The notes under the pieces: generated by a model
Seen by the model: only the letters and a program-made list of their open reading frames with translations
Databases searched by the model: none
Told to the model about the DNA's origin: nothing
Shown here: positions 1 to 64,000 of the stretch, piece by piece
Numbering within the stretch: position 1 is the stretch's first letter
Layout of the letters: each line of letters begins with the position of its first letter
Position numbers and translations under genes: made by a program
Assembly: GCA_021813745.1 (NCBI GenBank)
Contig: JAKAJO010000134.1
Location: forward strand, 1 to 64,000
Length of the DNA stretch: 64,000 bases
Direction of reading: 5' to 3'
From: Acidobacteriota bacterium
Lineage (GTDB): Bacteria > Acidobacteriota > Terriglobia > Terriglobales > Acidobacteriaceae

Positions 1-599
1 AGCACAGCTTTCCCCTCTTCCTCAGAGAATGCGAATGGCGCTTCAATACTCCAAACCCTAAACTGCAACAAACACAACTAAAACAATGGGTTACACGATT
101 CATGGCATGATTATCTGGTACAGCCCCTTCTTTTCAAAGTGATGGGTTACTAAACGCAGAAAGCGCCCGTGCAAGAATTATGCCCGGAATGCGCTCGCGT
201 GTCGCTTGACCGGAATCGCACTTCCGTAAACAGCGCCGTCCTTATCCTTCCTCACGCCGGTCCGAGATTCACGAAGCCGTTGAGAAATGCTGTTGCCCGG
301 CATTTCAATCTTGCTGTCGTCTTGTCCCGTCCGCAAAGGAGACAGCTCAGAACATCCGTCTCTTTATTATTCGGCAGGCATGTTATCTATGAAGCGAATT
401 TGTGTTGAAAAGATCGACGCAAAATTCTGCCTCTGAATCATCGTTCTACCTCTCTCATTCGCAGCTTTCCGACTTTCGATGGAGAATGCTCCCAGCCTTC
501 CAGTGGAGAGATGGCTATTGCGTGCAAGATTTGTGACTTTAGTCGCTTTCGATGCATTTGCGGCGCCCTTATGTTGACTGAGTTTCCCTGAGGGGCCCG

Positions 600-2681
600 A
601 TGCAATCCAACATTGACAGAGATCAATCCCATACCGGTTGGTCAACGATTCTTTCACGCGGAATTGGCGCTGCCCTTTTCTTCGAACTTGTTTCCGGACT
701 CGCAGTCACCTTCGGGCCATTCCATCCAGCCATTGAGTGGGGCCTGATCTTCCACACGGTGCTGGGAATCGTGGCAGTTGGACCCATCTGCTGGTATTTC
801 CTTCAGCATTGGAGGTCGTATCGAAGCCAGGCAATGTCCGATGTGTTGCTGCTGGGGTACGCAGGCGCCTGCGTGCTTGCAGTCTGTCTGCTCTCTGGCC
901 TGCTTTTGACTGGGCAAGGTCTCTTTGGAGTCAGGACTTGGGCGTGGCTGCGCTACGTTCACCTGATATCAACGCTGCTTGGCGCCGCGGCCACAATGCC
1001 CCACCTGGTGCTAGCTTTCTGGCGTCGCCGAAATCAGGAGACTTACCGGGCTGCACTTGGCTGGATCTCTACGCTTGCCGGTAGCACCCTGGGGGCAGTG
1101 GTCGTTGTGGGACTGTGCACGTCGTCCTACTCCGGCACTCACTATCGGAACAACTTTCCCGCTGATTACAGCTTTGCCTACGGTGCGAATCGCCCCTTTG
1201 CGCCGAGCCTTGCGAGGACATCCACGAACGGAGCCTTCGATCCTCGCTCGCTGGCTGGCTCTGAAACCTGCGGCGAGAGCGGCTGCCATACCGAGATTTA
1301 CAACGAGTGGAAGGTCAGCGCACATCGGTACGCAGCCATGGACCCCATCTTTCAGGGAATCCAGAATGTGATGGCGAAGCAGAACGGCCCCGAGTCGACG
1401 CGCTATTGCGGTGGATGCCACGATCCGATCTCGCTGTTCTCGGGAACGAAAAACATCTTTGCTGCGAATCTCACCAGTCAGCTCGGATACAACGATGGAA
1501 TCTCCTGCCTCGCCTGTCATTCCATTCAGAAGACGGATATCCAGGGAAACGCAAATTACATCGTCGCGCAACCAAAAGACTATCTGTGGCAGTGGAGTGA
1601 CGATCATACCTTAGGTGCCGTTGCGCGCAACTTCCTGATCCGTACGTGGCCGGCGCAGCATAACCGGCTCAACAAGCGCGTCTACAAGACGCCCGAGTAC
1701 TGCGCCGCGTGCCACAAGCAGTTCATCGATGCGGAAATCAACCGTGTGGGCTGGGTGCAGTTGCAGAATCAGTACGACAACTGGGCTGCCAGCCATTGGA
1801 ATCACAAGGGAGATCCGAAGACGACCATTGAGTGCCGTGAATGCCACATGTCGCTGGTCGTCTCCACGGATCCCGCGGCGGGGGACGCAATGGACTACAA
1901 CCGCAGCTTGGACGACCACCGGCATCGCAGCCATCGCTTCCTTGCCGCGAATAACTTCGTTCCGGCGCTGCTTCAACTGGATGGCGCGGCAGACCAGGTA
2001 CGCATGACCGACGCCTGGCTCCAGGGTCGCGTCGATATTCCGGAGATTCGCAGCAAGTGGGCGCAGGGGCCTGTGGTGAAAGTTCGGATTGAAGTACCAC
2101 GCAGTGCCACACCGGGAGAATCGTTGCCGGTTCGCGTTGTGCTCACATCGAACAAGGTGGGGCATGACTACCCGACAGGTCCGCTCGACATGATTCAAAG
2201 CTGGGTGGAGTTACGCGTGACGGATGGAAGCGGTCAAGTCATTTACACCTCCGGCCAGCGCGATGAAAAGGGCTTCCTGCCACCGGGAACGTTCCTCTTC
2301 AAGGCAGAGCCAGTGGATCAATACGGAAATCTCATTGATCGCCACAACCTGTGGGAGATGGTCGGTGTGCGATACCGCCGGTCGCTCTTCCCTGGATATT
2401 CAGACACGGTGGAATACGACATTCTATGCCCAGCTGGCGCTCGGGCGCAGCGCCCCGCTGCTCTTCCGTCAGGATCGACTCGGGAATACGCAGTCCCGGT
2501 CAAATCTGTGCATGGGAACCTCCGCATCAACGCGGTTCTCCATTACCGGAAGATCGATCAGTTTCTTCTGAATTACGTGATGGGTGCGAAATCGAACCTG
2601 ACCGCACCCGTCGTCGATGTTTCCCAGGCAACAGCCACGGTGTGTGTAGAAGCGAAAGGGGATGCAGTCGCATGCCAGTAG
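600..2681 (+). CDS. Membrane-anchored multihaem c-type cytochrome (c554-like)
   Basis: 693 aa ORF; N-terminal hydrophobic helices; haem motifs CGESGCH (CX4CH), CGGCH, CLACH, CAACH, CRECH. Confidence 0.85.
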   Translation: MQSNIDRDQSHTGWSTILSRGIGAALFFELVSGLAVTFGPFHPAIEWGLIFHTVLGIVAVGPICWYFLQHWRSYRSQAMSDVLLLGYAGACVLAVCLLSGLLLTGQGLFGVRTWAWLRYVHLISTLLGAAATMPHLVLAFWRRRNQETYRAALGWISTLAGSTLGAVVVVGLCTSSYSGTHYRNNFPADYSFAYGANRPFAPSLARTSTNGAFDPRSLAGSETCGESGCHTEIYNEWKVSAHRYAAMDPIFQGIQNVMAKQNGPESTRYCGGCHDPISLFSGTKNIFAANLTSQLGYNDGISCLACHSIQKTDIQGNANYIVAQPKDYLWQWSDDHTLGAVARNFLIRTWPAQHNRLNKRVYKTPEYCAACHKQFIDAEINRVGWVQLQNQYDNWAASHWNHKGDPKTTIECRECHMSLVVSTDPAAGDAMDYNRSLDDHRHRSHRFLAANNFVPALLQLDGAADQVRMTDAWLQGRVDIPEIRSKWAQGPVVKVRIEVPRSATPGESLPVRVVLTSNKVGHDYPTGPLDMIQSWVELRVTDGSGQVIYTSGQRDEKGFLPPGTFLFKAEPVDQYGNLIDRHNLWEMVGVRYRRSLFPGYSDTVEYDILCPAGARAQRPAALPSGSTREYAVPVKSVHGNLRINAVLHYRKIDQFLLNYVMGAKSNLTAPVVDVSQATATVCVEAKGDAVACQ

Positions 2682-5347
2682 CTACATCGCCTGACCGGAC
2701 GCGCCGCGCATCGAAACGCCTTCGCCGTCTCACCTGGACAGTGACGTCACTTGTGGTGCTTTTGGTTATCACCGCCATTGTGACCTGGAAGATACGCAAG
2801 GACGCCCAACCCGACGAATATGTTCCGGGAGAAGCATCGAACGATATTACGAATATCGTTGCGGATCGCGGCGCGAAACGATCCACTGAAGCGGCTCCAG
2901 CAGCCAGCAAGGTTGTGAGTTCGCAAAGAGCCGATCCCCTGCTCAATCCAGGCAGAAAGTTGCCTGCCGGTGCGCCTGCGCCGTACTTCACTGATGTGAC
3001 AAAGGAGGCTGGGCTTGCATCCTTCAAACAATTTGCTGGAGGACGCACATCGCAGCTTCCGGAGGACATGGGCTCGGGCCTTGCATGGGGCGACTTCGAC
3101 AACGACGGGCTGGAAGATGTGTTTGTCGTGAGCGGCGGAGGGCCTCTGAACGCGCCGGCATCACAGCTTGCTCCTTCTGTTCTTTACAGGAATCTGGGCA
3201 ATGGACGCTTTGAAAAGGTGAAGGGCTTTCCTGACCTGCGCATCCACGGCATGGCGGCAGCGTGGGGCGACTATGACAACGACGGGCGGCTGGATCTTGT
3301 CGTCACGAGTTACGACCGCATCGATCTCTTCCACAACAATGGCGACGGAACGTTTACCGACATGACGCACAAGGCCGGCCTCGACCGCTTTCGGGGGTTC
3401 TGGGCCGGGGCCGCATGGGGTGACTACGACCGCGACGGCCATCTGGACCTCTACATCTGCGGCTATGTGAAATACAAGTCTGACGCGGCGAAGAATGACA
3501 CGACATCAGAGCAATTCGGAATGGATGTGCCGTATTCTTTGAATCCGGCATCGTTTGAGCCGGAGCGCAATCTGCTCCTTCATAACAACGGGAACGGCAC
3601 CTTTACGGAGGTCGGAAAGCAGCTTGGCGTCGCGAACCCTGACGGGCGCAGCCTCGTCGCGCTCTGGCACGACTTCAATGGCGATGGCTGGCCTGATTTA
3701 TATGTAGCCAACGACATTTCTGAAAATAAGCTCTACATCAACCATCATGGCAGGTTTGTGGACGCGGGCAAGGATGCGTGGGTCGAGGAATATCGCGGCT
3801 CAATGGGCCTGGCGGCGGGAGACTTCGATCGCGACGGCGATGATGACCTGTTCATCTCGCACTGGATTGCTCAGGGCTTTGCCCTTTATCAGAATCTGCT
3901 GGAAGATCAGAAAGGCAAGAACGGGAAATCAGAGCTGCACTTCACCGACGTGGCCGCCACAAACGGCGTGGGCGAGCCCACGATGCAGCGCATTGGCTGG
4001 GGCACGAGCTTCGTCGATTTCGATTCTGATGGCTGGCTCGATCTCATGGTGGCCGATGGTAGCACCTTTGAGCTGAAAGGAAATGCGCCGCTTCGCCTGA
4101 CTCCCATGCCGTCGTTTCTCTTCTGGAATGCGAAGGGGGATTTCTTTCAGGACCTGGCGCCGTGGAACCGCAACTTTGCGCAGCCGCATGTCAGCCGTGG
4201 ACTGGCAGTTGCCGATTACAACAACGATGGCGCGATGGACGTAGCGATTGTGGATCAGGGCGAAGGAGTGCGGCTGCTGCGAAATGACATTCCGCAGGGG
4301 CACTGGGCCGAATTCCGCCTGCACAGCCGCGTGCCGCCCTCGAATGCTCCGCTGGGCTTTGGCGACGGCGCGACGATGATTGCATGGGTAAAGGGCGTGC
4401 AGCTGCGGCGAACCGTGGGAAGCTCGTCCTACCTGTCCCAGGACAGCCATCGCATCCACATCGGACTGGGCTCTGCCACTCGCATCGATCGCCTGGAGGT
4501 GCACTGGCTTCGAGGCGCGCCAGAGGTTTGGAACAACGTCGCCGCCGACCGAATCTATGACGTCACGCAGGGTGAGGCCGAAGTGAAGCCCGCTGTGCTG
4601 GCTGGCACGAAATCCAATCAGCCTGCGCCGCGCACCGGCCCGCTGGATAAGGCTGCCACCGAGCAGTTCTGGACGAAGCAGCACGCGGCCATGGATGCAA
4701 TGAAGCGCGAGGGTAACTTTGCCAAGGCGGCCCAACTCTTTCAGCAGGCGCTGGCCATCAATCCCAATCAGGAAGACTCGCTCTATTACCTGGCTAGTTG
4801 CCTGGCTGAGATGGGAGAGATTCCTTCGGCCATCGCCGAGCTCGATACGCTGATCCGCGTCAATCCCCAGAACCATCGCGCCTTTCAGCGGAAGGGTGAA
4901 TTGCTTGCCGCATCCGCAAACTCAAGGAGCGAGCTCACCCCGCCACGTCAGGCGTTGGACGCGGCGTTGAAGTTGAATCCTGAGGAGACGGGAACCCTTG
5001 TGCTTCTTGGAGAGGTCAAACTTGGCGAGGGAGACCTTGCGAGAGCAGATCGCGACTTTGCGCACGTCCTTCAAGCGAACCCTCGTGCGGCCAATGCGTG
5101 GTATTTCCGGGGATACATCGCGTGGAAGCGAGGCGACTCTCGCCAGGTTGCCAACATGCTGGAGGCGGCGCACACCGCTCTTGGCCCCGACTGGAAGCCG
5201 GCCGGCTCTGTGCTGGAAGGGGATGTGCGCCGTCGCATGTATTCGGAATCAGAATTTCTGGGTGTCTTCGCCCAGCAGTGGGATGGGAGTATGAACCCGG
5301 CATCGGCCTACTCGCAAATGGACGCATACCTTCGCAGGATCCATTGA
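2672..5347 (+). CDS. FG-GAP/VCBS repeat + ASPIC/UnbV domain + TPR protein
   Basis: In-frame ATG at 2672 overlaps the stop of the upstream cytochrome; repeated WGDYDNDGRLDLVV-type FG-GAP motifs; ASPIC/UnbV-like GFGDGATMIAWVKGVQLRRTVGSSSYLSQDSHRIHIGLG; C-terminal TPRs. Confidence 0.85.
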   Translation: MPVATSPDRTRRASKRLRRLTWTVTSLVVLLVITAIVTWKIRKDAQPDEYVPGEASNDITNIVADRGAKRSTEAAPAASKVVSSQRADPLLNPGRKLPAGAPAPYFTDVTKEAGLASFKQFAGGRTSQLPEDMGSGLAWGDFDNDGLEDVFVVSGGGPLNAPASQLAPSVLYRNLGNGRFEKVKGFPDLRIHGMAAAWGDYDNDGRLDLVVTSYDRIDLFHNNGDGTFTDMTHKAGLDRFRGFWAGAAWGDYDRDGHLDLYICGYVKYKSDAAKNDTTSEQFGMDVPYSLNPASFEPERNLLLHNNGNGTFTEVGKQLGVANPDGRSLVALWHDFNGDGWPDLYVANDISENKLYINHHGRFVDAGKDAWVEEYRGSMGLAAGDFDRDGDDDLFISHWIAQGFALYQNLLEDQKGKNGKSELHFTDVAATNGVGEPTMQRIGWGTSFVDFDSDGWLDLMVADGSTFELKGNAPLRLTPMPSFLFWNAKGDFFQDLAPWNRNFAQPHVSRGLAVADYNNDGAMDVAIVDQGEGVRLLRNDIPQGHWAEFRLHSRVPPSNAPLGFGDGATMIAWVKGVQLRRTVGSSSYLSQDSHRIHIGLGSATRIDRLEVHWLRGAPEVWNNVAADRIYDVTQGEAEVKPAVLAGTKSNQPAPRTGPLDKAATEQFWTKQHAAMDAMKREGNFAKAAQLFQQALAINPNQEDSLYYLASCLAEMGEIPSAIAELDTLIRVNPQNHRAFQRKGELLAASANSRSELTPPRQALDAALKLNPEETGTLVLLGEVKLGEGDLARADRDFAHVLQANPRAANAWYFRGYIAWKRGDSRQVANMLEAAHTALGPDWKPAGSVLEGDVRRRMYSESEFLGVFAQQWDGSMNPASAYSQMDAYLRRIH

Positions 5348-5424
5348 AAAGACGCAACGGAGTGACAAAAGTCCCTGCGACAGAATTTGCCTCTGGCTAC
5401 CTTCAATAGTGAAGGAGGTCTTCC

Positions 5425-6144
5425 ATGGCCACACCAACACAGACTGTTCGCGACATTGCCACCGAGAATCCCGCCTCGGTTCGCGTATTCGAAAGACTTG
5501 GAATCGACTACTGCTGCGGAGGCCGAGTGCCACTGGCCGAAGCATGTGCAACCAAGGGCCTTGATCTGGATGAGGTGGTTGCGTCCCTCGCAGAAGCCAC
5601 TCCGCAATCCGTACCCGGAGCGCCGGATTGGATGAAAGAGTCACTCAGCCGTCTCGCAGCACACATTGTGAAGACGCACCACGCGTACGTGACGCAGGAA
5701 GTGCCGCGCCTGAATGGGCTTGCCATCAAGGTCGTGAGCCGTCATGGCGATACACGGACGGAGCTGGCCGTTATTCAGTCGAAGCTGGAAGATCTCAGCG
5801 AGGAGCTGATCACGCATCAGGGAAAGGAAGAGGTTGTGCTCTTTCCCTACATCGGCAAGCTGGAGCAGTTCGTCTCCGGAAACGGAGCCATGCCGCGCAA
5901 CTGCTTCGGGACAATTGAAAATCCGATCCGGATGATGACCCAGGATCACGATGTGGCGGGCCATTTGATGGCAGAGATTCGCAACCTGAGTGAGGACTAC
6001 ACGCCTCCTGCCGGAGCCTGCCCTACCTTCCGTGCGTTCTATGCTGGCCTGCATGAGTTCGAACAGGATCTGCACCAGCATATTCACTTGGAGAACAACA
6101 TCCTGTTTCCACGCGCGATCGCCATGGAAGCGTCAATTGCTTAA
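5425..6144 (+). CDS. Iron-sulfur cluster repair di-iron protein (RIC/ScdA/YtfE family)
   Basis: N-terminal DUF542 signature VFERLGIDYCCGG; hemerythrin-like His/Glu pattern (AHIVKTHH, HQGKEEVVLFPYI, DHDVAGHLM, LHQHIHLENNILFPRA). Confidence 0.92.
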   Translation: MATPTQTVRDIATENPASVRVFERLGIDYCCGGRVPLAEACATKGLDLDEVVASLAEATPQSVPGAPDWMKESLSRLAAHIVKTHHAYVTQEVPRLNGLAIKVVSRHGDTRTELAVIQSKLEDLSEELITHQGKEEVVLFPYIGKLEQFVSGNGAMPRNCFGTIENPIRMMTQDHDVAGHLMAEIRNLSEDYTPPAGACPTFRAFYAGLHEFEQDLHQHIHLENNILFPRAIAMEASIA

Positions 6145-6190
6145 GGCGATCCTAAGCACTCGGACTCATTGCTGCTCGACGTGACACCCA

Positions 6191-6232
6191 GGAGAGAGTG
6201 GGCCTAGAAATAGGCCACTCTCCATTTTTCTT
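6191..6232. terminator. Bidirectional intrinsic terminator between convergent genes
   Basis: ggagagagtgggcctaGAAAtaggccactctcc followed by atttttc. Confidence 0.75.
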
Positions 6233-6272
6233 GCAGATAGACCTTCATGCGGGCGCAGCAGATCGAACCTGA

Positions 6273-6509
6273 TCAGCTCTTTAGCTCTTTTTTCGCTTCA
6301 CGGTCGAAGCGGAAGACGTAGCGCAGAAGGCCTGTGTTCAGGGCGAAGAGGCACGTCGATGCGATGGCTGCCGGAACGAGCGTTGTGAAGTGCCCGCGCA
6401 GCAGAGCTTCCATGGAGAAGGTGAGCAGCCACAACTGCAGTACGACCGTGGTTGCCACCAGCACGAGGACGGCACTGAAAAGAGTTGTACCCTGAGTGCG
6501 CAGGCTCAT
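6273..6509 (-). CDS. Small two-helix membrane protein of the redox operon
   Basis: 78 aa, two hydrophobic segments; abuts the Rieske gene. Confidence 0.75.
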   Translation of the reverse strand: MSLRTQGTTLFSAVLVLVATTVVLQLWLLTFSMEALLRGHFTTLVPAAIASTCLFALNTGLLRYVFRFDREAKKELKS

Positions 6510-7043
6510 CTAGGCCTCCCATCCGGTCGCAAAGATCTGGTCGCCGCGCTGCTCCAGCGTGACGCGAGGAAGCGCGCGCGTGGGTGGTCCGGCAACCGGT
6601 GTTCCCTCTTTCACCTCAAATGCGCCGCGGTGGCATGGGCAAAGGAGCTGGTTCTCGCTCTTGTCATACACCACAGCACACGAGAGATGTGTACACACCT
6701 GCGAGTAGGCGACCAGTTGCCCTTCCGGTGTACGGATGGCGATGCAGGGCGACTCCGGCGTTGGATAGCGAAAGAGCAAATGGCTATGCTCTTCGAGTTC
6801 CTCAATCGGCCCGATCAGCTTGACGACCTTGGATTCCCTGCGCACGAGCCTCCTGCTGAAGGCCATGGCCCAGTTAGCAATGGCCAGAAGAAGCGATCCG
6901 AGCGTCAGGAATTTCACCATTTCGCGGCGGGTGACATAGTGATCGCCTTCCCACTCGATGGGAAAGTCCTGCTGATGACGGCTCATCCCATTGGCCGCGG
7001 CGCTTTGCTTCGATGTCGCTGCTGATTCAATCTGCTGCATCAC
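6510..7043 (-). CDS. Rieske [2Fe-2S] protein
   Basis: CTHLSC and CPCHRGAF cluster-binding boxes; N-terminal [18 protein letters not shown] anchor. Confidence 0.92.
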
Positions 7044-7669
7044 GCTTCAACTCCTTCCAGCATGAGGGCAATGTCGTATGGGTCGCTGGGCAGCGGCTTG
7101 GGAGTGGTTTCGATCTGCACCAGATTCACTTCGACCCGCTCCACCTCCCGCGGCACCATCACATAGACCTTGGTCCGGACTTCTTCTCCGCCGAACTTCC
7201 ACGAGTTGACTGGAATCCCGCGGCGGGTGCGCTGAATCTCTTCCATCGTGGTGTAGGTCAGTGCGCCCGAAGGGCAGACCGTGGCGCACATCGGCTTCTT
7301 GCCGATGCTGCTGCGGTCGTAACACATGTCGCACTTCATCATCTGCTCAAACTCGGCCATGTACTTGGGAACTCCGAAGGGACAGGAGACGACGCAATTC
7401 GAGCAGGCGATGCAGCGCGGCTTGAGTGAGCTCTGCACCACGCCATCCGGAGTCTTCTTGATGGCATCGGCAGGGCAGACACGGGCACAGACAGGGTCTT
7501 CGCAGTGCATGCACACCTGTGGCGCTGTCTGCACACTGTCGATGCGCTCGATGGTTTCGAGATGAATCATGCTCGTACCGCGATGGGTGTCGCACTCCGC
7601 GCATGCCTGCACGCAGGACTGGCATCCGATGCAGCGCGAGTAGTCAATAAAGAACTGCATTTCGGTCAT
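7040..7669 (-). CDS. 4Fe-4S ferredoxin subunit (HycB/NrfC-like)
   Basis: Multiple CxxCxxCxxxC motifs ([44 protein letters not shown]); 4-nt overlap with the Rieske gene. Confidence 0.9.
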
Positions 7670-8280
7670 CGCGCACCATCCGCGTTGCTGAAAGATGGGT
7701 CTGTTCCCTGCACCGCATCGGCAATATCAAACAGCAGATTGCCAAAGAGATCACCGTCGTCATGGGAAATCAATCCGGCGCTTGTATGGATCTTCTCGCC
7801 GGCAGAGGTCCAGTCGCGAAGAATCATGCCTTTTCGCTTCTCCTCTGCCTCTGCGAGGGACGTGAACGCAAGCGCGCCAGTAGGGCACGCTGTGACGCAA
7901 AGCGGCCTCTCACCACCCAAGCAGCGGTCGTAGCACATGTCGCACTTCATCACCGTGTTCAGACTCTCCACGTACAAGGGCACTTCGAAAGGGCAGGCCT
8001 CGACGCAGAGTTTGCATCCCGTGCAACGGTCCCTGTCAATGCCCAGCACGGTTCCGTCAGCAGCAACAGGAATGGCGTTGACTGGACAGACACGGACGCA
8101 TCGAGGGTCTGTGCAGTGCATGCAGGCCTGTGCAAAGCGGTTCGACGTTCCGCCGGGATAGGTTGTCGTGAAGTGAATCATGGTGATGCCGTGATGGTCA
8201 TCGCGCGATGCACACGAGGCCTCGCAGGTTCTGCAGTGGATACATCGGGTTGGATCGATGAAGAAAATCCGCTCGCTCAT
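7666..8280 (-). CDS. 4Fe-4S ferredoxin subunit (HycB/NrfC-like)
   Basis: [44 protein letters not shown]; 4-nt overlap with neighbours. Confidence 0.9.
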
Positions 8281-10499
8281 CGGACTCCTCCCGCCTGCAC
8301 CTCGAGCATCGCGATGGGGTCGGTTGGCTGGTCAACCTTGCTGATCCGAACTGCAGCCACTTTGAATTCCGGGATATTCGATACGGGATCGATGGCCCGA
8401 ATGGTGCAGTTGTTTGCGGAGCGGTCGAGCGGCCAGTGATAGGGCACAAAGACCGTGTCGGGACGAATCGTCTTGACCAGCTTTGCGCGGACGACCACGT
8501 TGCCGCGGCGGCTCTCCACCTTCACGAAGTCCTCATCGGCAATTCCCAGCTTCTCGGCCAGGCGCGGATGTATTTCGCACACAGGCTGAGAATATTGCTC
8601 GATCAGGCTTCCAATCCTGCGCGTCTGTGTTCCGGAAAGAAATTGCGAGACGACTCGCCCGGTGGTGAGAAAGATCGGATACTCGGCATCAGGCATCTCC
8701 GCAGAAGGCCGCCATTCCACGGGCATGAAGTGCGCTTTGCCATCAGGATGCCCGAACTTGCCGCCTTCATAGAGGCGTGGCGTGCCGGGATGCGCTTCGT
8801 CGGGGCACGGCCAGAAGATGCCGTTATTGTCATCGATGCGCTGCCATGTCATGCCGGAGTAATCGGATGTACTGCCCTTGGAAGCACGGCGCAGTTCTTC
8901 GAAGATATCCTTCGGCGATGCGTAGTTGAATTTATCCGGCTGGCCCAGGCGCGCTGCTAGATCGCAAATGATCTTCCAGTCTTCGCGCGCTTCGCCCGGA
9001 GGCGAGACCACCTTGCGATGGAGAATGACGCGGCCTTCCACGTTGGTGGTGGTCCCTTCATCCTCTTCCATCAGGGAGCCGGGAAGAACGATATCCGCAT
9101 AGCGCGCGGTTTCCGACAGGAAGAAATCGATGTTGACGTAGAACTCAAGCTTCGAGAGCGCTTCGCGTACGAAGTTGGCGTCGGGCAGCGAAACGGTGGG
9201 ATTGAAGCAGATGGAAATCAGCCCCTTGATGCGGCCATCGTGAATCGCCTCAACAAGCGGAACGGCTGAGAGCCCTTTGCCGGGAATGCTCTCCTCCGGA
9301 ACTCCCCAGATGTCGGCGATGAACTTGCGATGCTCCGGATTGGAGATGTCGCGGCTGCCAGGAAGCTGGTCGCACTTCTGCCCCTGCTCACGCGCGCCCT
9401 GTCCGTTGCCCTGGCCGGTAATCATTGCATAGCCGCAGCCCTCCCGGCCGATACGGCCGCTTGCCACCACAAGATTGATGGCGGCCAAGCAGTTGTCCAC
9501 ACCCTTGGAGTGGTGTTCGATGCCGCGCGCGTGAAGAAGAAAGCTCGTCGGCGCCGGCCCCCACATTGCAGCGGCTTTCACGATCATCTCGGCTGGAACG
9601 CCGGCGATCTTCGCGGCGTAGTCTGGCGTGTACTTGCGAACAGCTTCCTCGACAGCGTCGAAGCCGGTTGTATGCTCGGCGATGAACTGCCGGTCAATCC
9701 AGCCGCGCTCGATCATCACGTGCAACATGCCATTGAAGATGCCGATGTCGCCGCCCGGTCGAACAGGAATGAACAAATCCGCATTTCGTGCGATGGGCGT
9801 CATGCGCGGGTCAATGACGATGAGTTTTGCGCCGTTCTCTCGCGCCTGCCACAAGTAATCCGTCGTGATCGGCGCGCACTCGGCAACATTGGCTCCGGCA
9901 ATCAGGATGACCTTTGCCTTGGGAATATCGCTCCAGGGATTCGCACTGCGATCAACGCCGAAGACCTTTTTGGATGCCGCTCCGGCTGAGACCATGCACA
10001 AGCGTCCGTTGTAGTCGATGTTCGCGGTTTGCATGGCAACGCGGGCGAACTTGCCCATCAGGTACGCTTTCTCATTGGTGAGCGAGGCGCCGGTAAGAAT
10101 GGCAAAGGCATCTTTGCCGTTGGCCGCCTGGATGCGGCGAATCTCTGCGACGATGCGCTCCATTGCGGGTTCCCAGCCGATGGGTTCGAAGCCGCGGCCT
10201 TCGACGCGCTGCAGCGGCGTTTTCAGCCGGTCGGGATGCTCATCCTGCATGTAACGCTTCACGCCCTTGGGGCAAAGCTTGCCGCGATTGAAGGGAAAGT
10301 CTTCCCATGGTTCGAAGCCGACGACTTTGTTGTCGCTGACGCGGAGCTGAATGCCGCATTGCTGGCCGCAAAAGCAGCAGTGCGTCTTGACCATCTTCTC
10401 TTCGTGAGAATTGCGAATCCAGCCGCCCGACGGAACCGTATGAAGATGAGGCCCGAACTCTGCGACGATCTCCGGAATGCTTTCAGGTAGCTTTGCCAT
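8277..10499 (-). CDS. Molybdopterin oxidoreductase (assimilatory-type nitrate reductase / formate dehydrogenase superfamily)
   Basis: N-terminal 4Fe-4S motif [11 protein letters not shown]...GKLCPKG; MGD-binding motifs; start at [12 protein letters not shown] chosen over the longer ORF; no obvious Tat signal. Confidence 0.88.
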
Positions 10500-10501
10500 T
10501 T

Positions 10502-11584
10502 CTATTGACCTCGTGAGTTCAGTGCCTGGGCCTTCCAAAGGCCGTCCTGGGTGAGCGCAACATTCTTGCGCCGGCACGTTGGGCAAATGTCTTGATAGTG
10601 CGTACCGTCGGCTAACTGATAACGAATGCCAAGCGCGGCCTGCACCTGCTTCAGATCCTCCACATGCATGCGGCTTGTGAAGGGCAGGCCGCATCGTTTG
10701 CAGAGAGCCTGCTCGCCCGCAGCGCCCGCTCGCTTGTAAAAGTTGACACCGAGCTGAGCTGGACGCTGGAAGATGTGGAAGAACTTGCCAAACGGCAGGA
10801 AGAGCAGCGTCAGGATGACCGTAATCGCATGCAGCTGCGAGAGGAATCCATAGTAGATTCCGCCCATCAAGTGTGTGGAGATGGTGAGGAAGAGCCCCGT
10901 GATGGAGATCGCAAACAAGAGGATCAGCGGCAGCATGTCATCTGCGAACTGCTGGACCGACCATGCGCCATGATCACGCCCGCGCCGCCAGAAGGCGAAG
11001 AAGACGCCAATCAGAACCATGACGGCCGCGATGTCGAGGATGTTGAAGGTCAGCTCGGCTACCGGCGTGCCCAGATGAAAGCTTCCCAACGGAATCCCGA
11101 AGACAAACGCGCGATAGATGTTCTGGTTATGGATTGCGCTCTCAAAGCGGACCCAGCCGAAAGAGAGCGGGAAGGTGACAGCCGCTGCCAGGATGCATCC
11201 CCATGCGAGGAACCAGTGAGCCGTCCAGCGCAATTTGGAGCGACGCTCGATGAAGCTCTGCAGTACAACGGCGTTCCAGAAGATGTGTGCCAGGTGAGCG
11301 AGATTGCGCGGCAGGTCTCGCGGCTCGAGGAAGATTTTCCATCCGCGGTACCAGTAGAGTCGTGTTGGTGCACGGCGCAGCCACATCGCGTACCGGTAGC
11401 CCAGGCCGAATCCAGCAAGCACGGACGCGCCCGCATAGGAAACGAGCGCGGGATCAAAATCGCGCAAACCACGGCTGCCGAGCAAAATGCCGGCGATGAG
11501 GACTCCGGCAACAGCGAGACCGCATAGCATTGCATGCGTCGCATCTGAAATCCGAGGGAAATTGTATGTGTCCCTCATTGTCAT
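10502..11584 (-). CDS. Membrane redox subunit (NarI/DsrM-like cytochrome b) with C-terminal CxxC motifs
   Basis: At least 5 TM segments with conserved His; C-terminal CKRCGLPF...CPTCRRKN; start MTMRDTYNF overlaps narK-like stop. Confidence 0.75.
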
Positions 11585-12753
11585 TGGGTCACCGGATTCT
11601 GTACAGGTGAAGCTTTGCACCCGGCAAGGAGTACAGCCAGGCAGATCCAACAGAACACAGAGAGCATGATAAACCCGATCAGAAAACTCCCAGTCCGCTC
11701 CTGTACGAATCCAAGGATCAGTGGCGGGAAAAATCCACCCAGTCCGCCCGCTGCACCTACGAGACCCGTAACACTGCCAACCGACTGCGGAAAATACGCC
11801 GGAACCATCTTGAAGACTGCGCCGTTGCCAAGCCCGATGGCTGCAGCAGCTCCCAGGGCGCCAATGGTAAAGGTGATCATGAGTGGACAGGCCATGAAGA
11901 TGGCCATAATGGCGGTGAATGGGAAGACCCACTTCAAAATCCTGGGTCCACCGACTCTGTCGGCGAGAATTCCGCCGATGGGACGTAGCGCAGTTGCGAT
12001 AATGACAAAGCCCGCGGTCCTGAAGCCAGCATTCTGTGGTGATAGGTTGAACATATCGGTGAGGAAGATGGGCAAATAGATCGCCATTGCGACGAAGCCA
12101 CCAAATGTTAGGAAGTAGTAGAGACTAAGAATCCAACTGCGACGGTCCTTGAGTGGCCGGATGGTTTCCTTCATCGACTTCGCGGGGCGACGGCTGGGGG
12201 CATCCTTCGCAATCATTGCGAAAATGGCGAGCCAAACAGCCAGAATGATGCCGAACATCCAAAAGCCCCAGCGGAAGCCAAGAGCTGCGGCAATCAATGG
12301 AGCACCGAATGCGGCCAGAGATTGGCCAACATTTCCGGCTCCGTAGACACCGAGAGCGAAGCCCTGCTTGTCCGGTGGATACCATCCACTGACGAAGCCG
12401 ACGCCGACCGAAAAGCTCGCTAGGCCGATTCCAATTAAAAATCCGTAGGCAAGCAAATGAACATAATCCTGCACGTCGCCCATGAGGAATGAAGGAAGAA
12501 GCAGAAGCGTCATCAAAGCCATGAACACCCTGCGTCCCCCCAAGCGATCTGTTAGCACTCCGAGAGGGATTCGACCAATGCTGCCGAGCAAGACTGGAAC
12601 GGCTACCGCGAAACTCTTTTGGGCAGGGGAGAGATGCATCTGCGAGCTCAGGATCGGCATCATGGCCGACAATGACCCAAACACTGCAAAGCACAGAGAA
12701 AATGCACCAGTGCCGAGCGTAAGTTGCATTCTGGCGGACGAGGATGAAGTCAT
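11581..12753 (-). CDS. narK: Nitrate/nitrite MFS transporter (NarK/NasA family)
   Basis: 12-[27 protein letters not shown] and [16 protein letters not shown] nitrate-signature-like glycine-rich helices. Confidence 0.85.
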
Positions 12754-12780
12754 TCGGTGATTCCCTCTTCGATTCTGACT

Positions 12781-12829
12781 GCAAATCTAGGATTTGCGAT
12801 CGATCTCGATCCCGCAGTGACTTAAGTCA
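12781..12829. promoter_or_regulatory. Two palindromes in the narK/fmdE-like divergent promoter
   Basis: GCAAATC-tag-GATTTGC (12781-12797) and perfect TGACTTAAGTCA (12818-12829). Confidence 0.5.
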
Positions 12830-12927
12830 TTCTAGTGGATATGCTTCTGAAACACTGAAAGAATGTGGCGCGCGCTCGTTTGGTACGGCATGCATCCCGT
12901 ACCATGTGGAGAGAGGCTTCCGTCCCA

Positions 12928-13521
12928 ATGTCAGATCCAGCGCCATTCCCAAATCATATCGCGACGATGCATAAGCATCTGTGCCCGCGTCAGGTTTTGG
13001 GAGTGCGCATGGGCCAGTACGCCGGCAACTTGCTGTGTCTGGAGTTACCGCAGCAGGATAAGCGGCTCTACACGTTCGTCGAAACAGATGGCTGCTTTGT
13101 CGACGGCGTTACCGTAGCGACCGGCTGTTCTGTTGGACATCGCACGTTGCGAGTGATGGATCTCGGCAAGGTAGCCGCCACATTTGTTGATACGCAAACT
13201 GGGAAGGCAGTTCGTATCTGGCCCCATGCGCAATGCCGGGCACGTGCAGAACGCTACGCGCCGGCTGCACCAAATCGCTGGCGTGCGCAGCTGGAAGCCT
13301 ATCAGGTCATGCCGGCAGAGGAGCTCCTTTCAACATGCCATGTTGAATTGCTGATTGACTTGAAGGCACTCATTGCCATGCCGGGAGGACGGGTCAACTG
13401 CAGCAAGTGCGGAGAAGAAGTCCTCAATCAGCGCGAGGTGATTCGCGATGGTCATCTGCTTTGTCTAGATTGCGCAGGGAGTGGCTATGTGCGACGTACT
13501 GATGCAGGTCAGGCAATGTGA
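12928..13521 (+). CDS. FmdE-family protein with C-terminal zinc finger
   Basis: FVETDGCFVDGVTVATGCSVGHRTLRVMDLGKVAATFVD (FmdE signature) and CSKCGEEV...CLDC. Confidence 0.85.
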   Translation: MSDPAPFPNHIATMHKHLCPRQVLGVRMGQYAGNLLCLELPQQDKRLYTFVETDGCFVDGVTVATGCSVGHRTLRVMDLGKVAATFVDTQTGKAVRIWPHAQCRARAERYAPAAPNRWRAQLEAYQVMPAEELLSTCHVELLIDLKALIAMPGGRVNCSKCGEEVLNQREVIRDGHLLCLDCAGSGYVRRTDAGQAM

Positions 13522-14138
13522 CGACACGAACCGTACGGGCATCCTATTGATACGGCCCACCATGGGCAGCCTGAAGCGTCGTGGTCATGCAGTCGAAGAT
13601 ACCGCCAATTCTGCTGGCCCACTTTGATGAGACGGCCGGCATTGCGCCATTTGAAAAGAACGTGCGCAACTGCCCGTCGCGCCAGAAATGGTCATGGCGC
13701 GGCGGAGGAAGAGCAAAAGTACGAAGACGCCGCTGCCGCCAACATTGATCAACATGGCAAACGACTTGGTCAGATGATCCAAAGGTTGGCTTCGCAAGGG
13801 GCGTAGTGGACCTGTCTGAGTTCGGCAATGTCACCAGACAGGAAAAGCGAATGCCAAGAGCTCTTCCAAAGCGCCGATCGTGTGCCGATGAACTGGACTC
13901 AACAAGCCAAGACTCATCACTTACCGCCTTTCAGAGCTTCCTTCGTCCGCAAGGCATCAGTCAAAAACATGGCGCGAAGGGACTGTTCCAGCGGTTCGCC
14001 TCTTCGCGCTCGACCACCCCGAGCAGTGCGGAAGGATCGGAATCAGCCAACGTGCTGGTCGCTATGAAGCGTCTTGAAGATGTCGCTGCGTCAAGCGCCA
14101 TGAAGTGGAAGCAGGTTCAACTGCGCCGAAGATCTTGC

Positions 14139-15212
14139 CTACTTCTCAAGATGGCGATCAAAGAACCGGCTCATGATTGCGAACGCGTCCTTCGATTCCG
14201 GCACATCAGGGTTGTAGAAGAAGCCGTGAAAGAGACCGTCCCACATGTGCAACTCGGTTTCAACTCCCACGCCAGAAAGCTGAATGTCAGTATTGATCGC
14301 TCCGCTAAAGGCAAAGTCTCGATCCCCAGTGATCAGAAGTGTCGGAGGAAACTTGGCAAGGATTGATTTGGACGTTACCGGAGACACCATAGGATCGTTG
14401 GGATCCGCATCGCTGAGGTATCCGAGTTGCACGCCACGATGCCCGGAGTGTCCCGCAATCCGGGCTTCGCCAAGCGGAAGCGCGACAAACGATGCGTCGC
14501 CTCCAAATCGTCCGGCAGATGCGCAGTAGATGCCAATTGCGCCCGGGCGAGGCAGGCCATGCGTCTGAAACCACGCCACGGACATCGCCGTTAGCATTCC
14601 TCCTGCAGAGCATCCGTAGATGCCAATCGCGCCGGGCTTGTAGGTCTTCAGCAACTCGCGATAGACCGAAGCAACATCTTCGCTTGCTGCTGGAAATTTG
14701 TACGCAGGCCCTTCGCGGTAATCGATGCTTACCACTCGAATGTCCATCGTCGCGGCCACAGGAATCGACTCTAGTTCTGCGCAGCCGGGCCAGCAGCCGG
14801 AGAAACCTCCACCGTGCAGGTTGATGAGAATGCGCGTCTGATTCTGCTTTTGGATACCACTCTTAGGCCGATAGTCATAGACATGCACCCCACCAATCGC
14901 TTCATCCTTACGATCGACCGCAAAGAGCTCGTAATCGCGATGGAGCATCGGCTTCATGAATCGCGGTACGCCATTGTCCTGCTTCAGGATTTCCGGATCC
15001 TGCATCTCTCGCAGATGTTGAGCAACATAGGCCTTCGCTTCAGGACTCAAAAACTCGGATGGTGGCACGGCCTGAGCGGGCATCTGCACTGTACCGTCGT
15101 TATCAATCAATACCCGTGAGCTGGCAGAACCTTGTACCGCCTGACCGCAGAGCGACAGTGTTCCAAGCAGGAACGTGCTCAACACAAGATATCGGGATCC
15201 GCTGTGAGTCAT
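14139..15212 (-). CDS. Secreted alpha/beta hydrolase (HSL-type esterase/lipase)
   Basis: HGGGFSGCW oxyanion motif; GCSAGGML nucleophile elbow; signal peptide. Confidence 0.88.
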   Translation of the reverse strand: MTHSGSRYLVLSTFLLGTLSLCGQAVQGSASSRVLIDNDGTVQMPAQAVPPSEFLSPEAKAYVAQHLREMQDPEILKQDNGVPRFMKPMLHRDYELFAVDRKDEAIGGVHVYDYRPKSGIQKQNQTRILINLHGGGFSGCWPGCAELESIPVAATMDIRVVSIDYREGPAYKFPAASEDVASVYRELLKTYKPGAIGIYGCSAGGMLTAMSVAWFQTHGLPRPGAIGIYCASAGRFGGDASFVALPLGEARIAGHSGHRGVQLGYLSDADPNDPMVSPVTSKSILAKFPPTLLITGDRDFAFSGAINTDIQLSGVGVETELHMWDGLFHGFFYNPDVPESKDAFAIMSRFFDRHLEK

Positions 15213-15303
15213 CTACATCTCCTGAACAAGAGCCTTGCCTTCAGCCTTTCCCTAATCCTGCCGGACGCGCAGGATCAACATCATGACAACCCGGCTGTCA
15301 CGC

Positions 15304-18300
15304 TCAATGCCGTTCTCTAAAGTAGCGATTTGTGGATCCAGGCGTAGAGATGTTTCCCGTTACTGCCGCATCACCTGCATGTGCACGGCTCAAAGGTGAC
15401 ACCAGCGTGATGCCTGTACCAGATACCTGAGCGCCCGCCGCATGCGCATAAGTAAGTGGCGCGGCAACGGTGATTGTGCTGTCCCACGGCGTGACAAAGG
15501 CGACCTTGGCGTCTTCAGCGTCCTTACCACTGCCAATGCGAATGCTCTGACCATCACTGAAGCCCACCGTGCTGCCGAGATGCACAACCGTTGAGCCGGC
15601 CCCAACAGACGAAGTGACCGTCGTGGCGCCCGCCGTGCCAACCATTTCAATCACGGCATTTTCGAGATTGCTGCCTGCGTCAATACGAATCGTCTGACCG
15701 GGCCCAAATCCTTCCACGCTGGCGACCTTGATGTTGGTGGTACCTGCATCGGATGCGGCAGCAAGTGTGGTTGCGGGGGATGTAACGAAATCATCACAGT
15801 TGCTATCTGTGTCAAGACCATCAGGGAAACGCCCCGCGCTGGTATTGACCGAACTGGCATCGTGCCCGGATCTGAATCGGCTTTGCAGCCCAGGCGTCGT
15901 CACAAAACAGCCGCCCTTGCCCATGCCAGATGCTGCCTGGTAGCCCTCAGCAGCCCAGGGATCCACGAGTCCGCCGTAGTTCAGGCTGTCGACCACGAGT
16001 CCGGAAGCATCCCGCAGAATCATGCTGCCTTCCCGTACCGTGATGATGTGCCCAAAGAGCGGCGAATGGGTTACGAACTCAGGCCCCCCAAACCATTGAT
16101 CTGGCTCAGGCGTGCCTTGGTATCCCGCCTGTGTGTCGCTTGCATCCCGCACGACCGCGTTGATTGCATGATCCCGGGTCAGAGCACTTTCCAGCGTGAT
16201 GCCGGTTCCCAGCGCCTGAATCGGTTCGTTGCTCAAATGCGTGAATGCAGTTGCGGGCTCGAAGCTGATGCCGGTACCGCGATCACTGAAAGGAAGATTT
16301 GCCGCGTGGTTGAACTTGAGCGGCGCGGTCAATTCGAGCCCCGTACCAGGTTCCACAATCCCCTCGTCGCGGATGTGTGCGTTGCTGAGCGCAGGCGTGA
16401 ACTCGATCATCGCATTGCGTGAGCCTTCGCTGTGAATCGACGTAATCGTAACTGTCTGCCGGTTTGCGGGTGTGCCCAGAATGATTTTGTTTCCAGCCGA
16501 GAATCCGCGGGCGCTCCGTACCTTGATCTGAGTTGCTCCGGCCGGCACATCCGCAGCCAGGTTGGTTCGCTGTGCCTCCGTTCCAACGTGTGACACCTTC
16601 ACCGTCTCAATGCCGTGTCCAACACTATCGATGTCCAGCCGAATCATATCTCCGACGGAAATATCGGCAACGGAAGTCACGTTGATGTTCGTTGCGCCGG
16701 CCGCTGCGTCGGTCGCCAGATAGGCTTGGGTTCCTGGCTTTCCCACCGCGGTTACGGTCGCCACTTCGTACTTCTCCATGCTGTCCGGCACGGTCGGATA
16801 GGTTGCGCCGTAACCCAGGGCGATCTTCTCGCCAATCCTAAACCCGTCGGTGCTCATGACGGGCACGTTCGTCGCGCCTGAGGGAATCGTGATGACGGGT
16901 CCGTCGGGCAGTGGTTGCCACAGTGTTGTGTGATTGCTGGCGGCCGTCCCCACGGTCACGATCTTGCGGCTTTCTTCATGCGCACCGGAACCAACACGAA
17001 TCGTGTCGCCCGCATGCATTCCTGTCGTCTCTCGGACGTAAATTGTGCGACTGCCCGCATGGGCCGCCACCGCAAGTCCGGAGTTGGCGAGGCCAAACAG
17101 ATAAAAGCCATGCGCCTTCAGCTTGGTTTCTGAAGGGACCTGGATCGTTGAGAACGTGGCCTGCTGTGTCGGATGCACCGTCAGTGTCCAGTGCGATATG
17201 TCTACGGGTGACTCGCCGGCATTGTAGATCTCGATGAACGAGTCGGTCGCGTTGGTTGGAGGTCCCGAACTGATCCGAAACTCATTCAATTTGACCGGTT
17301 GTGCATTCCGTACCTTTTCAGCAAGGGTCTCAGTCTGTCTTTTGCCGCTTGCCTGGCTCGTCCACGAGGCCTTCCCGATGAGATCGCCATTCCAATTGAG
17401 CGATCCAGATGTGACTTTGAAGGTTGCGCTCACGCTCGCCCCAGATGCAATTGACCCGCTGAAGCTCTTTTCCTTCTCCGTAGTTCCCGCAACCTCGGCG
17501 GACCATCCATCCGGTACTTGCAGACTCAGCGTCACATCGGCCACCGCGACGCCGGTTGTATTCGTGAAAGTCACCGTCGTATCTTCAGACGTTCGAGGCT
17601 CAAAAGTTTGCAGGCCAGTCGAGTTCGTCGTCCCTGAAGACGCTGCCACGCTCACAGGAAGCACACCATAGCCTGCCGCCACGATATTCGCCTGAACCTT
17701 CTGGTCTGTGGCGTCAGTTGGGAACGTCCCAGCCGCCGTCATCGCGCCCTCATAGAAGGTCCCTTGAGATCCGTTGCTATTATCCCCGCCATTACCGAGG
17801 AGGATCGCTCCCTGTTTGCGCATCGGGTCATACGTCGCATTCACCCGCTGCCCGCTGAACATCACCTGTAAAGGCCCGTGTTGCGCGTCCCCTCCCATCG
17901 ATGTCCAGTGGTGCGGTTCCCCTTTGGCGATCGCGGTCACGAAGCGCCAGTCAATCTTCGGAAGGTCCGTGCAATGATTGGATCCATCGGGATTCACGCA
18001 TCCGACGAGGTTATTCTCCTGGTCGGTCATGATCCATGGCCCGGGAAGCGTGCCATGGTACCAATAAGGAGCGTCGCCATAATAGGTCGCTTCCATCGTT
18101 CCGTTATCGTCATCACGGCTGTCGATCTCCGCATTGCCGTAGTCGAAACAACAGCCGGAGTTGAAGTGCAGTCCGTTGATCACCCAGTACTGGCCCTCCG
18201 CCTGGTCATCCACGGCCGTACCCTTTGGGTCGTCATTGCGCAACCCCATCCCAGGCTCAATAAAGACTCCGTAAACCTTGTGGCCCATCACCGTCACCGG

Positions 18301-18771
18301 AGCCATATCTGCGACGGGTACGTTGTTGAATCCTCCGAGCGCGGGACCGCTAAAGCCTCCGCGAGGCGCCTGCGTCAAATCGTTGTGCCGATTCGATTGA
18401 TCGTAGATCTTCGTAATCCAGCAGACCGTGTTCGCACAAAAGGCGTCTTGCGCTGCGGCGTCTGCGTACCCGCCCGCATCCGGGGCCGGCGACGCCGTCG
18501 GTTGCACAACGCCAATCTTCAGGCTCTTCCCATCCGATTGCCGCACGATCTCGTACAGTGGGCCGTTATAAGAGGCGTATAGCGCGCGCGTCGTGCTGTG
18601 AGCTGCGACGCATGGGGCACCGGCTGCGGCATAAATATCGCATGGACCCTGCGGCCGAACCGGAGGGTGATCCTCGGCAGCACCAACGGGTCGCGCCATC
18701 AACAGCGTTGCACCTATCATCACCGCATAGGTAGAAGGCAATACCCATCCAGCCAGAAGTCTTTGTCTCAT
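15304..18771 (-). CDS. Secreted multidomain protein: GH54-like arabinofuranosidase catalytic domain, NEW3-like domain, lamin-tail domain and novel repeats
   Basis: N-terminal CDIYAAAGAPCVAAHSTTRALYASYNGPLYEIVRQSDG (AbfB-type catalytic start); LNEFRISSG...FIEIYNAGESPVDISHWTL (LTD). Confidence 0.82.
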   Translation of the reverse strand: MRQRLLAGWVLPSTYAVMIGATLLMARPVGAAEDHPPVRPQGPCDIYAAAGAPCVAAHSTTRALYASYNGPLYEIVRQSDGKSLKIGVVQPTASPAPDAGGYADAAAQDAFCANTVCWITKIYDQSNRHNDLTQAPRGGFSGPALGGFNNVPVADMAPVTVMGHKVYGVFIEPGMGLRNDDPKGTAVDDQAEGQYWVINGLHFNSGCCFDYGNAEIDSRDDDNGTMEATYYGDAPYWYHGTLPGPWIMTDQENNLVGCVNPDGSNHCTDLPKIDWRFVTAIAKGEPHHWTSMGGDAQHGPLQVMFSGQRVNATYDPMRKQGAILLGNGGDNSNGSQGTFYEGAMTAAGTFPTDATDQKVQANIVAAGYGVLPVSVAASSGTTNSTGLQTFEPRTSEDTTVTFTNTTGVAVADVTLSLQVPDGWSAEVAGTTEKEKSFSGSIASGASVSATFKVTSGSLNWNGDLIGKASWTSQASGKRQTETLAEKVRNAQPVKLNEFRISSGPPTNATDSFIEIYNAGESPVDISHWTLTVHPTQQATFSTIQVPSETKLKAHGFYLFGLANSGLAVAAHAGSRTIYVRETTGMHAGDTIRVGSGAHEESRKIVTVGTAASNHTTLWQPLPDGPVITIPSGATNVPVMSTDGFRIGEKIALGYGATYPTVPDSMEKYEVATVTAVGKPGTQAYLATDAAAGATNINVTSVADISVGDMIRLDIDSVGHGIETVKVSHVGTEAQRTNLAADVPAGATQIKVRSARGFSAGNKIILGTPANRQTVTITSIHSEGSRNAMIEFTPALSNAHIRDEGIVEPGTGLELTAPLKFNHAANLPFSDRGTGISFEPATAFTHLSNEPIQALGTGITLESALTRDHAINAVVRDASDTQAGYQGTPEPDQWFGGPEFVTHSPLFGHIITVREGSMILRDASGLVVDSLNYGGLVDPWAAEGYQAASGMGKGGCFVTTPGLQSRFRSGHDASSVNTSAGRFPDGLDTDSNCDDFVTSPATTLAAASDAGTTNIKVASVEGFGPGQTIRIDAGSNLENAVIEMVGTAGATTVTSSVGAGSTVVHLGSTVGFSDGQSIRIGSGKDAEDAKVAFVTPWDSTITVAAPLTYAHAAGAQVSGTGITLVSPLSRAHAGDAAVTGNISTPGSTNRYFRERH

Positions 18772-19529
18772 CTTGATCTTGTCCGCCTCGCCGTTTCGTT
18801 AACGGCCTCTTCAGGTCCCACCACTACGGAGCCTCTTCTCAACTTGCTTGCGCGGAAGCGATTGAAGCCCCTTCCGCCTTCATTCTTCGTGCCGTCAGAA
18901 GCCGCAGCCGGTGCATGCAGACCGCCCTCGCCGGTGGTTCACATGCCGTCCTAACTGGCGGCATCACAACGCCATTGCATCTCAAATCGAGCTTGCGCCG
19001 CGAAGGTCTTCAGAACGCTGCGATGCAGCTTGTACGCTCAGGACAAGAGGGTAAACGGTTTCGCGCAGGAAAGCTAGTCCTCTTGCGCCGCGGCCGGGAA
19101 GCAGACGAGCGGGATCGTGTCTGGCCTCAATGCAGTGCCCGCCTCCGCTCGGCTTGAGCCTCCATTCAAGCCTGACAGATGCAGCAAAAGTCCCAGCCTC
19201 ATCGCCTTAGAATCTGCAATCTTAGCCACGTGGCTCCCAGAAACTCTGCCGCCCTCTTTCCATCACCGCATTGCAACATCCCTTTGCAATGCGCCAGACG
19301 GCGCGACGAACTCAATGTAGAGGTAACACGAGCCGTCATCGGTAAGCGTATTCTGAAACGCCTTCATCTGAATCCGGCCATTCATGACCCGCCTCATTGG
19401 GTTGGCTTTTACCTGTCTTTCTTTGCGTAAAGCTTTGGCTGAATTGCCCGGAAAAGCACCAAACCGCAGGATTGCCTGAAACGCGCACAATACCCCTGCC
19501 AGGAATAGTTCATCTCCGCGCTGCCTTCC

Positions 19530-21614
19530 TCACTGCGTCGCGTATTCCCACTCGCGCGCGCCCAGTTCGAGCAAAGCCTCTCGGTCCTCTGCCAAAATCC
19601 ACCGCTCTGCGACGAGTCTGTCCACAGCCTCTGCATATCGGCCCATGTAGTCTTCACGGCCCGCATACCGCTCGGCAATCGACCTGCGCGGATCGCCTCT
19701 CGCAATGCGCTCTGCTGCTGTGCGTGCGAATGGAATGTACGAGAGCTCAAAGCTCACCCGCTGGTCCGGCGCGCCGATCGACGGATCGCGCAGGTTCCAG
19801 CTCGCATAGGTCGCCAGAGGAACCGTAATCTCCGGCAGCCGCACGCCGTCTCGCTCGTTGCCGTCTCCATCCACCTGTGGCACCAGGACCGGATAGGGCT
19901 TGCCCACTCTCGGCGGCTGAATGGTCAGAATGCCGCGCGTCCACTCTGACCCAAAGTCAAGTCGGTAAGCCTGATTCGCCTCTTGCGGCAGGTTCACGCC
20001 GGGAATCCTCGGAAACGCATAAGCGCTCAATGGGACTAGCGTGCCATCGGCAATCTTTGGATAGCTGCTGGGCGGCGGCGGCGTATTCTTGCGCACCCAT
20101 GCATCCATATTGGTGATCATCGCCCGCCAGAAAAAGCGCACTGGCAGAGGCGACTGTGGCTCCTGGCCCATCAATTCGCCCACACCCTTACGCGGCGGAA
20201 ACGGTCCCGAAAAGTGTTGCAACCCCGTGAAGTGGTAGATACGCACCGTGTCACTGATGCGCACGTCGCGCTTGCCGTCCGCACTGGTGTGAATTAGCGA
20301 CGCCACTCGACCCCAATACTCAAAGGAGGTGTTGGAGAAAAAGATCTTTGGTACCACGTGTTCGGCCATTGCCTGATCGAGCAGCCCGCCGATCTCGCCC
20401 GTTACCGGGTCGTGCTCCGGCAGGTCGGTGAAGGGAAAGATGTCCGTGGGATAAAAGACCGAAGAGGTCGGCTCCGCATCGCGCGAAGGCTGCGCAAACC
20501 GGTAGTTAAAGCTGCCGCGCCCCGCACCGGCCACATGCGCCAGTACGCCGTCCAGCGCCATCCTGCCCTGCTCGTCCGCGTTGAATCCCTCATAGAGAAA
20601 GTCGCGGAGAAAGCGCCCGTCCTGCGAGATACCCTCTCCGTAGACGCGCGCTGCAGGAGCCACTGCATTTGGCGCATGTTTCGCATAAGAGGCAAAGTCG
20701 CGCACTGCGGCAAAGCCCAGACCCGCGACCACCGGATCCGCCGCGACATACACATACTCATACAGCTTGCCCGGCCTGAATCCGCCTTCCAAATGAATGA
20801 AGCGATCGCTCGGCACAAGCTTCCCGTCCACGCTATGGGCAAACTGCCATTGCGCGCGCGGAATCACCGTGCGCTCGCCCTCGCGTGAGTCGCGCACCGT
20901 GAGCACATTGCGCGGGTCGTCCGCCGCGGCTACCGGATACTCCGTGCCGCCGATATGCCCGACGATCAAATGTCCCAGCGGAATCTCCGCCATCACCTGC
21001 GACGGCATCAGGTCGCCACGCACCAGACCGGTGATCGTCCTGCCGTGATCCTTCGCAATGGGTGCGGTAAGCGCCATCGCATTGGCTCCCGGCGCATCCC
21101 ACTGCCATCCGATCGACGCAATCGTGTACCCATTGCGCAGCAGCCATCCATCGCCCGCATCGTCCGCGAGGTTCCAGTCGCCGCCGTCCACCAGAGAGAT
21201 CAAACCGCTGTGGCCTCGGTTGGGGATCTCCAGCATCATGGTGCCGTTGCCCTTCTTCACATCTTTCGGCCGCACCACAATGACATTGGCAGAGAACGCA
21301 ACCTCGCCTTTCTGCAAATTGACCGCATGGTCCAGATCCACAATTCCCCGATTGTGCTCGTTGGCGATCGGAACGGAAAAATAGACGCGTCCCGTGATGC
21401 GCTCGTAGGCGCCCGCCGATCCAAACGTCTTGCCGTCAAGCACGTCTGTTCGGCTCTGCACCTCAACACGGACCACCCGCGCGGCAAGCGGAGCCGCGCA
21501 CAGCACCAGCACCAGAAGCACGCCCAACACCGCTCTCAACCCACGCAAGCGCCCGCCTCGATCCCCGAGCCCACCGCATCTCGTCTTGGATCTGCCCGCC
21601 CTTTTCATTTCCAT
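19530..21614 (-). CDS. Alpha/beta hydrolase domain-containing protein (PF20091-like)
   Basis: VQSRTDVLDGKTFGSAGAYERITGRVYFSVPIANEHNRGIVDLDHA signature; signal peptide. Confidence 0.8.
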   Translation of the reverse strand: MEMKRAGRSKTRCGGLGDRGGRLRGLRAVLGVLLVLVLCAAPLAARVVRVEVQSRTDVLDGKTFGSAGAYERITGRVYFSVPIANEHNRGIVDLDHAVNLQKGEVAFSANVIVVRPKDVKKGNGTMMLEIPNRGHSGLISLVDGGDWNLADDAGDGWLLRNGYTIASIGWQWDAPGANAMALTAPIAKDHGRTITGLVRGDLMPSQVMAEIPLGHLIVGHIGGTEYPVAAADDPRNVLTVRDSREGERTVIPRAQWQFAHSVDGKLVPSDRFIHLEGGFRPGKLYEYVYVAADPVVAGLGFAAVRDFASYAKHAPNAVAPAARVYGEGISQDGRFLRDFLYEGFNADEQGRMALDGVLAHVAGAGRGSFNYRFAQPSRDAEPTSSVFYPTDIFPFTDLPEHDPVTGEIGGLLDQAMAEHVVPKIFFSNTSFEYWGRVASLIHTSADGKRDVRISDTVRIYHFTGLQHFSGPFPPRKGVGELMGQEPQSPLPVRFFWRAMITNMDAWVRKNTPPPPSSYPKIADGTLVPLSAYAFPRIPGVNLPQEANQAYRLDFGSEWTRGILTIQPPRVGKPYPVLVPQVDGDGNERDGVRLPEITVPLATYASWNLRDPSIGAPDQRVSFELSYIPFARTAAERIARGDPRRSIAERYAGREDYMGRYAEAVDRLVAERWILAEDREALLELGAREWEYATQ

Positions 21615-23149
21615 TACGCCAGCGAGATCCGCATTCCAGTCGCTCGCGACACCGTCAGTGTCACTTTGCCCCCGCTCACCGCACGTCCCTTTTCCGGTTC
21701 AATCCGCGCTTCGCGGCTTTCCAGAGCAGGCGCATGCAACGTCTCCACATTCACTCGGCCTGCCCTGCCACTTCCAAAGTCCAGAGTTAACTCCAGGTCG
21801 CGCGACGCATCTTTATTCAGCACAACGACAGCAGTTTCGCCACTTGTCTGCTTTGCTGCGTACGCCGTTGCATCCACGCCGGTCGCCTGCAAGGCCCGCG
21901 TCAGGTCCGCCTTTATGAGCCTTGCTCCGCTCAGCGACCCCGCAAACTTCAGCCCGTAACCCACCGGCATCAGGCGGTACTCCGACCCGAACGTTGCAAT
22001 CGGCGTGTAGAACGGATGCGGATGGCTCGCAATCTGTTCGGGCGTTTCGCCTTCGTCCTTCAGCATCACGTCACCCGGCAAAAATCCTCCCACTGAGTTC
22101 GCCACGGACTTGCCCGTTCCACCGTGCAGATTCACGCCGGAGTAGTTGTTGCTCGCCAGCAGCAGCGCGTAATCCGCCGCCCACAGCGCAGCCGCAAATA
22201 CATCGGACACGCCCGGCTTGCCGCCACGATAGCAGGTGTTTCCTTCCGTCATGCGCACCCGTGCCCCCATCTTGTCCGCCGCGGCTGTGGCAATGTCTGC
22301 CGTGCGTTGCACCTTTGCCATCGTCTCCGGCTTCAGCAGGTTGGGGATGTTCACCTCTGGATTTGTTGCCGGCCCGCCGAAGTAGTAATGATGCGTCAGG
22401 GTCGTCACATGAGGAGGGTTCTGAATCGACGGCCACAGTGCAGCAATCTCTGTCAGCCACTCCACCTTTCCCGCGACATCCGGCATACCGAACTTCGCCT
22501 GCGGTACGCGCGCCACAATCGCTCGCGCCAACGTCAGCCATTCGTCCAGATACGTCTTTGCAGACCAAGTCTTGGGATCGCGCAGGTGCCGGTCAAAGAG
22601 ATCGACCTCATTTCCAATCTGAAAATACTGCAGGCTTGATCCCAGCGTCTTCGCCACAAATTCGGCCTCAGCTGCCGCGCGCTCCGGAGTATTCGTGCCC
22701 ATGCCAATGCCGTAGAGACACGTCCAGCCTGTTGCCTTCAGAAACTCCGCCAGGTTGCGCACTGCTTCCGCCGTCACCGCGTAATACTGCGGCTTCGGCT
22801 CACCCACCACTTCTCGCGTCTGCGGATGCTCGGGTTCGGGTGACTCCGGCGTCGGCTTCCAGTAGCCAAACTCGCTCGTGTTGCCGCCCAGCCGCAGCAC
22901 TCCATGCGGCGAAAGCGCCTTGCACTCGCGAATCAGCCCCGCATTCTGTGCGGAGAAGAAGCTTGGGTCGGTCAGCTGCTGCACCTCATACGACAGCCCC
23001 ACAAAGTCCACTGGCATCTGCGGCCCTGTTGCTTCCGCGGGAATGGTCAGTGTCACCTGGGTTGGGTTCGACGCCTGGGCGCGCAGGCGCGTGGCGGCAA
23101 CGGTAAGAGCAGTAGTGGCAAGAAATGTGCGTCGGCTGATGGTCGTCAT
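21614..23149 (-). CDS. GH79-like glycoside hydrolase, exported
   Basis: SRRTFLATTALTVAA export signal; VDFVGLSYEVQQLTDPSFFSAQNAGLIRECKALSPHGVLRLGGNTSEF; FQIGNEVDLF. Confidence 0.8.
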   Translation of the reverse strand: MTTISRRTFLATTALTVAATRLRAQASNPTQVTLTIPAEATGPQMPVDFVGLSYEVQQLTDPSFFSAQNAGLIRECKALSPHGVLRLGGNTSEFGYWKPTPESPEPEHPQTREVVGEPKPQYYAVTAEAVRNLAEFLKATGWTCLYGIGMGTNTPERAAAEAEFVAKTLGSSLQYFQIGNEVDLFDRHLRDPKTWSAKTYLDEWLTLARAIVARVPQAKFGMPDVAGKVEWLTEIAALWPSIQNPPHVTTLTHHYYFGGPATNPEVNIPNLLKPETMAKVQRTADIATAAADKMGARVRMTEGNTCYRGGKPGVSDVFAAALWAADYALLLASNNYSGVNLHGGTGKSVANSVGGFLPGDVMLKDEGETPEQIASHPHPFYTPIATFGSEYRLMPVGYGLKFAGSLSGARLIKADLTRALQATGVDATAYAAKQTSGETAVVVLNKDASRDLELTLDFGSGRAGRVNVETLHAPALESREARIEPEKGRAVSGGKVTLTVSRATGMRISLA

Positions 23150-23298
23150 TGGATTCGTTAGAACACCCGTTGGATTTGCTTCCGCGATGCACGCCAAGTA
23201 TAGCGGCTGAACGCGCATCACCTCACCGCGCCTTGCGCCCCGGTCCCTGAGACCGATAACGTGGGAAGAGCACTCGAACTACCTTGGGAAAGGTGCGA

Positions 23299-24726
23299 AT
23301 GGACGTTCTGGCAGCGCTTTTCGAGCGGCACTTTCATGCGGCTCCACAATCCATCGCGCCCGTGCAGGGCCAGCTTGGCGGCTCCGGGCGTGCCATCCTG
23401 CGACTCACTGGCGCAGGACATACCGCCATCGGCATCGTCAATCCAGTGCGCGGAGAAAACATCGCCTTCCTCGAGTTCTCCCGCCACTTCCGCCGCCATG
23501 GCTTGCCCGTCCCACAGATATACGCAGAAGACCTGAACAACAGCGCGTATCTGGAAGAAGATCTTGGCAGCACCACTCTCTATGAATTCCTCGGCCGGCA
23601 TCGCGCCGCCGATGCCATCGCGCCAGAGGTGATCGAGGCTTACAGAAAGGTCGTCACTGCATTGCCCCGCTTCCAGGTCGAAGCGGGCCGCGATCTCAAC
23701 TACAAAGTCTGCTATCCGCGTGCCAGCTTTGATCGCCAATCGATCGCCTGGGACCTGAACTACTTCAAGTACTACTTCCTCCGCCTGGCCGGAATTCCCT
23801 TCAACGAGCAAGCCCTCGAAGATGACTTCGGAAGGCTCACGCGTTTTCTCCTGACCGCCGACCACGACTATTTCCTCTACCGCGATTTTCAATCGCGTAA
23901 CATCATGCTGCGTGGCGGTGATCCATGGTTCCTCGACTACCAGGGCGGCCGCCGCGGAGCGCTGCAGTACGACATCGCATCGCTGCTCTTCGACGGCAAG
24001 GCCGACCTGCCACCCGACCTGCGCCAGCAGTTACTCGACGACTACCTCGACGCGCTCCGGCACCACATCCCCATCGAGCGCGCCGCTTTTCTGCATCACT
24101 ACTACGCCTACGTCTACGTACGCATCTTCCAGGCACTCGGAGCGTACGGCTTCCGCGGCTTCTACGAGCGCAAGGCCCACTTCCTTCAGAGTGTTCCCTA
24201 TGCTCTCAAAAACCTGCGCTGGCTTGCGCATCACGTTGAGTTGCCCGTTGCCCTGCCCACACTCATGGATGCCCTGCAGGGCATGCTTGCATCTGAGAGG
24301 CTGCAAAGCCTTGCCGCGCCGGCGTCCGAGCTCACCGTGCGCATCTTCAGTTTTTCCTTCCACCGGGAACTGCCCACTGACCCTTCCGGAAACGGCGGCG
24401 GTTTCATCTTCGATGCGCGCAGCCTCCCCAACCCGGGCCGCGAAGAACGCTTTCGTTCGCTCACCGGCAAAGACGATCCGGTCATCGAATATCTTGTGCA
24501 GCAGGAGAGCGTGCACCGCTTCCTCGCCAACGCTGAGGCGCTGGTCGACGCCAGCGTCAGCGCCTATCAGCAGCGCGGCTTCCAGCACCTAATGGTCTCC
24601 TTCGGCTGCACGGGCGGTCAGCACCGCTCTGTCTTCCTCGCCGAGCAATTGGCAAAGCATCTGCGCAACCGCAGTGGCGTGCGGGTGGAGCTGCATCACA
24701 TCGAGCTGGAGAAGATGGGCCGATGA
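23299..24726 (+). CDS. Aminosugar kinase-like phosphotransferase (APH/AmgK type) fused to RapZ C-terminal domain
   Basis: DHDYFLYRDFQSRNIMLRGGDPWFLDYQGGRRGALQYDIASLL (APH catalytic loop); C-terminal FDARSLPNPGREERFRSLTGKDDPVIEYL...GCTGGQHRSVFLAEQL (RapZ_C). Confidence 0.9.
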   Translation: MDVLAALFERHFHAAPQSIAPVQGQLGGSGRAILRLTGAGHTAIGIVNPVRGENIAFLEFSRHFRRHGLPVPQIYAEDLNNSAYLEEDLGSTTLYEFLGRHRAADAIAPEVIEAYRKVVTALPRFQVEAGRDLNYKVCYPRASFDRQSIAWDLNYFKYYFLRLAGIPFNEQALEDDFGRLTRFLLTADHDYFLYRDFQSRNIMLRGGDPWFLDYQGGRRGALQYDIASLLFDGKADLPPDLRQQLLDDYLDALRHHIPIERAAFLHHYYAYVYVRIFQALGAYGFRGFYERKAHFLQSVPYALKNLRWLAHHVELPVALPTLMDALQGMLASERLQSLAAPASELTVRIFSFSFHRELPTDPSGNGGGFIFDARSLPNPGREERFRSLTGKDDPVIEYLVQQESVHRFLANAEALVDASVSAYQQRGFQHLMVSFGCTGGQHRSVFLAEQLAKHLRNRSGVRVELHHIELEKMGR

Positions 24727-25499
24727 AGGCCATGATTCTTGCCGCCGGACTGGGCACACGCCTGCGGCCACTCACGAACGACCGCCCCAAGGCGCTCGTC
24801 GAGGTCGCCGGTCACACGTTGCTTGAGCTCACCCTGCAACGCCTTCGCTCGTTCGGTGTTCAGGAAGCCATCATCAATACGCATCACTTCGCTGATCAGG
24901 TCACGGCGTTCCTCCGCACGCACCGCAACTTCGGCATGAGAATCGAGATCTCCCACGAAGAAGAACTGCTCGACACCGGCGGCGGCCTGAAGAAGGCGGC
25001 CTCTTTCTTTCTCGACAGCGTCGACCACGACGAGCCCTTCGTACTGCACAACGTCGATGTTCTCAGTTCCGTCGATCTCGCCGACATGATCCGTTTCCAC
25101 CGCGAGCACTCCGCACTCGCCACGCTCGCCGTGCAGGATCGCAGCACTTCGCGCTATCTGCTTTTTGATTCCAGAGGCCTGCTCTGCGGCCGCCGCGCCG
25201 GTCAAGATGGCGCGCCCGAATGCTCTCACCCCGTGCGCGACGCGCAGGCTCGTGCCTTCTGTGGCATTCACATCCTTTCGCCGCGCATCTTCTCGCTCAT
25301 GCAGGAAGAAGGCGCATTCTCAATCATTGACGTGTACCTTCGCCTGGCGGCCCTCGGTGAGCGCATTCTCGCCTTTTCGGCACAGGATGCTTACTGGCGC
25401 GACCTCGGCCGCCCGGAAAGCATCAAGCTGGCAACGCGCGAATTCGAAGATGGTCTCGATTTCCAACGCGATGCAAAGGCTCCCCGACATCCATATTGA
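24723..25499 (+). CDS. Nucleotidyltransferase, MurU-like (sugar-1-P nucleotidylyltransferase)
   Basis: KAMILAAGLGTRLRPLTNDRPKALVEVAGHTLLELTLQRL; ATGA overlap with upstream kinase. Confidence 0.87.
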   Translation: MKAMILAAGLGTRLRPLTNDRPKALVEVAGHTLLELTLQRLRSFGVQEAIINTHHFADQVTAFLRTHRNFGMRIEISHEEELLDTGGGLKKAASFFLDSVDHDEPFVLHNVDVLSSVDLADMIRFHREHSALATLAVQDRSTSRYLLFDSRGLLCGRRAGQDGAPECSHPVRDAQARAFCGIHILSPRIFSLMQEEGAFSIIDVYLRLAALGERILAFSAQDAYWRDLGRPESIKLATREFEDGLDFQRDAKAPRHPY

Positions 25500-25517
25500 G
25501 ATGGCAAGATAGAAGTT

Positions 25518-27452
25518 ATGCGGAGAACCGCCACTCTTTTTCACGCCATATTTTTTGCCTCAGCTTGTTCGGGGCTGGTGATTGCGTCCCCTGCGCAGTC
25601 GATGAAGGTAACCCCCGAGATGGTGCAGACCGGCAGCGATATTCCGGCCAAATGGGAAGAGCCACATCCAGGGTATGACTACGAGAAGCGTGAAGTCATG
25701 ATTCCCATGCGCGACGGCGTGAAGCTCCACACCGTCCTTATCGTGCCGAAAGGAGCCCAGAACCTGCCCATGTTGCTGGAGAGGACCCCGTACAACGCGG
25801 AGTTCTTCACCTCGGACAAGCCCCACATGCGCGATGCGGTCTGGTCGGCGCAGCGCGCTTGGGCCGATGACGGCTACATCATTGTGGATCAGGATATTCG
25901 TGGCAAGTATGGCTCGGAAGGCGACTACATCATGACCCGGCCCCCCATGGGACCCCTGAATCCGACAAAGACCGATGACACCACGGATGCGTACGACACC
26001 ATCGACTGGCTGGTGAAGCATGTGCCGGAATCTAATGGGCGCGTCGGCATGATCGGCTCATCCTACGACGGGTGGACCGTCACCATGGCGCTGCTGGGAC
26101 CCCATCCGGCGCTGAAAGTCGCCGCGCCTGAGAGCCCGATGATCGACGGCTGGATGGGAGATGACTGGTTTCACTACGGCGCCTTCCGCCAGGTAAACCT
26201 CGATTACTTCACCGAACAGACCAGCAAGCGCGGCGAAGGCAGCACCGTGCCGCGGCCAGGAGATGACGACTACCAGAACTTCCTGGATGCCGGCACCGCC
26301 GGCCATTGGGCAGAGGAGCATGGCTTCGGGCAACTGCCTTGGTGGCACCGTCTCTCCGCGCATCCCGCCTACGACGTCTTCTGGCAGTTGCAGGCCCTCG
26401 ACAAACTCGTCTCTGAAAAGCCCTCGAATGTCCCCACAATCTGGCTACAGGGGCTATGGGATCAAGAGGACATGTACGGCGCCGTTCACACTTGGGAGGC
26501 GCTGAAGGCCGCAGGGCACGAAGAGAATAATCACCTCGTCATGGGACCCTGGTATCACAGTCAGGTCAATCGCTCGGCAGAGACTCTGGGTCCGCTCAAG
26601 TGGAAAGGTGACACCGCGGCCGACTTCCGGCGCGATGTGTTAATTCCATTCTTTGATACCTACTTGAAGGATCGCAAGCCAGCTGAACCCATGGCACAGG
26701 TGATGATCTACAACCCGTCCGAAAACCATTGGGACCGGTTTTCTGACTGGCCCGGAGTCGATGAAAAGCACCTAACGCCCATGTATCTGCAAGCCAACTT
26801 CGCGCTTGCGCGCCAGAAGCCCAACGGCGGCGAGGATCGCTACGTCTCCGATCCTGCCAGGCCCGTGCCTTTTCTGACGCCACCGGTGGAGAAGGATGGA
26901 GGCAAACGATGGTCCACCTGGCTGGTGCAGGATCAGCGGCCGGTCGGAACGCGCACCGATGTGCTGAGCTACGAAACTCCAGTGCTGGACCGCGCTGTGC
27001 GTCTTCAAGGGGCCCCATTTGCCGATCTCTTCGCAAAAACAACTGGCACCGATGCAGATTTTGTCGTCAAGATCATCGACGTCTACCCGCCGACGTATGC
27101 GCAGCAACCTGATCTCGCCGGCTACGAATTGCCAATCAGCATGGACATCTTTCGCGGTCGCTATCGGAAGAGCTTCGAAGCACCGACACCGATTCCATCT
27201 GGCACGATACAGGAATACAAGTTCCGGTTGCCTACAGTGAACTACGTCTTCAAGCCTGGGCATCGAATCATGGTGCAGGTGCAGTCATCGCTCTTTCCGC
27301 TCTACGACCGCAACCCGCAAACCTTCGTGCCAAATATCTTCTTCGCCCGGCCTGAGGACTTCAAACCAGCGACAATTTCGCTCGAACACGGGCCTCAGGG
27401 GGCAAGTGCTGTCCTGTTGCCGATTGTCGCAGCCAGCACCGCCATTCAATAG
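25518..27452 (+). CDS. CocE/NonD family hydrolase (X-Pro dipeptidyl-peptidase type)
   Basis: MRDGVKLHTVLIVPKG; GMIGSSYDGWT; signal peptide. Confidence 0.9.
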   Translation: MRRTATLFHAIFFASACSGLVIASPAQSMKVTPEMVQTGSDIPAKWEEPHPGYDYEKREVMIPMRDGVKLHTVLIVPKGAQNLPMLLERTPYNAEFFTSDKPHMRDAVWSAQRAWADDGYIIVDQDIRGKYGSEGDYIMTRPPMGPLNPTKTDDTTDAYDTIDWLVKHVPESNGRVGMIGSSYDGWTVTMALLGPHPALKVAAPESPMIDGWMGDDWFHYGAFRQVNLDYFTEQTSKRGEGSTVPRPGDDDYQNFLDAGTAGHWAEEHGFGQLPWWHRLSAHPAYDVFWQLQALDKLVSEKPSNVPTIWLQGLWDQEDMYGAVHTWEALKAAGHEENNHLVMGPWYHSQVNRSAETLGPLKWKGDTAADFRRDVLIPFFDTYLKDRKPAEPMAQVMIYNPSENHWDRFSDWPGVDEKHLTPMYLQANFALARQKPNGGEDRYVSDPARPVPFLTPPVEKDGGKRWSTWLVQDQRPVGTRTDVLSYETPVLDRAVRLQGAPFADLFAKTTGTDADFVVKIIDVYPPTYAQQPDLAGYELPISMDIFRGRYRKSFEAPTPIPSGTIQEYKFRLPTVNYVFKPGHRIMVQVQSSLFPLYDRNPQTFVPNIFFARPEDFKPATISLEHGPQGASAVLLPIVAASTAIQ

Positions 27453-27544
27453 ATTCTCGCTTGTGCGTGCGACTCCGGAAGGGAAGAGCAGCTTCGTTCT
27501 GAAGTTGTCTCTTCCTCGCCGCTGCCCGGCATCTCTTGCCCGGC

Positions 27545-28165
27545 TCAACCCGCTTGCGGGCGCGTCTTCAGCCGTGTGTAGAGCCAAGCGCGCGCCATCG
27601 ACCACTCACGTTCCACGGTGCGCACGGAAACCCCCAGCACTTCGGCCGTCTCTTCCACCGTCAGCCCGCCAAAGAAGCGCATCTCGACAATCCTCTCCTG
27701 CCGTGCATCCAAAGTAGACAGTTCATTCAGCGCGTCGTTGACGGCGAGCACGCCGGCAGGTTGATCGGTTCGAATCGCGTGGATATCCATTAGCGTGTCA
27801 ATTTCCTGTGCGCCGCCGCGCTTGGCCGCCAGCCGCGCACGCGCGTGGTCTGTCAGGATGCGCCGCATCAGTTGTGCGGCGATCGCATAGAAATGAGCGC
27901 GATTCTTGAAGTTGGGCTCTCGCTGCTGCACCAGCTTGAGATAGACCTCGTGCACCAGCGCCGTTGGTTGCAGCGTGTGATTTGCCCGCTCCTGCCGCAT
28001 CGACTGGTTCGCCCGGCGATGCAGCTCCTCGTAGACCAGCGGCATCAGGCGGCCAATTACGCTCTTGTCCCCGCTCGAAAGGCGGGTCAGCAAAGCAGTG
28101 ACTTCGTTCGGCGAGGCCTCCATGGGCGCTGGGCTCCACTCAAAATGAAAGGGACTGCCAATCAT
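27545..28165 (-). CDS. ECF-family RNA polymerase sigma factor (acidobacterial type)
   Basis: Sigma2/sigma4 regions; VEETAEVLGVSVRTVEREWSMARAWL. Confidence 0.88.
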   Translation of the reverse strand: MIGSPFHFEWSPAPMEASPNEVTALLTRLSSGDKSVIGRLMPLVYEELHRRANQSMRQERANHTLQPTALVHEVYLKLVQQREPNFKNRAHFYAIAAQLMRRILTDHARARLAAKRGGAQEIDTLMDIHAIRTDQPAGVLAVNDALNELSTLDARQERIVEMRFFGGLTVEETAEVLGVSVRTVEREWSMARAWLYTRLKTRPQAG

Positions 28166-28217
28166 TTTATCGCGGTCGCGGCTGTCAGATCCTGCCGCTC
28201 GCGCCAGCGGTAGCGGC

Positions 28218-31200
28218 TCAGTGCAGGCCGCGATACTCCGCCTCCGCTTCTTGCCGCAGCCGGAATCCCGGTTGGGCATCCTTCCACAGCGCGAACAGAT
28301 CCTGATACGCCGTCTTGCTCGCCGCGATGTCATGGGACTGTGCCAACGCGCGCGCAAGTCCCAATTGCGCCAGCGCCGACGTCGGACAGTTCAGCACCAG
28401 TCCCCGGTGGCTTAGAATCTGCCGAAAAGCATCCGCTGCCGGCTGCGGCTGGCGCTCGGCAAGCAGCGCTTCGCCGCGCACATACGCCGCGTCCATGCAC
28501 TGTCCAGGCGTAAAAATGCCCAGATCGTACGGATCGGTGCCCTGCAGGTCTTCGACGGCCTGCGCAAAATTTCCCTGCGCATACGCAATGTGTGCTCGCA
28601 GAATCGGCGCCCAATAGGACTGGATCAGCGTATCAACTGGCCGCTCCGCGCTCACCGCGCGCAACAGCGTCTGTGCCAGTCCCGTCTCGCTCGCTTGCGC
28701 CGCAGCCAGCGCAGTCAGTACTTGCACGTCACTTCCCCTCGCGGCCTTGGGATTCGCGGTCGCCTGGGCAATGAGCCGCCTCGCCACCGCAGGCCGGCCC
28801 AATTCCGCCTGCCGCACCGCCTCTTCGGCCAGCCACGTTGCACTCGTCTCCGGTGCGCCGCTGCGCAGCGCCACAGCGCCAGCCTTCGACGCATACTCCA
28901 TGCCCGCGTCGGGCCTCCCGGCTCGATCTTCGGTCGCCGCCTGTTGCGCCAGCAGCGTATCTTCCACACCGGGAAACTGTGCCGCTCCTGCCAGCAACTT
29001 GCTGATCGTGGCAGTGTCTTCCAGATAGAAAGCCAGCTCGTATTCATCCAGTTGGATATTGACATCGTGCAGATTCAGTTGCGTTGCCTGGTCCAGGACC
29101 GCGCGCGCCTCATCCGGCTTTTCCACGGCCAGAAAGTACTGCGCCAGGTTGCCGTAACTTGGCGAAAGCCCCGGAATCTCACGAATCGCGCGACGTTGCA
29201 GGTCGATCGCTTTGTCGTACTGGCCGGTGAATGCGTAGTCCACGCTCAGGTTGATCGTCCACGCCATGTCGTGCGGGTACGCCTTGGCCCACTCTTCGTA
29301 GGTCTCCATCTCCTTGTCGATCTGGCCCGTTACAAAGCCGTAATAGTGCGAAACAATGTAATAACGCTCCCACTCCGTCACCCGATCGCGCCGGTCAAAT
29401 GCCTGCCGCATTGCTTCATTGGCGCGCTGCGTCTCGCCCATGTTGCCGTATACCGTGCCCAGCCGTGCATAGGCCATTGCAAAGTTGGGATCAATCTCCG
29501 TGGCCCGCTGGAAGTAGGGAAGTGCCGCTGCTTCGCCACGCTCGTTCCATACCTCGGTCCCCTGCGCAAACGCGGTCACTGCCTCAAACGACGGCGTTGT
29601 CGCTTCTACCAGAGGCACATCATACTTGCGGATTGACTCGTGCGGCTCGCCCAGCATCGGACGCATCTCTTCCGTCGTCCGATCCAGGGCCTCCAGTACG
29701 GAGTCGCGAAATTCTACCGGTGTCTGGCGCGAGGCCATCTGCTTGCCTGTGGCGCACTGGATCGCGCGCAGTCCCACCGTGTAACCCTTGGCATTATTCG
29801 CAATGAATCCCTGGAGCACCACCTGGCCCGCTTCCCGTTGGCACACTTCCAGTGCCACCTGTTCGGTCAGATGCTGGCGCGCAGGCATGCCCATATACTG
29901 AAGGGCGCTCCGAATTTTCTGCTCCGGCATCAGCGTCAGATAAGGTGTCTGCTGCAGCTTTGCCGCCAGCGCAACATTCAACGATTGGTCAAAGGCCGGT
30001 TCCCCGGTCGTGTTCACAAAGTCCGCCAGCACCACGGTCAGCTCTCCTGCGTCTGCTGCTTTCCGATGTAATCGACGGATCCCGATTACTCCGCCCACAG
30101 TCAGCAGCGCGGCCACCACGCCCAGAGCGGAGGCTAATCGCCTGTGCCGCACAATGCGCGCAGGCATCTCCGTTCTCCAGCGCGACATCCTGCTTTCCCT
30201 CGGATGTACGTGCTCAATTGCCTGCAATGCCGCATCAAACTCGGCCGCAGAGGCCAACCGCTTTGCAGGATTTCGCTCCAGGCTTCGCGTGATCAATGCA
30301 TCCCAACCCGCGTTCAGCTCCGGCCTGCTCCTGCGCGGTGTTGGTGCCGATTCTGTCAGCCGGCGCAGGGCCGCGTACAGGGGCGTCTCCGCGTCAAATG
30401 CCCGCACCCCCGTCAACATCTGGTACGCCACCAGGCCCAGCGCATACACATCCGATGCCGCGGAAAGATCCTTGCCCTCAATCTGCTCCGGCGACATGTA
30501 CTCTGGCGTCCCAAACGCAACTTGCCCGCTCGCTGTCCACGTCATCGACGACCGCGTATCGCCGCGCAGGGCCATCCCAAAGTCGGTGATCACCGCGCGA
30601 ACCGTGCCCTGCCGTCCCGGTTCCAGAATGATGTTGCCCGGCTTCAAATCCCGGTGCAGAATCCCCGCTGCGTGCGCCGCTTCAAGGGCGGATGCCAATT
30701 GATGCAAAATGACAATCGCGTCAGATTCAGGCAGCTTGCCCACTCGCTGCAGCCGCTCGGAAAGCGTCTCGCCTTGCAGCAGCTCCATCGTCAAAAACAG
30801 AACATCGACTCCTTCCTTGTTGTGGTGGAAGATGTCGAAGATGCGGCAGACATTCGGATGGGTCACCTGCTTGGCCAGGTGGACCTCGCGCCGGAAACGG
30901 TTCAGCACGCCGGGTAGATCCGCAATCTCCGGACGAATTACCTTGATCGCCACCGGCATGTGCAGTTCAAGATCTTCCGCCTCATAGACCTCGCCCATGC
31001 CGCCCCTGGCGCGAAACAACAGGACTTTGAAGCGGCTCGCCAGCACCGTCCCCACGGCAATACGCCCCGCGGACGAGCCATTCACGAGTGCGGAAGCGTG
31101 CAGCGCCTGTGGATCCAGAAAGCTGCCTGCCTCGTCATGCGCGTGCAGAAGCTCCTTCAGCGCGCCAGTCAATTCCGGCGAAAGCGCCTGCTCGTCGAGG

Positions 31201-31340
31201 AATCTCAGACGAGATGCGGCATCCATCTCGATCATGGATTGAAACAGCGACTTGACCCTGGACCAATCCTGGGACCCTAGCTCCATCGCAACGTTCCGGC
31301 GCGCCTGCTTCTGGGGTGAATTAGGAACACTAAACTGCAT
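28218..31340 (-). CDS. Ser/Thr protein kinase with C-terminal TPR region
   Basis: HRDLKPGNIIL, DFGMA, GTPEYMSPEQ motifs followed by TM and TPRs. Confidence 0.92.
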   Translation of the reverse strand: MQFSVPNSPQKQARRNVAMELGSQDWSRVKSLFQSMIEMDAASRLRFLDEQALSPELTGALKELLHAHDEAGSFLDPQALHASALVNGSSAGRIAVGTVLASRFKVLLFRARGGMGEVYEAEDLELHMPVAIKVIRPEIADLPGVLNRFRREVHLAKQVTHPNVCRIFDIFHHNKEGVDVLFLTMELLQGETLSERLQRVGKLPESDAIVILHQLASALEAAHAAGILHRDLKPGNIILEPGRQGTVRAVITDFGMALRGDTRSSMTWTASGQVAFGTPEYMSPEQIEGKDLSAASDVYALGLVAYQMLTGVRAFDAETPLYAALRRLTESAPTPRRSRPELNAGWDALITRSLERNPAKRLASAAEFDAALQAIEHVHPRESRMSRWRTEMPARIVRHRRLASALGVVAALLTVGGVIGIRRLHRKAADAGELTVVLADFVNTTGEPAFDQSLNVALAAKLQQTPYLTLMPEQKIRSALQYMGMPARQHLTEQVALEVCQREAGQVVLQGFIANNAKGYTVGLRAIQCATGKQMASRQTPVEFRDSVLEALDRTTEEMRPMLGEPHESIRKYDVPLVEATTPSFEAVTAFAQGTEVWNERGEAAALPYFQRATEIDPNFAMAYARLGTVYGNMGETQRANEAMRQAFDRRDRVTEWERYYIVSHYYGFVTGQIDKEMETYEEWAKAYPHDMAWTINLSVDYAFTGQYDKAIDLQRRAIREIPGLSPSYGNLAQYFLAVEKPDEARAVLDQATQLNLHDVNIQLDEYELAFYLEDTATISKLLAGAAQFPGVEDTLLAQQAATEDRAGRPDAGMEYASKAGAVALRSGAPETSATWLAEEAVRQAELGRPAVARRLIAQATANPKAARGSDVQVLTALAAAQASETGLAQTLLRAVSAERPVDTLIQSYWAPILRAHIAYAQGNFAQAVEDLQGTDPYDLGIFTPGQCMDAAYVRGEALLAERQPQPAADAFRQILSHRGLVLNCPTSALAQLGLARALAQSHDIAASKTAYQDLFALWKDAQPGFRLRQEAEAEYRGLH

Positions 31341-31565
31341 CTCACCTGCTTTGTCAAGAATTGCCACCGCGCCACGTGCGAACCCACCCAGCAACGCGCA
31401 GTCTTGCCGTCCGTTACTTTTGTGCTTCCTCCCCGCAATTCAACCCCCTTTTCCACTGGCGGACTTTACTTCACTTTTCCGCGTACCACCTCAGAGATGC
31501 ACAGGACCAGACGCAATCGATGCGTTGGCAAAGTGCAGCTTTTCGATCTCCTGGAGGATGGTTTG

Positions 31566-34500
31566 ATGCAAAGGCTGGCGAACGGGCAAAAGACCTTGGG
31601 CATGGTCGCAGTTCTGGCGACCCTTGTGTGGTTCGGAATCACTTGTGGACTCGTGGGCTGCGGCGGAGGTTCTGCTCCCATCGGAGTGGCCATCACGCCA
31701 TCCAGCGCAACCGTTGACGGCACAGACTCGGTGAAGCTGTCGGCTTCCGTCACCAACGACTCCAAATCTGCCGGCGTGACTTGGGCTGTCACCGGAGGTT
31801 CGCTCTCCAGTCAAACCACGACATCCGCCGTCTTCACCGCGCCTGCGGCCACCAGCACCGCACAAACCGCAACCGTCACTGCCACGTCCGTTTCGGATAC
31901 CACCAAAACCCAGTCGGTGACCATCACCATTCCCGCAGCGCCCAGTGTCACAAATACCGGCCTTGCGGTGGCCACCGTCGGCACCGCATACTCCGCCTCG
32001 CTGACGGAGTCCGGCGGAATCAGCCCCTACACATGGACCCTCAGCAGCGGGACTTTGCCTGCCAGCATGACCCTGTCCTCCGCTGGCGTCCTTAGCGGAA
32101 CTCCCATGGCCACCGATGCGGGCACATATAATCTGACCTTCAAGGTCACTGACTCCGGCACACCCACGCCCCTCACTGCCACCAAGGCTCTCTCGCTCAC
32201 CATCAATCCAGCCCCCGCCATTACCTTCTCCACAACCTCTTTGGCCAATGCCACCTATAAGACGGCTTATTCGGCCACAGTCAGCGCCTCAGGCGGCGCA
32301 GGTGCGCTCACTTACAACCTCTCGACCGGGCCGCTGCCCGCAGGCCTTGCCTTGTCCACCGCCGGTGTCATCTCCGGAACGCCCACCGCAGCAGGCACCT
32401 TCCCCATCGCCATCACCGCGAGCGATGCCTTTGGCGACTCGCAGACACAGGCTCTCTCGCTCAAAGTGGTTTATCCGCCTATCGCCATTGCGCCCACCGC
32501 GCTGCCAACCGCCTACGTCAATTCCAATTACTCCCAGACCTTCACGGCGACCGGCGGCTCGGGCACGGGCTATTCCTTTGCCGTAGCCAGCGGTACCACA
32601 CTGCCGGCAGGGCTCACGCTGTCTCCTGCCGGACTTCTTTCCGGCAAGCCCACTACGTCCGGCACGCCGAGCTTCGGGGTGACCGTCACCGACTCAGCCT
32701 CCAACACCTTCACCGCAACCTATACTCTCACCATCAATCCGGCGGTGAGCATCACCACAAATACCACGCTACCCACCGCCTACGTTGGTTCGAACTACAC
32801 GCAGACCCTCGCGGCAACCGGTGGCTCCGGCTCCGGCTACACCTTTGCGGTCGCCAGCGGCTCTTCGCTGCCTGCCGGACTTGCGTTGTCGTCCGCAGGC
32901 GTTCTCTCCGGCAAGCCCACCACCGCCGGACCGGCCACCTTTGGCATCACCGTGACGGACTCGGCCTCCAACACCGCCACCGCGACCTTCAGCCTGACTA
33001 TTGCTCCCGGTGTCAGCATCAATCCCATCACGCTGCCCGCGGGCTACCAGGGTACTGCGTATCCCGGCGCCACCTTCACCGCCACCGGCGGCACTGGCAC
33101 GGGATACTCCTGGTCCTGGGCTCCAGCCAGCGGCAGCACGTTGCCCGCCGGGCTTAGCTTGTCGACTGCCGGCGCCGTTTCCGGCACGCCAACCGCAGCC
33201 GGCACTTTCAACCTTGTCGTGACCGTCACAGACTCCGCTTCCAATACGGCGTCTACCACGGTCACGCTCACTGTGCAGGCCACGCTCAGCGTCTCCAGCA
33301 CCACACTCGCTTCCGGTACGGTCAACGTCGCCTACAGCCAGACCCTCACCGCCGCCGGCGGCAGCGGCACCGGCTACACCTGGTCCACGAACTCCGCGGG
33401 CACAGCAAGCCTTGCCGCTGTGAACCTTACACTGGCGAGCACGGGCGTGATCTCCGGTACGCCGACGACGACGGGCACAGCCACCTTCACCGCGACCGTG
33501 ACTGACTCTGCGAGCCATACCGCAACCGCCACGCTTTCCATTACGGTCTACTCGGCACTGACCGTGACGACGACATCACTGCCTTCCACAGATGCCGGAG
33601 TCGCTTATGCGCAGACACTCGGCGCCGGGGGCGGCAGCGGCACCGGTTACACCTGGACCGTAACCGCAGGAGCCGCCAGCCTTACCGCAGAAAACCTTGC
33701 GATCTCTTCAACCGGTGCCATCAGCGGCACTCCATCCGCGGCCGGTACCGCCAGCTTCACCGTACAGGTCAAAGATTCCCTCGGGAACACGGCAAGCGCG
33801 AATCTCACCATCCAGGTCTACGCAGCTCTTACGCTCTCCCCGCCCAATTCGGGTGTGCCAGGACCCGGCACAGTGGGCGGCGTGTACAACTCCTCCATCG
33901 CGGCTTCGGGCGGCAGCGGAACCTACAAGTGGACCATCACCGGGCTGCCTTCCGACGGCCTCAGCGCGACCGTCTCAGGCGGAGTGGTCACCATCACCGG
34001 CACTCCCACCACGGCAACGACAGTGACCTTCACCGCGTCCGTCACCGACTCGACCACCAATCAAACAGTCGGCCCCGATACCTACAGCATCGTGGTCAGC
34101 AATCCATCTCCGCTCACGCTGCCGGCGCCCAATCCAGCCACGCTGCCTTCGGCCACGGTCAACCAGACCTACAGTGGGGTGATTCAGGCCTCTGGCGGCG
34201 CTGGCCCCTACTCCTGGACCGTGAACGGTGTTGCGGTCACCGGTGCAGGCATTGCCTTGTCGAACGGCCTCACCGCATCCAACACAGGCAATAACACGCT
34301 GCAGATTAACGGCACACCCACCACCACCACCACAGTTCCGTTGACCAATGTTGCCGTCAAGGACAACACCGGTGCTACGGCTGGTCCCACCTCCTACAGC
34401 ATTACGGTCAACACCGCAGGTTCGCAGGTCAGTGGCCAGGTCTCCCTCACGCAGAGCTGCGGCAGTTCCTCGACCGTGCCGCCCATCACGCTAAGCATCA

Positions 34501-36308
34501 ACACTTCACCGGTGCAGACCACCACCACCAACAACGGCAGCTACTCCTTCGCAAGCATTCCGAATGGCACCTACACCATCACGCCGTCCATCGCGGGAGC
34601 CAGCTCCGTCTTCTATCCGGCCACGCAATCGGTGACGGTCAACAACGGCGCCGTGACCGCCAACTTCACGGCAACCCTTGGCTACACGGTTTCCGGCAAC
34701 GTGAGTTACAGCGGAACCAGCAAGGGCCAGGTCTATCTCTTCCTCTACGGCAGTTCATCCTGCACAGGAACCGAAGAGGGAACCAGCATCACCGAGTCAA
34801 CGCTCGGCTCTGGTGGCGCGTTCACCATCCGCGGTGTGCCACCGGGTAACTTCACACTGCTTGCTGGCATGGACACCATTGGCGAGGGGCATCGCAACAC
34901 AATGGATCCGTCCGGAACCACGACCGTCTCGGTGACCAACGCGAATGTAACCGGCGCTAGCGTCACCATGACGGATCCCACGGTGACCACGCCCACTACC
35001 GGTCCCACGCTCAAGGCCATCTCCCCCACCGATCAGGGCGTCATCATCTCGTACAAGCCCATCATGAGTACCAGCGGCATCGAGACTGTCAGCTCCTACA
35101 CCGTGCAGTGGAGTACCAGTTCGTCCTTTACCAGCCCGTCTTCCGCCACCTTTACGGCCAACGGCGATAACACCAATGTCTGGATCCTGAACAACGCCAC
35201 CACCGGCATCACCGGCAGCTTCACGAACGGTACGGCTTACTACTTCCGCGCCTGCGGCAACGCGGCCGGCAGTTGCGGTTCGTGGACGGTCTGGGGCGGC
35301 AGTTCGCCTGCTGCGGTGACTGCGGGCGCGCCCTCCGGCTCCGGATACTTCACGGTAACTGGAACGGTCACGTTGCCTTCGAACATCACTCCTACGGGAC
35401 CGCTCTACGTCGGCTTCTATGACCAGAGCTCCGGCAATGCGTATGCAACAGCCATCGCAAGCCCATCCAACAGCTCAGCCAATGCCTACACGGTCCAGGT
35501 GCCGAGCGGAACGACCTATTACTTCTTCGGCGTCCTCGATCAAAACAAAAATGGCATCATGGACGCAGGAGACGTCTCCAACACAGATAGCGGCAGTACC
35601 ACCACCACCTCAGTCACAGGCAATATGACCGGCCTCAACCTCACACTATCGGGCGCCAACAGCGTCGCGACGGTCACCACCTACAACATGCAATCCACGA
35701 ACAGCGGAGGCAGCAGCACCTCGTATGCGCTGAACTTCAATGTGCGTGAGCACGCCAAGCTTCCGGTCTCGGTCACGCTCACGGCTGGTCCGAATGTGCT
35801 CTCTCCGCTCGACATTGCTCATTGCAGCGGTTGCAACAACGCCGGCTATGACTACTTCATCAACATCGCCAATGCACAGCCAACGGTGGGCGACACCTAC
35901 AGCTTCCTCGTCACCTACAGCGACGGCACCTCGGAAACCATCACCGCATCGGTCACCGGTCTGCTTACGAACTTCGCTACTGCGCTCTCGCCCTCCGGCA
36001 GCGTGCCGGGCGACACGACACCTACCTTCACCTGGACCGACCCGGCGAACGCCAGCAACTACACCTACCAGTTCTACATGAGCGATAACAACGGCAACAC
36101 GATCTGGCAGATTCCCGGCAACAATTCGAATCTGCTTGGATTCCCAAGCACAATCACCTCCATCACCTGGGGCACCGATCCTACAGGCGACAGCAGCAAC
36201 ACGCCTTCGGTTCCGAACCTCACAACCGGCACAACCTACAATTGGCAGATCAACGTCCAGGACAGCAATGGTAATGTAGCCCAGCAGCTGGTCTCGATGA
36301 CCCCCTGA
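31566..36308 (+). CDS. Giant lipoprotein with tandem putative-Ig (He_PIG) repeats and carboxypeptidase-regulatory-like domains
   Basis: Lipobox LVGCGGG; recurring GGSGTGYxF...LPAGLTLSxAGxLSGxPTxxGTxxFxVTVTDSASNT units. Confidence 0.88.
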   Translation: MQRLANGQKTLGMVAVLATLVWFGITCGLVGCGGGSAPIGVAITPSSATVDGTDSVKLSASVTNDSKSAGVTWAVTGGSLSSQTTTSAVFTAPAATSTAQTATVTATSVSDTTKTQSVTITIPAAPSVTNTGLAVATVGTAYSASLTESGGISPYTWTLSSGTLPASMTLSSAGVLSGTPMATDAGTYNLTFKVTDSGTPTPLTATKALSLTINPAPAITFSTTSLANATYKTAYSATVSASGGAGALTYNLSTGPLPAGLALSTAGVISGTPTAAGTFPIAITASDAFGDSQTQALSLKVVYPPIAIAPTALPTAYVNSNYSQTFTATGGSGTGYSFAVASGTTLPAGLTLSPAGLLSGKPTTSGTPSFGVTVTDSASNTFTATYTLTINPAVSITTNTTLPTAYVGSNYTQTLAATGGSGSGYTFAVASGSSLPAGLALSSAGVLSGKPTTAGPATFGITVTDSASNTATATFSLTIAPGVSINPITLPAGYQGTAYPGATFTATGGTGTGYSWSWAPASGSTLPAGLSLSTAGAVSGTPTAAGTFNLVVTVTDSASNTASTTVTLTVQATLSVSSTTLASGTVNVAYSQTLTAAGGSGTGYTWSTNSAGTASLAAVNLTLASTGVISGTPTTTGTATFTATVTDSASHTATATLSITVYSALTVTTTSLPSTDAGVAYAQTLGAGGGSGTGYTWTVTAGAASLTAENLAISSTGAISGTPSAAGTASFTVQVKDSLGNTASANLTIQVYAALTLSPPNSGVPGPGTVGGVYNSSIAASGGSGTYKWTITGLPSDGLSATVSGGVVTITGTPTTATTVTFTASVTDSTTNQTVGPDTYSIVVSNPSPLTLPAPNPATLPSATVNQTYSGVIQASGGAGPYSWTVNGVAVTGAGIALSNGLTASNTGNNTLQINGTPTTTTTVPLTNVAVKDNTGATAGPTSYSITVNTAGSQVSGQVSLTQSCGSSSTVPPITLSINTSPVQTTTTNNGSYSFASIPNGTYTITPSIAGASSVFYPATQSVTVNNGAVTANFTATLGYTVSGNVSYSGTSKGQVYLFLYGSSSCTGTEEGTSITESTLGSGGAFTIRGVPPGNFTLLAGMDTIGEGHRNTMDPSGTTTVSVTNANVTGASVTMTDPTVTTPTTGPTLKAISPTDQGVIISYKPIMSTSGIETVSSYTVQWSTSSSFTSPSSATFTANGDNTNVWILNNATTGITGSFTNGTAYYFRACGNAAGSCGSWTVWGGSSPAAVTAGAPSGSGYFTVTGTVTLPSNITPTGPLYVGFYDQSSGNAYATAIASPSNSSANAYTVQVPSGTTYYFFGVLDQNKNGIMDAGDVSNTDSGSTTTTSVTGNMTGLNLTLSGANSVATVTTYNMQSTNSGGSSTSYALNFNVREHAKLPVSVTLTAGPNVLSPLDIAHCSGCNNAGYDYFINIANAQPTVGDTYSFLVTYSDGTSETITASVTGLLTNFATALSPSGSVPGDTTPTFTWTDPANASNYTYQFYMSDNNGNTIWQIPGNNSNLLGFPSTITSITWGTDPTGDSSNTPSVPNLTTGTTYNWQINVQDSNGNVAQQLVSMTP

Positions 36309-36348
36309 GGGTTCGCACGACGGAAAGAAAACCTGCCGCAGTAAAGTT

Positions 36349-36386
36349 CCGGCGCAGCAGTGACAGGCTGCGCCGGGCTTTGTTTG
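36349..36386 (+). terminator. Intrinsic terminator-like hairpin
   Basis: CCGGCGCAGC-agtgacag-GCTGCGCCGG followed by gctttgtttg. Confidence 0.65.
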
Positions 36387-36512
36387 CATCAATCCATTCG
36401 CCACAGCCGCAGGTGTACACCGTATCTTCCAGCTCGTTTGACGCGGCCCGTCAAGGTGCAAGAATGTCCCCATCAATAAGTCAATAACGATGCGAGCGGC
36501 TCTCGCGCTGTT

Positions 36513-37139
36513 TCATTCGGTGCCACGCAACGGGAAGAGTGCGTCAAAGATTCTCCCAAGAATTCGCTGCAGTCCCCGCTCCGAAAGGAGACCCGGCTCA
36601 AAGTGGCTTTCGAGGATTAGCCCAGAAAGAATCGGCCCCAACGCCACAATCGCCAGTTCATTGTCCATCTTTTCCTCCCCGCTTAGCGGTCCAAAGATTC
36701 CTTCCTCGTCCGCTTCCCATCGCGGCCCCTTCGCAAGCTCAAACGCCTTGCGAAACCGCTTCTTCCACTCCGGGTGACGTAGCGCAAAAAGCTTGAACTC
36801 CATCGTCAGAATCGGCCAGGCCTTGTCCTCCAGAAGCTCCATGAAAAAATCGCGAAAGGCGTCCATGCTTTCCTTCTGCGTCCTGCATTGCTTCAGTCTC
36901 GCCACCAGCCGCTCAACATACGCCCGCGTCCGGTTCTCAAAGAGCGCCAGAAACAGATCCTCTTTGCTCTTGAAGTGCGTATAGACCGCGCCCTTGCTGC
37001 GCCCCGCCGCAGCCGCAATCGCATCCAGCTGAGCGGCCTCATATCCGTCCCGCACAAAAACCTTCTCCGCGGCATCCAGCAGTCGCGCCTGCGTCTCTCG
37101 GGTTCGAAGCTGTTGTTTCCCCAGCGTTTCCATCCGCAC
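36513..37139 (-). CDS. TetR-family transcriptional regulator
   Basis: N-terminal HTH: RLLDAAEKVFVRDGYEAAQLDAIAAAAGRSKGAVYTHFKSKEDLF. Confidence 0.93.
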   Translation of the reverse strand: MRMETLGKQQLRTRETQARLLDAAEKVFVRDGYEAAQLDAIAAAAGRSKGAVYTHFKSKEDLFLALFENRTRAYVERLVARLKQCRTQKESMDAFRDFFMELLEDKAWPILTMEFKLFALRHPEWKKRFRKAFELAKGPRWEADEEGIFGPLSGEEKMDNELAIVALGPILSGLILESHFEPGLLSERGLQRILGRIFDALFPLRGTE

Positions 37140-37194
37140 GTCCTCGCTTGCAGCACCATTCTACCGGGCCGCCATTTTCTCATGTTGACAGCAA

Positions 37195-37208
37195 ACTGAC
37201 TGGTCGGT
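37195..37208. promoter_or_regulatory. Candidate TetR operator
   Basis: ACTGACTGGTCGGT imperfect palindrome in the tetR/efflux divergent spacer. Confidence 0.45.
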
Positions 37209-37219
37209 ATGTTTTGAGT

Positions 37220-38431
37220 ATGTCACAGACCGCTACCCTGGATCTCCCCCTCGAAAGGAAATCCGGAATTCGGCCCCGGCGCATCGCGCTCGCCGCCCTC
37301 GCTGGCTTTCTTCTCTGCGCAGGAGCCACCGGCTGGGCCGTCTATACACATCGTTTCGAGTCCACCGACGACGCGCAGATCGATGGCCACATCAACACCG
37401 TCAGCCCGCGCATCAGCGGCAGCATCGCCCACGTCTACGTATCGGACAACCAGCGCGTCGAAGCCGGTCAGCCACTCGTCGATCTCGACGACAGCGAGCA
37501 GAAGGTTGCCTATGACCAGGCCAAGGCGCAATATGATCAGGCCCTAGCGCAGTTGCAATCCCAGCGCCCCAATATCGCCATCACCCAGGCCGACAACTCT
37601 GAGGCTGCTGCAACCGGCGACGCGCAACTCGCGCAGGCCCACGCCGCACTCGCCGCCGCTTCTCAAGATCTGGCCGGCGCCTCAGCACGCCTTGCCCAGG
37701 CTTTTGCAGCCCGCACGCGCGATGACGACGACTTCGAGCGATATAAACAGCTCTTCCAGGCCGGCACCGTCTCCCGCCAGGACTACGAACGCGTCCTCGC
37801 AACTGCAAAGGCCTCCGACGCCAACGCCACCGCCTCGCAGGCCGCCGTCGCATCCGCGGAAAAGGTGGTCGAAGAGCGCAACGCCGACGTGCAAGCCCAG
37901 GCTGCCAGGCGCACTCAGGTGGCCCGCACCGCTCCGCGCCAGCTTGCCATTCGCCAGGCCGATCTGGCCACGGCTGAAGCCAACGTCGAAGTCGCCGCAG
38001 CCCAGTTACAGCGTGCCGCACTGAATCTCAGCTTCTGCCACATCCTCTCGCCTGTACGCGGCATCGTGACACAGCGCAGTGCGGAGATCGGCAACCGCGT
38101 CAGCGAAGCGCAGCCCCTCATGATGGTCGTCGAGACCGGCGACACATGGGTCAACGCCGACTTCAAAGAAACCCAGCTCGCCCGCATGCACGCCGGCCAG
38201 CAGGCCCGCGTCCATGTCGACGCACTCAACCGGGACTTCACCGGCTCGGTGGTTGGATCTCCCGCCATCACCGGCTCCCGCTCAAGCGTATTGCCGCCGG
38301 AGAATGCCACCGGAAACTTTGTCAAAGTCGTCCAGCGCCTCCCGTTGCGCATTCACCTCGACGCCGGCCAGCAGGATCTTGACCGCCTCCACCCCGGCAT
38401 GTCCGTTGAGGCCACGGTATGGCTCAGGTAG
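37220..38431 (+). CDS. HlyD/EmrA-type membrane fusion protein
   Basis: Single N-terminal TM; VYVSDNQRVEAGQPLVDLDD biotinyl-lipoyl domain; coiled coil. Confidence 0.92.
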   Translation: MSQTATLDLPLERKSGIRPRRIALAALAGFLLCAGATGWAVYTHRFESTDDAQIDGHINTVSPRISGSIAHVYVSDNQRVEAGQPLVDLDDSEQKVAYDQAKAQYDQALAQLQSQRPNIAITQADNSEAAATGDAQLAQAHAALAAASQDLAGASARLAQAFAARTRDDDDFERYKQLFQAGTVSRQDYERVLATAKASDANATASQAAVASAEKVVEERNADVQAQAARRTQVARTAPRQLAIRQADLATAEANVEVAAAQLQRAALNLSFCHILSPVRGIVTQRSAEIGNRVSEAQPLMMVVETGDTWVNADFKETQLARMHAGQQARVHVDALNRDFTGSVVGSPAITGSRSSVLPPENATGNFVKVVQRLPLRIHLDAGQQDLDRLHPGMSVEATVWLR

Positions 38432-39993
38432 CCGCGCCCAGATTCAATCCGTGGGTCGTGGCCATGACGGTCACGCTGGCCACGTTCATGGAGGTGCTCG
38501 ACACCTCCATCGCCAACGTCGCCTTGCCCCACATTGCCGGCAATCTCGCCGCCACCGCCGACGAAAGCACCTGGGTCCTCACCAGCTACCTCGTCTCCAA
38601 CGCCATCATCCTTCCCATGAGCGGCTGGCTCTCCACTCAACTCGGCCGCAAGCGCTTCTACATGACCTGCGTGGTCCTCTTTACGGTCAGTTCCATGCTC
38701 TGCGGTCTCTCCACATCCTTGCCCATGCTCATCTTCTTCCGCGTCATGCAGGGCCTCGGCGGCGGAGGCCTCGGCCCCAGTGAGCAGGCCATCCTCGCAG
38801 ACACCTTTACGCCCGAGCAGCGCAACATGGGCTTCGCCATCTACGGCATGGCCATCGTTGTCGCTCCCGCCATCGGCCCCACGCTCGGCGGCTGGATTAC
38901 CGACAACTACAGTTGGCACTGGATCTTCTTTATCAATGTCCCCATCGGCATCCTCTCGCTCCTCCTCACGCAGCGCGTCGTGCAGGACCCGCCATACCTC
39001 AAGGCCGCGCGCGGCAGCAACCGCGCAAACGTCGATTACCTCGGTATCAGTACCATCGCCATCGGAGTCGGTGTTCTCCAGTACGTCCTCGATAAGGGCC
39101 AGCAGCTTGACTGGTTTGACTCCCGCATCATCACCTTCGGTGCCGTCATCGCCATCACCGCGCTCGTCGTCATGGTCTGGCGCGAGTGGACCCATTCCAA
39201 TCCCATCATTCATCTTCGCCTGCTCAAGCAGAGAAACTTCGCCTCCGCAACCATCTCCAACTTCACCCTCGGCATGGTCCTCAACGGGTCCACCATTCTC
39301 ATCCCGCAGTTTCTCCAGCTTCAGCTCGGATACACAGCGGAGCGCGCGGGATGGGCTCTCTCGCCGGCAGGCGTCGTCCTCGCTCTGCTCATGCCCGTCG
39401 CAGGTATCCTCGGCACCAAATTCGATCCCCGCAAAGTCATCGCCCTCGGCTTTCTCCTCACCTCCGCCAGCATGTTCTGGATGATGCGCATCACGCCCGA
39501 CATCGACTTCGCCCACATCGTTTGGTTCCGTATCTTCCAGGTCGTTGGCCTGCCGCTCATCTTCATCCCCATCAGCACCCTCTCCTACGTCGGCATGCGT
39601 CTTGAAGACAACAATCAGATATCGGGCATCAGTAACTTCGTCCGCAATCTCGGCGGTGCCATTGGCACATCGTTTCTTGTCACCTACCTCGCCCGCCATC
39701 GCCAAATCAGCCGCGTCGCGCTCGTCGCCCACCTCAACCACGGCAACATCTTCTTCGATCGCTACTTCGCCGCACTCCAGCAATCGGCTGTCCTCACCGG
39801 CACCAGCGTCTCCGATGCCGGCCGTCACGCTCTTGCTGAATTGCAGCTCATGGTCGACGCTCAGGCAAACATGCTTGCGTTCATCAGCACCTTTTTCGTC
39901 CTGGGCGTCCTCGTCGCGCTGCTCATTCCACTGCCCTTTCTCATGAAGCGGCCAGCCAAGGAACAAGTGACCGCTTCCCACGCAATGCACTAA
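38419..39993 (+). CDS. DHA2-family (EmrB/QacA) MFS multidrug transporter
   Basis: 14-TM; FMEVLDTSIANVALPHIAG motif; overlaps the EmrA-like CDS. Confidence 0.93.
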   Translation: MAQVAAPRFNPWVVAMTVTLATFMEVLDTSIANVALPHIAGNLAATADESTWVLTSYLVSNAIILPMSGWLSTQLGRKRFYMTCVVLFTVSSMLCGLSTSLPMLIFFRVMQGLGGGGLGPSEQAILADTFTPEQRNMGFAIYGMAIVVAPAIGPTLGGWITDNYSWHWIFFINVPIGILSLLLTQRVVQDPPYLKAARGSNRANVDYLGISTIAIGVGVLQYVLDKGQQLDWFDSRIITFGAVIAITALVVMVWREWTHSNPIIHLRLLKQRNFASATISNFTLGMVLNGSTILIPQFLQLQLGYTAERAGWALSPAGVVLALLMPVAGILGTKFDPRKVIALGFLLTSASMFWMMRITPDIDFAHIVWFRIFQVVGLPLIFIPISTLSYVGMRLEDNNQISGISNFVRNLGGAIGTSFLVTYLARHRQISRVALVAHLNHGNIFFDRYFAALQQSAVLTGTSVSDAGRHALAELQLMVDAQANMLAFISTFFVLGVLVALLIPLPFLMKRPAKEQVTASHAMH

Positions 39994-40059
39994 GATTGCA
40001 AATCGCAAGTGAAATTTCAGGAAACTCATTCGGTACACGCCAGAAAGGCATCCCCCTTT

Positions 40060-42300
40060 ATGAAACGACGCATCGCACAAACGCTTGCTCTTGGACTCGC
40101 AGTCCTCACGGGAACCTGCGCAGTCGCTCAGCTGCCTTGGATGAATAAGCCCAAACACTACGCGTGGTCAGACTCCACCCTTTCCCCTGATCAGCGTGCC
40201 GACCTCGTCATCAAAGAGATGACTCTTGATGAGAAGATCTCGCTGCTGCATGGCCAGGGCATGCCCTTCTTTTCCAACGCGCCTTCAGCGTCCAACGGCG
40301 GCGCAGGTTATACCAATGCGATTCCGCGACTCGGCATTCCCGCCATTCAAATGGCTGATTCTGCCTACGGCGTCACCCGTGGCCAGGCTGCAGGACGCTA
40401 CTCCACCGCGCTGCCCAACAACCTCGGCGCTGCCTCAGCCTGGGATACAAAATCTGCCTACGAGTACGGCGCGCTCATCGGCCGCGAACTGCGCGATGAA
40501 GGTTACAGCATGACCCTCGGCGGTGGCGTCAATCTGACCCGCGAGCCACGCAACGGCCGCACCTTTGAGTACCAGGGCGAAGATCCGCTCCTCGCCGGAA
40601 CTCTCGACGGCTGGGTCGAGAAGGGCGTGCAATCAAACAACATCATCGGCGACCTCAAGCACTACGCTGTCAACGACCAGGAGAGCGGCCGCAACTCCGT
40701 CAACGCCAACATCAGCAAGCGCGCCATGCGCGAGACCGACCTGCGCGCCTTCGAGATTGCCCTCGGCATCTCCAACGCCGGCGGTGTCATGTGCTCCTAC
40801 AACCGCGTCAACGGCGACTTTGCATGCGAAAACAGCTACCTGCTCACCGATGTCCTGAAGAAGGACTTCAACTTCAAAGGCTTCGTGCTCTCCGACTGGG
40901 GCGGCACCCACTCGACTGTAAAAGCGTCGCATGCCGGTCTTGACATGGAGCAGCCCGACAAAATCTTCTTCGGCGACCCCCTCAAAAAGGCCGTCGAGAG
41001 CGGTGAAGTCTCGCAGGACGAGATCAATGAGCACGTTCACCGCATCCTGCGCACCATCTTCGCCAGCGGCCTCTTCGATCACCCGGTCGTCAAGCAGGTT
41101 CCCGATGTCGAAGGCGGCTATCGCGTCGCCCAGCAGATTGCCGAGAAGAGTATCGTCCTGCTGAAGAATCAGCGCAACGTGCTTCCGCTCTCCTCCTCGG
41201 TCCACTCCGTCGTCCTCATCGGCGGCCACGCCGACGTCGGTGTCATCACCGGCGGCGGCTCCGCGCAGGTCGACGCTCCTGGTGGATCTGCTGTGCCGCC
41301 ACCCGCGCCCAAAAGCATAATGGAGTCGTTCATGCGCGCTCAATGGCTGCCCAGTTCGCCACTGCGTGCTTTGCAGGCGCAGATGCCCGCGGCAAAGGTC
41401 ACCTACGTCTCCGGCGATGATCCGCAGGCCGCGGCCTCTGCCGCAAAGTCCGCCGACGTGGCCATCGTCTTCGCCTATCAGTGGGAGTCAGAAGGCATGG
41501 ATCTCCCCACGCTCGATCTCTCTGCCGCGCAGAACCAGCTCATCGAAACCGTCGCGGCCGCCAATCCCAAAACCGTCGTCGTGCTGGAAACCGGCAGCCC
41601 CGCCACCATGCCCTGGATTGATAAGGTCGCTGGCGTCGTCGAAGCCTGGTACCCCGGCATCCGCGGCGCAGAGGCTCTGGCTGAGATCCTCACCGGCACG
41701 GTCAATCCCACCGGCAAGCTCGCCATCACCTTCCCGAAATCCGATGCTGACCTGCCCCATCCCAAACTTGTCCTGCCGCCGCCCGAGTCTGAAATCAACT
41801 TCAGCGCTCCCGGCGCAGACATCTCCAACATCATGAGCCGCATGGCCAAGGGCCTGCCCGCGTTCCAGACCTACTACGACGAAGGCCTCAAGGTCGGCTA
41901 CAAGTGGTACGACGCAGAGAAGAAGACCGTCCTCTTCCCCTTCGGCTTCGGCCTTTCCTACACCACCTATGCCTACTCCGGTCTCTCGGTCACGCCCGGT
42001 GACACCACCAGCGTCTCCTTCACCGTCAAAAACACCGGCAAGCGCGCGGGCACTGAGATTGCGCAGGTCTATGCCTCGTTCCCTGACGCCGCAGGTGAGC
42101 CGCCCAAGCGCCTCATCGGCTGGGCGCGCGTCGAGCTCGCCCCAGGCGAGTCGAAGCAGGTCTCCGTTCCCGTCAGCCAGGATCGCCTCACCGTCTACGA
42201 CGAAGCATCCGACTCGTGGAAGCTTGTCCCCGGCAAGTACGCGATCCGTGTCGGCGGCTCCTCGCAGGATTTGCCCTTGCAAAAGACCGTCTCGTTCTAA
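40060..42300 (+). CDS. GH3 beta-glucosidase, secreted
   Basis: GGGVNLTREPRNGRTFEYQGEDPLLAG; GFVLSDWGGTHST nucleophile; C-terminal Fn3-like domain. Confidence 0.94.
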   Translation: MKRRIAQTLALGLAVLTGTCAVAQLPWMNKPKHYAWSDSTLSPDQRADLVIKEMTLDEKISLLHGQGMPFFSNAPSASNGGAGYTNAIPRLGIPAIQMADSAYGVTRGQAAGRYSTALPNNLGAASAWDTKSAYEYGALIGRELRDEGYSMTLGGGVNLTREPRNGRTFEYQGEDPLLAGTLDGWVEKGVQSNNIIGDLKHYAVNDQESGRNSVNANISKRAMRETDLRAFEIALGISNAGGVMCSYNRVNGDFACENSYLLTDVLKKDFNFKGFVLSDWGGTHSTVKASHAGLDMEQPDKIFFGDPLKKAVESGEVSQDEINEHVHRILRTIFASGLFDHPVVKQVPDVEGGYRVAQQIAEKSIVLLKNQRNVLPLSSSVHSVVLIGGHADVGVITGGGSAQVDAPGGSAVPPPAPKSIMESFMRAQWLPSSPLRALQAQMPAAKVTYVSGDDPQAAASAAKSADVAIVFAYQWESEGMDLPTLDLSAAQNQLIETVAAANPKTVVVLETGSPATMPWIDKVAGVVEAWYPGIRGAEALAEILTGTVNPTGKLAITFPKSDADLPHPKLVLPPPESEINFSAPGADISNIMSRMAKGLPAFQTYYDEGLKVGYKWYDAEKKTVLFPFGFGLSYTTYAYSGLSVTPGDTTSVSFTVKNTGKRAGTEIAQVYASFPDAAGEPPKRLIGWARVELAPGESKQVSVPVSQDRLTVYDEASDSWKLVPGKYAIRVGGSSQDLPLQKTVSF

Positions 42301-42396
42301 CCACAGCCTGCGCGCTTCGTCAGCCTCAATGCTGTCGAGGCGCGCCAATACAATGCGCTCCGTCGCAGGAATCTGTTTGAAAGGTGACAAACTCCC

Positions 42397-42804
42397 ATGA
42401 AAGCCCTTGCAGCTCTCTCCACCCTGCTCTTTGCCGCTTCTGCCGTTGCGGCAACTCCCAGCCTCACCGGACAGTGGTCCGTGCACAACAGCATCGCCGG
42501 AAATGAAAGCGATCAGACTTGCAAATTTGTCGAGACCGACAACAAGATTACCGGCACATGCAGAGCGGAAGACGCTGATAAGGATGTCCAGGTAACGGGC
42601 AGCGTCGATGGAAACAAGGCGACGTGGAAGTACGACATGGACTACAACGGCAGCCCGCTCACACTCACCTACACCGCCACGCTTGATGATTCCGGCAAGG
42701 TTGCAGGCAATGTCGAAGTCGATCCTTTCGGCGTCACCGGCGACTTCACCGCGACCCCGGCACCGGCGACACCCGCTGCTGCTCCGAGCGATACCGGCAA
42801 GTGA
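42397..42804 (+). CDS. Small secreted protein of unknown function
   Basis: Signal peptide; beta-rich 110 aa mature region. Confidence 0.7.
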   Translation: MKALAALSTLLFAASAVAATPSLTGQWSVHNSIAGNESDQTCKFVETDNKITGTCRAEDADKDVQVTGSVDGNKATWKYDMDYNGSPLTLTYTATLDDSGKVAGNVEVDPFGVTGDFTATPAPATPAAAPSDTGK

Positions 42805-42948
42805 TCATTCCCTGCGGAGCGTACAGAGCCCGCCACTCCGGGAATAAACCTCGCCGCACGCGTCCCGACCCTCGGCAACCAGCGCGTACTCGTCCCCATT
42901 TGTTCCCCAGCGCATCGACCCCTCTGGGCCAGATCACCGCGTCCCGAG

Positions 42949-42985
42949 GCGCCTGGGCTTTCTTTGTGGGAGAAAGCCCAGGCGC
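42949..42985. repeat. Perfect 14-bp-stem hairpin in convergent intergenic region
   Basis: GCGCCTGGGCTTTC-tttgtggga-GAAAGCCCAGGCGC. Confidence 0.7.
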
Positions 42986-43010
42986 ACCCTGGTGACGTAT
43001 CGCCTGGCAG

Positions 43011-44723
43011 CTATGCCTGATTGGTCGCGTCCTGCAACGCCTGATCGTAGCGGTTGCGCAGCTCGCACTCCGTGTCGAAAATCATCGTCGCATTCGTCTC
43101 TGCGGTCAGTGGCGCCCAGTGCGGTAGTCCCGGATGATTTGGATCCCCCGTGCGCGCAAAGTGAATCCATGCTTCGCTCATCTTCGCTGCCAGCGCTCGC
43201 GCCGCGGGACCACCGCCCGTCATGTTCTCGCACCGGTCTGTGTTGTCAAACACAAAGGCCAGCTCGGAGCAGTGGAAGGCCATCGGCCTCCCGTTCAACA
43301 CAGGTGCCTGCCATGTGAACTGGTAGCAGTACGCCGGCGCTCCACCCTGCGCCGCTTTCACCCGGGCCTGCGTCAGAGCCGAAGCACGCACCCCGCTCAC
43401 CGCAATCACGGACCACAGCTCGAACGGATTTGCATTCGGATACACCGACTTCGCAGCTGCAATGATGTGGTCCGCGTTCTGCCCAAACCCCTCCACCACT
43501 CGGCCATGCAACTGCGTCTCTGTCATCTCCATGAACTCCGGATGATTGATCGCCGTCACAAACTCATTCAGGGTCGTCCCCACCAGCAGCGGTACATTGG
43601 CAGAAATTGCCGGCGCATCCGGTGTAAAGGGCTGCCGCGGAAGCACGCGGCCGTCTACCACCGGCGCCCAGCCCAGCATCGCGCCAATGCGTCGGAAGTC
43701 GATAATTCCAGTCCGGGGCATCGGATGCTCCGTCACTGCCACCGCTGCTGCCTCCAGCTGCTCCACGGGAATCTGTTGCAGCTTGTCCACGGAAGCACCG
43801 TCCAGACCCAGCTTCGCAAGCAGCGCTGCCGCCAGCTTGGATGACGCCTCTTCCGTCTGGCCGAACGCCAGCGAACCGCTCTCCACAATCGCGCGATGAA
43901 ACAGACCCTTGGCTGAGGGCATCGCCATCAGCGCCGTCACCTTGCCGCCCCCGCCCGACTGCCCAAAGATCGTCACCACGTTGGGATCGCCGCCAAACCC
44001 GCCAATGTTGTCGCGCACCCACTCCAGCGCCGCCACAATGTCCAGCATCCCCACGTTGGCCGAGTCCTGGTACCGGCTTCCATATTGCGCAAGATTCAGA
44101 TAGCCGAAGACATTCAGCCGATGATTCAGCGTCACCACCACCACATCGCCGCGCCGCGCCAGGTTCTCGCCGTCATACGAAAGCAACTCCTGTCCGGACC
44201 CTGCCGTGTAGCCCCCTCCGTGCAGCCACACCATCACCGGTCGCTTCTTCCCATCGTTGATGCCCGGCGTCCACACATTCACGCGCAGGCAGTCCTCGCC
44301 CGGCACACCGTCATTCCAGCTAAAGAGCCACGCCTCCTCGTCGTTCTTCCATCCCGTGCGTGCCGGCTGCGGACACACATCGCCAAATTGCATCGAGCTC
44401 CGCACTCCGCTCCATGGCTTCGCCTTCTGCGGCGGCATAAAGCGATTCGCGCCTCCCGTGTCATCCGCGTAAGGAATGCCCTTGAACGTGTAAATTCCAC
44501 GCCGTGTGTAACCCCGCACCCTGCCCGATGTCGTCTCCACCACCGGGTCTCCGCTGGTGGCAAAAATCACGTCCCCTGCTGCGGATGGTGCCGCCGGATA
44601 TCCTGCATTGGCCTTCTCCGCCGCATGCGCCTGCGACGGCATCGCAGCGTACAACACCCCGCCGCTCACTCCCGTGGCCAGCCCCTTCAACACATCACGC
44701 CTGTCCAGTCCCTTTGTCGCCAT
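43011..44723 (-). CDS. Carboxylesterase type B, exported
   Basis: [31 protein letters not shown] elbow; [15 protein letters not shown] signal. Confidence 0.92.
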
Positions 44724-44918
44724 CGAATCGTCTCCCTCCTGAGAACCCGGCAGGACGCTGCCCGGTTGGATCAAAAATTCAGCGCGCGTGCAGACTCCTC
44801 TCCACACGCGCGCTCAGTTGTAATTCATTCACTTGATTTCACCAAATCGATTTTGGTCGCCCGCGTAGCGGGCGCCGCCATCATCGCACCGCAAGACCTC
44901 CAGCCGCCCCTGTCCGAG

Positions 44919-46127
44919 CTACTTCCGATCAAGCCGTGACAGCACCAGCACAATCCCCAAAGAGGCCAGCACACACATCCACGCAAAGAAGAATGCGCTC
45001 CGATAGCCATACAGTCCGATCAGTGTGCCAGCCGTCGGCCCCACTAGGAAAAACGACACATCGGAAAAGCCGGTGTACACACCCAGAGCGGTGCCGCGAT
45101 TAAACTCCGGTACACGTTTCACTGCCTCAACGCCCAGCGCCGGAAACACCAGCGCAAAGCCAAAGCCCGTGATTCCCGCCGCAGCAAACGCCGCCCACGG
45201 AGACCATGCCTGCCACATCAGCATCACGCCCAGAGACTCGATCGCGAGGCACGTAATCCCTACCGGAAATCCGCCAAAGCGATTGATTGTCTGGATAAAT
45301 GCCAGCCGCGCCAGAATAAATGCCACGCCAAACGACGTCAGGCACAAAGCCGCGCCATCCCAGTTGCGATGGGCATAGAAGAGCGTCACAAACGTCGCCA
45401 GAACGCTGTAGCCTACGCCGCCCAGTGCCAGGCCCATGCCATGCGGGGTCACTCGCAGCGCCACGTCACGAAAGGGAAGATGCTTGCCTGGCACCACCGG
45501 CACCGGCGCCTTTGCGCTCGCCGCCAGCACGCTTGCCCCGCAAATCACCATGGTCAACAGACCAATCGAGTTCAGCCCCCACCACTGCATCAGGACCACG
45601 CCCAGCGGTGCGCCCAGCGCCAGCGCCCCATAGGTGCTGATTCCGTTGTATGAAATCACTTTGGCCATGTGCTCTTGGCCCGTCGCCGTAATTCCCCATA
45701 ACGTCGCGCCCGTCGAACCCAGGCTCTCGCCCGTCCCCAGTGCCAGCCGGCTCAGCAGCAGGATCGCCAGGCTCAGCCAGGCTGGCCCGCTGTGTGCAAT
45801 TCCTGCCACCAGCAGCATTACGCCGCTCACCGAGCAGGCGCCCATGCCCCACAGAACAGATACCTTGGCGCCATGATGGTCTGAGATGCGCCCTGCCAGC
45901 GGTCGGCTGATGAAGGTCGCAATGTACTGCACGCTGATTACCAACCCCGCCAGTGCCGCGCTGTAGCCCAGCCCCAGGTGAACATACGGCGGCAGAATCG
46001 CCAGAGGCAGCCCAATCGACAGGTAGCAGATGAACGTGAACGAGGTGAAGCTCAGAATCAGCCATGTGTTGCCGCTCGACGCATCTTGCGCCGCTGCGGA
46101 AGAAGTCTCGGTGGCTGAATTCTCCAT
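44919..46127 (-). CDS. MFS transporter
   Basis: 12 TM; RPLAGRISDHHGAKVSVLWG motif. Confidence 0.9.
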   Translation of the reverse strand: MENSATETSSAAAQDASSGNTWLILSFTSFTFICYLSIGLPLAILPPYVHLGLGYSAALAGLVISVQYIATFISRPLAGRISDHHGAKVSVLWGMGACSVSGVMLLVAGIAHSGPAWLSLAILLLSRLALGTGESLGSTGATLWGITATGQEHMAKVISYNGISTYGALALGAPLGVVLMQWWGLNSIGLLTMVICGASVLAASAKAPVPVVPGKHLPFRDVALRVTPHGMGLALGGVGYSVLATFVTLFYAHRNWDGAALCLTSFGVAFILARLAFIQTINRFGGFPVGITCLAIESLGVMLMWQAWSPWAAFAAAGITGFGFALVFPALGVEAVKRVPEFNRGTALGVYTGFSDVSFFLVGPTAGTLIGLYGYRSAFFFAWMCVLASLGIVLVLSRLDRK

Positions 46128-46196
46128 GAGTAAAGGCAAGCCGTCAGGCGTTGCGCACTGACCGTTTCAGTATAACGGAGCGTGAATTCTCGCGCT

Positions 46197-47261
46197 TCAG
46201 GCCGCGCTTTCCGCTTCCATCTGGCCCCGTTTCCGCCAGATCAACAGAAGCGTCTCCGCCGCGCTGAAGATGATCGGCCCCAGAATCAATCCGCTCACGC
46301 CAAACAGCACCACGCCACCCAGCATCGACAGAAAAATTGGTGCCGAGTGCAGTTGCAGCCGCGTTCCCACCAGGATTGGGTACAGCACGTTGTCCAGCGT
46401 GCTGATAATCAGGGCCCCAAATCCAAGCAGGATCAACGCCTGCACCCAGTGATGAATCGCAAATAGGTAGGCCACGACAGGCAGCCACACTACAAAGGCG
46501 CCCACGGCAGGAATCAGCGCAAACAGCATGGTCAGTGCGCCCAGCAGCGTCGCGGCGCCCACGCCCAGAAGCCCAAACCCGATGCCCGCCAGCAACCCCT
46601 GTAATGCCGCCACAAAGAACCGACCCAGCACCAGCGCCCGCACCGCCGATTCCACCCGCGTCATCAGATAACGGGTCTCGTCGGCGCGCAGCGGAATCAG
46701 CCGCCGCGTCATTTCCAGCGCCGCCTCTTTGTCACGATACAGAAAGAACAGCAGGAATAGCATCACCACCAGCTGAGTGACCGCATCAATGGACTTGCTC
46801 AGCAGCGAGCCCACATGACCCGCCACCGCGCCAGCCGCCTTCTCCGTCGCCGCATCGACATCCACGTTGTTCATCACATACTTCAGCGCATCATTCAGTC
46901 GCGGATGGCTCGCCACAAACTCTCGCAGATTCTGCTCCTCGGGTGCGCTTTGCACGCTGTGCAGTAACAGCAGCAGATGATTCCCCGCACTCAGCATCAC
47001 CATCAGCGACGGCACCACCAAAATCAGCGACACCACAATCAGCGTGACTGTCGATGCCAGAGACGGGTTCTTTAGTCCCGTCGCAAACCACCGTCGTACC
47101 GGCTCCGTCACAATCGCCAGGACCACCGCCCAGGTCACGCCCGCCAGGAACGGCCGCACAATCCAGAAGCACAGCACAATCACGCCAATCGTGATGAGGT
47201 ACAGCGTTATTGAAGCCCAGTTCAACTCGCTATGCGCTGCCTCCGGTCTTTCCCCGTCCAT
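46197..47261 (-). CDS. AI-2E family transporter / permease
   Basis: Hydrophobic helices; ALQGLLAGIGFGLLGVGAATLLGALTMLFALIPAVGAFVVWLPVV. Confidence 0.9.
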   Translation of the reverse strand: MDGERPEAAHSELNWASITLYLITIGVIVLCFWIVRPFLAGVTWAVVLAIVTEPVRRWFATGLKNPSLASTVTLIVVSLILVVPSLMVMLSAGNHLLLLLHSVQSAPEEQNLREFVASHPRLNDALKYVMNNVDVDAATEKAAGAVAGHVGSLLSKSIDAVTQLVVMLFLLFFLYRDKEAALEMTRRLIPLRADETRYLMTRVESAVRALVLGRFFVAALQGLLAGIGFGLLGVGAATLLGALTMLFALIPAVGAFVVWLPVVAYLFAIHHWVQALILLGFGALIISTLDNVLYPILVGTRLQLHSAPIFLSMLGGVVLFGVSGLILGPIIFSAAETLLLIWRKRGQMEAESAA

Positions 47262-48926
47262 GCTCTTGCTCTCCCCAGAGCCTGCGCGGCCCTGGCATCG
47301 AGTCTAGCGCCTGTCTGCCTCGCCTTTACACCCACTCCGCGCAACTTTACCCTTGAAGAGGCAGATTCTTTCCCGCAACCAAACACCCAACGGAGCAGCG
47401 CCCTGTCCTTCCACATCGAAAATTTCGGTTGCAGAGCCGCCCGCGCCGATGCCGAGGCCATCCGCACCGCGCTCGCCGCGGCCGGTCAGGCCGATGCGCT
47501 GCCCGCTCGCGCTGACCTGGTCCTCGTCAATACCTGCTCCGTCACCGCAGAGGCCGACCGCGCCGCTCGCGCCTACATCCGCCGCACCCACCGCCGCAAC
47601 CCAGACGCGCGCATCGTCGTCACTGGCTGCTACGCCCAGCGCGCGCCTGGAGAACTCGCCGCCCTGCCCGGCGTCGTCGCCGTCCTCGGCAACAGCCACA
47701 AGGCATTCGCTCCCACCGTCGCACTCAACCTGCTCGGGCATCCTCCCGCGCAACAATTTGTTCAGATCACTCCGTCGGAAGCCGTGTCTGCCGCACCGCA
47801 AGGAGGATCGCATCAGTACCTGCCTCCGGCGTCGCAAGCCGCGTCTGCCGCACCGCAGGTGCTGGTCTTGGCCGACGAACGCTTCGCCCACTCCTTCCTG
47901 GAGGAAGCGCCCATCCATCCCGGCGCGCAGACCCGCCCCAACATCAAAATCCAGGAGGGCTGCGGCAATCGCTGCTCCTTCTGCGTCATTCCGGAAACGC
48001 GAGGCCCCTCGCGCAGCCTTCCCGCCGGGCGTATCCTAGCGCAGGTTCGCAGCTTCGTCGCCGCCGGGGGCAGGGAACTCGTCTTCTCCGGCATCAACCT
48101 CGGCCGTTGGGGCCGCGATCTCACACCCGAGCCCGGCCAGCAGCAGCCCACGTTGCCGCGCCTCATCCGCCAGATCCTCAACGAAACCAATCTCCCGCTC
48201 CTCCGCCTCAGCTCCATTGAGCCCATGGATTGGGACCACGACCTCATCGCGCTGCTCGCCGAGTATGGCGGCCAACAACCGGGGTCCCCAGCGACGGGTC
48301 CTGGTCGCTGGGGTGGTCGTCTCGCCCACCACGCGCATCTCCCGCTCCAGTCCGGGTCCGACGCCGTCCTCCGCCGCATGCACCGCCGCTATCGCCCCTG
48401 GCACTACGCGCAAAAGGTCGAAGCGCTCTTCCGCGCCGCCGGTCCCGCGCTCACCCTCGGAGCCGACGTCATGGCCGGCTTCCCCGGCGAGACCGATCGC
48501 GAGTTCGCCGAGACCCTCAGCTTCCTCCGCGCCCTGCCTTGCGGCTATCTCCATCTCTTCCCTTTTTCCCCGCGCCCCAACACCCGCGCCTGGGCCCTGC
48601 ACGCAGCCGACCCCGTGCCAACCCCCATCGTTGAAGAGCGCATGGCCGCTCTCCGCCAGCTCGCCCAGGAGAAGCAGCGTGCCCACCGCGAGCAGTTCCT
48701 CGGCACCGCGCTCCCCGCCCTCACCCTGCACACACCGCCTGAGCTCGCCGCTCGCGGACGGACGGCCGCCCTCACAGAAAACTTCCTCCCCGTTGAACTT
48801 GACACACAGCTCCCCTCCAACCAGCCCGTCGTCATCCGCGCTCACGCGCTCACTCCGGAAGGCGCCCTGTTCGCCCACGCACCCGCACCCCACCGCGCTC
48901 CTGAACCGAAGCTCGCCGCCGTCTGA
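47232..48926 (+). CDS. mtaB: tRNA (N6-threonylcarbamoyladenosine) methylthiotransferase MtaB-like; true start probably downstream of 47350
   Basis: NTCSVTAEADRAARAYIRR; radical SAM CxxxCxxC (CGNRCSFCVIPETRGPSRS); FPGETDREF; TRAM-like end. Confidence 0.85.
   Translation: MRCLRSFPVHALALPRACAALASSLAPVCLAFTPTPRNFTLEEADSFPQPNTQRSSALSFHIENFGCRAARADAEAIRTALAAAGQADALPARADLVLVNTCSVTAEADRAARAYIRRTHRRNPDARIVVTGCYAQRAPGELAALPGVVAVLGNSHKAFAPTVALNLLGHPPAQQFVQITPSEAVSAAPQGGSHQYLPPASQAASAAPQVLVLADERFAHSFLEEAPIHPGAQTRPNIKIQEGCGNRCSFCVIPETRGPSRSLPAGRILAQVRSFVAAGGRELVFSGINLGRWGRDLTPEPGQQQPTLPRLIRQILNETNLPLLRLSSIEPMDWDHDLIALLAEYGGQQPGSPATGPGRWGGRLAHHAHLPLQSGSDAVLRRMHRRYRPWHYAQKVEALFRAAGPALTLGADVMAGFPGETDREFAETLSFLRALPCGYLHLFPFSPRPNTRAWALHAADPVPTPIVEERMAALRQLAQEKQRAHREQFLGTALPALTLHTPPELAARGRTAALTENFLPVELDTQLPSNQPVVIRAHALTPEGALFAHAPAPHRAPEPKLAAV
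48286..48313. repeat. Palindromic element inside mtaB coding sequence
   Basis: CCCCAGCGAC-gggtcctg-GTCGCTGGGG; encodes an extra GSPATGPGRWGG segment. Confidence 0.65.
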
Positions 48927-49063
48927 ACGCCCCGCTCCGCAGTACCCGCGTACCGCCCATCCCAAACCGCACCAATGCTATACTCAGGGTGCATCCGCGT
49001 AACTGGCACGCCTGCCAGCTCCAACCGCAGGCAAGGCCCGCGCGGCACTTTGGGAGGAGCACC

Positions 49064-49678
49064 ATCGCACTCGACAAACGTTCGGCCAAGTCCTTTATCC
49101 GCATCAACGACCGCATTCGCGCACGCGAGATTCGCGTCATCGACGAAAACGGCGAACAGCTCGGCATCCTGCCACCCTTTGAAGCCCTGAAAATTGCCCG
49201 CGAGCGGGGCTTGGATTTGGTCGAGGTTTCTCCCAACGCCGTCCCGCCCGTCTGCCGCATCCAGGACTACGGCCGCTACCTCTACGAGAAGGATAAGAGC
49301 GAGCGCGCCGCCCGCAAGAAGCAGAAGGTCATCGTCATCAAAGAAGTCAAGTTCTCCGTCACCGTTGACGAGCACGACTACCAGACCAAGAAGAACCAGG
49401 CCATCCGCTTCCTCCATGACGGTGATAAGGTCAAGGCCAGCCTCCGCTTCCGCGGTCGCCAGATGGCCCACCGCGAGCTTGGCTACAACATCATCAATCG
49501 CCTCATCCAGGACATCGGCGACGCCGGCATGGTCGAGTTCATGCCCCGCATGGAAGGCACCATCCTCCACGCCATCCTCGCCCCCACGAAAAAGGACGCG
49601 CCCAAGCCCAAGCCCGCCGCCCCTGCCCCGCAACCGCAGCAGGCCGCCGCGCCAAAGGCTCCGGTGCCGCAGGCCTGA
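49064..49678 (+). CDS. infC: Translation initiation factor IF-3 (ATC start codon)
   Basis: RINDRIRAREIRVIDENGEQLGILPPFEAL; SD GGGAGGAG immediately upstream of in-frame ATC at 49064. Confidence 0.93.
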   Translation: MALDKRSAKSFIRINDRIRAREIRVIDENGEQLGILPPFEALKIARERGLDLVEVSPNAVPPVCRIQDYGRYLYEKDKSERAARKKQKVIVIKEVKFSVTVDEHDYQTKKNQAIRFLHDGDKVKASLRFRGRQMAHRELGYNIINRLIQDIGDAGMVEFMPRMEGTILHAILAPTKKDAPKPKPAAPAPQPQQAAAPKAPVPQA

Positions 49679-49907
49679 TCGACTCAACAGCCCGGGTCCC
49701 TTCTTCGGTGGGGGTCCGATGAAAATGGGCAACTTCGTCTGTCCATCCCCCATTCTGGCAACCGGGCGGGGGCTAGATGATTTGCCACCGGCGAGAGACT
49801 GCGCCCTACATCACAGCCAGTCTGCCCCAAATCGCGGATAATCATGGCTCCCGCTGTGCCGCGAGCAGGGTTTCACTATGCGCGAGCCTGCGGAATAGCA
49901 GGTTCGC

Positions 49908-50696
49908 ATGAACCTACGAGGGTTTTCTTGCTGGCTTTGCTTCTCCTTTCTTGTCTCTTCTTCCCTCTGCGGATGCTTTTCGGTCTCAGTCAAGGCCAAG
50001 CCCGTCGTAATGGCCCCCGATTTGAAAGAGATCCAGCCCCCGCCAGCGCCCGTCGTCGGCACCACCACCAGACAGCAGGTGGAAGCGCTCTATCGAGACT
50101 TCCGCGTGGACTCCGGCGTTCCAGAACTCTACTGGGCTCGTATGTCCAGGTCGGATAGCAAGGAGTTTTGCCCCGGCTGCAGCCAGCGCAAGTGGCAAAC
50201 AGTCAACATGGTGGCGACCTTTGACTCCAATCAAGTGGTGCAGTGGGTCCGTATCTTCTCCGACGTGACCCTGCCCGCCGCAGTTGCGTCCATGGTCCAG
50301 CAGGGACAGATGCCTTCCCTTAAATTCTCGTCACCTGTCACAATCAACGCAGTACGTTACCCTTGGACATCGGACGAGCGCTATCTGCGGGATGACCAGA
50401 TGCCCGTCACGGTGGTGCTGGAGCCTTTGACCCTCACGGTCTCGGCCACCCGCCCCGGAAGATGGGTGCCGCCCAGGTCTGCCCGCCTCGTAACAGTCGT
50501 CGCTCCAAGGGCGAATGCCGGCACAATATCGGTGGAGTACCTAGGGTTCGAACGGCCCCACTCAGGAAAAGTCTACCGGATAGATCTCTGGTTCAAGTCA
50601 AAGAACGACCTCGCACCCAGCATTCACTTCGAAACCACTTTTGCCGAGGCACTCATCCTGGCCCGCTGGATGGCGCCGCCGCCCACCGCCCAGTAG
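49908..50696 (+). CDS. Hypothetical secreted protein/lipoprotein between infC and rpmI
   Basis: N-terminal hydrophobic segment with SLCGC; 262 aa intact ORF. Confidence 0.75.
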   Translation: MNLRGFSCWLCFSFLVSSSLCGCFSVSVKAKPVVMAPDLKEIQPPPAPVVGTTTRQQVEALYRDFRVDSGVPELYWARMSRSDSKEFCPGCSQRKWQTVNMVATFDSNQVVQWVRIFSDVTLPAAVASMVQQGQMPSLKFSSPVTINAVRYPWTSDERYLRDDQMPVTVVLEPLTLTVSATRPGRWVPPRSARLVTVVAPRANAGTISVEYLGFERPHSGKVYRIDLWFKSKNDLAPSIHFETTFAEALILARWMAPPPTAQ

Positions 50697-50842
50697 CCCA
50701 GAAATCTCACCTGCTGTATACTGGATGAGTTCGTCTCCCGGCGCAGTTTCTGTTTCGGGAAAGGCGCAGGGAAGTCCCTGCCCTCCAACGCGAACCCGGC
50801 CCGAGGACTCCCCTCTGCCGCCGGCAATGCAAAGAGAAGACA

Positions 50843-51040
50843 ATGCCCAAGTTGAAGACCCATTCGGGCGCGGCCAAGCGCTTCAAGAAAACTGGCACCG
50901 GCAAAATCAAGCGGGGCCAGACCAAGACGCGCCACATCCTTTCGTCCAAATCGCCCAAGGTCAAGCGCAAGCTCGGCAAAATCGTGCTTGTCTCCGACGG
51001 CGACTACGCAAAGGTCGCGCGCATGATTCCCTACGCCTGA
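50843..51040 (+). CDS. rpmI: 50S ribosomal protein bL35
   Basis: [37 protein letters not shown]. Confidence 0.97.
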
Positions 51041-51201
51041 TGGTTGTCGGGCCTCAGTGGAGAGGCCCCCGGCGGCGCGCAACACCCCCGCCGAGAGATC
51101 AGGCATTGAACGAGCGAGTGAAGAGGCCCGGACCGCCATCATGGCCGTCTCTCCTGCCTCCAGCCGCGTAACCGCCACCACCACCCAAACGGAGAAACAC
51201 C

Positions 51202-51570
51202 ATGCCTCGCGTTAAACGCAGCACCAAGCGCCATGACCGGCGCAAAAAGATTCTTGAGCGCGCAAGCGGCTACTTCCTCACCAAATCCAAGCTCTACCAG
51301 GCAGCCCAGGAAGCCGTCGAGCGCGGCCTCAAGTTCGCCTACACCGGCCGCCGCCAGAAGAAGCGCCAGTTCCGCTCCCTCTGGATTGTCCGCATCTCCG
51401 CCGCCGCCAAGCTCAACGGCACCAGCTACTCCCAGTTCATCAGCGGACTCAAGAAGGCCGGCATCGAGCTCGACCGCAAGGTCCTCTCCGACATCGCCAT
51501 CAAGGACCCCGCAGGCTTCACCGACCTCGCCAACAAGGCCAAAGCCGCCCTCGCCGCCAAAGCCGCATAA
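51202..51570 (+). CDS. rplT: 50S ribosomal protein bL20
   Basis: [62 protein letters not shown]. Confidence 0.97.
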
Positions 51571-51607
51571 CCACGGCCCACCAGCGAGACCGCAAGCCAA
51601 CGATCCA

Positions 51608-51640
51608 GCAAAAAGCCCCGGAACCCTCCGGGGCTTTTGC
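51608..51640 (+). terminator. Intrinsic terminator after rplT
   Basis: AAAAGCCCCGGA-accc-TCCGGGGCTTTT. Confidence 0.9.
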
Positions 51641-51672
51641 ATTGCCACTTCACGCCCCTACCACACCGCCTG

Positions 51673-51773
51673 ACATCTTGAGCGGCCAGAGCGCACAGCG
51701 CAGCGAGTCGAAAGATGTGCCGGGCGCCCCATCCAAGGCGTCTGCGCAGTAGGCGCCATGGGTGGGAAAGCAC
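51673..51773. repeat. Probable dispersed palindromic intergenic repeat (composite)
   Basis: ACATCTTgagcg...cgagtcgAAGATGT with 7-bp terminal inverted ends, followed by gcgccccatcc...ggcgccatgggtggg. Confidence 0.5.
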
Positions 51774-52166
51774 CAACCCCACCCAGCCAGACGGAATCTG
51801 CTGTCAAGCCCCAACCGCCACCCATTCCCGCCAAGCTCTTCATTTCATTGCGCAAAGACTCCGCCCCGTTTTGCATCTTCATTCCATTGAAACGCGCATA
51901 CTAAGAACATCAACCTGAGAACCGCGCCCACCGGCCCACGTCTCAGGCATGTTCATTTTCAGGAGACTTGCGCCATGCCATCGGTTCATACCCCAAGAAG
52001 AAATAACCCACCCCCCCTGCGAAATTTTTCTTTCCACAATTCCCTTGCATGTTTTCTCCCGCTCGTATTTGCCCAGTCTTCGCTTTTCACTCCAGGCCGC
52101 ACATCCTCCGCAAACGCAAATGCCGCCAACCCGCAACCCACGCGTGGTTTATCCTGCTAGTACCGC

Positions 52167-53273
52167 ATGACGACTGAAGCAATCCCTACGTTGATGGCAT
52201 TTGACGATGCCTCGCTGAATCAGGCATTTGCCGCGCTCGAGCAGCAGGCGCGCGCCGACGCGGCCGCGCTCGCCACACCCGACGCTGTCGAAGCCTTTCG
52301 CCTCCACTGGCTCGGGCGCAAGCAGGGCCGCCTCAATGAGGTCTCTTCGCGCTGGCTCAAGGCCGCGCCGCCTGAGGCCAAAAAGGCCCTCGGCCAGCGG
52401 TTCAACGCCCTCAAGGCCATCGTGGAAGGCCTGCTCGACGCTGCCTCCGGCGCCGGCCCGACCGACGCCACCCTTGCTGCCGAGGCCATCGACATCACCC
52501 TGCCCGGCTCCCGCCGCCTGACCGGCGCAGAACACCCCATTACGAAGACGCTCAACGAAATCGTCAGCGTTTTTGCCGCGCTTGGGTACTCGGTCGGCGT
52601 CGGCCCCGAGGTCGAAACCGACTTCTACAACTTCGAGTGCATGAACTTTCCGCCCGGCCACCCCGCGCGCGACACGCAGGACACGCTCGTCGTCGCCAAT
52701 CAGGAGCGCCGCGCCCAGCGTGATCGTCTCCTGCTGCGCACCCACACCTCGCCCGTGCAGATGCGCACCATGGAGCAGCAGCCGCCGCCCGTCCGCATCG
52801 TCATCCCCGGCAAGGTCCACCGCAATGACGCGCAGGACGCCACGCATTCGCCCATCTTTCATCAAGTGGAAGGCCTCTGCGTCGACACCAACATCACCTT
52901 CAGCGACCTGAAGGGCACGCTCGATCACGCCATGAAAGCGCTCTTCGGCTCGTCTGTCAAGACGCGTTTCTTCCCGTCGTTCTTCCCGTTCACAGAGCCC
53001 AGTGCCGACGTGCAAATCAGCTGCATCTTTTGTGGAGGCAAGGGCTGCCGCAAGTGCAAGCACTCCGGCTGGATTGAGTTGCTCGGCTGCGGCATGGTCG
53101 ACCCCGCCGTCTTCGCCTTCGCGCAGGAAAAGCAGCCCGCCTACGACCCGAAGAAAATCTCCGGCTTCGCCTTCGGCATGGGCGTGGAGCGTATCGCCAT
53201 GATGAAGTACGGCATCAGCGAAATCGACCAATTCTACGCGGGCGATATGAGGTTTTTAGGTCAGTTTGCTTAG
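52167..53273 (+). CDS. pheS: Phenylalanyl-tRNA synthetase alpha subunit
   Basis: Class II motifs: FPPGHPARDTQDTLV, LRTHTSPVQMRTM, HQVEGLCVD, FAFGMGVERIAMMKYGISEIDQFY. Confidence 0.97.
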   Translation: MTTEAIPTLMAFDDASLNQAFAALEQQARADAAALATPDAVEAFRLHWLGRKQGRLNEVSSRWLKAAPPEAKKALGQRFNALKAIVEGLLDAASGAGPTDATLAAEAIDITLPGSRRLTGAEHPITKTLNEIVSVFAALGYSVGVGPEVETDFYNFECMNFPPGHPARDTQDTLVVANQERRAQRDRLLLRTHTSPVQMRTMEQQPPPVRIVIPGKVHRNDAQDATHSPIFHQVEGLCVDTNITFSDLKGTLDHAMKALFGSSVKTRFFPSFFPFTEPSADVQISCIFCGGKGCRKCKHSGWIELLGCGMVDPAVFAFAQEKQPAYDPKKISGFAFGMGVERIAMMKYGISEIDQFYAGDMRFLGQFA

Positions 53274-53306
53274 CAAGTCAGCAGGCCAGCAAGTTAGCAA
53301 GTCAGC
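53271..53306. repeat. Left octamer array of IVP element
   Basis: tagcaagt cagcaggc cagcaagt tagcaagt cagc; consensus YAGCAAGT. Confidence 0.85.
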
Positions 53307-53324
53307 ACAAAATGTGAATCGACA

Positions 53325-53690
53325 ATGACACGAACACGGTACTATCGGGACTTGGCAGCATGGCAAAAGTCGATGGCGCTGGCGAAGGAAATATACCGGG
53401 AGACTGAGGCGATGCCTAAGTCAGAAATCTATGGGCTCCAATCGCAGATACGGCGCTCAGCGGTTTCGGTCCCAAGCAATATTGCCGAGGGACATGGAAG
53501 ATTGAATGATGGGCATTTTCGACAGTTTCTCGCCAATGCTCGAGGTTCGCTTTTTGAACTGCAGACGCAACTTGAACTTGCCTCCGATTTGCACTTCATA
53601 GCAGGTGACAAATTTGAGGACTTAATGAAGAAAAGCGATGAAGTCGCGCGAATCATCAACGGGCTGCTTGCCACTCTGAGGGGCAACTGA
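53325..53690 (+). CDS. Four-helix bundle protein (S23/intervening-sequence protein family, TIGR02436-like)
   Basis: YYRDLAAWQKSMALAKEIYRETEAMPKSEIYGLQSQIRRSAVSVPSNIAEGHGR...FLANARGSLFELQTQLELA. Confidence 0.95.
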   Translation: MTRTRYYRDLAAWQKSMALAKEIYRETEAMPKSEIYGLQSQIRRSAVSVPSNIAEGHGRLNDGHFRQFLANARGSLFELQTQLELASDLHFIAGDKFEDLMKKSDEVARIINGLLATLRGN

Positions 53691-53710
53691 ACTTGAAGGG
53701 AGCCTACAGG

Positions 53711-53740
53711 CTCGCTAACTCGCTAACTTGCTGACCTGCT
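53711..53740. repeat. Right octamer array of IVP element (inverted)
   Basis: ctcgctaactcgctaacttgctgacctgct; reverse complement matches the left array 24/27. Confidence 0.85.
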
Positions 53741-53758
53741 CACACGGATTGAAAAGCA

Positions 53759-55864
53759 ATGAAGATTCTTACCAAGTGGCTCCGCGCCTATCTCCCTGAA
53801 CTCCCCGTCGACGACGCCCAGCTCGCCGAAGACCTCACCTTGCGCGGCATCGCCGTTGAAGGCATCTTCGACCTCGGCCCCGGCAACGGCTCGCTCTACG
53901 AGATGGACATCACCACCAACCGCGTCGACGCCATGAACCACTACGGCATCGCGCGCGAGGCCGCCGCCATCTACGGCGTCCCGCTACTCCCGCTCGACCT
54001 CACACTGCCCGCGCCCCAGCCCGCCGCCGCAGTCTTTCCTGTGCGCATTGAAGCCGAGGACGCCTGCGGCCGCTTCACCGCGCGCGTCCTGCGCAGCATC
54101 ACCGTCACCGACTCGCGCGACTGGTTCGCGCAGGCCGAAGTCGACACCTACTTCCGCTTGCTGGAGCAGAAGAAAATCTCCAGCGCCGTGGACGCCACCA
54201 ACTTCGTCTGGCTCGCCATGGGCCAGCCCACGCACGCTTTCGACCTGGACAAAATTGAAGGCGGCATCATCGTGCGCCGTGCCCGCAAAGGCGAAAAGCT
54301 CAAAACCCTCGACGGCATCGAGCGCACCCTCGACCCCGAAGATCTCGTCGTTGCCGACCACGCCAAGCCGCTCGCCCTCGCCGGCGTCATGGGCGGCTGG
54401 GACTCGATGATTACGCCCGCGACGAAGAACGTCCTCGTTGAAGCCGCATGGTTCGAGCCCATGGCCGTTCGCCGCACCGCGCGTCGCCATGGCTTGCACA
54501 CCGACGCCAGCCATCGCTTCGAACGCGGCGCCGACTTCGACGCCGCGCCCGCCGCGTCTGCACTCGTCAGCCGCATCCTGCTGGCAGCAGGCGGTTCCAT
54601 CGAGGGCGATCTCGTCGATGTCCGCGTGCCCGCTCTCGAAGCCCGCACCGCCGCGCGCAAGCCCATCGCGCTCGCACTCAGCGAAGTCCAGCGCATCCTC
54701 GGAAAGACTGTTGACGCCGAGGGCATCACCGCCGCCACCGTCGAAGGCGTCCTCGCCGCGCTGGGCTGCACGCTCGCGCCCGCAGCCACCGACGCATGGA
54801 GCGTCACGCTTCCGTCGTGGCGACTCGACGTCGAGCGCGAGATCGATCTTATTGAAGAGGTCGCGCGCGTCTACGGCTACAACCGCTTCGCCAACACACT
54901 GCCCGCCTTCGGCGGCGGCGTGACCGCGCTGCCGTGGGTACAGGCCGAGGCCGCCGTGCGCGACACGCTGCGCGCCGCCGGCTTCCACGAAGCCATCGCC
55001 AGCACCTTCTGCTCCGCGGCAGACGCTGCGCTCACCGCACCGCAGCCTGGCCTCGTCGTGCCGCTCGGCAACCCGCTCAGTGAAGAAGCCGGCGTGCTGC
55101 GTCCGTCCCTTGTGCCGGGCATGCTGGCCATGGTCGCCGGTAACCTGCATCGCGACGTGAGCGATGTGCGCCTCTTCGAAGTGGGCACGGTTTTCAGCGG
55201 CACCACGGACAAAGTCGACGAGCGGCCCGCGCTGGCCTTCGTCGCCGCCGGTCAGCTGCCCGAGCAGAGCCCGCTCCACCCCGCGCGCCTCATCGACTTC
55301 CACGATGTCAAGGGAGCCGTCGAGCAGATTCTCGCGCGCTTCCAGACGCGCACGGTCTACTTCGATCGCTTCCCGCCCGAGGCTGGCCTCACGCCCGCGT
55401 GGCTGCACCCGTACCGCTCCGCGCGTGTCGTAGCCGAGGGCACGACGGTCGGCTGGTTCGGCCAGTTGCATCCGCACGAAGCCGCGGCCCGCAAGCTCAA
55501 AGACGCGGTTCTCCTCGGCGAGCTCTATCTCGACCGCCTCTACAAGCTGCCGCTGCGCAAGCCCGCCGCGCGCGAACTCTCGCGCTTCCAGCCCGTCCGC
55601 CGCGATTTTTCCCTCGTTCTCGACCAGAGCATCGCGTGGGAGGAGATCGACGCCGCACTCGCCGCGCTCAACGTGCCCGAGATTGTCGACTGGCGCGTGC
55701 GCGAGGTCTTCCGCGATGCAAAGCTCGGTGCGCGCGACTACTCGCTGCTGCTTGGCGTCACCTTCCAGGCGGCTGATCGCACCCTGCGTGACGAGGAACT
55801 GCAAAGCTACCAGGCGCAGGTCATCGCCGCTGTGAACAAAGCTGGTGCGCGCCTGCGCAGTTAG
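53759..55864 (+). CDS. pheT: Phenylalanyl-tRNA synthetase beta subunit
   Basis: MKILTKWLRAYLPELPVDDAQLAEDLTLRGIAVEGI; B3/B4, B5, FDX-ACB domains. Confidence 0.97.
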   Translation: MKILTKWLRAYLPELPVDDAQLAEDLTLRGIAVEGIFDLGPGNGSLYEMDITTNRVDAMNHYGIAREAAAIYGVPLLPLDLTLPAPQPAAAVFPVRIEAEDACGRFTARVLRSITVTDSRDWFAQAEVDTYFRLLEQKKISSAVDATNFVWLAMGQPTHAFDLDKIEGGIIVRRARKGEKLKTLDGIERTLDPEDLVVADHAKPLALAGVMGGWDSMITPATKNVLVEAAWFEPMAVRRTARRHGLHTDASHRFERGADFDAAPAASALVSRILLAAGGSIEGDLVDVRVPALEARTAARKPIALALSEVQRILGKTVDAEGITAATVEGVLAALGCTLAPAATDAWSVTLPSWRLDVEREIDLIEEVARVYGYNRFANTLPAFGGGVTALPWVQAEAAVRDTLRAAGFHEAIASTFCSAADAALTAPQPGLVVPLGNPLSEEAGVLRPSLVPGMLAMVAGNLHRDVSDVRLFEVGTVFSGTTDKVDERPALAFVAAGQLPEQSPLHPARLIDFHDVKGAVEQILARFQTRTVYFDRFPPEAGLTPAWLHPYRSARVVAEGTTVGWFGQLHPHEAAARKLKDAVLLGELYLDRLYKLPLRKPAARELSRFQPVRRDFSLVLDQSIAWEEIDAALAALNVPEIVDWRVREVFRDAKLGARDYSLLLGVTFQAADRTLRDEELQSYQAQVIAAVNKAGARLRS

Positions 55865-55923
55865 CTGCGGGAATGCACACAAATGGCGCTATACTTGCAC
55901 GGAAAGGATGCGCCGCGGAGGGT

Positions 55924-56292
55924 ATGAAGATGACGCAGACATTCTGGGAGAGTGAAGTCGCGGAGCAGGAGCAGCCGGAGATGAAACAAGCTGCCAAAGC
56001 TGCGGTATCGCAGACCGCGCCCGATGCGGATGAAGCCCCACTCGCCCTCAGCGCCGACGATTTCTCCGCGCTCGAAGAGCGCATCGTGCGCGCTGTTGAA
56101 CTCGTCAAGCGTGAGCGCCAGGCCCGCAGCGAAGCCGAAGAGCGCGCCGCCAAAGCGGAAGCGGCGCTCGAGTCCCAGACCCCTCTCGTTAACCAGCTTC
56201 AGCAGCAACTCCGTACGCTGCGCGCTGAACGCGACCGGGTTCGTCAGCGCGTTGAGCGCCTGCTCTCTCAATTGGATGCCTTGGAGCTATGA
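55924..56292 (+). CDS. Coiled-coil protein upstream of zapA (ZapB-like)
   Basis: ELVKRERQARSEAEERAAKAEAALESQTPLVNQLQQQLRTLRAERDRVRQRVERLLSQLDAL. Confidence 0.7.
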   Translation: MKMTQTFWESEVAEQEQPEMKQAAKAAVSQTAPDADEAPLALSADDFSALEERIVRAVELVKRERQARSEAEERAAKAEAALESQTPLVNQLQQQLRTLRAERDRVRQRVERLLSQLDALEL

Positions 56293-56299
56293 GGTTTTG

Positions 56300-56626
56300 A
56301 TGGCCAGGAAGAATTCCCCGCAGCAGCAGCAACCGCAAACCGCATACACCACCGTCTCCATCTACGACCAGACCTATCACCTCATCGGGCAGGATCCGGA
56401 TCACATCCGCAGCCTCGCCGCGCAGGTCGACGCCAAAATGCGTGCCGTTGCTGCGCAGGGCCGCACCGTCGACTCGCTGCGTGTCGCCGTCCTTGCCGCG
56501 CTCAACCTTGCCGATGAACTCTCGCAGACCGTCGGCGCCGATGCGCGCAAAGGCCACAACCGCGCCGCCAGCTTGCGCGGATTGCTCGATGAAGTCCTCG
56601 AAGCCGATCTCAAAACCGGCTCGTAG
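56300..56626 (+). CDS. zapA: Cell division protein ZapA
   Basis: TTVSIYDQTYHLIGQDPDHIRSLAAQVDAKMRAVAAQGRTVDSLRVAVLAALNLADEL. Confidence 0.85.
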   Translation: MARKNSPQQQQPQTAYTTVSIYDQTYHLIGQDPDHIRSLAAQVDAKMRAVAAQGRTVDSLRVAVLAALNLADELSQTVGADARKGHNRAASLRGLLDEVLEADLKTGS

Positions 56627-56707
56627 AACGGATTCCCAATTCAGTTTGACGCAGTCCAATCCGGGGCGCTGAGGGTGTTACCACATCCGCGCACCAGCCC
56701 GCAAGAC

Positions 56708-56736
56708 TTGCAATTCGGCGCCGTTGCCCCTACTAT
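56708..56736 (+). promoter_or_regulatory. Candidate sigma70 promoter for ncRNA
   Basis: TTGCAA-N17-TACTAT. Confidence 0.5.
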
Positions 56737-56742
56737 CCGCTT

Positions 56743-56940
56743 AAGTAGACCGGCCTGCAAAGCAGGTGGGTCGATAACGCTGGTTGAACCAACATTCATG
56801 AACAGGAGCTCGACTCGACAATCGGTTCTGTGTGCCGTGTCCGCCAGTCCGGAATGCCTAAGGAACCGCGGAGAGCTCCACCGTCTTAGGACGGGTTCAC
56901 CAGCGCATCACTCACGGCCCAGTGGGTCGGCTTCTACTCC
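56743..56940 (+). ncRNA. ssrS: Structured ncRNA, candidate 6S RNA
   Basis: Intergenic, immediately after zapA; 5' AGTAGACCGG pairs with 3' TCGGcTTCTACT; internal ggagctc/gagctcc and cggttc/gaaccg stems; ~198 nt. Confidence 0.55.
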
Positions 56941-56971
56941 TTTCTCCACCTGAGCAGTTATTCTGGCTTCA

Positions 56972-57790
56972 GTGCATCCCGTCCTCTTCCACTTCGGTCC
57001 GGTTCTGATTCCTTCTTATGGCGTCATGACCGCACTCGGCCTGTTGTTTGCCCTCGGCCTGTGTCTGCGCACGGCCCGCATTGCGGGCCTCATGCCCGCA
57101 CAGCTATGGAATCTCAGCATCATGGCTCTTTTCGTCGCTCTCGCCGGATCGCGCCTCCTGCTCATCGCCATCAACTGGACCGTCCTGCGCAGTCATCCCG
57201 CCTGGTTTCTTGGCCTGGCGATGATTCATCATCCGCTCATCGCCGTCATCGCTGCGTCGCTTGCCCTGCTGACCGCCTTCATCTATGCGCTTCGCGTTCG
57301 CCTGCCGATCCTCGACGCCGCCGACGCCCTCGCAGCACCGGTCGCGCTCGGTCTGGCATTTGAACAGTTCGGCTCGCTCCTTGCAGGTTCCGGCTTCGGG
57401 ATTGAGACCAGCGAACGCTGGTCCGTCGTCTACACCAGTCCCATCGCCGCCCGTTGGAGCGGAGTGCCCCTCGGCGTGCCGCTGCATCCTGTCCAGCTCT
57501 ACGCGGCTCTCGGCTTCCTTACCCTCGCCCTCGCAATGCTCGTCTGGCTTCCCTCGCGCAGTCAGCGGGGCGATATCGCCGGACTCGCCCTCGTCGCAGC
57601 GAGCATCATCATCTTCTTCACTGAACTGTTACGCGACCCCGCCGGCCGAGGGTCCTTCCTGCAAGGTGCTTTCAACGGCCCTCAGATTGGAGCCATCCTC
57701 CTTTTGCTGGCCGGTGCACTCCTTCTGCGCGAACGCCCTGCGGCGCGACTCGCTGCCCGTGCCGCATCCGCAGGGGCCTCACATGAGTGA
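56972..57790 (+). CDS. lgt: Prolipoprotein diacylglyceryl transferase (GTG start)
   Basis: FGPVLIPSYGVMTALGLLFALGL; VPLHPVQLYAAL; ELLRDPAGRG. Confidence 0.85.
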   Translation: MHPVLFHFGPVLIPSYGVMTALGLLFALGLCLRTARIAGLMPAQLWNLSIMALFVALAGSRLLLIAINWTVLRSHPAWFLGLAMIHHPLIAVIAASLALLTAFIYALRVRLPILDAADALAAPVALGLAFEQFGSLLAGSGFGIETSERWSVVYTSPIAARWSGVPLGVPLHPVQLYAALGFLTLALAMLVWLPSRSQRGDIAGLALVAASIIIFFTELLRDPAGRGSFLQGAFNGPQIGAILLLLAGALLLRERPAARLAARAASAGASHE

Positions 57791-58895
57791 CCTCCAAACC
57801 ATCTCGGCGCCCCCTGAAGCAGCCGGAGAGCGGCTCGACCAATTCCTCACCACGCAGCTTGAGGGCATCAGCCGCTCGCGCGTGCAACTGCTCGTCGACC
57901 AGGGCGATGTGCTCGTTGACGGAATGCAAGTCAAGCCCTCGCACAAGCTCCGCGGCGGCGAGAAGATCGTTGTCACCGGAGAACCTCATCCCGCCCCGCT
58001 CAAAGCCGAGCCGGAAGACATCCCCCTCCGCATCGTTTATGAGGACGACGATATCGCCGTCATCGACAAGCCGGCCGGCATGATGGTCCACGCCGGCGCC
58101 GCGCAGACCAGTGACGCCCGCAGCCGTGGTACCCTCGTCAACGCATTGCTCTTTCACTTCCACGCGCTTTCCTCCACTGGCGGGGAATTGCGTCCCGGCA
58201 TCGTCCACCGCCTCGACAAGGAGACCAGCGGCCTCATCATCGTCGCCAAGAATGACCGCGCCCACGCCGCTCTCGCCGGACAGTTCTCTGGGCGCGAAGT
58301 CCACAAGACCTACATCGCGCTCGTCCATGGCGCCCTCGCCCGCGACAAGGGCACCATCACTTCCGCCATCGCGCGCGATCCTGTTCGCCGCACCCGCATG
58401 ACTACGCGGCCAAGCGAAAATGCCCGCTCCGCCGTCTCTCACTATGAGGTGGTGCAGCGGCTCACAACGCGCTTCGGCAAGTTCACGCTGCTGCGCGTCC
58501 GCATTGAGACGGGCCGCACACACCAGATTCGTGTCCACATGGCCTCCATCGGCCACCCCGTCGTGGGCGACACTCTCTATGGCGCTGCCGGCCAACTCAC
58601 TGAGCAGCAACCCGCCGGCATGGCCGCCACGCGCCGCAGGCCCTCACCAGAGCGTCTCCGCCTCGACCGAAACTTTCTCCACGCCGCACGTCTCGAGTTC
58701 ACACATCCCGTGAGCGGTAAGCGGCTCCAGTTCGATTCGCCACTGCCTGCTCAACTCGAAGACTTTCTTGCCGGTCTTCAGCCGCCTACACAGCCCAGTT
58801 CCGCCGCGGCCGCAACCACAGGCCAGCCCCACCCGCCGAGCGAAACCAAAGTTGCGCCGACCAGGCCGGCAGGCAGGAAACGATTGATAAAATGA
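57783..58895 (+). CDS. rluD: RluA/RluD-family 23S rRNA pseudouridine synthase
   Basis: S4 domain; GIVHRLDKETSGLIIVAKND; RIETGRTHQIRVHMASIGHPVVGD; overlaps lgt stop. Confidence 0.92.
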   Translation: MSDLQTISAPPEAAGERLDQFLTTQLEGISRSRVQLLVDQGDVLVDGMQVKPSHKLRGGEKIVVTGEPHPAPLKAEPEDIPLRIVYEDDDIAVIDKPAGMMVHAGAAQTSDARSRGTLVNALLFHFHALSSTGGELRPGIVHRLDKETSGLIIVAKNDRAHAALAGQFSGREVHKTYIALVHGALARDKGTITSAIARDPVRRTRMTTRPSENARSAVSHYEVVQRLTTRFGKFTLLRVRIETGRTHQIRVHMASIGHPVVGDTLYGAAGQLTEQQPAGMAATRRRPSPERLRLDRNFLHAARLEFTHPVSGKRLQFDSPLPAQLEDFLAGLQPPTQPSSAAAATTGQPHPPSETKVAPTRPAGRKRLIK

Positions 58896-58902
58896 GGTCC
58901 AT

Positions 58903-59946
58903 ATGATTCGAAAGCAGTCCAGTCTTGCGCTGGCGGCGCTGTTGTGCACAGTTTCCCTGCAGGCGCAGCAACCCGCTGTGGCCTCCTCTACCCCTGCGCC
59001 TGCACCGCAGGCTTCCGCCTCTGCACAACGCCAGCCGCCTGCCGCTCAGGCCGGCAAGGCGCAGGCAAGCCAGCCTCCGGTTGGGCAGGATCAGTCAGGT
59101 GACACTGCCCCCGTCATCAAAGTCGGCGTCAACGAAGTGAATCTCATCTTCACCGTGACCGACAAGCACGGCCACTACATCCCCAATCTCCAGCAGAGCG
59201 ACTTTGCCCTCCTCGACAATCAGCGGGCCCCGGCGCGCGTCACTTCCTTCCGGCAACAGATCAACCTGCCCTTGCGCGTGGGCATCGTAATTGACACCAG
59301 TACCTCCATTCGCACGCGCTTCAAGTTTGAGCAGCAGTCCGCCATCGAGTTTCTGCTCGAAGTGCTCAAGTCCCGCAGTGATCGCGCCTTCGTGATGGGT
59401 TTCGACGTCACGCCCGACGTCACCCAGGACTGGACCAACAACCTCGACGGCCTCGAATCCGGCATCAACGACCTGCACCCCGGCGGCGGCACCGCGCTGT
59501 TTGATGCGGTCTACTCCGCTTGCCGCGATAAGCTCCTTGACGTCGCCCGTGGCCAGGAACCCGTGCGCAAAGCCATGATCCTGCTCTCCGACGGCGACGA
59601 CAACCAGAGCCACGTCTACCCCGACGAAGCCATCAAAATGTGCCAGCGCGCAGAGACCATCATCTACGCCATCAGCACCAACTGGACACCCAGCCGCGGC
59701 AAAGGCGACGACGTGCTTGCCCGCATGGCCGAAGAAACCGGTGGTCGCGTCTTCTTCCCTCCATCCGTTGAAGATGTCTACAACGCATTCAAGGGCATTG
59801 AAGAAGAATTGCGCAGCCAGTACGCGCTCACCTACGAGCCCGCCGACTTCAAATACGACGGCTCCTTCCGCACCATCTATCTCTACTGCAATGACCGCCG
59901 CTACATCGCACGCACCCGTAAAGGCTACTTCGCGCCGCGACAATGA
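58903..59946 (+). CDS. VWFA domain protein (Acidobacteria-type)
   Basis: LPLRVGIVIDTSTSIRTRFKFEQQSAIEFL; MILLSDGDDNQS. Confidence 0.9.
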   Translation: MIRKQSSLALAALLCTVSLQAQQPAVASSTPAPAPQASASAQRQPPAAQAGKAQASQPPVGQDQSGDTAPVIKVGVNEVNLIFTVTDKHGHYIPNLQQSDFALLDNQRAPARVTSFRQQINLPLRVGIVIDTSTSIRTRFKFEQQSAIEFLLEVLKSRSDRAFVMGFDVTPDVTQDWTNNLDGLESGINDLHPGGGTALFDAVYSACRDKLLDVARGQEPVRKAMILLSDGDDNQSHVYPDEAIKMCQRAETIIYAISTNWTPSRGKGDDVLARMAEETGGRVFFPPSVEDVYNAFKGIEEELRSQYALTYEPADFKYDGSFRTIYLYCNDRRYIARTRKGYFAPRQ

Positions 59947-59960
59947 AGTCGCTTCTCCGC

Positions 59961-59994
59961 ATCAAGAGCCGGTCTCGCGACCGGCTCTTTGATG
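59961..59994 (+). terminator. Intrinsic terminator-like hairpin
   Basis: AAGAGCCGGTC-tcgc-GACCGGCTCTT. Confidence 0.7.
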
Positions 59995-60154
59995 GGCGCC
60001 TTTGCAATTGAAAGAATCCCATTTCGGGTCAGGCAAGGCTCCGTCTTCCCATTCCTGCGCGTATGCAGATCTCTTTTGCTGGGGCCGTGTTTGGTGCGCC
60101 AGCATCTGCGATGAAATAGGCAGAAGAGATTCCGAAACCAAGGGGACAACTCCG

Positions 60155-60622
60155 GTGATCCGGCAGGCCATCTCATGCGACGTCTGCGGCGCTGAAAAGC
60201 AGCACACCAACCACTGGTTCGTGGCCTACAGTCACGGTGCCGAGCTGCGCGTGAGCGGCTGGATTGCCGGCAAGCGGCTGCGCGCCGGCGCCAAGCACCT
60301 GTGTGGGCAAACCTGCCTGCACAAGCTGGTCGATGAGTTCCTGGCACGCACCGTCTCCGCGTCCGCCCAAACCGTGCCTAATGTGGATCGTGCTTCCGCT
60401 GCGCTCACCACCGCACCCCGCGGAAACTTCGAGTCAATGCCAGAGCCCCATCTTGATTTCGACGAGTTCGAGTCCTCGGCTCGCCTCATCCCCACGCCTG
60501 ACCTGCTCGCTTTCGCCACACGCTACTGGCACGCCGAAGCCTGGAAGCGCGAACGCGAGCGAACCCAGCGCAGCGATGCGCGCACCGCCGCGCGCGCGCC
60601 GCATCAACGCAACATCGCGTGA
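60155..60622 (+). CDS. Hypothetical protein with N-terminal CxxC zinc-ribbon-like motif (GTG start)
   Basis: CDVCGAEKQHTNHWF...GAKHLCGQTCLHKLVDEF. Confidence 0.6.
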   Translation: MIRQAISCDVCGAEKQHTNHWFVAYSHGAELRVSGWIAGKRLRAGAKHLCGQTCLHKLVDEFLARTVSASAQTVPNVDRASAALTTAPRGNFESMPEPHLDFDEFESSARLIPTPDLLAFATRYWHAEAWKRERERTQRSDARTAARAPHQRNIA

Positions 60623-60632
60623 TGCAATCCGG

Positions 60633-63855
<3,223 letters not shown>

Positions 63856-63892
63856 CCGTGTCCGACCCGGACTCAAATCTTTACATTGCCCG

Positions 63893-63912
63893 GATGAACA
63901 TTTTTGTTCATC
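63893..63912. repeat. Short perfect inverted repeat
   Basis: GATGAACA-tttt-TGTTCATC. Confidence 0.5.
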
Positions 63913-64000
63913 GCGTATGCATCCTGTGGTTGACCCACCTGCAACTGACCCTCAGAATAAGGAGAAGCATCTCAGCCCCGGTTCCAATCCCAGGGACACC

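Follow-up and report, generated by a model that had tools for sequence, protein, structure and literature searches.

A putative mobile element of operon joints at pheS-pheT: an IVP four-helix-bundle gene enclosed by inverted arrays of short words

The window, a stretch of 64,000 nucleotides from an Acidobacteriota bacterium (contig JAKAJO010000134.1; its 4.6 Mb genome is referred to as G000), carries pheS and pheT on the same strand, with a small gene of the IVP/S23 four-helix-bundle family and two inverted octamer arrays inserted between them (Table 1). The initial annotation of this DNA had proposed such a 121-aa gene, flanked by octamer arrays in inverted orientation of which the left one starts on the pheS stop codon, and all of this was borne out. 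The gene encodes an intact member of the family, as judged by the matches to Pfam 23S_rRNA_IVP (PF05635; E=7e-39, 132.7 bits at a cut-off of 33.8) and TIGR02436 (E=5e-37). Avd-type models gave weak matches (E about 1e-6), all of them under the model cut-offs, and the nearest solved structures were 2GSC (Xanthomonas XCC0516, E=4e-40) and 2RLD. With a pI of 9.05 the protein is basic, like the IVPs in general (median pI 9.0).

Table 1. Features of the pheS-pheT joint in the window
Feature	Position	Strand	Basis or remark
pheS, upstream host gene	52167..53273	+	ORF; C-terminus ..RFLGQFA* aligned with relatives
pheS stop codon TAG	53271-53273		supplied by the left array, whose first TAG it is
Whole insert, 489 nt	about 53270..53758	+	defined against the sister species, whose empty allele is ATGA
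Left tandem array YAGCRAGT, period 8, 4.5 copies	53272..53307	+	TRF, repeat search
Left inverted arm, 30 nt	53277..53306	+	26/30 positions (87%) complementary to 53714-53743
IVP/S23 four-helix-bundle gene, 121 aa	53325..53690	+	PF05635, TIGR02436, structure homologues 2GSC and 2RLD
Right inverted arm, octamers of the left array on the minus strand	53714..53743	-	repeat search
pheT, downstream host gene	53759..55864	+	ORF, orthologues

The 24/27 match between the arms that had been noticed earlier falls within the 30-nt arms of Table 1, and local alignment of the arms gives an inverted-repeat score of 40, where none of 436 random places reached a score of at least 28. The IVP gene is the sole ORF between the arms, and the ORF and Pfam searches found no recombinase or nuclease gene there. 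In the predicted RNA fold of the element the arms are paired (MFE -168.4, z -2.7).

Comparison with related genomes showed that the insert is absent from the nearest of them. In the sister species L097, which is 96% identical over pheS/pheT, the two genes are joined by a 4-bp ATGA overlap (..CAGTTCGCATGAAGATA), where G000 has ..CAGTTTGC[insert]ATGAAGATT. A bare 4-bp overlap of this kind (..GCATGAAGAT..) is often found at the pheS-pheT joint of relatives, and since the joint is empty in the next relatives L098 to L101 as well, the insertion into G000 was probably recent. The empty sites that had been anticipated in sister strains were therefore found, and with them exact ones, so that the gene is not present at this locus in all relatives; the short spacer expected to remain after removal was replaced by the ATGA overlap, and the unit, earlier placed at ~53274-53743, has to be extended to the larger insert defined by the sister allele. 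The flanks of some filled sites carry ATGA or GTGA on both sides, G000 not being among them, and no clear target-site duplication was found at the filled pheS-pheT sites compared.

Altogether 68 pheS-pheT joints were compared, and 31 of them carry an IVP gene, 23 are empty (22 with the exact 4-bp overlap) and 14 have other content. Presence and absence of the IVP at this joint are distributed on the tree in a nearly random manner (27 changes, against a mean of 30 after shuffling). The hypothesis that all pheST IVPs form one clade was rejected by the AU test (p=0.0001; p=0.019 without the divergent L089), and L089, although located at pheS-pheT, clusters with an IVP of another site with support of 100/100. 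A single ancient insertion followed by vertical descent is ruled out by the AU test and the exact empty sites, and sequence comparison thus shows that the joint was colonised more than once. Granulicella mallensis (L126) has an IVP 65.5% identical to that of the window, with the window's octamer and at pheS-pheT too, which marks the joint as a recurrent landing site. Vertical inheritance of one pheST IVP is seen in part of the genus (clade support 100/98), implying that many copies stay put for a long time.

Some pheS-pheT joints carry elements in altered form. L123 has an array without a gene, whose right end is common to the filled L253. L107 has lost the left array, and the pheS stop codon and the IVP start codon overlap there as ATGA; in L104 the left array is reduced to about one unit. 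In both the IVP ORF has stayed open despite the decay of the left array, which hints at domestication; the protein may accordingly serve the host or act in trans as well.

The association of the gene with inverted arrays extends far beyond this locus. Of 151 genomes of the Acidobacteriota family, 113 contain PF05635, with 1 to 11 copies each; in a phylum sample it was found in 99 of 199 genomes. When 170 nt on the left of the domain were aligned to the reverse complement of 200 nt on the right, the median arm score over 105 family loci was 41, as compared with 16 for arms swapped between loci, 17 for the direct orientation and 17 for random places, and 96 of the 105 loci lay above the 99th percentile of random places. 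Inverted arrays were also present at 24 of the 26 loci from the phylum search (three or four of which duplicate loci of the family set). Among named genomes, 60 of 76 loci exceeded the same percentile; these come from Planctomycetota, Bacteroidota, Clostridia, Proteobacteria, Chloroflexota, Patescibacteria, a cyanobacterium and an archaeon, and, being taken from the best 80 of the matches listed, are tilted to closer relatives. The loci are not independent of each other, the MAG assemblies possibly contain errors and the arm finder is heuristic. Nevertheless, these comparisons show that gene and arrays form one unit that is present at many sites, and the octamers of the window do not stand there at random with respect to IVP genes.

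The words of the arrays differ between elements and are alike in both arms of one element. In 93 elements the unit period was 7 in 59 and 14 in 11 (7 or 14 in 70) and 8 in eight, and the heptamer units conform to the consensus YYAGYNN, with which the window octamer TYAGCRAG is compatible. The arms of a cyanobacterial IVP (Phormidium, L180) consist of GGGAGTC heptamers. The octamer AGCAAGTY, put forward earlier as a general signal, therefore turned out to be a single instance among many words, each specific to its element and most of them heptamers, with the YAG core as their sole common part, and it was rejected as a universal signal because most elements use other words. In its strict form (two-and-a-half units, a 20-mer) it occurs three times in the 4.6 Mb of G000, two of these being at the window element.

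The array word follows the lineage of the protein and is unchanged even where synonymous sites are saturated. On the IVP tree the word class defined by the base that follows AG (AGT, AGC, AGG) requires 22 changes, against a mean of 52 and a minimum of 43 after shuffling, and IVP pairs from different sites share 0.25 of their arm 6-mers at 60-70% protein identity but 0.035 at 50-60%. A similarity of protein and arms as strong as the observed one was reached in 0 of 500 permutations. In pairs such as L015/L058, with dS of about 2 (synonymous sites saturated), the units are identical. Strong purifying selection acts on the protein itself (dN/dS 0.03-0.2). The match between word and protein phylogeny, together with the conserved units, is evidence for a cognate relation of protein and word. 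Binding of an IVP to its own array would fit this correlation, which is partly explicable by common descent of whole elements.

A landing rule also became apparent from the positions of the elements. In Acidobacteriota, 53 of 72 same-strand cases (median 2 nt) and 27 of 33 convergent ones (median 1 nt) have the outer edge of the array at most 15 nt from a stop codon. The corresponding figures for the named genomes, again for the best 80 matches listed, are 32 of 41 (median 3 nt) and 6 of 9 (median -5 nt). Where the neighbouring genes are co-directional, the operon strand carries the IVP in a ratio of 47:10 in Acidobacteriota (p=7.5e-7) and of 32:3 among the best 80 matches listed from named genomes (p=4e-7). 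Neighbouring genes were taken as the longest ORFs of at least 150 aa, so that individual neighbours may have been assigned wrongly. The two data sets are in agreement and show that arrays adjoin stop codons and that the IVP gene shares its strand with the host operon. Of the stops adjoining arrays, 56/105 and 25/50 in the two sets are TAG, more than among control stops (14/42 and 6/34). The idea that the arrays are universal stop modules, with stops in all three frames, was abandoned, since 46 of 149 left arms, against 18 expected, are too few to generalise.

From these data we consider it probable that the window holds a mobile element of operon joints, whose basic four-helix-bundle protein recognises its own terminal arrays of 7-8 nt units. 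Two features of transposable elements were found, namely exact presence and absence between close relatives and terminal inverted repeats, and the symmetric ends, matched to the protein, resemble those by which a mobile DNA unit is recognised. The initial suggestion of a discrete element, like an intervening sequence (IVS) but residing in a protein operon, is upheld by the empty sister sites and the family-wide inverted arrays. According to the literature, a solved relative of the IVP is a pentameric ring. At both ends the protein would bind the units of its own array, in the form of DNA ends or of single strands, and this might mark the unit for copying or moving. Placement on the operon strand would allow the IVP gene to be transcribed along with the host genes, and landing at a stop codon, often with a new TAG supplied, would make the insertion harmless. 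Derivatives that have lost the gene persist as bare inverted arrays, as in L123 and, for several species, at nuoD-nuoI. More tentatively, such elements could represent a bacteria-wide transposable class without a recognised recombinase, in which the IVP recognises co-evolving inverted arrays and spreads the unit, and arrays devoid of the gene, to stop codons at operon joints; rRNA IVSs would then be the special case of elements that landed in rRNA. If this holds true, the enigmatic heptamer repeats of many genomes would be gene-less array derivatives of IVP elements.

Other explanations of the same observations have to be weighed. The arms might act in RNA, pairing in the pheS-pheT mRNA so that the IVP gene is looped out and RNase III cuts the stem, the pairing being what keeps the arms matched. 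The operon-strand bias and the paired arms of the predicted fold would equally suit an RNA excision of the kind known from 23S IVSs, and the IVS of Coxiella, described below, offers a precedent. Looping-out of the IVP gene in the mRNA is thus possible according to the predicted fold, as had been proposed. However, mismatches between the arms of 93 elements have no preference for G-U pairs on the sense strand (89 sense vs 96 antisense wobbles, p=0.66, beside 161 transversions), so that the three mismatches of the window, which do become G-U pairs on the minus strand as noted initially, reflect no general strand signal. Moreover, pairing alone does not demand that the words follow the protein clade, and L107 lacks the left arm altogether. 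We therefore regard an RNA-level IVS as possible but rather doubtful. Alternatively, the IVP could be an immobile regulator beneficial to the host and kept by selection, a ring that tunes the operon by binding to the YAG repeats of the leader or intergenic RNA. TRAP, a ring protein binding spaced UAG/GAG triplets, would be a functional analogue, and the low dN/dS, the evenly spaced YAG triplets and the basic protein are in line with such a role. The nearly random presence and absence on the tree, the exact empty sites, the several origins at one site and the unrelated host genes are not, which makes this explanation unlikely.

If the element moves, a partner acting in trans may be considered. 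A RAYT-type Y1 transposase could move the arrays with the IVP as an accessory, and the copy numbers of IVP and Y1_Tnp genes do correlate in the Acidobacteriota family (rho 0.55, p=3e-13; within-genus r=0.43, permutation p=0.0008), unlike those of the reverse transcriptase. Yet among 40 Y1_Tnp genes inspected, the majority had classical REP hairpins on their flanks and none had heptamer arrays, and 10 IVP-positive genomes have no Y1_Tnp; the candidate was rejected because its genes bear REP hairpins instead of heptamers, and its involvement appears quite improbable. Retro-mobility, in which the IVP as a relative of Avd recruits a reverse transcriptase to copy the element, could draw on the weak Avd homology under the cut-offs and the operon-strand bias. 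It is made very unlikely by the lack of PF00078 matches in G000, in 53 IVP-positive genomes and in 12 genomes with six or more IVPs, and the copy numbers of IVP and reverse transcriptase are uncorrelated (rho 0.15; within-genus p=0.25); the reverse transcriptase was likewise dismissed as a partner. Finally, the arrays could be ordinary slippage minisatellites that neighbour IVP genes by chance, given that heptameric repeats are over-represented in many bacterial genomes (PMC4692102). This is hardly credible in view of the association at the family and named-genome loci, the inverted orientation with unit order matched between the arms and the absence of comparable scores at random places, and it was discarded.

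The element of operon joints that we favour shares traits with several known systems. It resembles the IVSs of 23S rRNA in its protein family, its length (about 430-490 nt), the ~28-30 nt terminal inverted repeats and the sense orientation of its ORF within the host transcript. The IVS in helix 45 of the Coxiella burnetii 23S rRNA contains a 28-bp stem that RNase III cleaves in vitro, and an S23p ORF directly preceded by heptamer repeats (GACAGAT; PMC4990558), as the IVP ORF is by array units here. In contrast to these IVSs, the window element lies at a stop codon between the protein genes pheS and pheT and not in an rRNA helix or gene, and its arms are arrays of an element-specific word. With REP/RAYT systems it has in common the design of a single gene between short inverted repeats, solo repeats elsewhere and the intergenic position, and in the Acidobacteriota family the RAYT copy number correlates with that of the IVP. 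In contrast, the IVP is not an HUH enzyme, the arms in the window are non-palindromic octamer arrays, and RAYT genes in these genomes come with REP hairpins of their own. The element is thus like an rRNA IVS in its working and like REP/RAYT in its architecture, and lacks a defining feature of each. Avd of diversity-generating retroelements belongs to a related four-helix-bundle fold family, but the window IVP scores under the Avd cut-offs and G000 has no reverse transcriptase.

Heptamer repeats have been reported as TAACTGA in Beggiatoaceae, Cyanobacteria and Bacteroidetes (PMC4679880) and as GGGAATC in Xanthomonas and Nostoc, with 70-75 inverted pairs per Xanthomonas genome, located near the upstream gene (PMC4692102). 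Neither study links the repeats to IVP genes, and both left their spread unexplained. Arrays of AGTCATT are a further published example of the heptamer class. Like the arrays described here, these repeats and the cyanobacterial STRRs are intergenic, near the upstream gene and built of 7-nt units (8 nt in the window), and the complement of TAACTGA, TCAGTTA, fits YYAGYNN. IVP genes have also been found inside cas loci (PMC3936711), in agreement with the habit of residing at operon joints.

A tie between IVPs and heptamers is of importance for two long-standing puzzles. PF05635 proteins have, to our knowledge, been orphans of 23S rRNA IVSs for decades, with no function known to us, and likewise we know of no mechanism of spread for the heptamer tandem repeats described in many bacteria. 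In the open-licence literature we found no paper that links IVP genes to arrays in protein operons or does so family-wide. The cognate relation of word and protein, the exact empty sites and the landing rule at stop codons make both puzzles testable. Caution is also advisable in annotation, as IVP genes within operons, including those in cas loci, may be passengers and not functional partners.

Several further observations concern the surroundings of such elements. The third occurrence of the 20-mer in G000 is a solo octamer array (GCTAACTCGCTGACTCGCTG), intergenic and without an IVP gene (L003, G000:C91:2624-2643). G000 has two IVP genes, and the second (L005, G000:C4:2198-2509) lies between nuoD and nuoI and has a differing inverted word (AGTGATC/AGTTNTC); at this joint the sister species carries an internally deleted IVP and several other species carry gene-less inverted heptamer arrays of other words. 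REP-like palindromes (GCGCGCTTCGCGCG, GTCCGCCGCAGGCGGAC) are nested within the octamer arrays, in both arms, of pheST elements of the genus (L102, L105, L113-L116, L119, L121, L124 and L125). The pheS-pheT joint takes other inserts too, as insertions of 600-900 bp without an IVP are present in L111, L235, L243, L249 and L269. A second recurrent landing site is seen beside an apparent ychF, where IVP elements with differing words occur in several genomes (L009, L013, L027 and L028).
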